DNA of 53,264 nt from Spirochaetales bacterium (GCA_028532905.1 JAQQAM010000258.1:1-53264); one strand, 5' to 3'; positions 1 through 53,264 are shown, numbered from the stretch's first letter. Translations and numbers: made by a program. The notes: generated by a model not told the origin, from the sequence alone.

Positions 1-1660
1 GGATAAGGGAGAAAACCTGCCGGTGTGGGATGATGAGTTTTATCTGGAGGCACATCGAGGAACCTATACCAGCAAAGGGGACCTTAAAAAGCTGAACCGT
101 AAAGGAGAGCTCCTCTACAGAGATGCGGAAATCCTCAGCTCTCTGGCTTTTGCAAAAGGCATGGACTATTCTATGGAGGAACTCAATAAAGGGTGGAAGC
201 TTCTGCTTCTGAATCAGTTCCATGATACCCTTCCCGGTTCCCATGTCCCCGAAGCGGTACCTGATATGTACAGGGACTATGAAGAGCTGTATGCCATTGG
301 GGAGTCTGTAAAGAAGAGGGCTCTGGGCTATCTGGTTTCCCGAATGACCGGTAATTTCGGTTTTACGGTATTTAATACCCTCTCCTGGGACAGACGGTCT
401 GTAGTCTCCATCCCCTGGACAGAAGAGGCAGGGTCCGTTTGCCTGGGAGGAGAGCATCTGTCCTGTCAGAAAAAAGGAGATCAGCTCTTCTTTGATCCTT
501 CCTCCCTACCTTCCATGGGCTGGATCTCCGGTAATGTCAGCTCTGAAAAAGCAGAGTCTGAGAACAGCGTGAAAGAGATTCCAGGGGGAATCGAAACAGA
601 ATTCTATCGGATTGAATGGGACAGCCGGGGCTGGTTGAAATCGGTATATGATAAAGAGAATAATCGTCAGGTTCTTCAGGGCCGGGGGAATGAACTCCTT
701 GTGTTTGAAGATGATCCGGGAAAGAACTTCGGTGCCTGGGATATTGCTTCCCACTATAATGAATACTCCTATGATGTGAATCTGGTCCGGAACTGGACTT
801 TGAGGGAAAACGGGCCTGTCTTTGCGGAGCTGGAAGCGGAATGGAGTGTTCTCGATTCAAAAATTGTGCAGACCATGAGGGTGTTCCGGAACCATCGATC
901 TATCGAGTTTGATACTTTTGCGGACTGGCAGAACAGTAAAAAACTGCTGAAAACTTCATTTGATCTGGCTGTACGGTCCCGGAGAGCCACTTATGACCTC
1001 CCCTTCGGTCATATTGAACGGACGACACATAGTAATACAAGCTGGGATCAAGCCCGTTTTGAAGTCTGCGGTCATAAGTGGGCGGATCTGTCGGAAGGTG
1101 ATTACGGGGTGGCTCTTATGAATGACTGTAAATACGGTTATGATGCACAGGATAATATTCTCCGTCTGTCTCTTCTCAGATCGCCTGTGAAACCTGATAA
1201 AACAAGTGATATCGGGGAGCACCGTTTCAGCTATGCCCTGCTGCCTCATAAAGGAATCTGGCAGCAGGGTGCTGTCGACCGGCGGGCGTATGAGTTCAAT
1301 ATTCCCCCTGTGAGTGAAGTGAATACCGGGGAGAGAGCCTCTGATAACAGGGGGGGGGCTGTTCTTCCTCCGGAGTACTCCTTTCTGAATCTGAAAGGGG
1401 AGGGCCAGATTGTGGAAGCCCTGAAACCGTCAGAAGACGGAAGGTCTCTCATCTTAAGAAGCTTTGACAGCCACAATACCCACACCCGGACAGCTGTGCA
1501 CATAAATCATAAGCTGGCCGCCTGTCAGAGTACCGACCTTCTTGAACAAGCAGAAGAGACCCTGTATGTTCAGGATAACGAAATTGATCTGCTGTTCTCT
1601 CCCATGGAGATTAAAACCTGCCGTCTTGAACTATCGGTTGAGAACTCAGGGGAGTCTTGA
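1..1660 (+). CDS. GH38 alpha-mannosidase, C-terminal part (5' end outside window)
   Basis: The reading frame is open from base 2, so the gene starts upstream of the window; the first GTG at 23 is not a credible start. About 550 residues are visible. The first residues contain the GH38 signature with WDDEFYLEAHRGTYTS, followed by the helical middle domain (LLLNQFHDTLPGSHV) and the long beta-rich mannosidase C-terminal domain. Enzymes of this family remove terminal alpha-mannose from mannosides or glycans. The catalytic nucleophile Asp lies in the missing N-terminal domain and cannot be checked. A run of nine G at 1350-1358 lies in the coding sequence without breaking the frame. The stop codon is one base before the next gene's ATG, so the two are probably co-transcribed. 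Family assignment is firm; substrate is not known. Confidence 0.93.
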   Translation, partial: DKGENLPVWDDEFYLEAHRGTYTSKGDLKKLNRKGELLYRDAEILSSLAFAKGMDYSMEELNKGWKLLLLNQFHDTLPGSHVPEAVPDMYRDYEELYAIGESVKKRALGYLVSRMTGNFGFTVFNTLSWDRRSVVSIPWTEEAGSVCLGGEHLSCQKKGDQLFFDPSSLPSMGWISGNVSSEKAESENSVKEIPGGIETEFYRIEWDSRGWLKSVYDKENNRQVLQGRGNELLVFEDDPGKNFGAWDIASHYNEYSYDVNLVRNWTLRENGPVFAELEAEWSVLDSKIVQTMRVFRNHRSIEFDTFADWQNSKKLLKTSFDLAVRSRRATYDLPFGHIERTTHSNTSWDQARFEVCGHKWADLSEGDYGVALMNDCKYGYDAQDNILRLSLLRSPVKPDKTSDIGEHRFSYALLPHKGIWQQGAVDRRAYEFNIPPVSEVNTGERASDNRGGAVLPPEYSFLNLKGEGQIVEALKPSEDGRSLILRSFDSHNTHTRTAVHINHKLAACQSTDLLEQAEETLYVQDNEIDLLFSPMEIKTCRLELSVENSGES

Positions 1661-1661
1661 T

Positions 1662-2429
1662 ATGCTTGATATTCTGAATGACCTGTCCATTAATCTGAGG
1701 GGTGCGGACTTTGTTCTCCTGGCATCCTGTGCCGCCCTTTTGGGACTGGATAAAGCCGGATTACGGGGAACCAGTATTATTACTGTTCCCGTCTTCGCCT
1801 CCTATTTCGGCGGCAGGCAGTCCGCATCCATTGTTCTCCCCTTTCTGCTGACAGGAGATATCCTGGCGCTTCTGGTGTACAGAGAAAAAATCCAGCTTTC
1901 CCTGCTGAAAAAAATGCTCCCCCTGGCTCTGGTGGGGATGGCCGTGGGTATGATTCTGGGGAATGTGGTTTCCGATACTGTGTTCCGGATGATTATGGCC
2001 TGTATCGTTCTGTTTTGTCTTTTTCTGATGGCCCTAAAGGAATTCGGGCAAAAGGACATCGTTCTGCCCGATCACTGGGCGGCTCACGGAGCCGGCGGTT
2101 TTCTGGGGGGGCTGTCAACCATGATCGGTAATGCCGCCGGTCCTATTATGGCTGCCTATCTGCTGTCTCTGAACCTGCCCAAGGCTGTTTTTATCGGAAC
2201 GGGGGCTCTCTTCTTCTTTATTGTGAATACCATAAAAATTCCTGTTCATGGGGCGGTCTGGGGAACCCTGACTCTGGACAGCCTCAAGTTTTCGGTTCTT
2301 TTTCTTCCCTTTATCGCCGGCGGTTTTTTTCTGGGTCTCAAGATTGTAAAGAGAATCCCCGACAGGCCTTTCCGTATTTTTATTATCGCCGCTACTCTGG
2401 TGGGAACGGTCCGGCTGTTTTTCATCTGA
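1662..2429 (+). CDS. TauE/SafE family membrane permease
   Basis: 255 residues, almost entirely hydrophobic, with about seven to eight predicted membrane helices and the internal two-fold layout of TauE/SafE anion exporters, including Gly-rich helix turns such as GGFLGGLSTMIGNAAGP. The family exports or imports small sulfur or carboxylate anions (sulfite, sulfoacetate and similar) across the inner membrane. The frame extends upstream inside the mannosidase gene, but the ATG at 1662 is preceded by GGGGAG at good spacing and is chosen as start. It follows the mannosidase by one base. The next gene converges and ends 6 bases beyond. The substrate cannot be read from sequence. Confidence 0.85.
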   Translation: MLDILNDLSINLRGADFVLLASCAALLGLDKAGLRGTSIITVPVFASYFGGRQSASIVLPFLLTGDILALLVYREKIQLSLLKKMLPLALVGMAVGMILGNVVSDTVFRMIMACIVLFCLFLMALKEFGQKDIVLPDHWAAHGAGGFLGGLSTMIGNAAGPIMAAYLLSLNLPKAVFIGTGALFFFIVNTIKIPVHGAVWGTLTLDSLKFSVLFLPFIAGGFFLGLKIVKRIPDRPFRIFIIAATLVGTVRLFFI

Positions 2430-2435
2430 CACTGT

Positions 2436-3269
2436 TCAAGGGACAGGACGGGTCTCCTTCAACAGGCTTTTCTGATACTGAAGGGGAGTTACCTTATAGC
2501 TGTTTTTGAATTTTCTGATGAAGTAGGAGCTGTCTGAGAAACCGGATTTCTCTGCTGTTTCAGAAACCGGCAACCCTGCTTCAAGCAGACGCAAGCTGTT
2601 TTCCAGGCGCAGCTGGTTCAGGTACTCCATGTAACTGAAACCACTGTGGCTTCTGAATTTCCTTGAAAAATGATACAGGCTTAAGTTTACCGCTTCCGCA
2701 GCCTCCGAGAGGGTCAGGGGCCGGCTGTAATTGTCTTCACTCCAACTGATGATCTTCCTTAAGAAATGATCTGTCTTATATTCGGTTTCTGCAGCACCGG
2801 CATCTGAGGTTCGGAAGATGAGTTTCTGTATCAGTGTCAGAACTCCGGCTGCTCGGATCATCTCATCATCACTGAGAATGTCATGAATCACCTCCGTACC
2901 GGGTGACTCATCCTCTCTCAGAATCAGGAACGAGGCGCTGTTGAGAACCTCCCGGATATAGCTGTTGTTCAGCATGGGGAAGAACTCAAGGCCTATGTGA
3001 ATGACATCAATCTGTCCCGTATTCCTGATAATCTTATAGGAATGGATTTTTCCCGGGGGAAGAATGATGCACGCTGCTTCCTGCAGGCTCCATTGACTGC
3101 CGTCAATGTAGACCGTGCCTGTAGTGTTCCGGCAGAGATTGATTTCCAGGCTGCTGTGGTAATGAAGCCCCACCAGACAATCCTTCTGAAACTCTCTTTT
3201 GTGGATCAGGACCGGAGTACGGGGGCTCAGATTCCTTTCCTCCCGTTTCAGTCCCTGTTTTAAAGGCAT
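2436..3269 (-). CDS. AraC family transcriptional regulator
   Basis: 277 residues. The N-terminal half is a cupin-like sensor domain (GLHYHSSLEINLC, followed by ILPPGKIHSYKI). The C-terminal hundred residues form the double helix-turn-helix of AraC proteins (LTLSEAAEAVNLSLYHFSRK and ETAEKSGFSDSSYFIRKFK). This architecture is typical of sugar-responsive activators. Of two close ATG codons (3275 and 3269) the second has GAGG at usable spacing and is preferred. It is divergent from the URO-D-like gene at 3378 across about 100 bases, so that gene is the likely target. The effector is unknown. Confidence 0.9.
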   Translation of the reverse strand: MPLKQGLKREERNLSPRTPVLIHKREFQKDCLVGLHYHSSLEINLCRNTTGTVYIDGSQWSLQEAACIILPPGKIHSYKIIRNTGQIDVIHIGLEFFPMLNNSYIREVLNSASFLILREDESPGTEVIHDILSDDEMIRAAGVLTLIQKLIFRTSDAGAAETEYKTDHFLRKIISWSEDNYSRPLTLSEAAEAVNLSLYHFSRKFRSHSGFSYMEYLNQLRLENSLRLLEAGLPVSETAEKSGFSDSSYFIRKFKNSYKVTPLQYQKSLLKETRPVP

Positions 3270-3377
3270 CTGCATACCTCATTCTATCACACAAAGAGCA
3301 ATAGAGTACCATTATTGGGCAAAAAATCACTACAGGAAATGGTTTGAGAGCAGGTAGTTTATATAAAGGAGGATCAT

Positions 3378-4433
3378 ATGAACAACAAATTCAATCCTGA
3401 TTACAGGAGACTGGTCAACAGTGCATTAAACAGAAAGAACAAGGGATTCCCTTTGTATGAACATAATATCAGCTATCAGGTTGCAGGAAAGATTATTGGG
3501 GAAGATCTGGAAGGGATGTTTAACCGGGGCGACCGGGAGGAACTTAAAAAAATGTTCTCTCTTCTTGCCGGATTCTATAAGGATCATGGTTATGACGGCT
3601 ACTCCTTTGAAGGCTGTACAACCCGGCTGATCCAGGGAGGAAAGGGGTTGACCGGTCAGGCCGGGGCCATTATCAAAACCAGGGAAGACTTTGAAGACTA
3701 TCCCTGGGCTGAGTTGCCGGAACGGTATTTTAACCTGTTTTCGCCCTATTTTGACGCCATCAGAGACACCCTGCCCGACGGGATGAAAATTGTAGGGGGA
3801 GTGGGGAACGGTGTTTTTGAAACCATACAGGATTTTGTTCCTTTTACCGAACTGTCCTATCTGGAGGTGGATGATCCCGCACTTTTCGCTGTTCTATGGC
3901 AGCAGGTGGGAGAGACTCTCCTGTCCCTTTGGACAAGGTTCCTTGAGGAGTATGCGGATATTCTGGCCATAGGCCGCTTCGGGGATGATCTGGGCTTTAA
4001 AAGCGCTCCCCTCATGCGCCCGGATACGGTCAGTACACATATCCTTCCTCAGTATAAGAAAATTGTGGATGCCGTCCATGGGGCGGGAGTTCCCTTTCTG
4101 CTCCACAGCTGCGGCTGCATTTTCGACCTGATGGATGAGATCATCGAAACCACAGGAATTGATGCCAAGCATTCCAATGAAGATAATATAGCCCCCTTCA
4201 GCCGCTGGGTGGAAGATTACGGGGACAGAATCGGGAACTTCGGCGGGTTTGATATGGACTTTATCTGCCGGAGTACAGAGGATGAGATCCGCAGCTATGT
4301 CAGAGGAATTTGTGAACCTCTGTGTGAGGCTCCGGGAATTGCCTTCGGCTCGGGAAATCAGATAGCAGACTATGTACCTCCCGGTAATTTTCAGGCTATG
4401 GTGGATGAGCTGAGACAGATCCGGGGGTATTGA
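3378..4433 (+). CDS. Uroporphyrinogen decarboxylase (URO-D) family protein, substrate unknown
   Basis: 351 residues with the URO-D/MtaA-CmuA TIM-barrel fold signature: an N-terminal barrel start, the segment VPFLLHSCGCIFDLMDEI, and the C-terminal Gly-rich strand IGNFGGFDMDFIC followed by GIAFGSGNQIADYVPPGN. True HemE has a conserved N-terminal Arg-rich substrate loop that is not evident here, and no haem or cobalamin genes are nearby. Known relatives include corrinoid-dependent methyltransferases and many uncharacterised proteins in sugar-gene clusters. A strong AAAGGAGG precedes the ATG. It faces an AraC regulator and precedes a LacI sugar operon. A role in a carbon-source pathway is inference only. 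Confidence 0.8.
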   Translation: MNNKFNPDYRRLVNSALNRKNKGFPLYEHNISYQVAGKIIGEDLEGMFNRGDREELKKMFSLLAGFYKDHGYDGYSFEGCTTRLIQGGKGLTGQAGAIIKTREDFEDYPWAELPERYFNLFSPYFDAIRDTLPDGMKIVGGVGNGVFETIQDFVPFTELSYLEVDDPALFAVLWQQVGETLLSLWTRFLEEYADILAIGRFGDDLGFKSAPLMRPDTVSTHILPQYKKIVDAVHGAGVPFLLHSCGCIFDLMDEIIETTGIDAKHSNEDNIAPFSRWVEDYGDRIGNFGGFDMDFICRSTEDEIRSYVRGICEPLCEAPGIAFGSGNQIADYVPPGNFQAMVDELRQIRGY

Positions 4434-4512
4434 TCTCTAAGACTCCGGGATACCAGACCGGCAGCTGCTTCCGGGGGAAATGCATACCGCCGAAGAAATT
4501 CAAAGAATAAAT

Positions 4513-4541
4513 TTGACAAAGCTGTTAATCACAGTTAATAT
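4513..4541 (+). promoter_or_regulatory. Sigma-70-type promoter of the lacI-type regulator gene
   Basis: TTGACA at 4513-4518 and TAATAT at 4536-4541 are separated by 17 bases, close to consensus. The predicted start point falls at or just before the LacI-type operator at 4548, so the regulator should repress itself. Confidence 0.7.
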
Positions 4542-4547
4542 TCTTTT

Positions 4548-4564
4548 TGTGGAACCGGTTACAT
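4548..4564. promoter_or_regulatory. LacI-family operator, copy 1
   Basis: TGTGGAACCGGTTACAT is an imperfect palindrome centred on the CG of ACCGGT, the form bound by LacI/GalR family proteins. It lies directly downstream of the -10 element and just before the regulator gene. The same 17 bases occur at 5623-5639. Confidence 0.8.
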
Positions 4565-4585
4565 ATTCCGGAAAAAAGGATGCAG

Positions 4586-5605
4586 ATGGCAACGATTAAA
4601 GATATAGCTGAAGCCTGTCATGTCTCAAAAGCAACAGTCTCCCGGTATATCAACAATTCAGGATATGTCTCTCAGGAAGCGGCTGAAGCCATTGCGGAAA
4701 AGATCAGGGAACTGGATTATGTCCCCTCTGCTACCGCCCGGAATCTGACGACCCGGAAAAGCAATGTCATCGGTGTTGTCATTCCCGAAGTGAATAACCC
4801 CTTTTTTGCCGAGATTTTTAAAGGGATCAGCCAGGAAGCGGAACAGCATGAGCTTTCGATATTTTACTGTGATACAGACAACAGTGCAGAGAAGGAACTG
4901 AAGGCTCTGGATATGCTCAGACGCTATGAAATTGAAGGGCTGATTCTGACACCGGCAACCGGCGGACTTTATGAGCACAAGTATAATGAAGAATTTGTGA
5001 ATGCTGTTACCAGTTTGAAAGTGCCTGTGGTTCTGCTGGACCGGGATGTGCAGTATAAAGAGTGGGACGGTGTTTTTATTGACAATTTCAAGGGCGCTTA
5101 TGAAGCCGTCCGCTGTCTGATTGAGGCCGGTCACCGCCGTATCGGCACCATCACAGGTAATATGGAGCTGATGATCGGCCGGGAGCGTTTCCGGGGATAT
5201 AAGGAGGCTCTGGAAGACGGAGGTCTGAAAGTGGAGGCTTCTCATGTCCTGGAGGGGGATTTTACCACAGAAACAGCCTACCGGAAGATGAATGAGATGC
5301 TTTCCGCTCATCCGGAAGTGACAGCAGTTTTTTCCCCCAATAACCTGACAACCATGGGAGTCCTGAAGGCGGTTTATGAAAAGAAACTGAAGATTCCACA
5401 AGATATGGCCTTTGCCGGTTTTGACGATATTGAACTGCTTAAGACTCTGAACATCAACCTGACAGTCGCTTCCCGTGATACCAATCAGATGGGCCGGGAA
5501 GCCATGAAGCTTCTGTTTGAGAGGATCAGCAATGAGGGTGCTTCGGGAGGGGTGAAACGGATTGTTTTGAATCCGGAAATTATTAAGAGAGGATCTGAGG
5601 GTTAA
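4586..5605 (+). CDS. LacI family transcriptional regulator
   Basis: 339 residues. The N-terminal helix-turn-helix and hinge helix are unmistakable (ATIKDIAEACHVSKATVSRY, then YVPSATARNLTTRKS), followed by a periplasmic-binding-protein-like sensor domain (NVIGVVIPEVNNPFFAEI and AFAGFDDIELLKT). The start is placed at 4586 (MATIKDIA), with AAAAAAGG six bases upstream; upstream in-frame codons would run through the operator. It heads the transporter operon, and identical operators lie before itself and before the binding-protein gene. This indicates autorepression and repression of the operon, relieved by the transported sugar or a derivative. The ligand is unknown. Confidence 0.93.
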   Translation: MATIKDIAEACHVSKATVSRYINNSGYVSQEAAEAIAEKIRELDYVPSATARNLTTRKSNVIGVVIPEVNNPFFAEIFKGISQEAEQHELSIFYCDTDNSAEKELKALDMLRRYEIEGLILTPATGGLYEHKYNEEFVNAVTSLKVPVVLLDRDVQYKEWDGVFIDNFKGAYEAVRCLIEAGHRRIGTITGNMELMIGRERFRGYKEALEDGGLKVEASHVLEGDFTTETAYRKMNEMLSAHPEVTAVFSPNNLTTMGVLKAVYEKKLKIPQDMAFAGFDDIELLKTLNINLTVASRDTNQMGREAMKLLFERISNEGASGGVKRIVLNPEIIKRGSEG

Positions 5606-5622
5606 TCTCTTTTTTTACTTGA

Positions 5623-5639
5623 TGTGGAACCGGTTACAT
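5623..5639. promoter_or_regulatory. LacI-family operator, copy 2
   Basis: Exact second copy of TGTGGAACCGGTTACAT, about 45 bases upstream of the binding-protein start. The match with copy 1 extends a few bases on the right (AT then CCGG). It is the probable site through which the adjacent LacI protein controls the transporter operon. Confidence 0.8.
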
Positions 5640-5684
5640 ATGCCGGTTTAACATATATTTCCATACTTATTAAAGGAGTATTGT

Positions 5685-6704
5685 ATGAAACGTATTTTGG
5701 TTATTGCAATGGCGGTTGTTATGGCAATGGGGTTTGCTGGCTGTTCATCAAAGGAGAGCGCCGGTGAAGAGGGAATGAAAGCACTGGACGTGGCAGTCAT
5801 AATCAAGGCAACCAGTTCTGATTTCTGGCAGTATGTTCTGGTGGGTGCCGAAAACTATGGTGCGGTTCACGGTGAAGCTGTCAATATTACCACCTACGGT
5901 CCCTCCACGGAAGCGGAGATTGCGGAGCAGGTCACAATTCTTGAAAATGTGATTATTACCAATCCTGATGTTATCGTCATTGCCTCCACTTCATCGGAAG
6001 CCACGGTGGATGCCATCAATTCGGCACGGGAAAAAGGCATTGTCGTTATTACAATTGATAATAAGGTTAAGACAGATGTGGACAGCTTTCTTGCTACAGA
6101 CAACCTGAAGGGCGGAGCCATTGCTGCAGACCGTCTTATTGTCTCCATGATGGAGAAACAGGGTGTTTCCTCTCCTTCTGATCTTACAGGAAAGGTTGGT
6201 ATTGTCACAGCTATGTCCGGTGTTCAGGTTCTGATCGACAGAAACAAGGGATTTATCGACAGAATGAATGAGGCGGCTCCCCAGCTTGAGTTTGTAACCA
6301 CCATCGACATCAACAACGATATGGCCAAGGGTGTGAGTGATTTCAGCGCCCTTATGGATGCCAATCCCGATCTGGCTGGTGTGTTCGGGGATAACAATAC
6401 AACCGGAAACGCTGTGGCCAAAGTTCTTCAGGAAAAGAATCTGAAACAGGTTGCTGCTGTTGCCTATGACTCGGATGAAGCGGAAGTCATGGCCGTGAAA
6501 GAGGGATGGCTCCAGGGAATCGTTGTTCAGGACCCCTATAGAATGGGATATGACGGTGTTTCCTACGGACTTCAGAAACTGGCGGGACTGGATATTCAGA
6601 GCTATGTTGATACAGGGGCTGTTCTGGTAACAGCAGACAATATCAATGATACAGCGATCAAGGGTCTTCTTGATCCCAGAACCAGAAGCCTGACCGGCAA
6701 ATAA
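5685..6704 (+). CDS. Sugar ABC transporter substrate-binding lipoprotein (RbsB-like)
   Basis: 339 residues. A lipoprotein signal (MKRILVIAMAVV, lipobox GFAGC with Cys20) is followed by a Peripla_BP_4-type fold (VAVIIKATSSDFWQYVL, later GVFGDNNTTGNAVAKVL), typical of binding proteins for ribose, galactose, xylose or similar monosaccharides. It delivers sugar to the membrane complex encoded by the next two genes. AAAGGAG precedes the ATG. A 12-bp hairpin follows the stop, as often seen after binding-protein genes that are expressed at a higher level than the rest of the operon. Confidence 0.92.
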   Translation: MKRILVIAMAVVMAMGFAGCSSKESAGEEGMKALDVAVIIKATSSDFWQYVLVGAENYGAVHGEAVNITTYGPSTEAEIAEQVTILENVIITNPDVIVIASTSSEATVDAINSAREKGIVVITIDNKVKTDVDSFLATDNLKGGAIAADRLIVSMMEKQGVSSPSDLTGKVGIVTAMSGVQVLIDRNKGFIDRMNEAAPQLEFVTTIDINNDMAKGVSDFSALMDANPDLAGVFGDNNTTGNAVAKVLQEKNLKQVAAVAYDSDEAEVMAVKEGWLQGIVVQDPYRMGYDGVSYGLQKLAGLDIQSYVDTGAVLVTADNINDTAIKGLLDPRTRSLTGK

Positions 6705-6717
6705 TATAAAAAAGCAG

Positions 6718-6745
6718 CAGCAGTTCCGGGGTACCGGAGCTGCTG
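6718..6745 (+). other. Intercistronic hairpin between binding-protein and ATPase genes
   Basis: CAGCAGTTCCGG pairs with CCGGAGCTGCTG around a GGTA loop; 12 base pairs with one G-U. No T-run follows, so it is not a classical terminator. It probably stabilises the upstream message or partly attenuates the downstream one. Confidence 0.65.
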
Positions 6746-6777
6746 ACTGTTCAGTTTGAAAAGGAGCGAACAGGGTA

Positions 6778-8295
6778 ATGGTAAAAGAGAAAGAACTTCT
6801 GAGAGTGGAAGATCTTCATAAATCCTTTCCGGGAGTGAAGGCTCTGAAGGGTATAAACTTTCAGGTCCTTTCCGGTGAAGTTCATGCGCTGGTCGGGGAA
6901 AACGGCGCCGGTAAATCCACTTTTATAAAATGTGTTATGGGGGTCTACAAAAAAGACGCCCGTTCCGGAGGCATTTTTGTTGAGAACAAAGAGGTGGATA
7001 TCCATAATCCTGACCAGGCGATGAAGCTGGGACTGGGAGCGGTTTATCAGGATGTCATGATGGCCAGACATCTGACTGTGGCAGAAAATTTCTTTCTTGG
7101 TAAACTCCCTCATAAGGCAGGTATCATCGATTGGCGCTCTGCGAAAAAGAATACGGATAAAGTCCTGAAGGAACTTGAGATTGATGTGGACAGCAGCAGT
7201 ATTCTGGGGGACCTGTCCATTGCCAAACAGGAAATGGTGGCCATCGCCAAGATGTATTCCAATAACTGCAAGGTTGCTATTTTTGACGAGCCCACAGCCC
7301 TTCTCTCCACCGAGGAGACAGATATTCTTTTCTCCCTCATCAGAAGGCTCCGGGACAAGGGGATGGGGATCATTTATATCTCCCACAGACTGGAAGAGAT
7401 TTTTGAGCTCACCGACAGAATCACTGTTTTCAAGGACGGAACCTATGTGGATACCGTCCGGACAGAAGAGGTCGATGAAGACCGGATTATAGAACTGATG
7501 GTGGGCAGAAGTGTGGAGGATATGTACGGTCTGAATAAACCCTCCAGGGGAGAGACTGTCCTGGAGGTTCGGAATCTGTCCAAAAAGGATGTTTTTGAGG
7601 ATATCTCCTTTGATGTCCGCAAGGGAGAAATATTCGGTATGTTCGGTCTTGTCGGCTCAGGCCGTTCCGATATAGTTTCCTCCATATTCGGTGCGGAAAA
7701 GCCGGACAGCGGGACAGTACTGCTCAATGGAAGTGAAATAAACTGTAAACACCCCGGAGACGGAATCAGCAGGGGGATCGGTTTTCTGACGGAAGACAGA
7801 AAACATACAGGTCTTTTTATGGAGTTGTCCTGCAGAGACAATACCAATGCTCTTTCTTATAGAAAGATGAGCCGTTTCGGAGTCATCAGCAGAAAGAAAG
7901 AAGCTCAGAATGCAGACGCCTTCAGGGATAAACTGAGGATTAAGACCCCTTCCATGGGGCAGCTCACCAAGAATCTGAGCGGCGGGAATCAGCAGAAGGT
8001 GGTTCTCTCCAAATGGCTCAGTAATGACAGCGATCTTCTTATCATCGATGAGCCCACAGTCGGAGTGGATGTGGGTGCCAAGGTGGAGATCTATAAGCTG
8101 CTGGAGTCTCTGCTCCATCAGGGTAAATCCATTCTGATGATCTCCTCTTATCTCCCCGAGGTTATGGGGCTTGCCGACCGTATTCTGGTTGTATCAGAGG
8201 GGAGACAGATGGGTATTGTTGAGAAAAACGCTTATTCTCTCGGCAATTTTGATGATGAACAAAAATTTATAAAACTTGCTTCCGGCATAGTGTAA
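6778..8295 (+). CDS. Sugar ABC transporter ATP-binding protein (RbsA/MglA-like, duplicated)
   Basis: 505 residues with two tandem nucleotide-binding domains, the usual size for RbsA/MglA/XylG. The first half has Walker A GENGAGKST (about 40-48) and Walker B KVAIFDEPTALLS. The second has a degenerate Walker A (GLVGSGRSD), signature LSGGNQQKVVLSKW and Walker B LLIIDEPTVGVDVG. This asymmetry is normal in the family. It powers uptake through the permease encoded 10 bases downstream. An AGGAG lies somewhat far from the ATG, so initiation may be modest. Confidence 0.94.
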   Translation: MVKEKELLRVEDLHKSFPGVKALKGINFQVLSGEVHALVGENGAGKSTFIKCVMGVYKKDARSGGIFVENKEVDIHNPDQAMKLGLGAVYQDVMMARHLTVAENFFLGKLPHKAGIIDWRSAKKNTDKVLKELEIDVDSSSILGDLSIAKQEMVAIAKMYSNNCKVAIFDEPTALLSTEETDILFSLIRRLRDKGMGIIYISHRLEEIFELTDRITVFKDGTYVDTVRTEEVDEDRIIELMVGRSVEDMYGLNKPSRGETVLEVRNLSKKDVFEDISFDVRKGEIFGMFGLVGSGRSDIVSSIFGAEKPDSGTVLLNGSEINCKHPGDGISRGIGFLTEDRKHTGLFMELSCRDNTNALSYRKMSRFGVISRKKEAQNADAFRDKLRIKTPSMGQLTKNLSGGNQQKVVLSKWLSNDSDLLIIDEPTVGVDVGAKVEIYKLLESLLHQGKSILMISSYLPEVMGLADRILVVSEGRQMGIVEKNAYSLGNFDDEQKFIKLASGIV

Positions 8296-8305
8296 GGATA
8301 GAACA

Positions 8306-9280
8306 ATGGGTATTGGTAAGAGTATTACAAATAAAATAAATCAGACTTTAAAGCGTTCCAGAAACAGCAGCAGATCGTCAGTCATCATCGTTGCTGTTGT
8401 TCTTGTGGTTCTGATGTTTTACCTGGCACTCTCTTCAGAGGTGTTTTTAAGTTATGGCAACCTGTTCAATCTGTTCAGATCTACCTCTATATACGGTGTC
8501 ATTGCCATCGGTATGACCTTTGTTATCCTCACCGGAGGAATCGATCTCAGTGTGGGGTCAGTTGTCGGGCTTACAAGCATCCTGACAACCATGATGATTA
8601 AAAACGGCATGCCCCTGTTTCTGAGCATTGTCATTGCCATGGCTGCCGCAGTCACAGTGGGCATCCTGAATGGAATTATCATCCATTTCGGAAAGGTTCC
8701 CCCCTTTATTGCCACTCTGGGGTCTATGACGGTGGTCAGAGGAATGATAAAACTGATTTCCGATGCCAAAATGATTACTGGTCTTCCCAAAGAGTTCAGT
8801 GATTTTGCCCTCAAGGCGTCTCTGGGGCTTCCCAACCTGTTCTGGATCTGGCTTCTTGTTATTCTGGTGTCCTGGTTTATTCTGACCAGGACCATATACG
8901 GCAGGAATGTATATGCCATCGGGAGCAATGAAGAGTCAGCCCGGTTGAGCGGGATCAGCATCAGCCGTAATATCGTTTATGTTTATGCCACCAGTGCATT
9001 TCTTTCCGGGTTGGCGGGAATTATGCTGGCTTCAAGACTGGCCAGCGGTATTCCAACAGCAGGAAGTGGTTATGAACTGGATGCCATTGCTGCCACAGTT
9101 GTGGGAGGAACGGCTCTGACCGGAGCCAAGGGCGGAGTTCTGGGTACATTTCTGGGGTCAATTCTACTGGCCACCATCAGGAACGGAGGGGTGCTTCTGG
9201 GTATCAATCCCTTCATTCTGGAAGTTATTATCGGTCTGCTTATTGTCGTTGCCGTTATTGCTCAGAGAGGGAGTAAGTAG
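8306..9280 (+). CDS. Sugar ABC transporter permease (RbsC-like)
   Basis: 324 residues, highly hydrophobic with about eight to ten membrane helices. BPD_transp_2 family motifs are present: GMTFVILTGGIDLSVGSVVG near the first third, and the coupling region NEESARLSGISISRNIVYVY. It forms the inner-membrane channel for the binding protein and ATPase encoded upstream. The gene starts 10 bases after the ATPase stop, and the kinase gene begins 3 bases after its stop, so the genes are tightly co-translated. Confidence 0.94.
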   Translation: MGIGKSITNKINQTLKRSRNSSRSSVIIVAVVLVVLMFYLALSSEVFLSYGNLFNLFRSTSIYGVIAIGMTFVILTGGIDLSVGSVVGLTSILTTMMIKNGMPLFLSIVIAMAAAVTVGILNGIIIHFGKVPPFIATLGSMTVVRGMIKLISDAKMITGLPKEFSDFALKASLGLPNLFWIWLLVILVSWFILTRTIYGRNVYAIGSNEESARLSGISISRNIVYVYATSAFLSGLAGIMLASRLASGIPTAGSGYELDAIAATVVGGTALTGAKGGVLGTFLGSILLATIRNGGVLLGINPFILEVIIGLLIVVAVIAQRGSK

Positions 9281-9283
9281 AAT

Positions 9284-10804
9284 ATGAAATATCTTCTTGC
9301 TCATGACATAGGGACGTCGGGAAACAAGGCAACCCTGTTTTCCACCGAAGGAAAAATGGTGGCTTCCGAGGTCTATTCCTATGAAACTAACTGGTTTAAT
9401 TCCGTCTGGGCGGAGCAGAATCCCGAAGACTGGTACGAGGCTGTTCAGTCAACAACAGCCAGGCTGCTGAAGAATATAGACCCGGCAGATGTTCTGGGTG
9501 TCTCTTTCAGCGGGCAGATGATGGGCTGTCTCTGTGTGGACAGAGAAGGCCAAGCGCTGCTCCCCTCCATTATATGGGCGGATATGCGGGCAACCGAAGA
9601 GGAAGCTTTCATCCGTTCACGAATTCCGGCAGAGGAGTTCTACAGGATAACCGGTCACAGACCCAGTGCGTCCTACTCCCTGGCCAAACTTCTGTGGATA
9701 CAAAAGCATCATCCCGCAGAGTATAAAAACTGCTTCAAGGTTCTGAATGCCAAGGATTATGTTCTTTTCAGGCTTACCGGTGAATTTGTGACAGACTATT
9801 CAGATGCCTCGGGAACCAATCTTCTGGATATCAACTCCCTCCAGTGGTCACAGAGGATCGCTGATGCCGTGGACGTTGAGCTGGACAAGATGCCGGAACT
9901 CTGTAAGTCCACTGATGTAATCGGAAGCCTGACACCCCAGGCGGCAAAAGAAACCGGTCTGGACCCCTGTACAAAAATCATCTGCGGCGGGGGTGACGGT
10001 TCCATGTCTGCCGTTGGAGCCAAGTGCATTGCTCCCGGAGATCTGTTCTGTACTCTTGGAACATCCGCATGGAATGCGTCCAGTACGGATCACCCGGTAT
10101 TTGACAGCAGTATGCGAACCTTTAACTGGGTCCATATTGTCCCCGGATTATATGTGCCCTGTGGAACCATGCAGGCCGCGGGGGCTTCTGTCAGCTGGCT
10201 GAAAGATCAACTGGCCGGTCTGGAGCTGAAAGAGAGTGAAAATGCAGGTACTTCCGTATATAAAAGAATGGATGAGATGGCGGACTCTGCGGCTCCCGGG
10301 TCCGGCGGTCTCTTTTATCTGCCCTATCTTCTGGGAGAAAGGAGCCCCCGATGGAATCCTGATGCCAGGGGAGCTTTTATCGGCCTGAAGATGGAAACAG
10401 CCAGAGCGGATATTTTCAGATCAGTCTATGAAGGGGTTGCCTACAATCTGGAGATAATTCTCCGTCTTATACTGCAGGGGGACAGTCCGGAATCTCTGGT
10501 TATGACAGGCGGCGGTGCCAGAAGCCGGGTTTGGTGTCAGATATTTGCGGATATCTACAATATGACCATAAGGATTCCGGATAATCTTGAAGAGGCCACA
10601 TCGATTGGAGCGGCCCTTACCGCCGGAGTAGGTTTGGGAGTGTATGAGTCCTTTGAAGTTATTGATGATTTTATCCGAATCGAAGATGAGATCAAACCAG
10701 GCGTGAACAATGCGGAGTTCTACAGAGACAGAAAGAGTATTTTTGAAAAACTGTATCAGGCCCTGTCTCCTGTATATACGGATATGGCAGCAGCTCAGAA
10801 ATAG
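9284..10804 (+). CDS. FGGY family carbohydrate kinase (xylulokinase-like)
   Basis: 506 residues, the usual FGGY length. The N-terminal phosphate-binding motif is AHDIGTSGNKATLFS. The second-domain ATP-binding elements are IICGGGDGSMSAVGAK and VMTGGGARSRVWCQIFADI, and the substrate-domain segment is MMGCLCVDREG. The family phosphorylates pentuloses, pentitols, glycerol or related compounds. The neighbouring transporter suggests that the imported sugar or its reduced/oxidised product is the substrate. The overall pattern is nearest xylulokinase, but the substrate is not proven. Confidence 0.9.
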   Translation: MKYLLAHDIGTSGNKATLFSTEGKMVASEVYSYETNWFNSVWAEQNPEDWYEAVQSTTARLLKNIDPADVLGVSFSGQMMGCLCVDREGQALLPSIIWADMRATEEEAFIRSRIPAEEFYRITGHRPSASYSLAKLLWIQKHHPAEYKNCFKVLNAKDYVLFRLTGEFVTDYSDASGTNLLDINSLQWSQRIADAVDVELDKMPELCKSTDVIGSLTPQAAKETGLDPCTKIICGGGDGSMSAVGAKCIAPGDLFCTLGTSAWNASSTDHPVFDSSMRTFNWVHIVPGLYVPCGTMQAAGASVSWLKDQLAGLELKESENAGTSVYKRMDEMADSAAPGSGGLFYLPYLLGERSPRWNPDARGAFIGLKMETARADIFRSVYEGVAYNLEIILRLILQGDSPESLVMTGGGARSRVWCQIFADIYNMTIRIPDNLEEATSIGAALTAGVGLGVYESFEVIDDFIRIEDEIKPGVNNAEFYRDRKSIFEKLYQALSPVYTDMAAAQK

Positions 10805-10875
10805 ATCAGAGTTCTGAATGAGAAAAAAATGAAGTAAGAGTCCCTTTCCGGGACAAGTTGAGTGTGAGGTAATAA

Positions 10876-11859
10876 ATGAAGTACAAAAAAGTGGATAAGA
10901 TTGATTATGAGTTCAGTGTGCTGGGGTTCGGTTGCTGGGGGGCTTCGGGCAGCGGCAGCTGGTCCGATCATGGTGATCAGGAGCAGGTCAGGGCAATTGA
11001 AACAGCCATAGATCAGGGAATCAATTTTTTTGATGTGGCTCCGGTATACGGTCTGGGGCATGCCGAGGAGGTCCTGGCTCAGGGAATAAAAGGCAAGCGG
11101 GATAAGGTTTTTATTGCCACAAAGGTCGGACTGCCCTGGAATAATAAATTTGAAGCCTATAATGACGTTTCCGCCATTAATATTGCCAGAGAAATTGATG
11201 ACAGCCTCAGACGCCTGGATGTGGATTATGTTGATCTGTACCAGGTGCACTGGCCCAGTGATAAAGGGGTTCCCCTTGAGGAGACGATTGAAGCCATGAA
11301 GAGGGTACAGGAGTCCGGAAAAGCCAGATATCTCGGTCTTTCCAACTACTCTGCGGCTGATTACAGAAAGGCATGTGAAATAACGGAGATTGCCTCCATG
11401 CAGGGGCTTTTTAATATGATGGAGCAGAATGCCGATGCCTATCATAATATCCCTCTCCAGTACCGTGTGAGTGATGAGATCTTTCCTCTGGTTCGTGAGG
11501 AAGGGCTGGCATTCTTTCCCTACAGTCCCCTGTTTCAGGGGCTGCTGACCGGTAAAATCACCAGAGAGACAGTATTCGGCAGCAATGATGTGAGAATCAA
11601 TAATCCCAAGCTTCAGGGTGCTGAACGTCTGAAACATCTGGATGTTCTGGATCAGATCAGAAATCTGGAACCCTTGAAAGGGAAATCTCTTCCTGAGATT
11701 GCTGTTAATTACCTTGTGGCCAAAAAAGAGGTCACTTCGGTAATTGCCACTCAGGCTACATCTGATGAGGTTCTGGCAAATGTTAATGCTCTGGAATGGC
11801 AGATGGATGATGAGACCGTCTCTTCCATAGATGCTTTGGTTCAGGAAAAGCTGGGATAA
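10876..11859 (+). CDS. Aldo/keto reductase, sugar operon
   Basis: 327 residues, NADPH-dependent (beta/alpha)8 oxidoreductase. The catalytic tetrad is visible: Asp53 (FFDVAPVYG), Tyr58, Lys83 (IATKVGL) and His125 (YQVHWPS). Cofactor-binding residues lie in the C-terminal YLVAKKEVTSVIATQATS segment. Located between the FGGY kinase and a VOC protein, it probably interconverts the imported carbohydrate with its keto or polyol form before phosphorylation. GAGGT precedes the ATG. Direction and substrate are inference. Confidence 0.88.
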   Translation: MKYKKVDKIDYEFSVLGFGCWGASGSGSWSDHGDQEQVRAIETAIDQGINFFDVAPVYGLGHAEEVLAQGIKGKRDKVFIATKVGLPWNNKFEAYNDVSAINIAREIDDSLRRLDVDYVDLYQVHWPSDKGVPLEETIEAMKRVQESGKARYLGLSNYSAADYRKACEITEIASMQGLFNMMEQNADAYHNIPLQYRVSDEIFPLVREEGLAFFPYSPLFQGLLTGKITRETVFGSNDVRINNPKLQGAERLKHLDVLDQIRNLEPLKGKSLPEIAVNYLVAKKEVTSVIATQATSDEVLANVNALEWQMDDETVSSIDALVQEKLG

Positions 11860-11935
11860 GTAATATTCCCTCTGCCGGCAGCAAACCATCCCCTCAGAGC
11901 AGAGGTTATCCATTTTAATGTACACAGGAGTGAGA

Positions 11936-12358
11936 ATGTCTCTGTCTCAACATATAAAAGGCCTCGAACATGTCGGGATTCCCGTCTGTAATATTTCCAG
12001 ATCTGAACAGTTTTACAGTAAACTCGGTTTTAAACTGCTCAGCAGGGAACACTCAACCGACGAGGACGGTTCTGGGGGAGTTTCGTTTCTGGGACTGAAC
12101 GGCCTTACGCTGGAATTGTATCAGAAGTCACACTTCCCGGAGGGAACCGGGGAGGCCGGAATCAGAGAGGCCGGGGCTATAGATCATCTGGCCCTGGAAG
12201 TAACGGACATCAAGGCTCTTCTTTGCGGGCTGCAGCAGCTTGGAATAGAGACTGAAGAGGATGGACCCCGGTTTCTTCCTTTCCACAAGAACGGTGTCAG
12301 CTATATCAATGTGATCGGTCCTGATGGTGAAAAAATAGAATTTATCCAGAAGCTGTGA
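11936..12358 (+). CDS. VOC (glyoxalase/bleomycin resistance) superfamily protein
   Basis: 140 residues with two beta-alpha-beta-beta-beta modules: GLEHVGIPVCNISRSEQFYS at the start and IDHLALEVTDIKALL in the second half. Potential metal ligands are the His residues in each module and the terminal Glu (GEKIEFIQKL). Start 11936 is preferred over 11918 because AGGAG lies five bases before it. It is the last gene of the LacI-controlled operon as far as spacing shows. VOC proteins include isomerases, lyases and dioxygenases; an epimerase or isomerase in the sugar pathway is plausible but unproven. Confidence 0.83.
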   Translation: MSLSQHIKGLEHVGIPVCNISRSEQFYSKLGFKLLSREHSTDEDGSGGVSFLGLNGLTLELYQKSHFPEGTGEAGIREAGAIDHLALEVTDIKALLCGLQQLGIETEEDGPRFLPFHKNGVSYINVIGPDGEKIEFIQKL

Positions 12359-12482
12359 TTTACACGTCCTGTTATTTCATACTGCCCGGGGATGATGGCA
12401 GTGTAATGCAGAGCCCCAATTCCATCCGGGGAGGGTAGTGTTATCCAGAAAGCCCTTTCCAAATCTATTTTGATTGATTGAC

Positions 12483-12511
12483 TTGCAGTATTCTCTATTA
12501 TTGTTTATTAA
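12483..12511 (+). promoter_or_regulatory. Candidate promoter for the phosphatase gene
   Basis: TTGCAG at 12483-12488, 17 bases, then TATTAA at 12506-12511, about 70 bases upstream of the ATG at 12582. The rest of the 223-base gap shows only short inverted repeats. Confidence 0.4.
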
Positions 12512-12581
12512 AACAGAACAGGGTCGGGAACAGACGCTCCTGTCCCTGTACACACAAAAGAGTTCATAATGGAGATTATAT

Positions 12582-13094
12582 ATGAAACTGCCCAAACCGG
12601 TTTTTCTGCTGGAAGAGTATGGTGTCTACGGCTTTAATCTGGGTTCCGCCTGGCTTCTGGGGATGCCCTATCCTCCAGAAGCCAGAGATTTCTGGACTAA
12701 GATGGAAGCGGCCGGTGTTGACTCGGTTGTCTGCCTCACAGATGATGAAGCCGCCTATAATCCCGGTCCTCTGAAGGTTCTCTCGGCAGCCGGATTGTCC
12801 GAGTCCAGCGGGAGCTTTACGAAAGAGGAAGGGGAGGCCGAAGCCCTCCGCTATACGGATATAGCCCGAAGAATGGCACAGGCCATCCAGGCGGGACAGT
12901 CCGTCGCGGCACACTGTAAAGGGGGGACGGGGCGAACCGGAACCATAATCGGCGCGACTCTGCTGGAAATGGGCTATCCCCTTCTGGACGTACTTCAGGG
13001 GCTTGAAGAGGCCAATGCACTCAGAAACCGGGGGGATCACGGCTGGCCTGAGTCTGCCTGGCAGATGACCCTTTTAGAGAGCTTCAGCAGCTGA
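12582..13094 (+). CDS. Protein tyrosine / dual-specificity phosphatase-like protein
   Basis: 170 residues with the CX5R catalytic loop HCKGGTGRTG at 111-120 (Cys112 nucleophile, Arg118). A candidate general-acid Asp lies at 54-55 in LTDDEAAYN. The size and the loop resemble small cytoplasmic dual-specificity or cyclin-dependent-kinase-inhibitor-type phosphatases. No signal peptide is present. GGAG lies upstream of the ATG. It stands alone between the sugar operon and a coiled-coil protein gene, so the phosphorylated partner is unknown; a protein, inositol phosphate or polyphosphate substrate are all possible. Confidence 0.85.
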   Translation: MKLPKPVFLLEEYGVYGFNLGSAWLLGMPYPPEARDFWTKMEAAGVDSVVCLTDDEAAYNPGPLKVLSAAGLSESSGSFTKEEGEAEALRYTDIARRMAQAIQAGQSVAAHCKGGTGRTGTIIGATLLEMGYPLLDVLQGLEEANALRNRGDHGWPESAWQMTLLESFSS

Positions 13095-13147
13095 GAGTTC
13101 TTTCATAAACATTGACCAGATAACTAAAAAAGCTGATACTTAAACTG

Positions 13148-13906
13148 ATGTTCAAGCGCAAGAAAAACGACAAGCTGAGTGATAAGGAAATACAGGCGGC
13201 TCTGGAAAGAATCCGGAAAACCTATGACGACTATATCATCAGCTATATGACTCCCATAGATGAAAAAACCGGCTTTGAAGACAGATATATTACGGCCCTT
13301 CATGCCCGGGTGGATCTGACCCGCTTTATCAATGAAGAGATCCAGCATCTTCAGAATCTGATAAGAGACAAAGAGGATGAAAAGGAGCGCAGAAAACAGG
13401 CTCCACCCAAGAAGAATCAGGCTATAAAGAAAGGTTTTGCCGATAAAATCATGGAGGAGCTGGAGCAGAAGATCGCCCACTATCCGGAGCTTGATTTTCA
13501 TGAGGAGGCCTCTGTTGAGGTGAAGAAACTCTATGGTGCATTGATTGAACTGGATAAACAGCACTGGGCTATTCTCTCATCCTTTATCCGGAAGGTGCAT
13601 TCCTCTACGGTCAGCTATAATCTGGAGAACCGGCTGCTGCGGATGACCACTGTGGGAGGAGATCATGTTCCTCCTGAACTGGAGCGCTATCTTTTTCTTC
13701 TGAAACAGAAAGGAAAATACTCCACCGAACTCTTCCGGGAAGCCCAGGAATGCATTAAAAGGGCGTCTTTTTTCCTTCATGAACTCAGGCACATCCTCAT
13801 AGAATGCCAGGATCGCGGATTAATGGACGAAAGTGTTGAAATCGCTTACAATTTTGTTGAGAATATAATAAGTGATTTCAGACTGAAAGATTTGAAGCGA
13901 TTCTGA
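13148..13906 (+). CDS. Hypothetical coiled-coil cytoplasmic protein
   Basis: 252 residues that I do not recognise. It is very rich in charged residues and helical, with no signal peptide or membrane segment. Likely coiled coil lies around residues 55-85 (EEIQHLQNLIRDKEDEKERR). A basic Pro/Lys patch (APPKKNQAIKKG) separates it from a second helical region to the end. No strong Shine-Dalgarno is seen before the ATG. It sits between a phosphatase gene and thioredoxin, all on the plus strand, with no clear operon. Confidence 0.75.
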   Translation: MFKRKKNDKLSDKEIQAALERIRKTYDDYIISYMTPIDEKTGFEDRYITALHARVDLTRFINEEIQHLQNLIRDKEDEKERRKQAPPKKNQAIKKGFADKIMEELEQKIAHYPELDFHEEASVEVKKLYGALIELDKQHWAILSSFIRKVHSSTVSYNLENRLLRMTTVGGDHVPPELERYLFLLKQKGKYSTELFREAQECIKRASFFLHELRHILIECQDRGLMDESVEIAYNFVENIISDFRLKDLKRF

Positions 13907-13995
13907 ATCAGTCATACTGGAAATCAAATTCTCTTATTTAAAATTAACAAACGCCGGAAATTCTTTGACAGCCGGCGGAAAAATTGGAGTGAAAG

Positions 13996-14316
13996 ATGTC
14001 AGAAGTTATTTTAACGGATGAAACATTTGAACAGGAAGTTCTGAAGTCGGATGTTCCCGTCCTTATCGATTTTTGGGCCGAATGGTGTGTGCCCTGTAAG
14101 ATGCTCGGTCCCCTTGTCGCCGAAGTGGCTGAAGAATATACAGGGAAGATCAAAGTGTGCAAAGCCAATGTGGACGATGCCCCCGAGTCCTCCGGCAAGT
14201 ATAATATTCAGAGCATTCCGACTCTTATGGTTTTCAATAAGGGTGAGGTGGTTAAACAGAATGTCGGTGTTGTTCCCAGGGATGCCATCGAAGATATGTT
14301 CAAAGATCTGATCTAA
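13996..14316 (+). CDS. trxA: Thioredoxin with a WCVPC active site
   Basis: 106 residues, a complete single thioredoxin domain. The redox motif is WAEWCVPCKM (Cys31, Cys34), the cis-Pro is Pro75 in SIPTLMVF, and FDFWA-type strand residues precede the site. It reduces protein disulfides in the cytoplasm and would normally be recharged by thioredoxin reductase, which is not in this window. Val replaces the Gly of the usual WCGPC, a change known in some thioredoxins that can shift redox potential. GGAG precedes the ATG. An upstream CGCCGG/CCGGCG inverted repeat (13952-13977) may be regulatory. Confidence 0.94.
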   Translation: MSEVILTDETFEQEVLKSDVPVLIDFWAEWCVPCKMLGPLVAEVAEEYTGKIKVCKANVDDAPESSGKYNIQSIPTLMVFNKGEVVKQNVGVVPRDAIEDMFKDLI

Positions 14317-14322
14317 GTTATT

Positions 14323-14343
14323 TTCCGCCCTCTCAGGGCGGAA
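14323..14343. terminator. Hairpin between convergent genes (terminator-like)
   Basis: TTCCGCCCT, CTC loop, AGGGCGGAA: nine perfect pairs directly after thioredoxin, with the stop codon of the opposite gene inside the loop and right arm. No good T-run on either strand, so terminator function is only likely. Confidence 0.5.
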
Positions 14344-15373
14344 CCACATATGTCTCATCCGTATTGGCCCTGCCGAAGCTTTTTTCACCTGTGGGTACGG
14401 TATGCCAGTCTTCCTGGCTGTTCGTGTCATCAGAGCTGCTGCTCCTGCACAGCGACCGGGTACCGGTTGTATAATGAGACGCAATGGCTTCTTCCGGGGG
14501 AATCAGTTCCGAACTGAACAGCCATTCACCTTCCCGGTACAGATCCGCCGCCGCATCAAAGGTCCGGCTCGTCCATCCCAGCCGGTCGTCCTCCAGGTCG
14601 GAACTCCTTTCTGAATAAACAACACCGTCCAGCATCCTTCCATCGGGTGCATTGTATATGCTGATGATCCCGTTGGCTCCCGAAAGCCCTCTGTCCTCAG
14701 GGAGCCAGAGGTCCCAGGCTTCATCTGAGCTGAGTTTTCCTGTTGAGAGGGTTCTGTCATCCGTCTCTGACAGTTCATCGGGAGTGTACTCCCTGCGGCA
14801 GTGGATGATCAGATAATCCCCGTCCTCCAGGACAAGGGCCGGAAGGACGTAGCGGTATTCGTAATGCTGCCTGGTCCCGTAATACAGGCTCACTCCCGCA
14901 CAGTTTCCCCCTTTCCGGGCATACAGTTCTATGCAATCGGGGTTGTTCCCTGAGCCTTCCGGATTGAACTCGTTGATCAGAAGATCGGGAACCTCCGGAT
15001 TCCAGCCCCAGAAGGGGAGGATAAAGCGGCAGCTGTTTCCATTGGCATCTTCCACAGTCAGGGCGGCCCGGTACTGCCTGCCGGGAGTCAGATCTGATGC
15101 GGGGGAGAGGATGATCGTATTCTCCTCCTCAACCCTGAGAGCCGCCGTCTCTCCCGATTCCATAAGGACAGAATCGGTATCAGGAAACACCTCTTCATTG
15201 AACACGATCCGGACCTCAGGGCCCTCGGCCGGTCTGATTTCCAGAAGAACCGGAGGACTCAGATCCGGCGCCTGCAGAAGATCATCACTGCACTGTAAAG
15301 AACAGCCGGAGAGTATCAGAACGAAGAGAATAAGGATCTGCTTTATCAGGATTGATCCGTTGTGTTCGGGCAT
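14333..15373 (-). CDS. Lipoprotein with Ig-like and lamin-tail (LTD) domains
   Basis: 346 residues. The start at 15373 is chosen because AGGAGG lies eight bases before it. A lipoprotein signal ends in LILSGC (Cys24). A bacterial Ig-like domain follows (PPVLLEIRPAEGPEVRIVFN to GRQYRAALTVEDANGN), then a lamin-tail domain (DLLINEFNPEGSGNNPDCIE, later YLIIHCRREY). LTDs are found in bacterial secreted nucleases and surface proteins, where they are thought to bind or anchor. No catalytic domain is visible here. It is probably on the outer envelope. Divergent from the vWA gene at 15491. Function unknown. Confidence 0.78.
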   Translation of the reverse strand: MPEHNGSILIKQILILFVLILSGCSLQCSDDLLQAPDLSPPVLLEIRPAEGPEVRIVFNEEVFPDTDSVLMESGETAALRVEEENTIILSPASDLTPGRQYRAALTVEDANGNSCRFILPFWGWNPEVPDLLINEFNPEGSGNNPDCIELYARKGGNCAGVSLYYGTRQHYEYRYVLPALVLEDGDYLIIHCRREYTPDELSETDDRTLSTGKLSSDEAWDLWLPEDRGLSGANGIISIYNAPDGRMLDGVVYSERSSDLEDDRLGWTSRTFDAAADLYREGEWLFSSELIPPEEAIASHYTTGTRSLCRSSSSDDTNSQEDWHTVPTGEKSFGRANTDETYVVPP

Positions 15374-15490
15374 GGGGGCTTCCTCCTGATCTCTGTAAGG
15401 GAGTAAACCGAGCTCCTGATTCAAGTTTCGAAAAAGAAATCCCCTTTAAAATCTCATCATGAAGCTGTAAAAAAAACCGATAAATATAAC

Positions 15491-16615
15491 ATGAGAAAAG
15501 GAATAGCCCTGACAATACTTATTGCAACCTGTATCCTCGTCCCCCTCAGTTCACAGGAACTGAAAATTGAAGCGGGAGATGTCTACCTCGATATGGTTGA
15601 AGGAGAGGGATTTCATCTCTGGATCAGACAGAAAACAGGGATGAACTCCGTACTGGTGACCGAATCCACAGCAGATCCGGAAAAACAAAGAGATTCATTT
15701 GCCCTGAGAGCCTATGAATATAATGAGATCAACGGCAATGAACCCCGTATCCTCAACGGAGAATTTCTGCCCCAGGACAGCGGGTATTACTATCTGATAG
15801 ACTCGACCCCCGTATACAATGAGATTCTTGAATCCATGGCCTTTCAGATTTTTGTTCCCCTGCATCTGACCTACGGATACTCCTGGAGCCGGGAGGGACA
15901 GGTGGAACTCAGGCAGGGAACCTGGCTCAATATCAGAGCCTTTGAAAAGCCCTATGCCAATTATGACGGAGGGTATCTGGATAATCCCTTTGTCCTTTCC
16001 TCCAAGATCAAGGAACTCCCTCCTCCGGTGGTGATGGAAGTCGCGGAGAAGGAGCTTGAGGATATCATGGAGGAAGCCGCTATCATGACAGGCGGTGAGT
16101 TTATCCGGGCAGACGACGGAGATGATGCGGTTGATAAAATCGGAAGAATCATCACCTCCGTAGACGGCGGGACAATCGATGTGGTTCTGGTTGTGGATAC
16201 AACCGTCAGTATGAAGAACGATATCAACTTCATTCAGAAGAAACTGGTTCCCCTGGTGAAGAGTCATATTGAAGGCTTTGATTCCTTCAGAATCGGGATC
16301 GTTCTGTACAGAGATTATAAAGAGGCCTATCTGACCAAAGAGATCGAATTTCTGGAAGATCTGGACAAGGTGCAGTGGCATCTGAACCGGATTACCGTTT
16401 CCGGCGGAAGGGACATTCCCGAAGCTGTGTATGAGGGAATATTCAGCGGAATCTCAAATTATGAATGGCTGGCGGATCACCGGATCATCATCCAGGTGGG
16501 CGACGCTCCTCCCCATGAGATACCCAGAGGCTCCATCACAAAAGAGATGGTTTATGAAGCGGCAGCAGATCTGGGAATCTCGATTTATCCCATTCTGCTC
16601 CCCTCCGAATACTGA
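15491..16615 (+). CDS. Exported von Willebrand factor A (vWA) domain protein
   Basis: 374 residues. Residues 1-21 are a cleavable signal peptide (ending LVPLSSQE), with no lipobox. Residues 25-200 are beta-rich and unrecognised. A vWA domain follows, with MIDAS motif DTTVS (236-240; Thr for the first Ser of DxSxS), the RIGIVLYRDYKEA strand and the IIIQVGDAPPH strand supplying a further Asp. Such domains bind partner proteins through a metal ion. It is divergent from the lamin-tail lipoprotein and convergent with a small lipoprotein gene. Envelope scaffold or adhesion are possible roles; none is proven. Confidence 0.82.
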   Translation: MRKGIALTILIATCILVPLSSQELKIEAGDVYLDMVEGEGFHLWIRQKTGMNSVLVTESTADPEKQRDSFALRAYEYNEINGNEPRILNGEFLPQDSGYYYLIDSTPVYNEILESMAFQIFVPLHLTYGYSWSREGQVELRQGTWLNIRAFEKPYANYDGGYLDNPFVLSSKIKELPPPVVMEVAEKELEDIMEEAAIMTGGEFIRADDGDDAVDKIGRIITSVDGGTIDVVLVVDTTVSMKNDINFIQKKLVPLVKSHIEGFDSFRIGIVLYRDYKEAYLTKEIEFLEDLDKVQWHLNRITVSGGRDIPEAVYEGIFSGISNYEWLADHRIIIQVGDAPPHEIPRGSITKEMVYEAAADLGISIYPILLPSEY

Positions 16616-16618
16616 TTC

Positions 16619-17071
16619 TTATCTGGGCCCTGTGCCGCTGCTTGGCTGGCGGGCAGGGTATTTGTCCGGATCCACTTCTTCGGCAGGACGGCCTTCCAGT
16701 TCTGCCAGTACTTTCTCTGCCAGCACCTTGTACCGGGGCGGGTAGAGGATGACATAACTGCTGTTTTCGTAGTTGTCCAATACCTTCTTCAGTCCCTGAA
16801 CAGCCAGATCTTCAGCTCCCAGTTTCTTGTGGAGAATGGCTCTCTCGTATTCTGCAGCAATGACTTTTGCGTGATTTTCAGGAAAGCGGATCAGAAATAC
16901 TTCGTAGTAGAAAAGGGCAGTGGCGAGCTGGTTGTTGTCCACAGCCTGCTGTGCCTGTTTGAAGAACATCTCTTCCGACCAGCCCTGGTTAACACTGCTG
17001 GGGACAGACTCACATGACATTGATAGTAGTGCCAGAAGCAGAATGAATGTATAGATGATTTTTTTGCGCAT
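16619..17071 (-). CDS. Small helical-repeat lipoprotein
   Basis: 150 residues. The start at 17071 has GAGGG six bases upstream, better than the ATG twelve bases earlier. The signal MRKKIIYTFILLLALLSMSC ends in a lipobox Cys. The mature part carries TPR-like helices (EMFFKQAQQAVDNNQLATAL; then AEYERAILHKKLGAEDLAVQ) and ends in a Pro/Ser-rich tail. Similar to small periplasmic tetratricopeptide lipoproteins that organise envelope complexes. Its stop is 3 bases from the stop of the convergent vWA gene. Confidence 0.72.
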   Translation of the reverse strand: MRKKIIYTFILLLALLSMSCESVPSSVNQGWSEEMFFKQAQQAVDNNQLATALFYYEVFLIRFPENHAKVIAAEYERAILHKKLGAEDLAVQGLKKVLDNYENSSYVILYPPRYKVLAEKVLAELEGRPAEEVDPDKYPARQPSSGTGPR

Positions 17072-17180
17072 TTGATCCCTCATATAATTATGGGGATCAT
17101 AATACTCCAGAGGTTCTGTATTTTCAAGTTCACAGCCTTTTTCCCGGGTGAGGTTTCTTTAAAACCGGGCTGCTGAGCTT

Positions 17181-17525
17181 TTAATGGATGTAAACTTCGT
17201 CTTTGATGGGGAGCGTTTTTTTCAGTTCCTTCAAAAAGGTCTTGGTGTCTCCCATGGGCTCGTAGAGGTCACAGTCTTCCGTACTTCTTCTGGCTACAGT
17301 GAAATACTTGTAGAACTTCTCTTCTCCCAGTTTCTTCTTCCATTTTCCTGCGTCACAACGTACCCGCAGCTGATACTGGTCATTGTTTCCGGTGCTGGAC
17401 CGGATCAGTTTGCAGTGGATACAGTTGGCACAGTAAATCTTATCTGCAGTTTTTGTTCCTGCATGATCGCCTACCGGAACATCCGGGCTGCTGATTGCGG
17501 GGCTTATGGTTGTGTCTTTGTACAT
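17181..17525 (-). CDS. Hypothetical small cysteine-containing protein
   Basis: 114 residues, unrecognised. No signal peptide. Four Cys residues: YCANCIHCKL gives C-x2-C-x2-C, and RVRCDAGKW and TEDCDLYEP give two more, suggesting a zinc or iron-sulfur binding site. A strong AGGAGGTG lies eight bases before the ATG. It is upstream of the small lipoprotein on the same strand, 109 bases apart. Confidence 0.7.
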   Translation of the reverse strand: MYKDTTISPAISSPDVPVGDHAGTKTADKIYCANCIHCKLIRSSTGNNDQYQLRVRCDAGKWKKKLGEEKFYKYFTVARRSTEDCDLYEPMGDTKTFLKELKKTLPIKDEVYIH

Positions 17526-17658
17526 GGGATGTACACCTCCTGTTGTGCTCTGTTAACAGTTTGTGCTGTCTCTTTGATTGTCGGCTCATAACCCCTTAAG
17601 TTTAAGAAAGAACTGACATCTGCTTTTCATTCTCTTTGCTTCGGGTTAAAATCTGCCC

Positions 17659-18363
17659 ATGATTGCAGCTGTTGTTAATGCCCTGGCTATCCTCTTCGGT
17701 TCTCTTCTGGGTTTAATCCTGAAAGGGAAAATCCATGACAAATATGAGAATGTCGTCTTTACCGCTCTGGGTGTTTTTACCCTGCTTCTGGGTATCTCAA
17801 TGGCTCAGGAAGAGTGCAACGCCCTGTATATGGTCTTTTCTCTGGTGGTCGGCGGTCTTCTGGGAACCTGGATGGGACTGGAAGATCTGGTTCTGAAACT
17901 GGGAGAGTGGCTTAAAAAGAAACTCCCCCCGTCCATGAGAGAAGGTCAGTTCGCCATGGGGTTTCTGGATGCCACGGTTCTGTTCTGTGTGGGAGCCATG
18001 ACCATAGTCGGTTCCTTCAAGGCGGGTATTGAAAAGGACTATCAGCTGATTTTCCTGAAGTCTGTAATGGACGGTTCGGTTTCTGTTCTGCTGGCGGCTG
18101 TCATGGGCTGGGGTGTGGCCTTTTCAGCTGTCTCGGTACTTCTTGTGCAGGGAGCCCTGACCATTCTCTCCACCTGGGTGGCCCCCTATGTGGACGAGGC
18201 TATGATTCAGGCGGTTTCGGCTGTGGGAGGCTGTCTGATTATGATGATTGGGATTAACCTCCTGAAACTGAAAAAAATTAAAACCGCCAATTTTATACCG
18301 GCGATTATTCTGATCATTCTGTTTCAGATTGCCGATCCCTATATGGCCCACCTGGTTTCCTGA
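17659..18363 (+). CDS. DUF554 family inner-membrane protein
   Basis: 234 residues, about six to seven membrane helices, matching DUF554 (YdfK-like) proteins throughout: start MIAAVVNALAILFGSLLGL, then a middle FCVGAMTIVGSF and C-terminal GGCLIMMIGINLLKLKKIK. Function of the family is not established; a transporter is often supposed. No clear Shine-Dalgarno is seen. Convergent with the glycogen phosphorylase gene, 17 bases apart. Confidence 0.87.
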   Translation: MIAAVVNALAILFGSLLGLILKGKIHDKYENVVFTALGVFTLLLGISMAQEECNALYMVFSLVVGGLLGTWMGLEDLVLKLGEWLKKKLPPSMREGQFAMGFLDATVLFCVGAMTIVGSFKAGIEKDYQLIFLKSVMDGSVSVLLAAVMGWGVAFSAVSVLLVQGALTILSTWVAPYVDEAMIQAVSAVGGCLIMMIGINLLKLKKIKTANFIPAIILIILFQIADPYMAHLVS

Positions 18364-18380
18364 GCTTCGGCTAAAGGGAT

Positions 18381-20741
18381 TCAGTCCCGGGGGGTGAGCC
18401 GCCAGATCTCCTGTGCATATTCAGTGATGGTTCTGTCGGATGAGAATATCCCCGATGCAGCGATATTCCGGAGGCTTTTCAGGTTCCAGTCCTGCTCTTT
18501 CGTATAGACCTCTTCCGTTTCACGAACCTTTTTGTAATGGGATTCAATCTCCGGCAGGACAAGGTAGGGATCTTCCTGCAGCAGGTGATCCAGCAGGAGC
18601 CTCAGTGCAGAGGGGTCTCCCAGAATTCCCTGGTCCAGAGCCTCGGTGAGCCGTTTCACAAAGGGGCTGTTTTCAACAAATCCCCGGGGAGCATAGTCTT
18701 TCCGGAAGGCGTTTATCTCTTCGGTTTTCATTCCGAAGGGGAAGTTGTTCTCTTCTCCTGCAGCCTGGAAAATCTCAATATTGGCACCGTCATGGGTTCC
18801 CAGAGTCAGGGCGCCGTTCATCATAAACTTCATATTGCCCGTTCCGGAGGCCTCTTTTCCGGCGGTTGAAATCTGCTGAGACAGTTCTGAGGCAGGAAAA
18901 ATTTTCTGTGCCATACTCACATTGTATCCGGGCAGGAAATGTAGGGAGAGTCTGTCAGTACAGGCCGGGTCCTTGTTGACGGTCTCTGACAGTCTGCCGC
19001 AGAAATAGATGACCTCTTTGGCCATCACATATCCGGGAGCCGCTTTGCCCCCCAGCAGGAAACTGTGATGTACGGAGCCGGTATCCCTTCCGTCTTTAAT
19101 GTCCATATAAAGGGCCAGTACAGTAAAAAGATTCAGGAGCTGTCTTTTATACTCATGAATTCTTTTGACCTGAAAATCCAGGAGGGAATGGGGATTCAGG
19201 TTTATCCCTTTCTCCTGCCGGAGCCAGCGGCAGAAGTCCTGTTTATTGGCAGCCTTAATCTCGGCCAGCCTGTCGCTTATGCTGTCTTCTTCCTTCTCCT
19301 TCAGCTCACTGAGCCGGGAGGGCTCGGTCTGCCAGCCTGTCCCGATCAGTTCATTGATCAGAGTACTGAGACGGGGGTTGCAGTCCATCAGCCAGCGCCG
19401 GTGGGTGATGCCGTTGGTTTTGTTGTTGAAGCGTTCCGGGTACAGGGCATACCAGTCTTTCAGTACCGTCTCTGTGAGAAGCCGGGAATGGAGCGCGGCC
19501 ACACCGTTGACGGAGAAACTGCCGTGAACCGCCAGAGCCGCCATATGCACCGTATCCTGTGAAATGATCCGGGGAGCATCCGGATTCTGCTCCAGACGCC
19601 TTTGAATCTCTTCGATGATCATCATTATTCTGGGAAACAGATCCCTTATATAGGAGACAGGCCACTTTTCAAGGGCTTCTTCCAGTACCGTATGGTTTGT
19701 GTAGGCAAAGCTGCGGCGGCAGATATCCCAGGCATCCTCCCAGCTGAGCCCTTCCCGGTCAATCAGCAGGCGCATCAGCTCGGGGATGGCCAGAACCGGA
19801 TGGGTATCGTTCAGCTGGATCACCGCAGTTTCAGGAAACTCCTGCCAGGAGCCGCCGCCATTAGCTTTGAAGCTGCTCATTATATCCTGGAGAGAGGCGG
19901 ATACGAAAAAATACTGCTGCTTCAGGCGCAGCTTTTTCCCTTTTTCTCCCTGATCTCCGGGATAGAGAACGGCTGTAAGGGATGCGGCTGCATTGACTGA
20001 GCCCCAGGCTTCGGCATGGTGTTCCGCATTGAACAGGTCCAGATTAAAGCCCTGGGGGGATTCGGCTTTCCAGAGGCGGAGGGGGTGGACTCTGTCGCTG
20101 ATTGTGGAACTGACGGGGTAGTCTACAGGAACGGCTATCACTGTTTCTGCGGGTTTCTGATGAAACTGGAGCTCTCCGTTTTCCTTGCAGCTGACATCCA
20201 CAGTACCGCCGAAGGGAATCAGATAACCCGTATTCCGGTCTTCCGTTCCCCACAGGTCATTGTGGCGCCAGTCATCTGCCTGTTCTATCTGTCTGTGGTT
20301 TTTTATCTGCTGCCGGAAGAGCCCGAAGCGATAGCAGATCCCGTAACCGGTGGCCGGAAGATCCAGATGAACCAGAGAATCCATAAAACAGGAGGCCAGT
20401 CGTCCCAGGCCGCCGTTGCCCAGCCCCGGGTCCAGCTCTTCCTCCAGTATCTGTTCCAGTTCCAGACCGTGTGAGGCGGCCAGACGGAGTACCTCTTCCC
20501 GGATGCCCAGGGCCTTCAGGTTCTGATCCAGCAGGCGGCCGGTCAAATATTCGGCGGAAAAATAATAGACCCGTCTGGTTTTGTCCCTGTTGTCTTTCAG
20601 AAGGGTCTTCTCTCTCCGGAGATTCATCTCTCTGGAAACAAAGGGAGAGAGGATGCCGAGAAATCCTGCCGAATTCAGCTTCTCTTCATGGAAATTGAGG
20701 AGACGTTCCAGCTGTTCAACAAGGACTTCAGGACCGGTCAT
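18381..20741 (-). CDS. glgP: Glycogen/maltodextrin phosphorylase
   Basis: 786 residues, a full-length GT35 phosphorylase that releases glucose-1-phosphate from alpha-1,4-glucan using phosphate and PLP. The PLP-lysine motif EASGTGNMKFMMNGALTLGT is intact, as are the N-terminal YFSAEYLTGRLL, the GNGGLGRLASCF loop and VIQLNDTHPVLAIPELMR. Located in the cytoplasm; mobilises storage glycogen or imported maltodextrin. The gene begins 5 bases after the homoserine dehydrogenase stop on the same strand and lacks a strong Shine-Dalgarno, so translation is probably coupled. No other glycogen genes are near. Confidence 0.96.
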   Translation of the reverse strand: MTGPEVLVEQLERLLNFHEEKLNSAGFLGILSPFVSREMNLRREKTLLKDNRDKTRRVYYFSAEYLTGRLLDQNLKALGIREEVLRLAASHGLELEQILEEELDPGLGNGGLGRLASCFMDSLVHLDLPATGYGICYRFGLFRQQIKNHRQIEQADDWRHNDLWGTEDRNTGYLIPFGGTVDVSCKENGELQFHQKPAETVIAVPVDYPVSSTISDRVHPLRLWKAESPQGFNLDLFNAEHHAEAWGSVNAAASLTAVLYPGDQGEKGKKLRLKQQYFFVSASLQDIMSSFKANGGGSWQEFPETAVIQLNDTHPVLAIPELMRLLIDREGLSWEDAWDICRRSFAYTNHTVLEEALEKWPVSYIRDLFPRIMMIIEEIQRRLEQNPDAPRIISQDTVHMAALAVHGSFSVNGVAALHSRLLTETVLKDWYALYPERFNNKTNGITHRRWLMDCNPRLSTLINELIGTGWQTEPSRLSELKEKEEDSISDRLAEIKAANKQDFCRWLRQEKGINLNPHSLLDFQVKRIHEYKRQLLNLFTVLALYMDIKDGRDTGSVHHSFLLGGKAAPGYVMAKEVIYFCGRLSETVNKDPACTDRLSLHFLPGYNVSMAQKIFPASELSQQISTAGKEASGTGNMKFMMNGALTLGTHDGANIEIFQAAGEENNFPFGMKTEEINAFRKDYAPRGFVENSPFVKRLTEALDQGILGDPSALRLLLDHLLQEDPYLVLPEIESHYKKVRETEEVYTKEQDWNLKSLRNIAASGIFSSDRTITEYAQEIWRLTPRD

Positions 20742-20746
20742 ACTGG

Positions 20747-22066
20747 TCAGATTACCTGCTCGGGGTGTTCCTCGATAATACGGATCATAAAGGGCGTCTC
20801 CATGACTTCCTCCAGTTTCTCAATGGCAGCAAGTGCTTTGAGCATGTCACCTTCACGGGCTTCGTGGGTGGTCATGACCAGAGGAATCGTCTCAGAGGTT
20901 TCTTCTCTCTGCAGCAGGGCTGTGATGCTGATGTTGTATTCGCTGAGGAGGGAGCTGATCCGGGCTACCGTGCCGGATCTGTCTTTCACCATAAACCGGA
21001 GATAGTAACGGCTTGAAATGTCAGCCGGGGGAAGCTGCCGGGCTTCTTCTGTCTGATCAGGCCAGAAATTGAGAGTTTCAAAGGCCTTGGGGGTAATCTC
21101 CAGGGCAGTGGCAATTATATCGGCGACCACAGCCGATGCTGTGGGAGAACTTCCAGCTCCCCGTCCCATATACATGGTGTGTCCGACGGCGTGTCCGTAG
21201 ACGCTTACGGCATTGAAGGCTCCCGATACCCGGGCCAGAGGGTGGGATGTATGGAGGAAACAGGGGGAGACGCTGAAAGCCAGACCCTTGTCTGTTTTTC
21301 TGGCAACAGCCAGAAGCTTCATAATATAGCCCAGCTCCTTGCCGGTTTCCACATCATAGAGGTCCAGTGTATCAATTCCCTGAACCGGAATGGTATCCAG
21401 ATTAACCCGTTCCCCGAAGGCCAGAGATCCCAGAATGGTCAACTTGTGGGCTGAATCCATACCTGTCACATCCAGAGTCGGATCAGCCTCGGCCAGACCG
21501 GCTTTCTGGGCTGACTGAAGAGCGCTCTTATAGCTCTGTCCCTTTTCACTCATCTCGGTGAGAATGTGGTTGCATGTTCCGTTGACAATACCGAACATGG
21601 CTTCAATTCTGTTGGCCAGAAGCCCGTCTGTCAGGGCTTTGACAATGGGGATGCCCCCTCCGCAGCTGGCTTCAAAACCGATGCTGACCTTTTCCTGTCT
21701 GGCCAGTGCAAAGAGTTCCGGCCCGTAGTGGGCCAGAAGAGCCTTGTTGGCTGTTACAACATGCTTGCCGGCTTCCAGAGCCTTGGTCATTATTTTTTTG
21801 GCTACCGTCAGGCCGCCGATGAGTTCTACAACGAGAAACACGTCGGGGTCGGCAATAACCTTGTTGAAATCTTCTTCATACAGATCTTCAGGTATCCCGA
21901 TGGACCGGGCGTTGTCGAAGTTTTTGTCTACTACATATTTGAGGTAAAAGGGGATGCCTGTTCTCTTCTGCAGGTACTCAATGTCTTCGGTCAGAACACG
22001 GGCTGTTCCTCCGCCGACTATTCCGCAACCTACAAGTGCAACACCAAATTTACCCTCATTTACCAT
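20747..22066 (-). CDS. hom: Homoserine dehydrogenase with ACT domain
   Basis: 439 residues. The N-terminal Rossmann fold has the dinucleotide motif GCGIVGGGTARVL. The central catalytic region includes VVTANKALLAHYG, GFEASCGGGIPIVKAL and ADPTLDVTGMDSAHKL. The C-terminal 80 residues are an ACT domain (YYLRFMVKDRSGTVARISSL), normally the threonine-feedback site. It reduces aspartate semialdehyde to homoserine in threonine, methionine and isoleucine synthesis. AGGAG precedes the ATG, and a promoter is visible upstream. Forms a two-gene unit with glgP, an unusual pairing. Confidence 0.96.
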   Translation of the reverse strand: MVNEGKFGVALVGCGIVGGGTARVLTEDIEYLQKRTGIPFYLKYVVDKNFDNARSIGIPEDLYEEDFNKVIADPDVFLVVELIGGLTVAKKIMTKALEAGKHVVTANKALLAHYGPELFALARQEKVSIGFEASCGGGIPIVKALTDGLLANRIEAMFGIVNGTCNHILTEMSEKGQSYKSALQSAQKAGLAEADPTLDVTGMDSAHKLTILGSLAFGERVNLDTIPVQGIDTLDLYDVETGKELGYIMKLLAVARKTDKGLAFSVSPCFLHTSHPLARVSGAFNAVSVYGHAVGHTMYMGRGAGSSPTASAVVADIIATALEITPKAFETLNFWPDQTEEARQLPPADISSRYYLRFMVKDRSGTVARISSLLSEYNISITALLQREETSETIPLVMTTHEAREGDMLKALAAIEKLEEVMETPFMIRIIEEHPEQVI

Positions 22067-22098
22067 CTTTTCACTCCTGAAATCTTTCTCATAAGAAC

Positions 22099-22126
22099 TT
22101 TATATATACTTATGCAGGATTATCAA
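22099..22126 (-). promoter_or_regulatory. Candidate promoter of hom-glgP
   Basis: On the minus strand TTGATA (22126-22121) and TATAAA (22104-22099) are separated by 16 bases, about 33 bases upstream of the hom start codon. Confidence 0.5.
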
Positions 22127-22332
22127 ATATGAAGGCTTTTTATTCAAGAGTGTTTCTCTATGGGAATAATGTTCCCGTAATTTCCGGGGGGGGATGGATA
22201 ATAAAGGGAAATGGATTACAATATATTATGAATGGAGACAGGCTCTTCCGTTTCGCAGATTACAGACCTGACGGTCTGATTTTACCAACTCTGGAGCCCC
22301 GAACCGGCTTCAGTCCTATAGGAGTATAAACA

Positions 22333-22926
22333 ATGAAAAGACTTCTGATTCTGATCCTGGCTGCTGTATCTCTGGCCGGATGTTCATCTACCAAAGTAAC
22401 CAGAACTTCTTCTGACGAAGTGATCGATTTAAGCGGACGCTGGAATGATACAGACTCCAGACTGACTGCAGAAGAGATTGTTTCCGACTGTCTGTCCCGT
22501 CCCTGGATTGATGATTTTTTGGCGGCAAACGGTGAGAAACCTGTTGTCATCGTCGGCACTATCAGAAACAAGAGTTCCGAGCATATCGAAGTGCTCACAT
22601 TTGTGAAGGATATTGAAAGAGAGCTGATCAACAGCGGCAGAGTCCGTTTTGTTGCCAGCAAAGTCGAACGGGAAGAGGTTCGGGAAGAGCGGGAAGACCA
22701 GCAGTCCAACGCCACCGAAGAAACGGCCAAAGCTCTGGCCGCCGAAACCGGTGCCGACTATATGATGCAGGGTGTTATTACTTCAATCACCGATGCGGTT
22801 GACGGAAAAAGAGTCATCCGGTACCAGGTCAGCATGGAGCTGGTTCACCTGCAGACAAATGAAAAAGCCTGGATTGGATCCAATGAGGTAAGAAAGTTCA
22901 TCAAACAGTCCAAATCCAAATGGTAA
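22333..22926 (+). CDS. LpoB-family (penicillin-binding protein activator) lipoprotein
   Basis: 197 residues. Lipoprotein signal with lipobox LAGC (Cys17). The mature part matches the LpoB family: PVVIVGTIRNKSSEHIEVLT, the ERELINSGRVRFVAS strand-helix, and ETGADYMMQGVITSITD. In enterobacteria LpoB is an outer-membrane lipoprotein that activates PBP1B, but family members outside that group are mostly uncharacterised and no penicillin-binding protein is in this window. AGGAG overlaps the region just before the ATG. First gene of a three-lipoprotein cassette, 6 bases from the next. Confidence 0.88.
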   Translation: MKRLLILILAAVSLAGCSSTKVTRTSSDEVIDLSGRWNDTDSRLTAEEIVSDCLSRPWIDDFLAANGEKPVVIVGTIRNKSSEHIEVLTFVKDIERELINSGRVRFVASKVEREEVREEREDQQSNATEETAKALAAETGADYMMQGVITSITDAVDGKRVIRYQVSMELVHLQTNEKAWIGSNEVRKFIKQSKSKW

Positions 22927-22932
22927 GAGGGT

Positions 22933-24348
22933 ATGGCCCTTTTTAAAAACAGAATAAACCAGAGCTTAATACTTGTCTCTCTGTTTTTGATCTCCTCCTG
23001 TGCCAGTACCAGAACCTTTCAGCAGCAGTATGTTGAAGCTTCCGGTGCGGTGGCGGGGAGGGATTTTGCCTCTGCTGCTACGGTAATCGAGTCTCACAAA
23101 GAGAATACCTATAAGCAGAAAGACCGGGTCCTGTACTATCTGGATGTGGGGATGCTGTATCATTATTCGGGTGAATATGAGAAGAGCAATGCCGCTCTGA
23201 CAGAAGCCGAACGGGGCATTGAAGAGTTGTACACAAGCAGCATTTCCCGTGCGGTCACATCCGGTGTTCTCAACGATAATGCACTGGAATATTCGGGTGA
23301 GGACTATGAAGATATCTATCTGAATGTCTTCAAGGGGCTGAATTATATTGCCCTGGGAGATCCGGAATCCGCCATGGTGGAGATCAGACGGGTCCACATC
23401 AAGCTCAACCTTCTTGAGGATAAATACCGCAGTCTGATTGAACAGTACAATGAGTCTTCCGAGGCCGAAGGGCAGATAGAAGCCCGGACCAACCGCTTTC
23501 ACAACGATGTTCTGGCCCGGTATCTGGGGCTTCTGCTGTTCCGCTACGAAAATGATTTTGACGGTGCCAGAATCGAGCAGGATTTTATAAAAGAAGCCTT
23601 CAGAACCCAGAGTCATCTGTATGATTTTAATCTCCCCGAGCTGCCCGATCTGGAATACGACCCGGATATGGCCCGTCTGTCTGTTCTGGCTTTTACCGGG
23701 ATCTCTCCCCGGAAAGTAGCAGAGACTTTTTATCTGGATACAGTCCGGAATGGAGTTTTTATTACCTCTGTCAGTCAGAATGAGGAATATGTCAAATCGG
23801 TAGTGGGGTTCAACTTTCTGCTGATGCCGGGTGTTGAAGCCGGGTACCATTTCAAGTTTGAGTATCCCCGGATGGAGAAGATGAACAGCAAGGTGAACAG
23901 GATTGTTCTGCTGGTGGACGGAGTACCCGTCAGGGAACTGTTCCTTCTGGAGAAGATGGAAAATATCGCCCATGAAATTTTCCTGATCAAACAGCCCCTG
24001 GTTATCGGTAAATCCATTCTGAGAACGGTTGCCAAGGGTATTTTAAAGGAATCGGGAAAGAACGCTGTCAAGGAATCCATGAGCGATGATGCGGGGGGTA
24101 TGGTTCTGGGAATGCTGATCGGTATCGCCGCGGATGTCGCTGTGGATGCCACTGAAAATGCAGACCTGAGAATTTCCCAGTATTTTCCTGCCTATGCCCA
24201 TGGTGTCGATTTTGATCTTCCTCCCGGTGAGCACCATATAAGTATTGAATACTATAAAGACAATAAGCTGGTTTACTCAGATGACCGGGGAATGATGCAG
24301 CTGGAAGCGGGAGAATTGAATTTTATTGAATCTTATGTGCTGGAATAG
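22933..24348 (+). CDS. COG3014-family TPR-like lipoprotein
   Basis: 471 residues. Lipobox ISSC (Cys23). The N-terminal half has TPR-like helical repeats (YYLDVGMLYHYSGEYEKSN; EDIYLNVFKGLNYIALGDPE). The C-terminal half is beta-rich (RIVLLVDGVPVRELFLLEKM) with a Gly/Ala-rich hydrophobic stretch (MVLGMLIGIAADVAVDA) and a final FDLPPGEHHISIEYYKDNK strand pair. This layout fits the COG3014 family of uncharacterised lipoproteins that occur beside LpoB and LPP20 genes. An envelope function is inferred from neighbours. Confidence 0.82.
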   Translation: MALFKNRINQSLILVSLFLISSCASTRTFQQQYVEASGAVAGRDFASAATVIESHKENTYKQKDRVLYYLDVGMLYHYSGEYEKSNAALTEAERGIEELYTSSISRAVTSGVLNDNALEYSGEDYEDIYLNVFKGLNYIALGDPESAMVEIRRVHIKLNLLEDKYRSLIEQYNESSEAEGQIEARTNRFHNDVLARYLGLLLFRYENDFDGARIEQDFIKEAFRTQSHLYDFNLPELPDLEYDPDMARLSVLAFTGISPRKVAETFYLDTVRNGVFITSVSQNEEYVKSVVGFNFLLMPGVEAGYHFKFEYPRMEKMNSKVNRIVLLVDGVPVRELFLLEKMENIAHEIFLIKQPLVIGKSILRTVAKGILKESGKNAVKESMSDDAGGMVLGMLIGIAADVAVDATENADLRISQYFPAYAHGVDFDLPPGEHHISIEYYKDNKLVYSDDRGMMQLEAGELNFIESYVLE

Positions 24349-24395
24349 AACCGGTCAACTGTTCTATTGAGAGTAAGAAGACAGGGGAGTTGTTT

Positions 24396-25439
24396 ATGAA
24401 ACCGAAATTTATTTTGCTAGCGGTGCTGCTGCCGCTTTTTGTGATGTCCTGTGCCTCCTCAGGGAGTTCGGCAGAACGTTCCGGCGGGAAGAAACCGTCC
24501 TGGGTGGATGATAAACACTCCCAGTATCCCAATGAAAAGTACCTTGTGGAGATCGGCGAAGGGAATTCTCTGAAAAGTGCCAAGCAGGACGGTCAGGCCT
24601 CTCTGGCCAGAATCTTCAGAACGACCATAATCGTAGACAGTACGGTAAGCACACGGTATGAGGATCTGTCCGACGGCGAAACGATTCTTGAATCACGTAT
24701 GAATACAACCGCTGATGAGTCGATCACACAGCTCTCGGATGAAACTCTGATCAATGTCCATTTTGCCGAGTCCTGGACAAGTGATATGGGCAAGGTCTAT
24801 GTCATTGCCTATATCGACAGAATGGAAACAGCCAACATTTACAGGCAGCGTATTGATCAGGACGGGATGACAACTGATTCCTTTATAAGGAAATCGGCCC
24901 GGCAGAGTGATCTGCTCAGACGATACGGTTTTCTGGATGCCGCCATGGTTCTGGATCAGAAAATCCAATCCATGAGAGAACAGCTGGAAATCATCTATCA
25001 GCCCTTTGCCCGGGCGGTCATGCTTCCCTACGATCCGGCAGAACTCCGTTCCCGGTATGCAGACACAGCCGAGCAGATGCAGTTCTCCGTCTCCATAGAG
25101 GGAGACCGGGATGGCAAGGTTGCTTCTGTGGTTTCCCAGGTTCTGACAGACCGGGGATTTACCATCAGCAGCAACGGCTCCAGCCTCTCTGTTACCGGCA
25201 GGGTTCAGATGGAAGAGGTCACACTGGATAACAAATATGAAAATCTGCGCTGGACCCTTTTTCTGGAGATGAGAAATGAAGCCGGAGACATCGTAGTTTC
25301 CATGGATGAGAAGAAACGGGAATCAGCCATCTCCCTTCAGGAGGCCGAATCCAGAGCCTACCGCTCCATGGAAGAGGTTATGAACAAGACTTTCCTGAGA
25401 GGTCTGGAAGATTATTTTGACAGCTTCGCCATGGATTGA
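24396..25439 (+). CDS. LPP20-family lipoprotein
   Basis: 347 residues. The start at 24396 is supported by GGGGAG; the upstream in-frame TTG is not used. Lipobox MSC (Cys19). The LPP20 core is GGKKPSWVDDKHSQYP, then LVEIGEGNSLKSAKQDGQAS. A second domain follows (MQFSVSIEGDRDGKVASVVS). LPP20 proteins include the Helicobacter antigen and the flagellar outer-membrane proteins FlgP and related factors. Third gene of the cassette, 47 bases after the COG3014 gene. Whether it is flagellar or cell-wall related cannot be told from sequence. Confidence 0.82.
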   Translation: MKPKFILLAVLLPLFVMSCASSGSSAERSGGKKPSWVDDKHSQYPNEKYLVEIGEGNSLKSAKQDGQASLARIFRTTIIVDSTVSTRYEDLSDGETILESRMNTTADESITQLSDETLINVHFAESWTSDMGKVYVIAYIDRMETANIYRQRIDQDGMTTDSFIRKSARQSDLLRRYGFLDAAMVLDQKIQSMREQLEIIYQPFARAVMLPYDPAELRSRYADTAEQMQFSVSIEGDRDGKVASVVSQVLTDRGFTISSNGSSLSVTGRVQMEEVTLDNKYENLRWTLFLEMRNEAGDIVVSMDEKKRESAISLQEAESRAYRSMEEVMNKTFLRGLEDYFDSFAMD

Positions 25440-25473
25440 CCTGCTTTATTCAATTTGACAATTTCATCAAAGC

Positions 25474-25509
25474 ATAAAAAAAAGACCCGGCAGCGGGTCT
25501 TTTTTTATG
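25474..25509. terminator. Bidirectional rho-independent terminator
   Basis: AGACCCG, GCAG loop, CGGGTCT, flanked by an A-run on the left and a T-run on the right that extend the pairing. It serves both the LPP20 gene and the convergent LysM gene. Confidence 0.9.
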
Positions 25510-25520
25510 TGCTTCGGTGT

Positions 25521-26966
25521 CTACTCGACCGGGGGAATCACCAGTACCTGTCCCGGATAAATCAGATCGGGATTGGGAATGGCTTTCTGGTTTCTCTGCC
25601 AGATCTTGGGCCAGAGGAAGGGATCGTTATAGATCTCTTCAAACTCGGCTATTCTCCACAGACAGTCTGTGTTCACTTCCCTGTAGGTGACTATGTAGGT
25701 CCGTCCTACGGCATTGGCTTTATAGGCTCTGATATAGGCCTCGGCCTGAGTCAGAAGCTCTTTGGATTTATCGTAGTTTCCGGCATTCCGTTCATCTATG
25801 GCCATCTGCCACAGGGTTTTAGCCTTTTCCAGCAGACCGCTTACGGACATTCCGGCGGAAACTTCTTCTTCCTCTTCCTCTTCTTCTACAGTCCGGGTCA
25901 GGTCGTACTCTACCAGTTCAGAGTCTTCTGATTCATACTCTTCTCCCCTGACATCAAGGAGGGGATTGGCATTCAGATAATCCGCACCGGACCAGGGGCT
26001 GGCTTCCAGAATGTCTCCCTCTTCATCCTGTACGGTCAGAGTGGACGCATCTTCCAGTTCCATCTGAATCTGCATCAGTCTGGCATCAGTTTCGGCCTGT
26101 TTCTTTCTGACCCGGGTCAGATACAGAGTTTCTTTGGCCCTGAATTTGGCTTCCTTGAGCATTGCTTCACTGGATTCCAGGTTGTAGGTTCTGTACTGAA
26201 TCATTCCATCGTTCAGGAGGTAGCTGGCTTTATTGAATTCCGCATCCGCCCAGAGATAGGCTTCTTCTTTTTCCGCATCATCAAGGTAGGTTTTGGTGTC
26301 CCGTTCCAGAATCTTGATCCATCGGATGTTCTCGTCCAGAATCCTGTAGAGATTTGCCGATTTTATCCGTGAAAGATCCATGTCCTTTCTGGCCTGATTC
26401 AGCTGCTCGGCCTCAATACTTTCCCGGGTGACGGCAAACTGCTTCATCACTTCAGAATAGGGACCGGGGCTGAATTTGTCGGCTTCTATGGAGAGAAGCT
26501 TCGCTTCCCAGGCATCCAGAGCGGCATGGGCTTCATCCTTAAGGCCCTGCTTTCCCTTTTCGAAAGCCATATTGCTTTTCTCTATAACAGAGGCAAGGAG
26601 AGCCCGGGACTGTTCCGGATCGCTTTCGGAAAGATCCTGGGCTTTTTTCAAATCCCCGTAGGCTTCTTTCATCAGTTCAGGAGCAAAACGGGAGGCTTCA
26701 ACCATCTCCGCTCTTTCAAGGGCCTGTCTGGCGAGAGCCATCTCTTCCGGGGAAACCGGTTCGACAACAGGTTCTTCGGGTTCAGGTTCCGGTTCGGGTT
26801 CAGGCTGTTCGACAGGAGCCTGACCGCTGTCGGCAACAGGTTCTTCCACGATTTCTTCCGGTACGGCTTCTTCAACCGGTTCCTCTTCAGGTTCCGGGGC
26901 TGATTTACATGAAATAACAATAAACAGAGAAAGAAATAATAAAGTAAAGAGTATCTTCTTGTTCAT
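25521..26966 (-). CDS. LysM lipoprotein with Glu/Pro-rich linker and helical repeats
   Basis: 481 residues. The start at 26966 is chosen because GGAGAG lies just upstream; an earlier in-frame ATG would bury the signal peptide. Lipobox VISC (Cys20). Next is an acidic Pro/Glu-rich linker (about 25-85), then long DUF4398-like helices (LARQALERAEMVEASRFAPE), an acidic run of eight Glu, and a C-terminal LysM-like domain (WRIAEFEEIYNDPFLWPKIW then NPDLIYPGQVLVIPP). LysM binds peptidoglycan; the lipid anchor places it in the periplasm or on the outer membrane. It probably links envelope layers. Confidence 0.88.
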   Translation of the reverse strand: MNKKILFTLLFLSLFIVISCKSAPEPEEEPVEEAVPEEIVEEPVADSGQAPVEQPEPEPEPEPEEPVVEPVSPEEMALARQALERAEMVEASRFAPELMKEAYGDLKKAQDLSESDPEQSRALLASVIEKSNMAFEKGKQGLKDEAHAALDAWEAKLLSIEADKFSPGPYSEVMKQFAVTRESIEAEQLNQARKDMDLSRIKSANLYRILDENIRWIKILERDTKTYLDDAEKEEAYLWADAEFNKASYLLNDGMIQYRTYNLESSEAMLKEAKFRAKETLYLTRVRKKQAETDARLMQIQMELEDASTLTVQDEEGDILEASPWSGADYLNANPLLDVRGEEYESEDSELVEYDLTRTVEEEEEEEEVSAGMSVSGLLEKAKTLWQMAIDERNAGNYDKSKELLTQAEAYIRAYKANAVGRTYIVTYREVNTDCLWRIAEFEEIYNDPFLWPKIWQRNQKAIPNPDLIYPGQVLVIPPVE

Positions 26967-27063
26967 GCGGTCTCTCCTCATGGAACATAGTCTAGCACGG
27001 AGCAATTGAGTAGTCAAAGGGAAGCCCTTTTTCCATTATTAATCTTAAATGAAATCCGGTTCA

Positions 27064-28050
27064 TTACCAGAGCTGATGGACCTCATTTTTGATCAATTCA
27101 TCATATATCTGCTTTACCCCGTCCATTTGATCACGGCTTAAGGGGGGCAGAGCGGCTGCGGCTGCATTATTTTCCATCTGACTCCGGTTGGAGGCTCCCG
27201 GAATGACCGTGCTGACCTGGGGATGCATGAGAATCCACCGCAAAGCCGTCTGAACCAGGTTGACATCAGGCCCGAAGAGTTCTTTCAGCCTGTCAACGGC
27301 TTCCAGACCCAGTTCATAGGGCACACCCGAGAAGGTTTCCCCTTTATCAAAAGCCTTGCCATCCCGGTTGAAATTCCTGTGATCTCCGGGGGCAAAGCTG
27401 CTGTTGCTGCTGAATTTCCCGGTAAGCAGTCCGCTGGCCAGGGGTACCCGTACGATGATACCCACATTCCTCCGGGCGGCCAGATCGAAGAACCAGTCCA
27501 GGGGACGGAGGCGGAACATATTGAAAATAATCTGAACCGTTGTGACATTGGGGAACTCAGTGGCCTTGGCGGCTTCTTCGATTTTCTCCACGCTGACACC
27601 CAGATTCCGGATTTTGCCCTGCTCCTTCAGTCTCTCGAAGGTTTCAAAAATCTCCGGACGGTAGTAGACCTGGGTGGGCGGGCAGTGGAGCTGGATCAGA
27701 TCCAGAGTTTCCAGCTGCAGACGTTTCAGAGAGTCTTCAACGTATTGCGTCAGTGCTTCGGGGGTATACCCTTCCTGTATATGGGGGGAGATCTGCCGGC
27801 CGCATTTCGTAGCCACATAAATTCTGTCTTTCTGTGATTTCAGAAAAGATCCGATGGACCTCTCACTCATCCCGTCATTGTAGACATCAGCGGTATCTAT
27901 GAAATTCAATCCGTTTTCGACGGCTGCGTCCAGAATAGCCCGGGCAGATTCTTCGTTATAGCTGTCTCCCCAGCGGCCTCCCAGCTGCCAGGTCCCCAGT
28001 CCGATTTCTGTTACGTCAAAGCCTGTCTTTCCAAGAGTTCTTTTATTCAC
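27064..28050 (-). CDS. Aldo/keto reductase
   Basis: 328 residues. The catalytic tetrad is present: Asp52 (FIDTADVYNDG), Tyr57, Lys82 (VATKCGR), His122 (IQLHCPP). The C-terminal cofactor site includes STVIPGASNRSQMENN, which suggests NADP(H). The start is a GTG, supported by a G-rich GGGGGAG six bases upstream. Not part of a sugar operon; divergent from the dihydropyrimidinase gene. Closest in pattern to general aldo/keto reductases of the YajO/AKR11 type. Substrate unknown. Confidence 0.9.
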   Translation of the reverse strand: MNKRTLGKTGFDVTEIGLGTWQLGGRWGDSYNEESARAILDAAVENGLNFIDTADVYNDGMSERSIGSFLKSQKDRIYVATKCGRQISPHIQEGYTPEALTQYVEDSLKRLQLETLDLIQLHCPPTQVYYRPEIFETFERLKEQGKIRNLGVSVEKIEEAAKATEFPNVTTVQIIFNMFRLRPLDWFFDLAARRNVGIIVRVPLASGLLTGKFSSNSSFAPGDHRNFNRDGKAFDKGETFSGVPYELGLEAVDRLKELFGPDVNLVQTALRWILMHPQVSTVIPGASNRSQMENNAAAAALPPLSRDQMDGVKQIYDELIKNEVHQLW

Positions 28051-28162
28051 GGTTCTCCCCCTAAAATGAATTCTATCTGAAATTATAATGATCCTTCTGT
28101 TTCACCATTGTTCCAATATTACCATACCATTCCCTGTTGCAGTGGGGTCTGACGGAAAAAAA

Positions 28163-28229
28163 GGGACAGAACCTGTAGCCCCGGAGCAGAATCCGGATTA
28201 CAATTTCTCCTATAGATTCATTATAGGAG
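28163..28229 (+). promoter_or_regulatory. Structured leader with Shine-Dalgarno-sequestering hairpin
   Basis: Three successive hairpins precede the dihydropyrimidinase start. GGGACAG pairs with CTGT-AG-CCC (28163-28181). CCGGA pairs with TCCGG (28181-28196). CTCCTATA pairs perfectly with TATAGGAG (28207-28214 with 28222-28229). The right arm of the last contains the AGGAG ribosome-binding site for the ATG at 28238. The first two share two bases and could compete. This suggests translational control. Confidence 0.55.
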
Positions 28230-28237
28230 CTGCCCCC

Positions 28238-29599
28238 ATGTACGATCTGGTTATTGCCAAGGGAAAAATTGTGACCTCTACTTCTGTGACAGAAGGGGAT
28301 ATAGGAATCAATAACGGAAAAATTGCCGCCCTGGGTCAGAATCTGGAGGGCAGAAGGGTTATTGACGCCCGGGGTAAACTGGTGACTCCCGGAGCCGTGG
28401 ATACTCATGTCCACCTGGAGATGCCCATAGGGAAGTACAGCTCCACAGATGATTTTTATGATGGAACCAGAGCCGCCGTTTGCGGGGGGACCACCAGTAT
28501 TATTGATTTTGTAGAACCTGAAGACGGACAGTCTCTCCAGGATGCACTGGCAGAACGGCGGGCTCTTGCAGATGCCCGCTCTGTGATCGACTACGGTCTC
28601 CATATGACCATAGGTCCCGGACAGCTGGATAAATTGGATCAGATTCCCGGGATCATGGATGCGGGCTGCGGCAGTTTCAAACTCTATATGGCCTACGGCC
28701 TGCACCTGAGGGATGATCAGTTGTACAAAGCCCTTTCCGCCGTGGGTGAAGCCGGTGGGCTTCCCGTGGTTCATGCGGAAAACTGGGATATTATCTGCGC
28801 CCTGATTGAAGAGAATATAAAAAAAGGAAATACATCACCCCACTGGCATCCCCGGAGCCGTCCCGAGGAGTTTGAAGCGGAAGCTGCCGGCCGGGTCATA
28901 AAAATTGCGGCAACAGCCGGTTCCCGGGTTCATATTTTTCATGTCTCCTGTCCCCAGGTGGTAGAGGAAATCTCCAGGGCAAAGGTCAAAGGGCTGCCGG
29001 TAACAGCAGAGACCTGTCCCCAGTACCTGCTGCTCACTCAGGATCTGTATGACAGAGACGGTGTGGAGGGGGCTCTGCCGGTCTGCTCCCCCCCCCTGCG
29101 GAGCGATGCTTCCCGGCGGGAACTCTGGCAGGCCCTCGGCAGCGGTCTGTTTGACACCATCAGTACGGATCACTGCCCCTTCTGCCGGGAGGAGAAGGGA
29201 GCCGATCTGTCCGCCTTCAATAGAATCCCCGGAGGCGTTCCCTCCATGGAGATCCGATTCTCCGCCCTGTACTCGGAAGGAGTGGGGAAGGAGCTGATTT
29301 CAGAGAGTCAGTGGGTGGATCTGTGCTGTACCACTCCGGCCCGGCTTTTCGGTCTGAAGGACAAGGGGGAGATTACCATCGGCCGGGATGCGGATCTGGT
29401 GGTCTTTGATCCCCATAAAGAGTGGGTGGTAACAGCCGGTGAACTGCAGGAGACTGCCGGCTGGACTCCCTATGAGGGACTGAAGCTGAAAGGCCGTCCT
29501 GTGTACACCATCAGCAGGGGAGATATTCTTCTGGATGAGGGAGAGTTCAAGGCTGAAAAAGGGCGGGGCTGTTTTCTGAAAACCCGGACAAAAGCCTGA
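28238..29599 (+). CDS. Dihydropyrimidinase / D-hydantoinase
   Basis: 453 residues. The cyclic amidohydrolase metal site is complete: DTHVHLEM (His57, His59), the carboxylated Lys148 in GSFKLYMAYG, His179 (VVHAEN), His235 (HIFHVSC) and Asp311 (ISTDHCPF). It opens dihydrouracil, dihydrothymine or hydantoin rings in pyrimidine breakdown; allantoinase is a less likely alternative. The start at 28238 is preferred, since upstream in-frame codons would run through the leader hairpins. No beta-ureidopropionase or dihydropyrimidine dehydrogenase is nearby, so the pathway is not complete here. Confidence 0.93.
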   Translation: MYDLVIAKGKIVTSTSVTEGDIGINNGKIAALGQNLEGRRVIDARGKLVTPGAVDTHVHLEMPIGKYSSTDDFYDGTRAAVCGGTTSIIDFVEPEDGQSLQDALAERRALADARSVIDYGLHMTIGPGQLDKLDQIPGIMDAGCGSFKLYMAYGLHLRDDQLYKALSAVGEAGGLPVVHAENWDIICALIEENIKKGNTSPHWHPRSRPEEFEAEAAGRVIKIAATAGSRVHIFHVSCPQVVEEISRAKVKGLPVTAETCPQYLLLTQDLYDRDGVEGALPVCSPPLRSDASRRELWQALGSGLFDTISTDHCPFCREEKGADLSAFNRIPGGVPSMEIRFSALYSEGVGKELISESQWVDLCCTTPARLFGLKDKGEITIGRDADLVVFDPHKEWVVTAGELQETAGWTPYEGLKLKGRPVYTISRGDILLDEGEFKAEKGRGCFLKTRTKA

Positions 29600-29645
29600 T
29601 CTACAGATCCGTAGGCGTACTCGTTTCCGCCGAATCGGGTCGGCT

Positions 29646-30740
29646 CTATTTCATCAGATCCCTTACGGATTCCCTTTCAATGAGAACCGGTTCAAAAATC
29701 AGTTCCATAGGATGAATCCGTTCTCCCTGTTCCAGCTCGTCTATCAGAATCTTGGCAGCCCATTTTCCCAGATTGTACTTGGGATGCTCAAAGGTTGTCA
29801 GAGCCGGGTGGACAAGATGGGTGTTATGGAAGTTGTCAAAACCTATTACTGAAACATCTTCGGGAATGCTGATATTCAGTTCTCTCAGGGCCTCATATCC
29901 CTGGAGGGCAATATTGTCATTGAAGTAGAAAATGGCGGTAACATCCTTATGGGATTTATAAAGGAGTTCTTCGGTACACAGGTAACCCTGGTTTGTATCC
30001 CGGGCTTCATCGGCATCATCATAGGAGACAATCAGGTTGGGGTCCATCTCCAGTCCTGCCTCTTCAAAGGCCCGGCAGTAGCCGGCATACCGGTACCGGG
30101 CTGCCTGCACATCGCTTTTATACACGATCCCGATTCTTGTGTGTCCCTTGTCCATCAGATAGCGGATGGCCTGATAGCCTGCCAGCTCATCATTGATGGT
30201 GACTGTGGAAAGATGGGTATTGCTTTTCCCCCAGTGGGTGGTGACTACCGGAATTTTGAGAGAGTCCAGAAGCTTCATCATGGGGTGCTCTTTATCAATC
30301 AGGAAGTTCCGGGAAGGCTCCAGAATCAGTCCTTTGATTCCCTGATCAATAAGGCGCTGGATGGAGGACAGCTCCCGGGAGTAATCCTGGTTGCAGTTGG
30401 CCAGAACCAGGGAGTATCCCGATTCATACAGGGTATCTTCAATTCCTCTGATGATTTCAGGATAGATATAGTCCATAAAATAGAAGTTCCCCAAACCGAT
30501 GAGACCGCCGTTTGCGGAATCCTCTTTTTTATGGGAGACAAAGAATGTACCGCTGCCGTGCTTACGGCTGACAATCCCTTCGTCCTCCAGTTCCAGAATG
30601 GCCTTGCGTACCGTATTCCGGCTGACCTCCAGATCATCCATAAGTTCAAATTCAGTGGGCAGCTGTCTGCCGGTTTCATACCGTTCCTTATTGAAGAGGT
30701 TCAGAAGGTAGTTTTTAACCTGAACATACTTGGGTTCCAT
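29646..30740 (-). CDS. GntR/LacI-hybrid transcriptional regulator (AraR-like)
   Basis: 364 residues. The N-terminal winged helix is GntR type (MEPKYVQVKNYLLNLFNKER; LEVSRNTVRKAILELEDEG). The rest is a LacI/periplasmic-binding-like sensor (PEIIRGIEDTLYESGYSLVL; VSVIGFDNFHNTHLVHPALT). This is the architecture of Bacillus AraR. The ATG at 30740 has GAGGA eight bases upstream. It follows the GH43 gene by 47 bases on the same strand and very likely regulates the divergent GH43 and transporter genes in response to an arabinose- or xylose-related ligand. Confidence 0.93.
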   Translation of the reverse strand: MEPKYVQVKNYLLNLFNKERYETGRQLPTEFELMDDLEVSRNTVRKAILELEDEGIVSRKHGSGTFFVSHKKEDSANGGLIGLGNFYFMDYIYPEIIRGIEDTLYESGYSLVLANCNQDYSRELSSIQRLIDQGIKGLILEPSRNFLIDKEHPMMKLLDSLKIPVVTTHWGKSNTHLSTVTINDELAGYQAIRYLMDKGHTRIGIVYKSDVQAARYRYAGYCRAFEEAGLEMDPNLIVSYDDADEARDTNQGYLCTEELLYKSHKDVTAIFYFNDNIALQGYEALRELNISIPEDVSVIGFDNFHNTHLVHPALTTFEHPKYNLGKWAAKILIDELEQGERIHPMELIFEPVLIERESVRDLMK

Positions 30741-30787
30741 AATATCTATCCTCAAAGGGGCTATTCTAGCAGATCGTTCAATTATGA

Positions 30788-32368
30788 TCAGCCTCTTTTT
30801 ATTGACAATCCTTCAAAGTCTGCAGGAAGATCTGTTCCCGTCATATCCTGACAGGCCAGAGCGCAGAAGGCTCCTGTAAAACGGAGATCCGGTTCAAAAT
30901 CATCACTGATCACAGATGTGGTCAGTTCGGGACCCACGGGATTCCATTCGTTCCCCTTTATGGACCAGTAAAACTGAAGGGTCTCCCTGTTGATTTCCAG
31001 TTTCAGATGGATGGCGCCTTTATTGGGAATGTTCAGATTATAGACCGGGTAGCTTATGTCCTTATGCTGACAGCTCTGCAGGTGCAGTACTCGCTTCCGC
31101 TCTTCATCCCAGGAGACATGGAGGTAGTAGTAGCTGGTCATATCGTAGTAAGCGGCCAGACCGGCAGACTGCTGGAAGCTCCAGGGGGCAAACTCAAAAC
31201 TGGTGGTAGCTGTAAAAACAGGATGATCCACCCTCAGGCCGATGAGGGACTGGTTCAGAGGACTGGTCATGGATTCCTTGCCGTACATCCGGAGGTAGCC
31301 GGGACGGGCTGAAAAAGACATGTTGTCCTTCTGGGGCGTCCGCAGTGTCTGGAACGGACGGGGCAGCATGGGAGCGTTAAAGGAGTAGCTCTCTTCGGGA
31401 GGAAGGGGTTTCTGGAGGGCCGTGCTTCCCTCGGGAAGAGGTACAGTCAGAGAGGGTTCATTGCCGCCTGTGGCCAGCCGGGGCCATTCGCCTGCAGGCC
31501 AGTCCACCTTTTCGATGGCCGTTTCTCTTCCGAGCATGCAGTATCCCCCGGCAATAGAGGGCCGGCCTGTAAGGTGAACAAAATACCACTCTCCCCCGGG
31601 AGTCTGAACCATATCGCCGTGACCCGTTTTCTGCAGGACTGAATCCGGATAGTCCCGGGCTGTTATGAAGGGATTCTGAGGATGAATCTCATAGGGGCCG
31701 TGGATGCTTTTGCTTCTGGCCACAGTTTCGCAATGGTCATAACCGGTTCCTCCTTCGGCGCAGAAGAGGTAGTAATAGCCGTCTTTCCTGTACAGATGGG
31801 GGCCTTCCACCAGTCTGTGGTCACTCCCTTTGAAAATCAGTTCCGGTTTTCCCAGCAATTTCTGTTCACCCACAGAGTACTCCTGCATCACAATTCCGTA
31901 AAAGGAGTTCTTCTTCCAGGGGCGGTGATCCCAGACCATATTGATGTAGTATTTTTTTCCGTCATCATCGTGAAAAAGGGACGCGTCAAAGCCGCTGGAG
32001 TTCATATAAACGGGATCGGACCAGGGACCGTCAATGGATTCCGCGGTGGTCAGAAAATTGGGAGTATCCTTGTACGCACCCCGGAGAGAGTGGACATTTG
32101 TATAAATCAGCCAGAATCTGCCGTCCGCATAGCTCAAACAGGGAGCCCATATCCCCCCATGGTCGGGAACGCCGGTCATATCCAGCAGTTTTGTGCTGTC
32201 CAGCGGCCGTGCAGCCAGCTCCCAGTTCACAAGATCCTTTGATTTGTGAATTTGTACCCCCGGGAACCACTGAAAGGTACTGGTCGCTATATAATAGGTA
32301 TCCTCCACTCTGACAATGGACGGATCCGGATTGAATCCGGTTAAAATGGGATTTGTTATCTTATTCAT
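30788..32368 (-). CDS. GH43 family glycosidase (beta-xylosidase / arabinofuranosidase type)
   Basis: 526 residues. The start at 32368 has AGGAGA six bases upstream. The five-bladed propeller begins with GFNPDPSIVRVEDTYYIA (Asp15 catalytic base). The second Asp lies in FDASLFHDDDGKKYY and the acid Glu in LVEGPHLYRKDGYYYL. A C-terminal jelly-roll (GH43_C2) starts near residue 330 (SFEFAPWSFQQSAGLAAYYD). No signal peptide, so it acts in the cytoplasm on oligosaccharides imported by the divergent transporter. Xylo- or arabino-oligosaccharides are the expected substrates. Confidence 0.93.
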   Translation of the reverse strand: MNKITNPILTGFNPDPSIVRVEDTYYIATSTFQWFPGVQIHKSKDLVNWELAARPLDSTKLLDMTGVPDHGGIWAPCLSYADGRFWLIYTNVHSLRGAYKDTPNFLTTAESIDGPWSDPVYMNSSGFDASLFHDDDGKKYYINMVWDHRPWKKNSFYGIVMQEYSVGEQKLLGKPELIFKGSDHRLVEGPHLYRKDGYYYLFCAEGGTGYDHCETVARSKSIHGPYEIHPQNPFITARDYPDSVLQKTGHGDMVQTPGGEWYFVHLTGRPSIAGGYCMLGRETAIEKVDWPAGEWPRLATGGNEPSLTVPLPEGSTALQKPLPPEESYSFNAPMLPRPFQTLRTPQKDNMSFSARPGYLRMYGKESMTSPLNQSLIGLRVDHPVFTATTSFEFAPWSFQQSAGLAAYYDMTSYYYLHVSWDEERKRVLHLQSCQHKDISYPVYNLNIPNKGAIHLKLEINRETLQFYWSIKGNEWNPVGPELTTSVISDDFEPDLRFTGAFCALACQDMTGTDLPADFEGLSIKRG

Positions 32369-32409
32369 TCCTGTCTCCTGGTACAAGATGTGCCTTATTT
32401 GTTCTTTTT

Positions 32410-32438
32410 ATGATGAATGCTGTTCCGTTATCTGTCAA
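32410..32438 (-). promoter_or_regulatory. Promoter for GH43-regulator unit
   Basis: On the minus strand TTGACA (32438-32433) and CATCAT (32415-32410) are separated by 17 bases, with the start codon at 32368. It faces away from the transporter promoter, whose -35 lies 29 bases to the right. Confidence 0.6.
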
Positions 32439-32467
32439 GAAAAAGGTATGAATTGTTGAAATTTCCT

Positions 32468-32496
32468 TTGACAGCAGAAAAAAGCCGTTGTAAGAT
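32468..32496 (+). promoter_or_regulatory. Promoter for the oligosaccharide transporter genes
   Basis: TTGACA at 32468-32473 and TAAGAT at 32491-32496 with a 17-base spacer. The transcript start is predicted about 65 bases before the ATG at 32568. TGGTACAA occurs at 32540-32547 and again at 32379-32386 near the GH43 start, possibly part of the regulator's sites. Confidence 0.7.
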
Positions 32497-32567
32497 CAAG
32501 GTAATTAAGCAATTTTCTGTGATTCTACAGAACATCTTATGGTACAAATTACTAAGGAGGATCTTAA

Positions 32568-33923
32568 ATGATCAGTAAGAAGAGAATTATCAGTTCTACC
32601 TTATTGCTGCTGGTGGCTGCTCTTGTTTCTTTTACAGTGATTGGCTGTAAAAAAGAGGAAGCCCCCAAGGCTGCAGAAGCTCCCGCAGCAAAAGAAATGT
32701 CCCGTGCCGACTACTCAGGCAATGTAGTTGTATGGTCTTTCACTGATGAGCTTAAAGATATGATGCCCATGTTTGAGGCAGAATATCCCAATGTCAAAGT
32801 AGAGTTTACAGTTATTCCCAACCAGGATGAAGTGTATCTGAATAAAATCAATACAACACTCCGTTCCCGTTCCGCCACTCCCGATGCCTTTACCGGTGAG
32901 GCTGCTTTCTACAAACAGTTTATCGATGCCGGATACTGGGAACCCATCTCTGATGCCCCCTACAATGCGGAAGAACTGGTTAAGGACCTCGTACCCTACG
33001 TACCCAATTCATCCAGAAATGCAGACGGTAAAATTACCGCTTTATCCTGGCAGGCCACTCCCGGTGCCCTGTTCTACAGAAGAGGAATTGCCAAAGAAGT
33101 TCTGGGAACAGATGATCCCGCTGAAGTCTCCAAATGGACCAGCGACCTGAACAAGTTCTATGAACTGGGTGAAAAAGTTAAAGAAACTACAAACGGCGAG
33201 AAATATCTCCTGGCCGGTTACTCCGATATGTCACAGTTTATCTTCAACCTGAGAGACTCTCCCTACGTTGTAGACAACAAACTGGTTATCCCCGAAGGTC
33301 TCCTGGACTACATGAAAATCGCCAAAGACATGAGAGACAACGGAATCGAATCCGGAACAACCACATGGCAGCCGCCCTGGTTCTCTTCCATGGCAGACGG
33401 ATCTGTTATGTGTTATATCCTCCCCACATGGGGTCTCCACTATGTTCTTAAACCCAATGCCGAACCTGAAGCCAACAACGGTGAAAAAGAGTTCGAAGGG
33501 GACTGGGGAATGGCTGTTCCTCCCGCTTCCTACAGCTGGGGCGGTACCTGGATCGGTATCAATGCTCTGAGCGAAAAGAAAGACCTCGCCTGGCAGGTTG
33601 TTAAATACCTGGGCAGAGATGAAGACTTTCAGGAAAAATGGTCCAAGAAAACCGGTGACTTTGTTGCAAACACAAAGGTACAGGATAAGATTACTCCTAC
33701 CTTCTCCGAGCCCTTCCTGGGCGGACAGAATCACTATGAGTACTTTGTGGGAGAAGCCAAGAAAATTGATGTAAGCCACAGAGGACCCTGGGACTTTCAG
33801 ATTGAAAATGCATGGGGTGACCAGGTTGCTCTGTATGCCAGCGGAAACAAGTCCTTTGACCAGGCTGTTGCCGACTTCAAGAAAGCCGTTCAGGAAATCC
33901 TGCCCGACGTTGAAGTTGACTGA
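32568..33923 (+). CDS. ABC transporter substrate-binding lipoprotein (SBP_bac_1, oligosaccharide)
   Basis: 451 residues. Lipobox VIGC (Cys27), then an Ala/Pro/Glu-rich linker (about 28-45). The extracellular-solute-binding fold follows (GNVVVWSFTDELKDMMPMFE; TPDAFTGEAAFYKQFIDAGY; GGTWIGINALSEKKDLAWQ). Size and fold are typical of di- or oligosaccharide binders. AAGGAGG precedes the ATG strongly. Its codons are more biased than those of its neighbours, consistent with high expression. Paired with two permease genes; an attenuating hairpin follows. Confidence 0.93.
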   Translation: MISKKRIISSTLLLLVAALVSFTVIGCKKEEAPKAAEAPAAKEMSRADYSGNVVVWSFTDELKDMMPMFEAEYPNVKVEFTVIPNQDEVYLNKINTTLRSRSATPDAFTGEAAFYKQFIDAGYWEPISDAPYNAEELVKDLVPYVPNSSRNADGKITALSWQATPGALFYRRGIAKEVLGTDDPAEVSKWTSDLNKFYELGEKVKETTNGEKYLLAGYSDMSQFIFNLRDSPYVVDNKLVIPEGLLDYMKIAKDMRDNGIESGTTTWQPPWFSSMADGSVMCYILPTWGLHYVLKPNAEPEANNGEKEFEGDWGMAVPPASYSWGGTWIGINALSEKKDLAWQVVKYLGRDEDFQEKWSKKTGDFVANTKVQDKITPTFSEPFLGGQNHYEYFVGEAKKIDVSHRGPWDFQIENAWGDQVALYASGNKSFDQAVADFKKAVQEILPDVEVD

Positions 33924-33972
33924 TAACAATATTCCCGCAGCCTGACAGCCTGTTGTCCGGCTGTGTCTGATA

Positions 33973-34010
33973 ATAACCGGATATTCCCGAAAGGAGTCTC
34001 CGGTTATTTT
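33973..34010 (+). terminator. Attenuator-type hairpin after the binding-protein gene
   Basis: ATAACCGGA and TCCGGTTAT pair perfectly around a 17-base loop and are followed by a short T-run. Placed between binding-protein and permease genes, it should lower expression of the permeases relative to the binding protein. Confidence 0.65.
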
Positions 34011-34108
34011 TAACTATAATTAAATAAAATAGTTTACAATTATAACGAAATACATTTCCCGAGGACCCCGAGTTTGATAAAGAAGGGTCTGTTACTTAAG
34101 GAGTTCCT

Positions 34109-34996
34109 ATGGCCAGAGGTTTGATCAAGAACCGGGATAACAAAGGGTATCTGTTCATTCTTCCCTATTTTTTGGCAATGCTTACCTTTCAGCTGTATCC
34201 CATTTTTTATACCTTCTATCTGAGTATGCTTAAACCCGTGACACTGATTAAGATGGAATTTGTCGGGTTTGATAATTACGCTCGTCTGCTGACGAATCCT
34301 CTGTTTTATACAGCCATTGGGAACACCTGGTTTATCTGGCTGATGAACTATGTTCCTCAGTTGATTTTTGCCCTGTTGCTGGCAGTTATTCTGACAAATC
34401 CGAAAATCAGAGCAAGGGAAACCTTCAGAACGCTGTTCTTCCTCCCTAACCTGGTTACCGCCGCCTCCATCGGAGTGCTTTTCGCCGTTTTTCTGGACTT
34501 TAAGAACGGTGCATTCAACCACATCCTTATTGAGCTGGGAATATTCTCCGAACCCTATGAATGGATTCAGGATAAAATGGCCATGCGAATGGCAGTCTCC
34601 CTGATTCAGTGGTGGCAGTGGTTCGGTTATACCATGATTATTTTTATGGCGGGACTTTCCGCTATTTCTGGAGACCTCTATGAGGCTGCCAATATTGACG
34701 GCGCCTCCAGTTCTCAGGTTTTCTTCAAAGTGACCCTGCCCCTGTTAAAGCCCACCATGCTTTATGTTATGGTCACCTCCCTTATAGGGGGACTCCAGAT
34801 CTTCGATATCCCCAGGGTTATTACCAACGGCCGGGGAGGGCCGGACAACGCTCTGACCACAATGGTTCTGTATCTCTATAATCAGGGATTCAAGAACTTC
34901 AATCTCGGTTATGCGTCGGCTCTGGCTTATGCCCTTTTTGTTATGATTATCATATTTTCCGCCATCTCTTTCAAAGTGATAGGAAAAAGGGACTAA
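34109..34996 (+). CDS. ABC transporter permease (MalF/UgpA-like)
   Basis: 295 residues with six predicted membrane helices. The EAA coupling loop is YEAANIDGASSSQVFFKVTL. The N-terminal pattern YLFILPYFLAMLTFQLYPIF is typical of MalF-type permeases. It pairs with the next gene to form the inner-membrane channel. AAGGAG precedes the ATG. No ATPase is encoded in the cluster; a shared MsmK/UgpC-type ATPase elsewhere is inferred. Confidence 0.93.
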   Translation: MARGLIKNRDNKGYLFILPYFLAMLTFQLYPIFYTFYLSMLKPVTLIKMEFVGFDNYARLLTNPLFYTAIGNTWFIWLMNYVPQLIFALLLAVILTNPKIRARETFRTLFFLPNLVTAASIGVLFAVFLDFKNGAFNHILIELGIFSEPYEWIQDKMAMRMAVSLIQWWQWFGYTMIIFMAGLSAISGDLYEAANIDGASSSQVFFKVTLPLLKPTMLYVMVTSLIGGLQIFDIPRVITNGRGGPDNALTTMVLYLYNQGFKNFNLGYASALAYALFVMIIIFSAISFKVIGKRD

Positions 34997-35006
34997 GGGG
35001 GGAATT

Positions 35007-35837
35007 ATGATTCAAAACAAAAGCAAAGTATCCGTTTATCTGATGTACCTCTTTCTGATCCTCCTGGCAGTGATCTGTATCATTCCTTTTTATATGATGA
35101 TCATCAATTCCACCAGAAGCAATGTGGAAATCTCTCAGGGTGTTTATCTGACACCCGGAGATCAGCTTAAGGCAAACTATGAAATTATTCTGAAAAAAGT
35201 GAATATATGGAGAGGATTCCTCAGTTCTGTAATCATAGCTGTACCCGCCGTTCTGCTGTCGGCTTTTTTCTCTACCCTGACAGCCTATGGTTTTGCCAAA
35301 TTTCATTTCAAGGGCAAGGAGATCTTTTTCTGGGTGATACTGGGAACCATGATGATCCCCCAGCAGCTCGGTCTGATCGGCTACTACGACCTATGTGTGA
35401 AACTGGGGCTTATTGACAGTTATGTCCCTCTGATTCTTCCCAATATTGCCAATGCCAGTATGGTGTTCTTTATCCGGTCCTACATCGAATCCAGTATCCC
35501 TGATTCCCTGATAGAAGCGGGACTGATTGACGGTGCCGGAGAGTTCTACATCTTCAACCGCCTGATCCTTCCCCTGGCCATGCCGGCTATCGGAACCATG
35601 TCCATCTTCACCTTCATCTATAAATGGAATGACCTGATCAACCCCATGGTTCTGCTGAACTCTTCTGAAAAGTTTACCCTGCCGGTTGTTATCTCCAATA
35701 TCCGCGGACTGTATGAGACCAACTTCGGCGCCATCTATCTGGGAGTCGCCATATCGGTCGTACCCATCCTGCTGGTGGTGATCATCTTCAGCAAGTCCCT
35801 GATCAGCGGGCTCACCATCGGAGCTGTGAAAGAATAA
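35007..35837 (+). CDS. ABC transporter permease (MalG/UgpE-like)
   Basis: 276 residues, six membrane helices. N-terminal LLAVICIIPFYMMIINSTRS and the EAA loop IEAGLIDGAGEFYIFNRLIL are typical of MalG partners. It starts 10 bases after the first permease gene, with GGGGGGA upstream, and is followed by a strong terminator. Completes the two-permease set of the GH43-linked oligosaccharide importer. Confidence 0.93.
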   Translation: MIQNKSKVSVYLMYLFLILLAVICIIPFYMMIINSTRSNVEISQGVYLTPGDQLKANYEIILKKVNIWRGFLSSVIIAVPAVLLSAFFSTLTAYGFAKFHFKGKEIFFWVILGTMMIPQQLGLIGYYDLCVKLGLIDSYVPLILPNIANASMVFFIRSYIESSIPDSLIEAGLIDGAGEFYIFNRLILPLAMPAIGTMSIFTFIYKWNDLINPMVLLNSSEKFTLPVVISNIRGLYETNFGAIYLGVAISVVPILLVVIIFSKSLISGLTIGAVKE

Positions 35838-35872
35838 TTTTTAAAAAAACTTGAAACAGGAAATGATTTCAG

Positions 35873-35917
35873 CCTCCTTCAGTACAGCCCCTATTCGTAC
35901 TGAGGGAGGTTTTTTTT
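35873..35917 (+). terminator. Rho-independent terminator of the transporter operon
   Basis: CCTCCTTCAGTAC pairs with GTACTGAGGGAGG (one G-U) around an 11-base loop and is followed by eight T. Confidence 0.92.
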
Positions 35918-36027
35918 GTCGGTAAGGGGGCGTCCGGGCGGGCTGTTCCGGGCTCCGCTGCCGCTCCGGCCTGCCGGGGGCAGTCGCCTTTTGGCCCCTC
36001 TCCATCCCTGACGCATTCCGGTCAGGA

Positions 36028-37137
36028 TTAGAAAGATTCTCCCAGAGCAAAGTAGATGGAGAAACTGTCGATTCCCCAGGCCAGGTCCAGGCGGGCGTTC
36101 ACCCTCTGCTCCGGGATCATGGCAATCCGGAATCCGAAGCCCCCGGCAGGAAAGACTGTCGCCTCGGTGATCGGAGTATAACCGAAGGCTGTTCCCAGAC
36201 CGAAGAATCCGGCCACCCCGAACCTCTCCACCGGAAAGACCCGGTACTCCACCTGGCTTTCCAGAGTGGACTTGTCCTTGAACTCTCCGGACATATACCC
36301 CCTGATTCCACCCCGGGCGCCCAGGCTGGACAGCTGGTTTTCCGGAACATCTCCCAGGCCTGTCTGGGTTTTCACATTCCAGGCCAGAATCTGCTGTACG
36401 GAATTTCCGAATCCCCTATACTGGCTGTAGTCGGCTATGATCTGGCCGTAGCATGTGGAGCTGCCCAGCCAGTTGTCTGCATAGACTCCCTGCAGGTTGG
36501 CCAGGATACCCGACTCCGGGCCGAACTGGCTGTCTCTGGTATCCCAGGAGGCATAGCCGGAAATGGAAGAGTTGTACTGGGTGCCCCGGGGAACACCGGC
36601 AAGATCCAGAAAAAGCTGCGCTAATCTGTCCCTGCCGTAGATATCATAAATCTGAAAATCGTATCCCAGACCGGTGAACAGATCTTTCCAGGTTCTGTAA
36701 TCCACCCTGGTTCCCGCATAGAATCCCCGGGAATAGGCCCAGACATCTATATTGTCTCCCGGTGTATTGCCGGGCCGGTAGTACCGGTAGAGGACTCTGG
36801 CTCCTGCACCGTAGAGACTCACCCGCCAGGTATCTTCGGCCAGATGGAATTTCTGATACAAACCGCCGATTATGGTGCTGTCGTCAATCTCCCAGTCCGG
36901 TTTGGACCAGAGGAGAAAACCCATAGATGTGGAAAGGGGAGAGACGGTATCCGATTTATTTACAGGGTACATTACCATCGGCAAAATCTGCACCCCCCAG
37001 CCCAGGTTCGGGTTGTAAAAGGGGCCCGGCACGACAGTCCATTTTACTTGGGAACTCTTATTTTCATCTGCACCCCACAAAACTCCCGGAAGGAGCAGGG
37101 CCATCATGATTAGTATAATTATGTGTGCTTTTCTCAT
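36028..37137 (-). CDS. BamA/Omp85-like outer-membrane beta-barrel protein
   Basis: 369 residues. Signal peptide of about 22 residues (ends LPGVLWGADE). The rest is a chain of amphipathic strands with many aromatic and Gly residues, ending in Phe (IYFALGESF), the outer-membrane insertion signal. The motif ARGGIRGYMSGEFKDKSTLE matches the surface-antigen (D15/BamA) barrel with its RGxxxG-like loop. No POTRA domains are present, so it is a short barrel-only member. Role unknown; possibly lipid or protein translocation at the outer membrane. Confidence 0.82.
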   Translation of the reverse strand: MRKAHIIILIMMALLLPGVLWGADENKSSQVKWTVVPGPFYNPNLGWGVQILPMVMYPVNKSDTVSPLSTSMGFLLWSKPDWEIDDSTIIGGLYQKFHLAEDTWRVSLYGAGARVLYRYYRPGNTPGDNIDVWAYSRGFYAGTRVDYRTWKDLFTGLGYDFQIYDIYGRDRLAQLFLDLAGVPRGTQYNSSISGYASWDTRDSQFGPESGILANLQGVYADNWLGSSTCYGQIIADYSQYRGFGNSVQQILAWNVKTQTGLGDVPENQLSSLGARGGIRGYMSGEFKDKSTLESQVEYRVFPVERFGVAGFFGLGTAFGYTPITEATVFPAGGFGFRIAMIPEQRVNARLDLAWGIDSFSIYFALGESF

Positions 37138-37276
37138 AGTATTCCTTTTCCGGAAGTTTCCGAATCTCCGGATTCATAGGGGGGTATTGTATCAATAGTA
37201 AATATGTCTTCACCTGAATTATAGATCATTTGCTGTACCCTATATGGACTTTCTGTCTCCTTTTTTATTTTTTGAA

Positions 37277-37305
37277 TTGTTGCATCAACCTTTATTTAGT
37301 AAAAT
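37277..37305 (+). promoter_or_regulatory. Candidate promoter for the chemoreceptor-like gene
   Basis: TTGTTG at 37277-37282, 17-base spacer, TAAAAT at 37300-37305, about 30 bases before the ATG. No sigma-28 flagellar promoter was recognised. Confidence 0.4.
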
Positions 37306-37337
37306 GTCGGACAAGTTAAGAACACAGGATACAAAAC

Positions 37338-38597
37338 ATGGAACTGAATATCTCTCAGAATTTTATGAAAAACCTGATCCGGCAGATGGTTCAGGTATCA
37401 CGCAGCGCTTTCAGCCTGTCATCCAACAGCCATAGATTGAGCAGAAGCGTCTCGGACCAGAAGGTTCAGGTCAAACAGGTTCAGGATGAAAATAATGACA
37501 CCGCCAGGGAGGCAAGGAAAATTCTGGAAGAGAGTTCCCAGCTGAATAAAAGGGCCATCAGCGCCGATGATTCCTCCCGGAAGGGACGGGAAATGCAGCA
37601 GGTTTACCTGGAGAATATGAAAGTCCTCTCAGGTTCCCTGCAGAAAGGATCTGATTTTCTGGAAGAGTTCAGAAAAAGTGCGGAGGATATCTCCAGACTC
37701 ACAGAGCTCATCCTCGATATTTCCAGCCGTCTGGATGTACTGTCCATTAACGGCGCCATCGAAGCGGCCAGAAGAGGGGATGCAGGCCTCGGTTTCGCTG
37801 TCATCACCCGGGAAATGAAAAAGCTGTCCGAAGAATCCGCCGTATCTGCTGACCGTGTAAAAAGCATAATCACCCAGTTTGACAAAGCCTCCTCGGATCT
37901 GCAGAAACTGTTCAGTGATTCGGAACAGTCCCTGAATGACAGCAGTAAGGATGCAGACGGCATCTATAAGGCCTTTCTCAGTATCGAAGAGCAGAACAGG
38001 GAGATGGCCGGCAGGGCGGATACCATCACCAGTCTCATGGAGTCTCTTGTGCAGAGAAATGAGAACAGACAAACCTCAGCGGGACGGATACTCGATTCCA
38101 TACACAGTTCATCCAGTCAGATTGATGATGTGGCCGGAGAATCGGATGATCTGCATTCTGTCGTGGAATCGACTCTGAAAAATATCGGGGGAATCCGTCT
38201 GGACTGGCATGATAAAGCCCTTGTGTCGGTACAATCCATTGCCGGAGCTCTGGAAAGCTCATCAGATTCAGCTCTGGAGGTATTGGGGAAGCAGTTTTCC
38301 ATCCATCCCTATATTGAACTTCTATACCTGATGGATGAGAAAGGCATTCAGGTGGAGAATAACGCCGTTCATCCCGATTTCTCCGGTCAGATTGATGAGG
38401 GCGGAAAAGGGGAGGACCGCAGCCGGAAACCCTATTTTTCCGAGCTTGCCTCCGGGCAGGACAGTTACATCTCGGACCTGTATGTATCTACAGCAGTCAA
38501 TCACCTCTGCCTGACAATCTCCATTCCCTGTCGGTACAGAAATCAGCCCCATGTTCTGGCGGCAGATATGAATCTGGATGCTTTTGTTAATCAGTAG
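37338..38597 (+). CDS. Soluble methyl-accepting chemotaxis-like protein with C-terminal Cache-like domain
   Basis: 419 residues, no signal peptide or membrane helix. Residues 1-300 are a long helical coiled coil with the MCP signalling hairpin at about 131-168 (LSINGAIEAARRGDAGLGFA then KKLSEESA), which docks CheA and CheW. Residues 315-419 form a PDC/Cache-like sensor, recognisable by RKPYFSELASGQDSYISDLY and LTISIPCR. The order is inverted relative to normal receptors, in which the Cache is N-terminal and periplasmic. No CheR-binding pentapeptide at the end. It probably senses a cytoplasmic metabolite. No che genes nearby. Confidence 0.88.
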   Translation: MELNISQNFMKNLIRQMVQVSRSAFSLSSNSHRLSRSVSDQKVQVKQVQDENNDTAREARKILEESSQLNKRAISADDSSRKGREMQQVYLENMKVLSGSLQKGSDFLEEFRKSAEDISRLTELILDISSRLDVLSINGAIEAARRGDAGLGFAVITREMKKLSEESAVSADRVKSIITQFDKASSDLQKLFSDSEQSLNDSSKDADGIYKAFLSIEEQNREMAGRADTITSLMESLVQRNENRQTSAGRILDSIHSSSSQIDDVAGESDDLHSVVESTLKNIGGIRLDWHDKALVSVQSIAGALESSSDSALEVLGKQFSIHPYIELLYLMDEKGIQVENNAVHPDFSGQIDEGGKGEDRSRKPYFSELASGQDSYISDLYVSTAVNHLCLTISIPCRYRNQPHVLAADMNLDAFVNQ

Positions 38598-38729
38598 GAT
38601 CGGGACAGGATTCTGCCGGATACTTCACCATTGTTAAGCTTTTTGAGATCTTCGGCAGTTTAATCACTTTTAAATAATAAATAATCAATTGTTTAATCTT
38701 CTTCCAGCATTCAGTATGTAATGTGGAGA

Positions 38730-38750
38730 CTTTCCCTACCATTGGGAAAG
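38730..38750 (+). other. Hairpin in the 5' leader of the 5'-nucleotidase gene
   Basis: CTTTCCC pairs with GGGAAAG around a seven-base loop, ending about ten bases before the GGAGG ribosome-binding site of the gene at 38774. It may be regulatory, or it may stabilise the message. No T-run follows. Confidence 0.4.
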
Positions 38751-38773
38751 GTACTGTTATGGAGGATGATTTT

Positions 38774-40657
38774 ATGAAAAAGGTTCTACGGATTACGGGT
38801 TTTCTGTTTCTTGCTTTTGCTCTGCTGGGCTGTGCCAGTCAGCAGATGGTGCAGACCACCGATGCAAAGGCTGTTTCCTATCCCTTAAGCGGATTCACTC
38901 CTGTTGAAAGAGAGGCCACAATGGCTCCCGACGGAGGGGCTGTGGAGATCAACCTGTTCACCACTAATGATGAACACGGCTGGGTTTTCGACTGGGATTT
39001 CGGGCAGGGCCAGCCCCGTTCCTACAAGGGGAATCCTGTCCCCAGTGGTTTGAGCCGGGTGTCCACCCTTTATAAGGAAAAAGCAGCCATGTATGACAAC
39101 CCTGTGCTTATCTCCTCGGGAGATACAATTCAGGGAACTCTTCTGTCCTACTATTACAACTTTATTGAAAGTGACAAAGAAAATCCCATGTCCCGGATGA
39201 TGGGGAAAATGGGGTATTCCTACTGGGCTCCCGGTAACCACGAAGTGGAGCAGGGAAATGCTGTGGCCAACAAAGTGGCCAACGAGATGGCGGCCCAGGG
39301 AATTGCTGTTATTTCTGCCAATACCGAATGGAAGGGAACAGGAGAACCCTATTATCTTCCCTATGCGGTTGAAGAGATTGACGGTGTCCGCATCGGGTAT
39401 CTGGGTATGACAACCCCCGGTATCCCCATGTGGCTTGCCGAGAGTACACATGAAGACCAGGTGTATAAAGATATGGTGGACACCGCTGAAAAGTACGTTG
39501 CCATCCTGCGGGAAGTGGAAAAAGTGGATGTTCTTGTGGGTGTCTTTCATGCCGGAATGAATGATGCCTATGACAGTGCCAAAGCCGCGTCTTCGGGAGT
39601 GCCCATTCCCAATGCCTCCCGCCTTGTAGCTGCCGCCGTAGGGGCCGGTCCTCAGGGCTTTGATGCCATCATTACCGCCCACTCCCATAAACTTATAGAT
39701 GATACTCAGAATACGGAGTACAGAAACGGTGAGTACACAAATGAGATTAACGGAGTCAAATTTGTTCAGGCTCAGAACTGGGGTAGCCATCTGGGACATC
39801 TTCAGATTTCTGTGGCAGCCAAAGAGGGCCGCTGGATGGTGGATGACGTTAAGGCCATGACCTATTCCATGGAAGGGGTGGAGGAAGATCCCGAAATGCT
39901 CAACTATATGGCAGAGTATATTGAAGGTTCCAAAGCCTATGCCTCCAAGGTTGTCGCTCAGGCGGATAATGATATTCTGGGTCTGCGCTCCTACTATGAA
40001 GAGAGTGAGATTGTAGACCTGATTCATGAAACCCAGCGTCATTTCTCCGGTGCGGAGATCAGTATTGCCGCCACCTTCAATGCATCTCTTAAAATTCCCA
40101 AAGGGGATATCACTGTGGGGAATATCGCAGGAATTTATATTTATGAAAATTTCCTTAATGCTCTGGAGATGACGGGGCAGCAGATTAAGGATTATCTGGA
40201 ATACTCATCCAGCTATTTTAATGTGATCACAGAAGAAACTGTGGATTCTGTGCCACTGGTGAATCCTGATGTGCGGGGCTACAACTACGATATGGCTCAG
40301 GGATTCTACTATGAGATTGATCTGACAAAGGAGCCGGGAGACAGAATCGTCAATATGAAGAACCTGGACGGGTCTGCCTTTGATCTGGGCAAAACCTATA
40401 ATGTTACTCTGAACTCTTATCGTTATAACGGCGGAGGAGGCCATCTGGCAGCCGCCGGGCTGATGGAGGGAACAGAGCTTAATGCGGAAACCACCTATAT
40501 TTCCCAACTGGCTATGAGAGACCTGATGGTCGAATACCTTCAGGAGAAGAAGAGCTGGGGTGAAAGTGATATAGAATCCAACTGGAAACTGGTTCCCGAA
40601 GATCTGGCTGCCCGGGCCATCGAGAATCAGCTGAATGCAGGTAACTCCGCCCGCTGA
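38774..40657 (+). CDS. 5'-nucleotidase / UDP-sugar hydrolase lipoprotein
   Basis: 627 residues. The start at 38774 has GGAGG eight bases upstream; an ATG five codons earlier is possible. Lipobox LLGC (Cys20). The metallophosphatase domain is complete: LFTTNDEHGW, SSGDTIQGT, APGNHEVE, FHAGMND and ITAHSHK supply the two-metal site. The C-terminal nucleotidase domain follows (NIAGIYIYENFLNALEMTGQ; YRYNGGGGHLAAAG). It dephosphorylates extracellular or periplasmic nucleotides so nucleosides can be taken up. Monocistronic, with its own terminator. Confidence 0.93.
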   Translation: MKKVLRITGFLFLAFALLGCASQQMVQTTDAKAVSYPLSGFTPVEREATMAPDGGAVEINLFTTNDEHGWVFDWDFGQGQPRSYKGNPVPSGLSRVSTLYKEKAAMYDNPVLISSGDTIQGTLLSYYYNFIESDKENPMSRMMGKMGYSYWAPGNHEVEQGNAVANKVANEMAAQGIAVISANTEWKGTGEPYYLPYAVEEIDGVRIGYLGMTTPGIPMWLAESTHEDQVYKDMVDTAEKYVAILREVEKVDVLVGVFHAGMNDAYDSAKAASSGVPIPNASRLVAAAVGAGPQGFDAIITAHSHKLIDDTQNTEYRNGEYTNEINGVKFVQAQNWGSHLGHLQISVAAKEGRWMVDDVKAMTYSMEGVEEDPEMLNYMAEYIEGSKAYASKVVAQADNDILGLRSYYEESEIVDLIHETQRHFSGAEISIAATFNASLKIPKGDITVGNIAGIYIYENFLNALEMTGQQIKDYLEYSSSYFNVITEETVDSVPLVNPDVRGYNYDMAQGFYYEIDLTKEPGDRIVNMKNLDGSAFDLGKTYNVTLNSYRYNGGGGHLAAAGLMEGTELNAETTYISQLAMRDLMVEYLQEKKSWGESDIESNWKLVPEDLAARAIENQLNAGNSAR

Positions 40658-40684
40658 TTTTCTTCTGTAAAGAATCTGAATTAC

Positions 40685-40713
40685 AACCCGCCGCACTGCC
40701 GGCGGGTTTTTCT
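40685..40713 (+). terminator. Rho-independent terminator after the 5'-nucleotidase gene
   Basis: AACCCGCCG pairs with CGGCGGGTT around a six-base loop, followed by a T-rich tract. Confidence 0.92.
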
Positions 40714-40784
40714 TTATGAAGGGTTTTGAAGGAGTTGTTTTTCCGGATTTTTTTATCTATTTAAGGAATTCAGTCTGAAAAGTA

Positions 40785-40813
40785 TTGCAATGGAAGGTGT
40801 TTTGAAATAATAT
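40785..40813 (+). promoter_or_regulatory. Promoter of the 2-oxoacid dehydrogenase operon
   Basis: TTGCAA at 40785-40790 and TAATAT at 40808-40813 with a 17-base spacer. The predicted start near 40820 gives a leader of about 135 bases. Confidence 0.6.
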
Positions 40814-40933
40814 CGAAAGTAATTAGAAAGCTATATGTAAAGTAATCTAATTAAATTCTGATTTGAATGTGTTTTTACTTTCGAGTGAAGATTGAAGGGC
40901 TGAAAGATCATATAAGACCAAATCTTTCGGGCC
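40813..40933 (+). promoter_or_regulatory. Inverted repeats and hairpin in the dehydrogenase operon leader
   Basis: Three structures lie here. TCGAAAGTAA (40813-40822) is repeated inverted as TTACTTTCGA (40875-40884). TAATTAG (40820-40826) is repeated inverted as CTAATTA (40847-40853). A 12-position hairpin, GGGCTGAAAGAT with ATCTTTCGGGCC (40897-40908 with 40922-40933), lies just before the ribosome-binding site. The first pair overlaps the start of transcription and could be paired operators; the hairpin acts in RNA if at all. Confidence 0.45.
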
Positions 40934-40954
40934 TGTATAAACAAGGAGAGATCT

Positions 40955-42328
40955 ATGGCAGAAATCGTTGTAATGCCGAAGGCCGGTAATTCAGTAGAAT
41001 CCTGTATCATTCTGGAATGGACAAAAGCTGAGGGTGATACAGTTGCCGTTGGTGATGTATTGTGTGAAGCGGAGACCGATAAAGCCACAGTTACAGTGGA
41101 ATCAACAGCAGCAGGAGTTCTGCTCAAACAGCTTTTTGCCGAGGATGATGATGTTCCTGTTATGCAGCCCATGGCCATTGTCGGAGAGGCCGGTGAAGAT
41201 ATCAGCGGAATGCTGGCAGAACTGGGAAGCGGATCAGCAGAATCAGCTCCCCCGGCTGAAGCAGCTTCAGAGGCTGCACCGGCGGAATCCCCGGCGGTTT
41301 CTGAAGCCCCCGTCACTGCCGTTCCCGTCAGTACCGGTGAACCCTCGGGCTTTGCCTCTCCCCGGGCCCGGAATCTGGCTGCCGCCAAGGCTGTAGCCCT
41401 TGATACAATTGCCGGCAGCGGTCCGGAAGGACGGATCGTGGAACGGGATGTACTGGCCGCCCTGGAAGGACAGGCTCCCCTGACCCCCGCGGCTATGGAA
41501 GAACTGATCCGCAGCGGAAAATCCGCTCCTGTGAGAGGTACTGGTCTGGGAGGCCGGGTTCTTAAATCCGATCTGAGTGATGCTCCTGCCGCTCCTGCCG
41601 CTTCAGCATCTGCTGCTACAGCAGATTTCCCCGGTGAAACAGAAGACATAAAGGTGAAGGGTGTCAGAAAAATTACGGCATCCAGAATGCTGGAATCCAT
41701 TACTCAGACAGCCCAGCTCACCATGAATACATCCGCCGATGCCACACGAATCCTGGCTCTGCGCAAACGTCTGAAAAACTCACCTGAAGAGATGGGACTT
41801 CAGAAGATTACGATCAATGACCTTGTGATGCTGGTGACAGCCAGAACTCTGAAAGATTTCCCCGAAATGAACGCTCACTGGCTGGGTGACACCATCCGTC
41901 AGTTCAAGTCGGTTCATCTGGGATGTGCCGTGGATACGCCCCGGGGGCTGATGGTTCCTGTTGTCCGCAATGCCGACAGTCTCAGCCTCAAGGAACTGGG
42001 AACAGAAACCAAAAGAGTTTTCGGTAACTGCCTGGAAGGGCAGATTGATCCGGAGGAACTGACCGGCGGAACCTTTACCATAACCAATCTGGGGGCCATG
42101 GGAATCGAAAGCTTTACCCCCGTTCTGAATAAACCGGAAGTGGGAATCCTCGGTGTCTGCACCATACAGCCCAAGCCTGTCATGAAAGGTGAGGATGTGG
42201 CTTTTGTTCCCCACATGGGACTGAGCCTGACCTTTGATCACCAGGCCACAGACGGTGCCCCCGCCGGCCGTTTTCTGAAGGCACTGGTTGCCAATCTTGA
42301 GAATATTGATCTTGTTCTGGCTCTGTAG
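40955..42328 (+). CDS. 2-oxoacid dehydrogenase E2 (dihydrolipoamide acyltransferase)
   Basis: 457 residues. N-terminal lipoyl domain with Lys43 (ETDKATVTV). An Ala/Pro/Glu linker follows (about 95-130). A peripheral subunit-binding domain spans 133-170 (SPRARNLAAAKAVALDTIAG), and a second such segment lies at 177-207 (AMEELIRSGKSAPVRGTGLG). The acyltransferase core ends with FDHQATDGAPAG (His429, Asp433). It transfers an acyl group from the E1 to CoA. First gene of E2-E3-E1. AAGGAGAG precedes the ATG. Acetyl, acetoin-derived or branched-chain acyl groups are all possible. Confidence 0.93.
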   Translation: MAEIVVMPKAGNSVESCIILEWTKAEGDTVAVGDVLCEAETDKATVTVESTAAGVLLKQLFAEDDDVPVMQPMAIVGEAGEDISGMLAELGSGSAESAPPAEAASEAAPAESPAVSEAPVTAVPVSTGEPSGFASPRARNLAAAKAVALDTIAGSGPEGRIVERDVLAALEGQAPLTPAAMEELIRSGKSAPVRGTGLGGRVLKSDLSDAPAAPAASASAATADFPGETEDIKVKGVRKITASRMLESITQTAQLTMNTSADATRILALRKRLKNSPEEMGLQKITINDLVMLVTARTLKDFPEMNAHWLGDTIRQFKSVHLGCAVDTPRGLMVPVVRNADSLSLKELGTETKRVFGNCLEGQIDPEELTGGTFTITNLGAMGIESFTPVLNKPEVGILGVCTIQPKPVMKGEDVAFVPHMGLSLTFDHQATDGAPAGRFLKALVANLENIDLVLAL

Positions 42329-42353
42329 GCAGAAGGGATAGGAAGGATAGAAT

Positions 42354-43688
42354 ATGGAACATTATGATCTGATTGTTATCGGAGCCGGTCCCGGGGGCTA
42401 TATTGCCGCCGAACGTGCCGGACACGCAGGAAAAAAAGTCCTGCTTATTGAAAAAGACAACCTGGGTGGAGTCTGTACCAACTGGGGCTGTATCCCCACC
42501 AAGAGTCTTCTGAACTCCTCCAAACTTTATAAGAAGGCCCTCCACAGCGAAGCCTATGGTGTTACGGCAGAAAAGGTGAGCTTCAGTCTGAAAAAGGCTA
42601 TGGCCCACAAACAGGACACCATCGAAACCCTCCGCAAGGGAATCGCCTTCCTGATGAAATCCAACAAGGTGGATGTGATCTTTGCAGAAGCCCAGGTGAC
42701 CTCCCCCAAAACCGTACAGGCCGACGGGAAAGAGTTCAGTTTTGACAACCTCTTTGTGGCTTCCGGTTCCACAGCCTTCGTTCCGCCCATCCCCGGTGCC
42801 GATCTGCCCCATGTTCTGACCAATGAAGGAATTCTGCAGATCGAAAAACTGCCTGAGAATCTGGTGGTTATCGGCGGTGGTGTGATTGGAGTGGAGTTCG
42901 CTTCCTTCTTTTCCGCTGTGGGCGTGAAGGTCTCGGTTGTGGAAATGATGGATGAGATCATTCCCCTGATGGACGGAGACTTCTCCAAAGCCCTCCGCAA
43001 GAGTCTGTCCAAAGTGGATTTCCACCTGAAGGCAAAGGTCACTAAAATCGATGCCTCCAGTGTCTACTTTGAAAAAGACGGCGCCGAGACAGCCCTTCCG
43101 GCAGACACTGTCCTGATGGCTGTGGGCCGCCGGCCTCTGACCCTCGGTCTGGAGACAATCGGTGTGGACGTTGCCCCCCAGGGAATCCGGGTGGATGAGC
43201 AGATGAGAACCAATCTTCCCGGGATATTTGCCATCGGCGATGTAAACGGAAAATCTCTTCTGGCCCACTCTGCCTCCAGAATGGGTGAGGTCGCAGTGAA
43301 TACCATACTGGGACAGCCTGACCGGATGCGTTACGGCGCCGTTCCCTGGGCGGTTTATACGGACCCCGAAGCTGCCGGATGCGGACTCACAGAGGCCCAG
43401 GCTCAGGAGCAGGGATACAAGGTTCAATCCGCCTCTGTTCCCATGAGAGCCAACGGGCGCTTCCTGGCGGAACTGGGAAAGAAAGAGCCGGGTATGTGCA
43501 AAGTCGTAGTGGATGAAGAGAGCGGACTCCTTCTGGGTGTCCACCTTCTGGGTGTTTACAGCTCAGAAATCATCCATTCTGCCGCAGGTATGCTGGAAAT
43601 GGAACTGAGAGTTCAGGATATAAAAGAAATTATTTTCCCCCACCCCTCGGTGTCGGAAATTATCAAAGACGCCCTGTGGGCCCTATAA
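42354..43688 (+). CDS. lpdA: Dihydrolipoyl dehydrogenase (E3)
   Basis: 444 residues. FAD motif [13 protein letters not shown] at the N-terminus. The redox disulfide is in [14 protein letters not shown] (Cys41, Cys46), with Thr-Asn-Trp in place of the usual Leu-Asn-Val between the cysteines. The NAD motif is [16 protein letters not shown], and the C-terminal [12 protein letters not shown] carries the catalytic His-Glu pair. It reoxidises the E2 lipoyl group with NAD. Spaced 25 bases from E2 and 16 bases from E1. Confidence 0.95.
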
Positions 43689-43704
43689 ATCAAGGAGACT
43701 AAAA

Positions 43705-46164
43705 ATGGCACAGCAGATTACTGTAGATCCAAAGAAAATCAGAGAAGCGGATGTTATCAAACTGAAAGACATCCCTGTTAACCAGTATAAGGCCGATATC
43801 AAGGCTGAAACCAAAAAGTTCGGCAAGGACGGTCTGAAACGGGCCTATTACGATATGCTCATCATCCGTGAGTTCGAATCCATGCTGAACAACATCAAGC
43901 GGGAAGGAAACTACCAGGGAATCGAATACAATCACAAAGGTCCTGCCCACCTGGCCATCGGTCAGGAGTCCGCCTATGTAGGACAGGCTCTGGCCCTTGA
44001 TCCTCAGGACTTTATTTTTGGTTCCCACCGCTCCCATGGTGAGATTCTGGCCAAGAGCTTCAAGGCCGTTTACGATCTGGATGAAACAGAACTGAAAAAC
44101 ACAATGGAAGGCTTTATGGGGGGAGACACCCTCAAGGTCGTTCAGGATCATCACAACGGTGAGAACCTGAGAGATACTGCCGAAAACTTTGTCCTCTACG
44201 GTGCCCTGGCTGAAATTTTTGCCAGAAAAGCGGGATTCAACAGAGGCCTGGGCGGTTCCATGCACACCTTCTTCGCCCCCTTCGGCTCCATGCCCAACAA
44301 CGCCATTGTCGGCGGTAGTGGAGACATCGCTCTGGGTGCAGCCCTCTTTAAAAGGGTCAACAGAAAAAAAGGTATCGTTATCGCCAATATCGGTGACGGT
44401 TCTCTTGCCTGCGGTCCTGTCTGGGAAGGCCTGATGATGGCCGCTATGGACCAGTACAAGACCCTCTGGGACAAGGATCTGGGCGGCATGCCTCCCTACC
44501 TGCTCAATGTTTTCAATAATTTCTACGCCATGGGCGGTCAGCCTGTGGGTGAAACCATGGGATTCGGAACAGCCGCCCGACTGGGTGCCGGTGTAAATCC
44601 CGATAATATGCACGCCGAACGTGTAGACGGATTCAATCCTCTGGCCGTTGCCGAAGCTACAATGAGAAAGAAAGAGATCCTGATCAAGGGTGAAGGTCCC
44701 GCACTGCTGGATACCATTACCTACAGACAGTCCGGCCACTCTCCTTCTGATGCCTCCTCCTACAGAAGCAAGGAAGAAATGGACGCTTTTGCCGCCATGG
44801 ACTGTATCGTCGAGTTCGGCGATTATCTGACAAAGAACAAGATTGCCACAAAGAAAGAGCTTGAGGCCATGAAAGAGAAGGTTGTGAACAAGATCACCAC
44901 AACCATGAAGCTGGCCATCGATGATGCTGTAAGCCCCCATGTGGACGGACAGTTTATCGAAAGCGTTATGTACTCCATGGGAGACATGCCCAAAATGGAA
45001 GAGCGGAAAGCCGAACTCTCCCAGCCTATGGAAGAGAATCCCAGAGTCAAACAGCTTAAGAGAAAGGCCCGCTACGCTTTTGACGAGAACGGTAAAAAAC
45101 TGCCTGCCTCCAAAACCTACGCTTTTAGGGACGGTATCTTTGAAGCCATGGCCCACCGTTTTGCCGAAGATCCCACAATGATCGCCTACGGTGAGGATGT
45201 AAGAGACTGGGGCGGTGCCTTTGCCTGCTACAGAGGACTTACCGAGCTACTTCCCTACCACAGATTCTTCAACTCTCCCATTTCCGAGGCTTCCATCGTC
45301 GGTTCTGCCGTCGGATATGCCATGGCCGGAGGCCGGGCAGTTGTAGAGCTGATGTACTGTGACTTCCTGGGAAGAGCAGGGGATGAAGTGTTCAACCAGA
45401 TGCCCAAATGGCAGTCCATGTCTGCGGGTGTTCTGAAGATGCCCCTGGTCCTCAGAGTTTCTGTCGGTGCCAAATACGGTGCCCAGCACTCCCAGGACTG
45501 GTCTGCTCTGGTAGCCCATATCCCCGGACTGAAGGTTATGTTCCCCGCCACTCCCTACGATGCCAAGGGAATGCTGAACCTGGCCCTGAGAGGAACCGAT
45601 CCCGTCATCTTCCTGGAGAGCCAGAAGGTATACGGAGAACCAGAACTCTTTGAAAAGGACGGAGTACCCGAAGGTTACTACGAAGTGCCCGAAGGGGAGC
45701 CTGTTGTCCGGAAAGAGGGTAACGATCTGACCATCATGTCCATCGGTGCCACCCTCTATCCTGCCATGGATGCCGCCAAAGAGCTGGAGGAGAAGTATGG
45801 ACTCTCTGTGGAAGTGATCGACCTGAGATTCATCAATCCCCTTAATTATGAGCCCCTGGTTGAATCACTGAAGAAGACCGGACGCTGTCTGCTGGTTTCC
45901 GATGCCACAGAACGGGGTGCCTTCACCCACAATGTAGCCTCCAACCTGACCCGTTTGGCCTTCGACTACCTGGATGCTCCCCCTGTGGTTCTGGGTTCCA
46001 GAAACTGGATCAGCCCCCCTGCAGAGATGGAAGAACTCTTCTTCCCCCAGGTCAGCTGGATGATCGATGCGGTGCATGAGCAGATTCTGCCCCTGCCCGG
46101 CCATAAGGTCGAGACTGTTCAGACCAATGGCGACAAGATCCGCCGTCTGAGAGAGGGTGTTTAA
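43705..46164 (+). CDS. Fused alpha-beta E1 component of a 2-oxoacid dehydrogenase
   Basis: 819 residues, the alpha and beta subunits of a thiamine-diphosphate E1 joined in one chain. The alpha half has [24 protein letters not shown] and the TPP motif [14 protein letters not shown] with downstream NVFNN. A helical linker spans about 410-470. The beta half begins near [16 protein letters not shown] and includes [26 protein letters not shown] and the C-terminal [16 protein letters not shown]. It decarboxylates a 2-oxoacid (pyruvate or branched-chain) or cleaves acetoin. Placing it last, after E3, is unusual. Codon use is strongly biased, suggesting high expression. Confidence 0.93.
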
Positions 46165-46178
46165 TACAGTGTAACAGT

Positions 46179-46209
46179 CTGCCGGAACCATCAGATCCGG
46201 CAGGTTTTT
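46179..46209 (+). terminator. Rho-independent terminator 1 after the dehydrogenase operon
   Basis: CTGCCGGA pairs with TCCGGCAG around a nine-base loop, then five T. Confidence 0.9.
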
Positions 46210-46574
46210 ATAAGACTTGAGAAATCTTCCTTTTTTAATTTCCTTTGTATGCGGAACCGTCTGTTTTTTACTCCTTAAACAGACAGTTCCCTTTTTTTTG
46301 AGTTATTTCTTACATATAGAAATCTTAAGAGTTTAGTATAAACAGCTTTACGATGAACGTATGGATTAATAAAACCGATCTTATAACTGTATTCAATGAG
46401 AATATGAGAATAAGTCCTGTGTTTGCTGGTCTCATTAAAATTATTTTTTTAATATATGATTCTATGCAAATCAGGCTGCATTATGCCAATGAACCAATTA
46501 ACTTGTAGACTTCAGAACGGGGGTTGGGATTGACCTTCATTTACCTTAGTTATTAGAATTATAATGGTTTTTGT
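46210..46574. other. AT-rich gene-free stretch
   Basis: Part of the 410-base gap between the dehydrogenase operon and the LuxR gene. Apart from the second terminator at 46253-46299 I see no coding frame, tRNA or repeat. The base composition changes here from the balanced composition to the left to clearly AT-rich on the right, so it probably contains the edge of an acquired segment. No attachment-site repeat was recognised, and no promoter could be assigned with confidence. Confidence 0.5.
46253..46299 (+). terminator. Rho-independent terminator 2
   Basis: GGAAC-C-GTCTGTTT pairs with AAACAGAC-A-GTTCC (one C/A mismatch) around a ten-base loop, followed by eight T. Confidence 0.85.
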
Positions 46575-47528
46575 ATGGAGGTTGGTGTGCAGCACTTCCT
46601 TATGGCTTTCTATATCCTCTTTTTTGCAACCGGTTTTATGGGTGGTGCCGCCCTTCTTCTGATGAGAATACGTATCCGCAGCAGTTTATTAAAACCACTC
46701 CTTGCTTTCCAGCTGCTTTTTTTGTTCGGGATTGGGCTAATAATTATTATCTACTATCTTCAGAACCTTCCTGCAGGATTGCATGATCCTGCAGCTCGGA
46801 TACTCCTTATTCTCGCAACAGGAAGCAATACTGCTATATGGGCTGTGGTTATAATTATTATAAGAAAAATATCTCCACCTGAGTCCCGTATGAAAGGCTT
46901 TCCCGCAATTACATCAAGCCTCGCCATACTTGTTATCTTTAAGAGCATTGCTAACATGCTATTGGTTTTACTGGTGGAGAGCGGGATCACCGGTGTAGAA
47001 GCCCTGACAGGTATGGAGGCATGGAATATGGGAGGCCATATTATGACAGGTCTTGCAATGGCTTCCTTTGGGATTCTTTTAAGAGCCCCTCTGAACCCTG
47101 ATGAGCCTGCTGAGATTCGTCCTCTTATGAAAGCCTATGGTCTTTGCGCAATAATATTTGCACCAGCTGGGCTCATTGAGTCTGCACTACAATCCTCTCA
47201 GATAGCATGGCTATCAACCATATCACTTGAGCATCTCTTCTATCTGGCATGGAACGTTATATCAATGTTTTTTGCCTTAAGACTATTGAAGCCTTCCAGC
47301 TCAGTATCTTCACCTATTGGGACAGTGCCTGAAGAGCTGATCAAAAACCTAAAACTTTCAGCAAGAGAAGTTGAAATGGCCATAATGATAGGACGGGGCC
47401 TGTCAAACAAAGAGATTGCAGCAGAGTTGTTTATATCCCCTGCAACCGTTCGCACACACATATATAACCTTTATCAGAAAGTAGGAGCCGGCAGCAGAGT
47501 AGAGCTTCTCAATAAGCTGCGGAATTAA
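46575..47528 (+). CDS. Seven-helix membrane protein with C-terminal LuxR helix-turn-helix
   Basis: 317 residues. Seven predicted membrane helices fill the first 240 residues (about 8-30, 40-60, 75-97, 108-132, 150-168, 185-205, 215-236). A LuxR/GerE DNA-binding domain follows at 261-317 (LSAREVEMAIMIGRGLSNKE, ATVRTHIYNLYQKVGAGSRV). This is a one-component membrane-bound regulator; no ligand is known. The start is uncertain: ATG 46575 lacks a ribosome-binding site, whereas GTG 46587 has GGAGG five bases before it. It precedes the MFS-ABC export genes and is their likely regulator. Confidence 0.87.
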   Translation: MEVGVQHFLMAFYILFFATGFMGGAALLLMRIRIRSSLLKPLLAFQLLFLFGIGLIIIIYYLQNLPAGLHDPAARILLILATGSNTAIWAVVIIIIRKISPPESRMKGFPAITSSLAILVIFKSIANMLLVLLVESGITGVEALTGMEAWNMGGHIMTGLAMASFGILLRAPLNPDEPAEIRPLMKAYGLCAIIFAPAGLIESALQSSQIAWLSTISLEHLFYLAWNVISMFFALRLLKPSSSVSSPIGTVPEELIKNLKLSAREVEMAIMIGRGLSNKEIAAELFISPATVRTHIYNLYQKVGAGSRVELLNKLRN

Positions 47529-47687
47529 TTACCCGCAGATCTTTCAAATTTCACTTCTTAAAATGTATTCCACAGCTTCAATTGTGGGTTTTCAACGAGA
47601 ATTCAACCCAAACTACGATTAATGTTCTACCCATATCCCATGTAATTACGACGATTATCTGATATGAAAAAAAACTCCTGCCCTCTA

Positions 47688-47711
47688 TCGTTTGAACATG
47701 AATACAAACGA
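47688..47711. promoter_or_regulatory. Inverted repeat upstream of the MFS gene, candidate operator
   Basis: TCGTTTG (47688-47694) and CAAACGA (47705-47711) form a perfect 7-10-7 inverted repeat 20 bases before the MFS start. It would suit a dimeric LuxR-type regulator, such as the adjacent one. No second copy was noticed. Confidence 0.4.
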
Positions 47712-47731
47712 AAAAGGGGAACAATCGAAAT

Positions 47732-48985
47732 ATGAAAAATCAATCTTATTCACGCTTTCTTGTTGTGTGGGCGGGACAGTTATTCTCTGGACTTGGAACT
47801 GGGATGACAGCATTCTCCCTCGGGATTTTTGTATTTGAAAAGACTAACAGTACTACGAGTTTTGCTTGGGTGATTCTCTCTCTTTTTCTCCCCTCTATTC
47901 TTCTTGCCCCCCTAGGGGGAATCCTCGCTGATCGTTTTGATAGACGGCTTATGATTGTCATTGGAGATACTGGCTCTGCCTTATCTGTGCTTTCTCTCCT
48001 TGGATGCCTTCTCTCAGGAGTTCTTTCAATGTGGATGATCTATTTGGGAGTAGCAATAGGCTCATCTTTTGCTGCTTTGCAGGGACCGGCATACAAGGCA
48101 TCAGTATCTGATCTGCTAACAGAGTCCCAGTTTGCAAAAGCTGGAGGTTTAATGCAGCTTGCGGCGTCAACCAGACATCTGATTTCACCGGTGGCCGCGG
48201 GTGTTCTTTTTACAATCTCAGGATTGAAAACAGTGCTTTTGATTGATGCAACAACATTTGGCCTTGCGGTTGGAGCGGCACTTTGTATACCAGCAAATGT
48301 AAATATAAAGCAACAAAGAGACCAACACCAGCTCCTTAAAGAAATGAAGGAAGGGTGGGAAATCCTCCTGGCTAACCGGAAGGTAACAAAGGTTATTCTC
48401 GCACTTGCAATAGTGACCTTTTATGTCGGCTATATTCAGACCCTTTTCACACCAATGATACTAGCTATAACAGATGTGAAAAACCTCGGAGCAATCCAGT
48501 CTGTAAGTGCTTTAGGTATGCTTGTTGGAAGTCTTCAAATAAGTTTTGTCGGGCTCAAACGGGATGTACGGTTTCAATTGAGCATAGGCATTGGCTGCGG
48601 TGGGGTCTGTCTGGTCGCCTTAGGTATGGGTACGAATCTAATCTTGATTACAACCTTTTTATTTTTGTTTTTTCTGTGTCTGCCGCTGATAAATACCAGC
48701 GCAGAAGTACTGATAAGAACTGGAATTTCAGTTGAGAAACAGGGGCGGGTCTGGGGGATTACAAGCCTGCTGTCTCAGACGGGTTATTTAGTTGCTTACC
48801 TGAGTGCAGGCTTTCTCTCTGATCGTATTTTCAGTCCCCTTCTTTCTGAAAATGGACTGCTTGCTGCCACTGTCGGACGTGTAATTGGTACAGGACCTGG
48901 ACGAGGGAATGCTTTCATTCTGATGATCTGCGGTACGGGTTTGATTTTAACTTCAATCAGGGGGAGAAAAAATGCTTTTGTATAG
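47732..48985 (+). CDS. MFS exporter (MFS_3 / EntS-like)
   Basis: 417 residues, about twelve membrane helices. MFS features: WAGQLFSGLGTGMTAFSLGI in helix 1 and the loop 2-3 signature GGILADRFDRRLMIVIGDTG. The family exports siderophores, macrolides and other small molecules. An AAAGGGGA lies before the ATG. The last 14 bases overlap the FtsX-type permease gene, so translation is coupled. Substrate unknown; its combination with an ABC exporter suggests the two handle one class of compound. Confidence 0.9.
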   Translation: MKNQSYSRFLVVWAGQLFSGLGTGMTAFSLGIFVFEKTNSTTSFAWVILSLFLPSILLAPLGGILADRFDRRLMIVIGDTGSALSVLSLLGCLLSGVLSMWMIYLGVAIGSSFAALQGPAYKASVSDLLTESQFAKAGGLMQLAASTRHLISPVAAGVLFTISGLKTVLLIDATTFGLAVGAALCIPANVNIKQQRDQHQLLKEMKEGWEILLANRKVTKVILALAIVTFYVGYIQTLFTPMILAITDVKNLGAIQSVSALGMLVGSLQISFVGLKRDVRFQLSIGIGCGGVCLVALGMGTNLILITTFLFLFFLCLPLINTSAEVLIRTGISVEKQGRVWGITSLLSQTGYLVAYLSAGFLSDRIFSPLLSENGLLAATVGRVIGTGPGRGNAFILMICGTGLILTSIRGRKNAFV

Positions 48986-51314
48986 AATTTTAAGTAAAGA
49001 TTTAAAAAGAAAAAAAGGAACAATGGCAGGAGTATTTGTTTTCATCATGCTCTCGTCCCTTCTTGTCTCAAGTGGTTCAAGATTAATTATTGAATTGAAT
49101 AATTCACTTGAACATATGTTTGAAACAGCAAAAGTCCCTCATTTTGTACAGATGCATTCCGGAGACATTGATCTTAAAAAGCTGAACAAATGGTCAGAGT
49201 CAAACTTTCTTGTTCAAGACCGACAAATAGTAGAAATGATCTCAATTGATGGATCAGCCCTATTTTTAAATAAGGGTCCGGAGAGTGAAGAAAACAGTAT
49301 TATGGACATCAGCTTTGTCAGACAAAATAAGTCCTTCGATTTTCTGCTCGACACTGAAAATAGAATCATAGAATTGTTACCCGGGGAAGTTGCTGTTCCA
49401 GTCTACTATGCAGAGCAGAAAAATGTGGAGATCGGTGATCTGATCAGAGTCCGAAGTGAAGCAAAGGAAGAAAGCTATAAAGTCTCTGCTCTGATTCGTG
49501 ATGCTCAAATGAACCCGGCCATTGTGCATTCAAAGAGATTTCTGCTCAATGATGCAGACTTCGATAAAATGAGGCAAAACTTTGACCAGTTGGAATATCT
49601 AATCGAATTCCGGCTCAATGATACAGGATCCTTGGACAAGTTCACAAATGAATATCTGTCTGCAGGAATGCCGCAACAGGGGCCAACAGTTGATTATCAC
49701 CTTTTTAAGATACTGAATAGTCTGAGTGATGGTATGGCGGCATCAGTTGTCATTATCTTAAGCATTCTTTTGATGCTGATCGCGATTCTCTGCTTGAGGT
49801 TAACCATCATAACAACTATTGAAGAGGACTATAAGGAAATTGGAGTGATGAAAGCCGTTGGGATGCCCCAGAACAGGATAAAGTGCCTCTATCTCTTTAA
49901 ATATAATCTAATCGGGGCTGCCGCTGTCATATCAGGATACTTGTTATCCCATAGTACAGACAAATTACTTATGGCAAATAGCATGCTGTATATAGGTAGG
50001 GCGCCAAAAGGCCTCTTTTTGGTTGTGGGTCCTATTCTTTCCGCTGCCTCAATTTTTCTGTTCATAATGCTTTCAATTGATTTGATGTTAAAACGAATTC
50101 AAAATATCAGCGCAGCCAGAGCCCTTCAAGAGGGAGATAAAACAGAGGTCCCTAAAAAAATCTCTGCTCTTCGCGTATCCCGCAGTGGAAATATTAATAT
50201 CAATTTTTTTCTGGGGCTCAAGGATGTGATAGAACGGTTCCGTGTTTTCAGTTTGCTCGCATTCATCTTTTTTCTATCGGCATTCATTACAATTCTTCCA
50301 GTCCATTTTCTCTCTACTATATCCTCTCCAGATTTTATTACTTATATGGGAATAGGAAAGAGCGACATCCGCATTGACCTCCATAAAACAACTGGTATTG
50401 AAGAACGATTTGAAGAGATGATAAATCTTATTGATAGGGACAATGATGTGGCGCTCTATTCCCCACTGGTGACCTCAAAGTTCACAGTACTGGATGATAC
50501 GGGACATAGTGAAAGCCTTATGGTAGAGACAGGAGATTTTTCAATCTTCTCCCTGGATTATCTGAGTGGCCGGGCCCCTCAGAATAATGATGAAATTGCC
50601 CTCTCATATCTAAACAGCCAGGAGTTGAATAAAAATATTGGAGACGTATTGATATTCCAAATAGAGGGGAATAATCATAATATGCGTGTCTGCGGCATCT
50701 ATCAGGATATAACCAATGGGGGCCGAACTGCCAAAGCCTCCCTGCCGCATAACAAAGATAAGGTTCTTTGGTATACCCTATGTTTGAATTTGAAATCAGA
50801 GGTTTTGATTCCGTCAAAGGTTCATGAATACAGCAGGCTTTTCTATCCTGCCAGAGTAAGCGATTTGGATAACTATAAGTCTCAGACCCTCAGTAATACG
50901 ATAACCCAATTCCGGAAAATTACCATAATAGCAATAGCCGTCGGAGCATCGGTTGCGATGCTGATCTCATATCTTTTTCTAAAGATGATCATTAACAGGG
51001 ATTCAGAGCGGGTGAGAATTATGAGGAGTCTTGGTTTTTCTTTGAGGCAGCTTAAAGCGCAATATCTGACAACAACTCTGATCCTTCTGGTCTTTGGAAT
51101 TGTGACAGGTACTATTTTCACTAATACCGCAGGGCAAGCTTTTATTAGCTACCTGATTTCATTTCTGGGCGCAGCTCGGATACGTTTCATAATAAATCCA
51201 TTTCAAACAGCTGTTCTGGTTCCGGTTTTACTCATCAGTACAGTCTCTCTTACCACTGCCATCAGCGTTAATGGAATAAAAGAATATAGAATCACCGCGT
51301 CTGTTGCGGAATAA
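48972..51314 (+). CDS. FtsX-type ABC transporter permease (large, two FtsX modules)
   Basis: 780 residues with two FtsX modules and about eight membrane helices: one near 15-38, then a large extracytoplasmic domain, three around 250-370, one near 420-440, a second large domain, and three in the last 140 residues. The cytoplasmic pattern EEDYKEIGVMKAVGMPQNRI before helix 3, and its repeat RDSERVRIMRSLGFSLRQLK, are typical MacB/FtsX coupling segments. These proteins do not form classical channels; they export peptides or lipoproteins or transmit force. Its partner is the ATPase 11 bases downstream. Overlaps the MFS gene by 14 bases. Confidence 0.92.
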   Translation: MLLYRILSKDLKRKKGTMAGVFVFIMLSSLLVSSGSRLIIELNNSLEHMFETAKVPHFVQMHSGDIDLKKLNKWSESNFLVQDRQIVEMISIDGSALFLNKGPESEENSIMDISFVRQNKSFDFLLDTENRIIELLPGEVAVPVYYAEQKNVEIGDLIRVRSEAKEESYKVSALIRDAQMNPAIVHSKRFLLNDADFDKMRQNFDQLEYLIEFRLNDTGSLDKFTNEYLSAGMPQQGPTVDYHLFKILNSLSDGMAASVVIILSILLMLIAILCLRLTIITTIEEDYKEIGVMKAVGMPQNRIKCLYLFKYNLIGAAAVISGYLLSHSTDKLLMANSMLYIGRAPKGLFLVVGPILSAASIFLFIMLSIDLMLKRIQNISAARALQEGDKTEVPKKISALRVSRSGNININFFLGLKDVIERFRVFSLLAFIFFLSAFITILPVHFLSTISSPDFITYMGIGKSDIRIDLHKTTGIEERFEEMINLIDRDNDVALYSPLVTSKFTVLDDTGHSESLMVETGDFSIFSLDYLSGRAPQNNDEIALSYLNSQELNKNIGDVLIFQIEGNNHNMRVCGIYQDITNGGRTAKASLPHNKDKVLWYTLCLNLKSEVLIPSKVHEYSRLFYPARVSDLDNYKSQTLSNTITQFRKITIIAIAVGASVAMLISYLFLKMIINRDSERVRIMRSLGFSLRQLKAQYLTTTLILLVFGIVTGTIFTNTAGQAFISYLISFLGAARIRFIINPFQTAVLVPVLLISTVSLTTAISVNGIKEYRITASVAE

Positions 51315-51325
51315 GGAAGGAATAT

Positions 51326-52144
51326 ATGAGTACAATACTGCAATCAGAAAAGTTAAGTAAATATTATAAAATCGGTACAAATAACCTGAAAAAGGTTCTA
51401 AATGAAGTTGACCTTCAGGTTGAAAGAGGTGAGTTCGTTACAATTATGGGCCCCTCCGGCTCAGGTAAGTCAACTCTTTTGTACAACATCTCCGGAATGG
51501 ATCGAATGAGTTCTGGAAGGGTATATTTTAATGAGAAGGAGCTATCTGGTCTTTCTGAAAAATCCCTTTCTGATCTAAGGCTGAATGAGATGGGATTTAT
51601 ATTTCAACAAATTCATCTTCTCAAGAACCTATCCCTCAAGGATAACATTATTCTCTCTGGATATCTATCTGGTAGGAGACACCGAAAGGATGTCAATAAA
51701 AAAGCCCAATTCCTTATGGAAATGACCGGTATAGAATCTCTGGCACATAATGACATAACTCAGGCTTCGGGAGGACAGCTTCAACGAGTTGGAATCTGCC
51801 GTGCTCTCATAAATGATCCCGAAATAATTTTCGGAGATGAACCAACGGGAGCCCTGGATTCTAAATCATCCTCAGAGATTATGCAGCTTCTTAGAACTAT
51901 AAACAAATCGGGAACAACAGTTCTTCTTGTTACACATGACTCGAAAGTAGCTTCACAAAGCGATCGTGTCCTATATATGGAAGATGGCCAAATTGTCACA
52001 GAAATAACACTCGGAAGATTTTCAGGAAATAAAAAAGAAGCTCTTGAACGGGAATCCAGGCTTTCTGAGTGGCTTCTCAAATCTGATGACCATGTCAAAG
52101 ATGCTGCAATAGCTCCTCTTTTGACAGAGTCAGTGTACAACTAA
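51326..52144 (+). CDS. ABC transporter ATP-binding protein (MacB/LolD type)
   Basis: 272 residues. Walker A GPSGSGKST (42-50), Q-loop FIFQQIHLLKNLS, signature ASGGQLQRVGICRAL (Ala for the usual Leu), Walker B IIFGDEPTGALD and H-loop LLVTHDSKVAS. The DEPTGALD form is typical of MacB/LolD-type ATPases for FtsX permeases. About 40 residues extend past the usual end of the domain, rich in charged residues. AAGGAAGGA precedes the ATG. It energises the 780-residue permease. Confidence 0.94.
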   Translation: MSTILQSEKLSKYYKIGTNNLKKVLNEVDLQVERGEFVTIMGPSGSGKSTLLYNISGMDRMSSGRVYFNEKELSGLSEKSLSDLRLNEMGFIFQQIHLLKNLSLKDNIILSGYLSGRRHRKDVNKKAQFLMEMTGIESLAHNDITQASGGQLQRVGICRALINDPEIIFGDEPTGALDSKSSSEIMQLLRTINKSGTTVLLVTHDSKVASQSDRVLYMEDGQIVTEITLGRFSGNKKEALERESRLSEWLLKSDDHVKDAAIAPLLTESVYN

Positions 52145-52160
52145 AATTGGAGAGAATAGC

Positions 52161-53141
52161 ATGTTTGAAAATATCTATATCATTGAAAAATTAGCGACAA
52201 TTCAACATAATGAGCTTCAATATAAACTGGAGAGGCAGCACCAAATAAACAATGCGGGCTTTTATGCCGGAAAGACCAGTACATTCAACCTTTTTATTAA
52301 ATCGGGTAAGAACTTTTTACAGTCGATAGAGGAGAAAAAGATGCTGTCAATAATTATTATTATCCTGATTTTATTGTCCTTGGTTTTCTTTGCCGGAAAG
52401 AGTCATATGTACATTATTGTGGAAAGGGAAAGGGAGTTATTAAGATCTCTTTCAACTGATCTTTCCGGCCGAATCTACAGAGAGGATCAAATTGAAGGGC
52501 TCCCCGTACCGGTACAGCGCTATTTCCGGAATGTTTTAACTGATGGACAACCATACATCAGCTCAGTTTACCTGAAGCACGATGGCCAATTTAAAACCGC
52601 TCTGGATAAGGAATGGATCAACATTGAAGGGGAACAGCACTTCACAACTGATGAGCCCGGATTCTTATGGAATGGAAAAACAGCCCTTTTTACAGTCCAG
52701 GATATGTATATTGCCGGGAAAGGCCACATCAGGGTCTCTCTTTTAAACATAATAAAAGTGTTAGATGGAAAGGGGCCGGAATATGACCAGGGAGAACTTC
52801 TTCGATGGCTGGGAGAGAGTGTCTGGTTTCCTACGAATCTGTTGCCCAGTTCTCGTCTTCAATGGACGGCCATAGATGATAATATGGCAAAGCTCTCTTT
52901 CTCTTACAACGATCAGATTCTGTCATATAAGGTTAGTTTCAATGGAAAGGGAGAGATAGTCCAACTGGAGACCAGCCGTTACATGAGTAGAGAAAACCAG
53001 GAGATCTGGATAGGGCGTTTAAGCAAATATGAAGAAATTAATGGTATGAAAATACCAATGGAAATTGAAGCATTGTGGAAGCTCACTGATGGAGAACACA
53101 GCTATGCACGATTCAATGTAAACAGAATTCATCATAACTAA
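52161..53141 (+). CDS. DUF6544-like membrane-anchored protein with N-terminal extension
   Basis: 326 residues from 52161, where GGAGAG precedes the ATG. Residues 1-60 are charged and soluble and unlike the rest. Residues 61-80 are a hydrophobic anchor (MLSIIIIILILLSLVFFAGK). The remainder is a beta-rich domain with EGLPVPVQRYFRNVL and WNGKTALFTVQDMYIAG, resembling DUF6544 proteins of unknown function. An alternative ATG at 52341 (residue 61) has GAGGAG at good spacing and would give a normal DUF6544 protein. Last gene of the cassette. Probably membrane-anchored with its domain outside. Confidence 0.72.
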   Translation: MFENIYIIEKLATIQHNELQYKLERQHQINNAGFYAGKTSTFNLFIKSGKNFLQSIEEKKMLSIIIIILILLSLVFFAGKSHMYIIVERERELLRSLSTDLSGRIYREDQIEGLPVPVQRYFRNVLTDGQPYISSVYLKHDGQFKTALDKEWINIEGEQHFTTDEPGFLWNGKTALFTVQDMYIAGKGHIRVSLLNIIKVLDGKGPEYDQGELLRWLGESVWFPTNLLPSSRLQWTAIDDNMAKLSFSYNDQILSYKVSFNGKGEIVQLETSRYMSRENQEIWIGRLSKYEEINGMKIPMEIEALWKLTDGEHSYARFNVNRIHHN

Positions 53142-53264
53142 TAAAAATACATCACCGGAGCCTCTTACAAGACTTTTTTGGGGAACTCTTTTTATATAGT
53201 AAAACCCTCAATATTCAGAATGCTGTAGAAAGTCTCATTATTTGTATTGAGCTTTCACTCATAA
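53142..53264. other. Gene-free right end of the window
   Basis: The final 123 bases are AT-rich and hold no credible coding frame, RNA gene or terminator that I can recognise. Confidence 0.5.

Follow-up and report, generated by a model that had tools for sequence, protein, structure and literature searches.

A membrane LuxR regulator beside an MFS exporter and a type VII ABC transporter in an apparently acquired spirochaete gene cassette

The window analyzed here, 53,264 nucleotides in length, is the full contig C258 (JAQQAM010000258.1) of a 5.0-Mb draft genome of a Spirochaetales bacterium (GCA_028532905.1), in which the flagellar filament family FlaA has three matches (0/14 in control genomes). 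At its end lies an AT-rich cassette of five genes (46575–53141), all on the plus strand (Table 1); the cassette is the last item on the contig, so its right end is undefined in the window. The five open reading frames of the original prediction were found at the proposed coordinates and on the proposed strand, and Pfam agrees with the identities assigned to them, namely GerE/LuxR, MFS_1, FtsX (in two stretches), ABC_tran and DUF6544. The MFS and FtsX genes overlap by 14 bp at 48972–48985, as had been claimed, the permease and ATPase genes are separated by 11 bp and the ATPase and DUF6544 genes by 16 bp, and luxR ends 203 bp upstream of 47732. Because of the overlap and these short gaps, we read 47732–53141 as one operon, in which two exporter types are coupled as predicted. 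The cassette is separated from the preceding dehydrogenase operon by two strong terminator-like hairpins, whose predicted folding energies are -16.9 kcal/mol (z -3.6) and -16.6 kcal/mol (z -4.6) and each of which is followed by a T run. A search for a tRNA- or repeat-bounded integration site gave no tRNA and only short, chance-like repeats. An identity as an anti-phage defense system was rejected, the defense models having given generic ATPase and HTH matches only.

Table 1. Genes and predicted sites of the cassette and its upstream border (positions in the window)
Feature	Position	Strand	Basis
Two terminator-like hairpins (about 46176–46207 and 46253–46290)	46175–46290	+	RNA folds and T runs
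Possible sigma-70 promoter of luxR, TTGACC-18-TAGAAT	46530–46559	+	Consensus match, 10 of 12
7-TM LuxR one-component regulator, 313 aa from GTG 46587	46587–47528	+	GerE, helices, orthologs
Predicted operator box 1, 18-bp dyad CTACGATTAATGTTCTAC, consensus CTACGA-N6-TCGTAG	47613–47630	+	Conserved position
Predicted operator box 2, TACGACGATTATCTGA, consensus YACGA-N6-TYYGA	47647–47662	+	Held-out matrix
Predicted -10 element of exporter operon, TATCGT	47686–47691	+	39 bp from box 2 start
MFS exporter, 417 aa	47732–48985	+	MFS_1, E 4.6e-28
Type VII ABC permease, 780 aa	48972–51314	+	FtsX, E 2.4e-17
ABC ATPase of LolD/MacB type, 272 aa	51326–52144	+	ABC_tran, E 9.4e-30
DUF6544 protein, one N-terminal membrane helix	52161–53141	+	DUF6544 (PF20181), E 1e-68

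The first gene encodes a protein with a GerE match at its C-terminus (E 2.1e-17) and seven hydrophobic helices, in agreement with the claim of a seven-helix protein carrying its own LuxR domain. The reading frame is open from ATG 46575; the start is probably GTG 46587 instead, because the orthologs begin at the same residue and GGAGGT lies just upstream. Hydropathy and charge predict an N-out/C-in topology by the positive-inside pattern, with 4, 4, 3 and 11 Lys and Arg residues in the inner loops and tail and 0, 1, 0 and 0 outside. Ahead of the HTH, Pfam matches with E values up to 10 included neither an autoinducer-binding domain nor a receiver domain. A possible promoter precedes luxR, the count of such matches in the region being equal to that in shuffles. 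The orthologs are 48–72% identical, and the DNA-recognition region SPATVRTHIYNLY is invariant in the seven that were aligned.

A literature search on 7-TM LuxR proteins in spirochaetes gave nothing relevant among the papers covered. In Eggerthella lenta, the 12-TM LuxR proteins DadR, CadR and HcdR are proven ligand-dependent activators of adjacent genes (PMC9734109). The spirochaete regulator resembles them in joining a polytopic N-terminal membrane domain to a C-terminal LuxR HTH and in the location of its gene beside the presumed target. It differs in that it has seven helices as opposed to 10–12, occurs in spirochaetes and not in Coriobacteriia, and adjoins exporter and envelope genes instead of genes for redox enzymes; furthermore, a shared two-dyad operator was found for the spirochaete regulator, while activation of adjacent genes is proven for the Eggerthella proteins and predicted here. 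Judged by its helix number, the regulator is not a member of the 10–12-helix DadR type, although by analogy it would work like one.

The putative operator (47613–47662) lies between luxR and the MFS gene and consists of two tandem dyads. Comparison of the gaps after luxR revealed that the distance from box 1 to box 2 is 33–34 bp in LuxR-linked loci, and that the distance from box 2 to a TANNNT -10 element is a constant 39 bp in the aligned loci (the element is CATAAT in L117), with no good -35 element. When the -10 element is taken as -12 to -7, box 2 is centered near -43.5. This is a class II activator position; the lux box of LuxR is located near -42.5. The operator was found in 15 loci of the regulator clade and is absent from 14 comparison loci, where the regulator is a different one or none is known, the loci being kin and their counts not independent events. 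A matrix tested with the whole test family left out of training ranked the true site first in 14/15 loci, the exception being that of the congener G003, where another site outscores the true one, and its best scores in the 14 comparison loci were ≤1.9. The window site was first of 106,364 positions, at 12.6 bits vs -2.0 for the next. The composite pattern has one occurrence in the whole genome, at this site; a reversed control pattern also has one, and the single occurrence therefore carries information only when combined with the matrix score. The operator is retained in a genome (G090) that has no adjacent luxR and encodes a LuxR homolog (46%) elsewhere, and in another (G147) in which a contig end cuts luxR; it is also present after luxR in G170 and G284. 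The strength of the operator evidence lies in a non-coding spacing that is kept between families whose LuxR proteins are only about 50–60% identical, and the invariance of the DNA-recognition region fits a conserved operator site.

The proposal that LuxR directly controls the exporters thus gains support from a conserved operator with class II activator spacing before the exporter genes. We consider it highly likely that the 7-TM LuxR controls the operon through the predicted operator, and likely, with a little less assurance, that it does so as an activator; DNA binding and activation are what we infer from the geometry of the operator and its restriction to the regulator clade, both of which are directly visible in the sequences.

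As for the transporters, the TIGR00900, EntS and Mef models all scored the MFS protein below their cut-offs. The ATPase contains a Walker A motif (GPSGSGKST), the signature ASGGQ, a Walker B motif (IIFGDEP) and THD, all read in the sequence, and its nearest models are LolD and MacB, below cut-off. An AF2 model of the permease (pLDDT 80.8), for which the window protein was combined with 23 relatives taken from genome contigs, has eight long membrane-type helices and two periplasmic domains, and its best fold match is E. coli YbbP (Z about 23, 676 residues), followed by BceB, LolC/E, MacB and HrtB. The protein pair shows the hallmarks of a type VII ABC system, namely an FtsX-type permease fold in which each half has an extracytoplasmic domain inserted after its first helix and before its second, and a LolD-like ATPase, and we take the permease, by family knowledge, to be a mechanotransmission device.

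The permease is similar to YbbP in being a single chain of comparable length with two periplasmic domains; YbbP has 10 membrane helices, whereas the model here has eight long ones. YbbAP-TesA includes the TesA esterase, whereas the cassette operon has no esterase gene but an MFS gene, to which a barrel gene is added in relatives. MacAB-TolC, LolCDE, BceAB and HrtBA share the fold of each permease half and the separate LolD-like ATPase; unlike in these systems, the two halves are fused here and bear two periplasmic domains. The partners of MacAB-TolC, LolCDE and BceAB, that is, the adaptor, TolC, LolA and BceS genes, are all absent from the cassette operon, and the module showed neither a membrane-fusion protein nor a TolC-type channel. 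BceAB also differs in its single extracellular domain, 10 helices and BceS kinase, compared with two domains, eight helices and no kinase gene here. Hydrophobic compounds are pulled out of the inner membrane by YbbAP-TesA, and it is typical of type VII systems to perform periplasmic work without moving the substrate through the membrane (PMC12646458). In the present module, the inner-membrane crossing step would fall to the MFS protein.

The permease was found at E 1e-60 or better in 30 of 395 sampled genomes of the class, and a strong LuxR ortholog (above 430 bits) in 18 of the 395, adjoining the permease gene in 13/18. In the others, the contig breaks after luxR-barrel-MFS (G170) or luxR-methyltransferase-barrel (G284), luxR lies apart from the permease gene (G378 and G358), or no module gene is seen on a short contig (G382). 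The permeases of LuxR-linked loci are united in a single clade with 15 members (support 100/99), of which four have no adjacent luxR, at least one through a contig end; the nearest relative of the window permease in the tree is that of the same-genus G003. The gene order, for which a search in other genomes had been suggested, recurs across spirochaete families: the full order in relatives is luxR, barrel protein, (MFS), permease and ATPase, in spirochaetes of about six families. The extra gene encodes a 300–330 aa protein with a signal peptide, a barrel-like C-terminus and no Pfam match, and no solved structural relatives were found for it. This protein is probably an outer-membrane barrel, an assignment that is likely rather than certain because a C-terminal phenylalanine is present in only 7/15 members. 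The barrel gene was not found anywhere in this genome, nor in G021, and the module here may therefore be incomplete or partnered differently.

Elsewhere, the permease and ATPase are under the control of TetR or of a two-component pair of response regulator and kinase. Homologs in Firmicutes (Paenibacillus, Clostridium, Anaerocolumna and Enterococcus) have the same gene order, with permeases mostly 31–46% and ATPases 51–65% identical; unlike the cassette, these operons are under kinase-pair or TetR control, contain no luxR, barrel or DUF6544 gene, and have a coupled MFS gene in one case only (L021). Plasmids carry only distant permease relatives, mostly on Enterococcus megaplasmids, and TetR adjoins the pump in the one record opened. 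The original prediction had overlooked the barrel partner, the operator, the lineage-specific addition of DUF6544, and the control of the pump core by TetR or kinases elsewhere.

The cassette was claimed to be richer in A+T and different in codon usage from its surroundings, and per-gene GC, GC3 and codon scores all proved atypical for the genome. With 183 genes sampled across 19 contigs of the same genome as the reference, GC is 0.397–0.446 vs 0.488 ± 0.035, GC3 is 0.33–0.44 vs 0.532 ± 0.063, and the codon score is in the lowest 1% for 5/5 cassette genes; the dehydrogenase genes directly before the cassette are at the 89th–98th percentile of GC. That AT-richness is inherent to the module was ruled out, since the module in other spirochaete genera is approximately as GC-rich as its neighbors or richer, and the AT-richness thus reflects acquisition in this lineage. 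An orthologous module is present in 1/5 congeners (G003) and absent from four. The E1 dehydrogenase before the cassette is 89–93% identical across the genus, whereas the permease is only 61% identical to that of G003. Homology with the congeners ends exactly at the dehydrogenase stop codon, downstream of which four congeners have an NAD-glutamate dehydrogenase gene in place of the cassette. Judging from this foreign composition, the absence from four congeners and the different gene after the dehydrogenase there, the cassette is horizontally acquired, as had been suspected. Composition is not that of the genome average, the gene order is conserved, and the predicted transcripts are neither separate nor unregulated.

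The NAD-glutamate dehydrogenase gene of the present genome is located on the 4.5-kb contig C19 (L147 1509–4361), with 124 bp of upstream sequence; the cut of this contig is a plausible candidate for the far side of an insertion at the E1 stop. In G003, the module occupies a different site, in a low-GC island of ~16 kb (0.39 vs 0.47–0.48 in the flanks) that contains a Mutator-family transposase and lies within a complete 4-Mb contig. Directly upstream of that module (L048 13925–15967) are the Mutator-family transposase and another gene for a membrane LuxR protein, with about 32% identity. A chance neighborhood of unrelated transporters, or an assembly error that attached the end of a foreign contig to the dehydrogenase operon, would account for the stop of congener homology and the jump in composition at the same codon, as well as for a contig that ends soon after. 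However, many genomes share both the gene order and the operator, and the nearest relative of the permease is the G003 copy, placed in its low-GC island inside a complete contig, which leaves such an artefact highly improbable.

DUF6544 is part of the operon only here and in the congener G003, whose ortholog is in the same place. The domain scores 231 bits vs a family cut-off of 25, in a protein with a single hydrophobic segment. Its start may instead be ATG 52341 (266 aa; GAGGAG upstream), the 60 residues upstream of which are partly conserved in frame in G003. The N-terminal 30–60 residues encoded at 52161–52340 (MFENIYIIEK...) resemble the start of an FMN-binding lipoprotein of G048 (MFESSYGIERM...; L104 9764–10240). 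A single-sequence AF2 model (pLDDT 40.6) was useless for the fold, profile searches gave no PDB relative, no DUF6544 was found in viral contigs, and a literature search on DUF6544 found none. Close relatives occur beside a different 7-TM LuxR, barrel, MFS, CAAX protease and ABC-2 exporter in G048, beside a frameshifted LuxR and a CAAX protease in G089, and near a degraded LuxR of the regulator clade in G073. These recurring neighbors suggest a shared envelope role. At L109 3508–5563 (G073) and L103 3470–4388 (G089), frameshifts or stops interrupt the LuxR and DUF6544 genes, and such decayed copies appear to be a sign of repeated loss.

The CAAX genes bear on the possibility that the module exports, or confers immunity to, a product of the cell itself, such as a bacteriocin-like peptide or a lipid, with LuxR sensing the product and CAAX proteases acting in maturation or immunity. 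CAAX (Rce1-like) genes adjoin DUF6544 in G003, G048 and G089, one in G003 having its own operator, and bacteriocin exporters are among the nearest models of the LolD/MacB-type ATPase. However, neither the cassette nor the annotated neighbors of the conserved module showed a precursor-peptide or biosynthetic gene, and the same pump is under TetR or kinase control in unrelated bacteria; both observations are as expected of a response system and make export of a self-product rather improbable. The two CAAX protease genes of G003 follow DUF6544 (L048 3466–4500 and 5535–6398). The second full operator site of that genome precedes a short remnant frame and a CAAX protease gene; this first driven frame resembles a truncated nitroreductase N-terminus.

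Candidate operator sites are also present before an ICMT-like methyltransferase gene in G378 and G358 and before an alpha/beta hydrolase gene in G211, weakly in G236, all of which encode more distant regulator homologs. An ICMT/PEMT-like methyltransferase is thus a likely second target of the regulator. Because the regulator gene of G378 and G358 is unlinked to the permease and the methyltransferase has a candidate operator, the regulon appears to vary. A housekeeping system that, during envelope stress, transfers endogenous lipids or lipoproteins from one membrane to another, in a Lol- or YbbAP-like manner with the barrel and DUF6544 as carrier or acceptor parts, would agree with the nearest folds (YbbP and LolC/E), with the barrel gene in the operon of most relatives, and with the PEMT/ICMT-type methyltransferase, CAAX protease and hydrolase genes that occur with the regulator or its operator. 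It is nevertheless unlikely, given the patchy distribution of the permease and the foreign composition here, and it leaves the MFS pump unexplained.

On balance, we favor an acquired inducible envelope-export module composed of a membrane one-component LuxR, an MFS exporter and a type VII ABC system, and by analogy with related systems lean toward a role in clearing hydrophobic or membrane-active compounds from the envelope. The suggested resistance role is plausible; the ligand, substrate, transport direction and protective role given here, as well as the role of DUF6544, are presumptive. The 7-TM sensor would detect a compound in or near the membrane, and the regulator would bind the two tandem dyads beside its own gene and, by class II activation, recruit RNA polymerase to the promoter of the MFS-FtsX-ATPase-DUF6544 operon. 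The MFS pump would then move the substrate from the cytoplasm or inner leaflet outward, while cytoplasmic ATP hydrolysis would drive the two periplasmic domains of the permease, which would withdraw a substrate of hydrophobic or amphipathic character from the inner membrane at its outer leaflet. The probable barrel encoded in the same operon would receive the substrate in most relatives, this genome being without it, and DUF6544 may be an anchored extracytoplasmic accessory.

The module looks like an apparently undescribed combination of known kinds, a membrane LuxR and a type VII ABC system. The way in which LuxR proteins with several membrane helices gain access to DNA and act on it can be directly tested here, where receptor, candidate DNA site and target operon form a single small, movable unit of which many genomes have natural variants. 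The module is also a pointer to a machine for envelope clearing or export in the spirochaete phylum, in which envelope transport is poorly known, and the association of the barrel with the pump in most relatives suggests an outer-membrane route without a TolC-type channel. More tentatively, the regulators may constitute a 7-TM LuxR receptor family that spans many spirochaete families with one fixed operator, its main target possibly being an undescribed complex of the barrel and the two-domain type VII ABC transporter that moves hydrophobic compounds. Such a complex could conceivably act with the MFS protein and accessory membrane enzymes, across or out of the spirochaete envelope.

Genes for ICMT/PEMT-like methyltransferases were located at L049 5787–6500, L056 8033–8686, L117 7746–8309, L188 8237–9022, L184 9447–10670 and L185 5539–6717, where they are either divergent beside a barrel or MFS gene or have the operator in front. 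At L190 9118–10188 and L191 9117–10241, which belong to another family, a distant 7-TM LuxR gene is followed by an operator-like site and a gene for a lipoprotein-type alpha/beta hydrolase.
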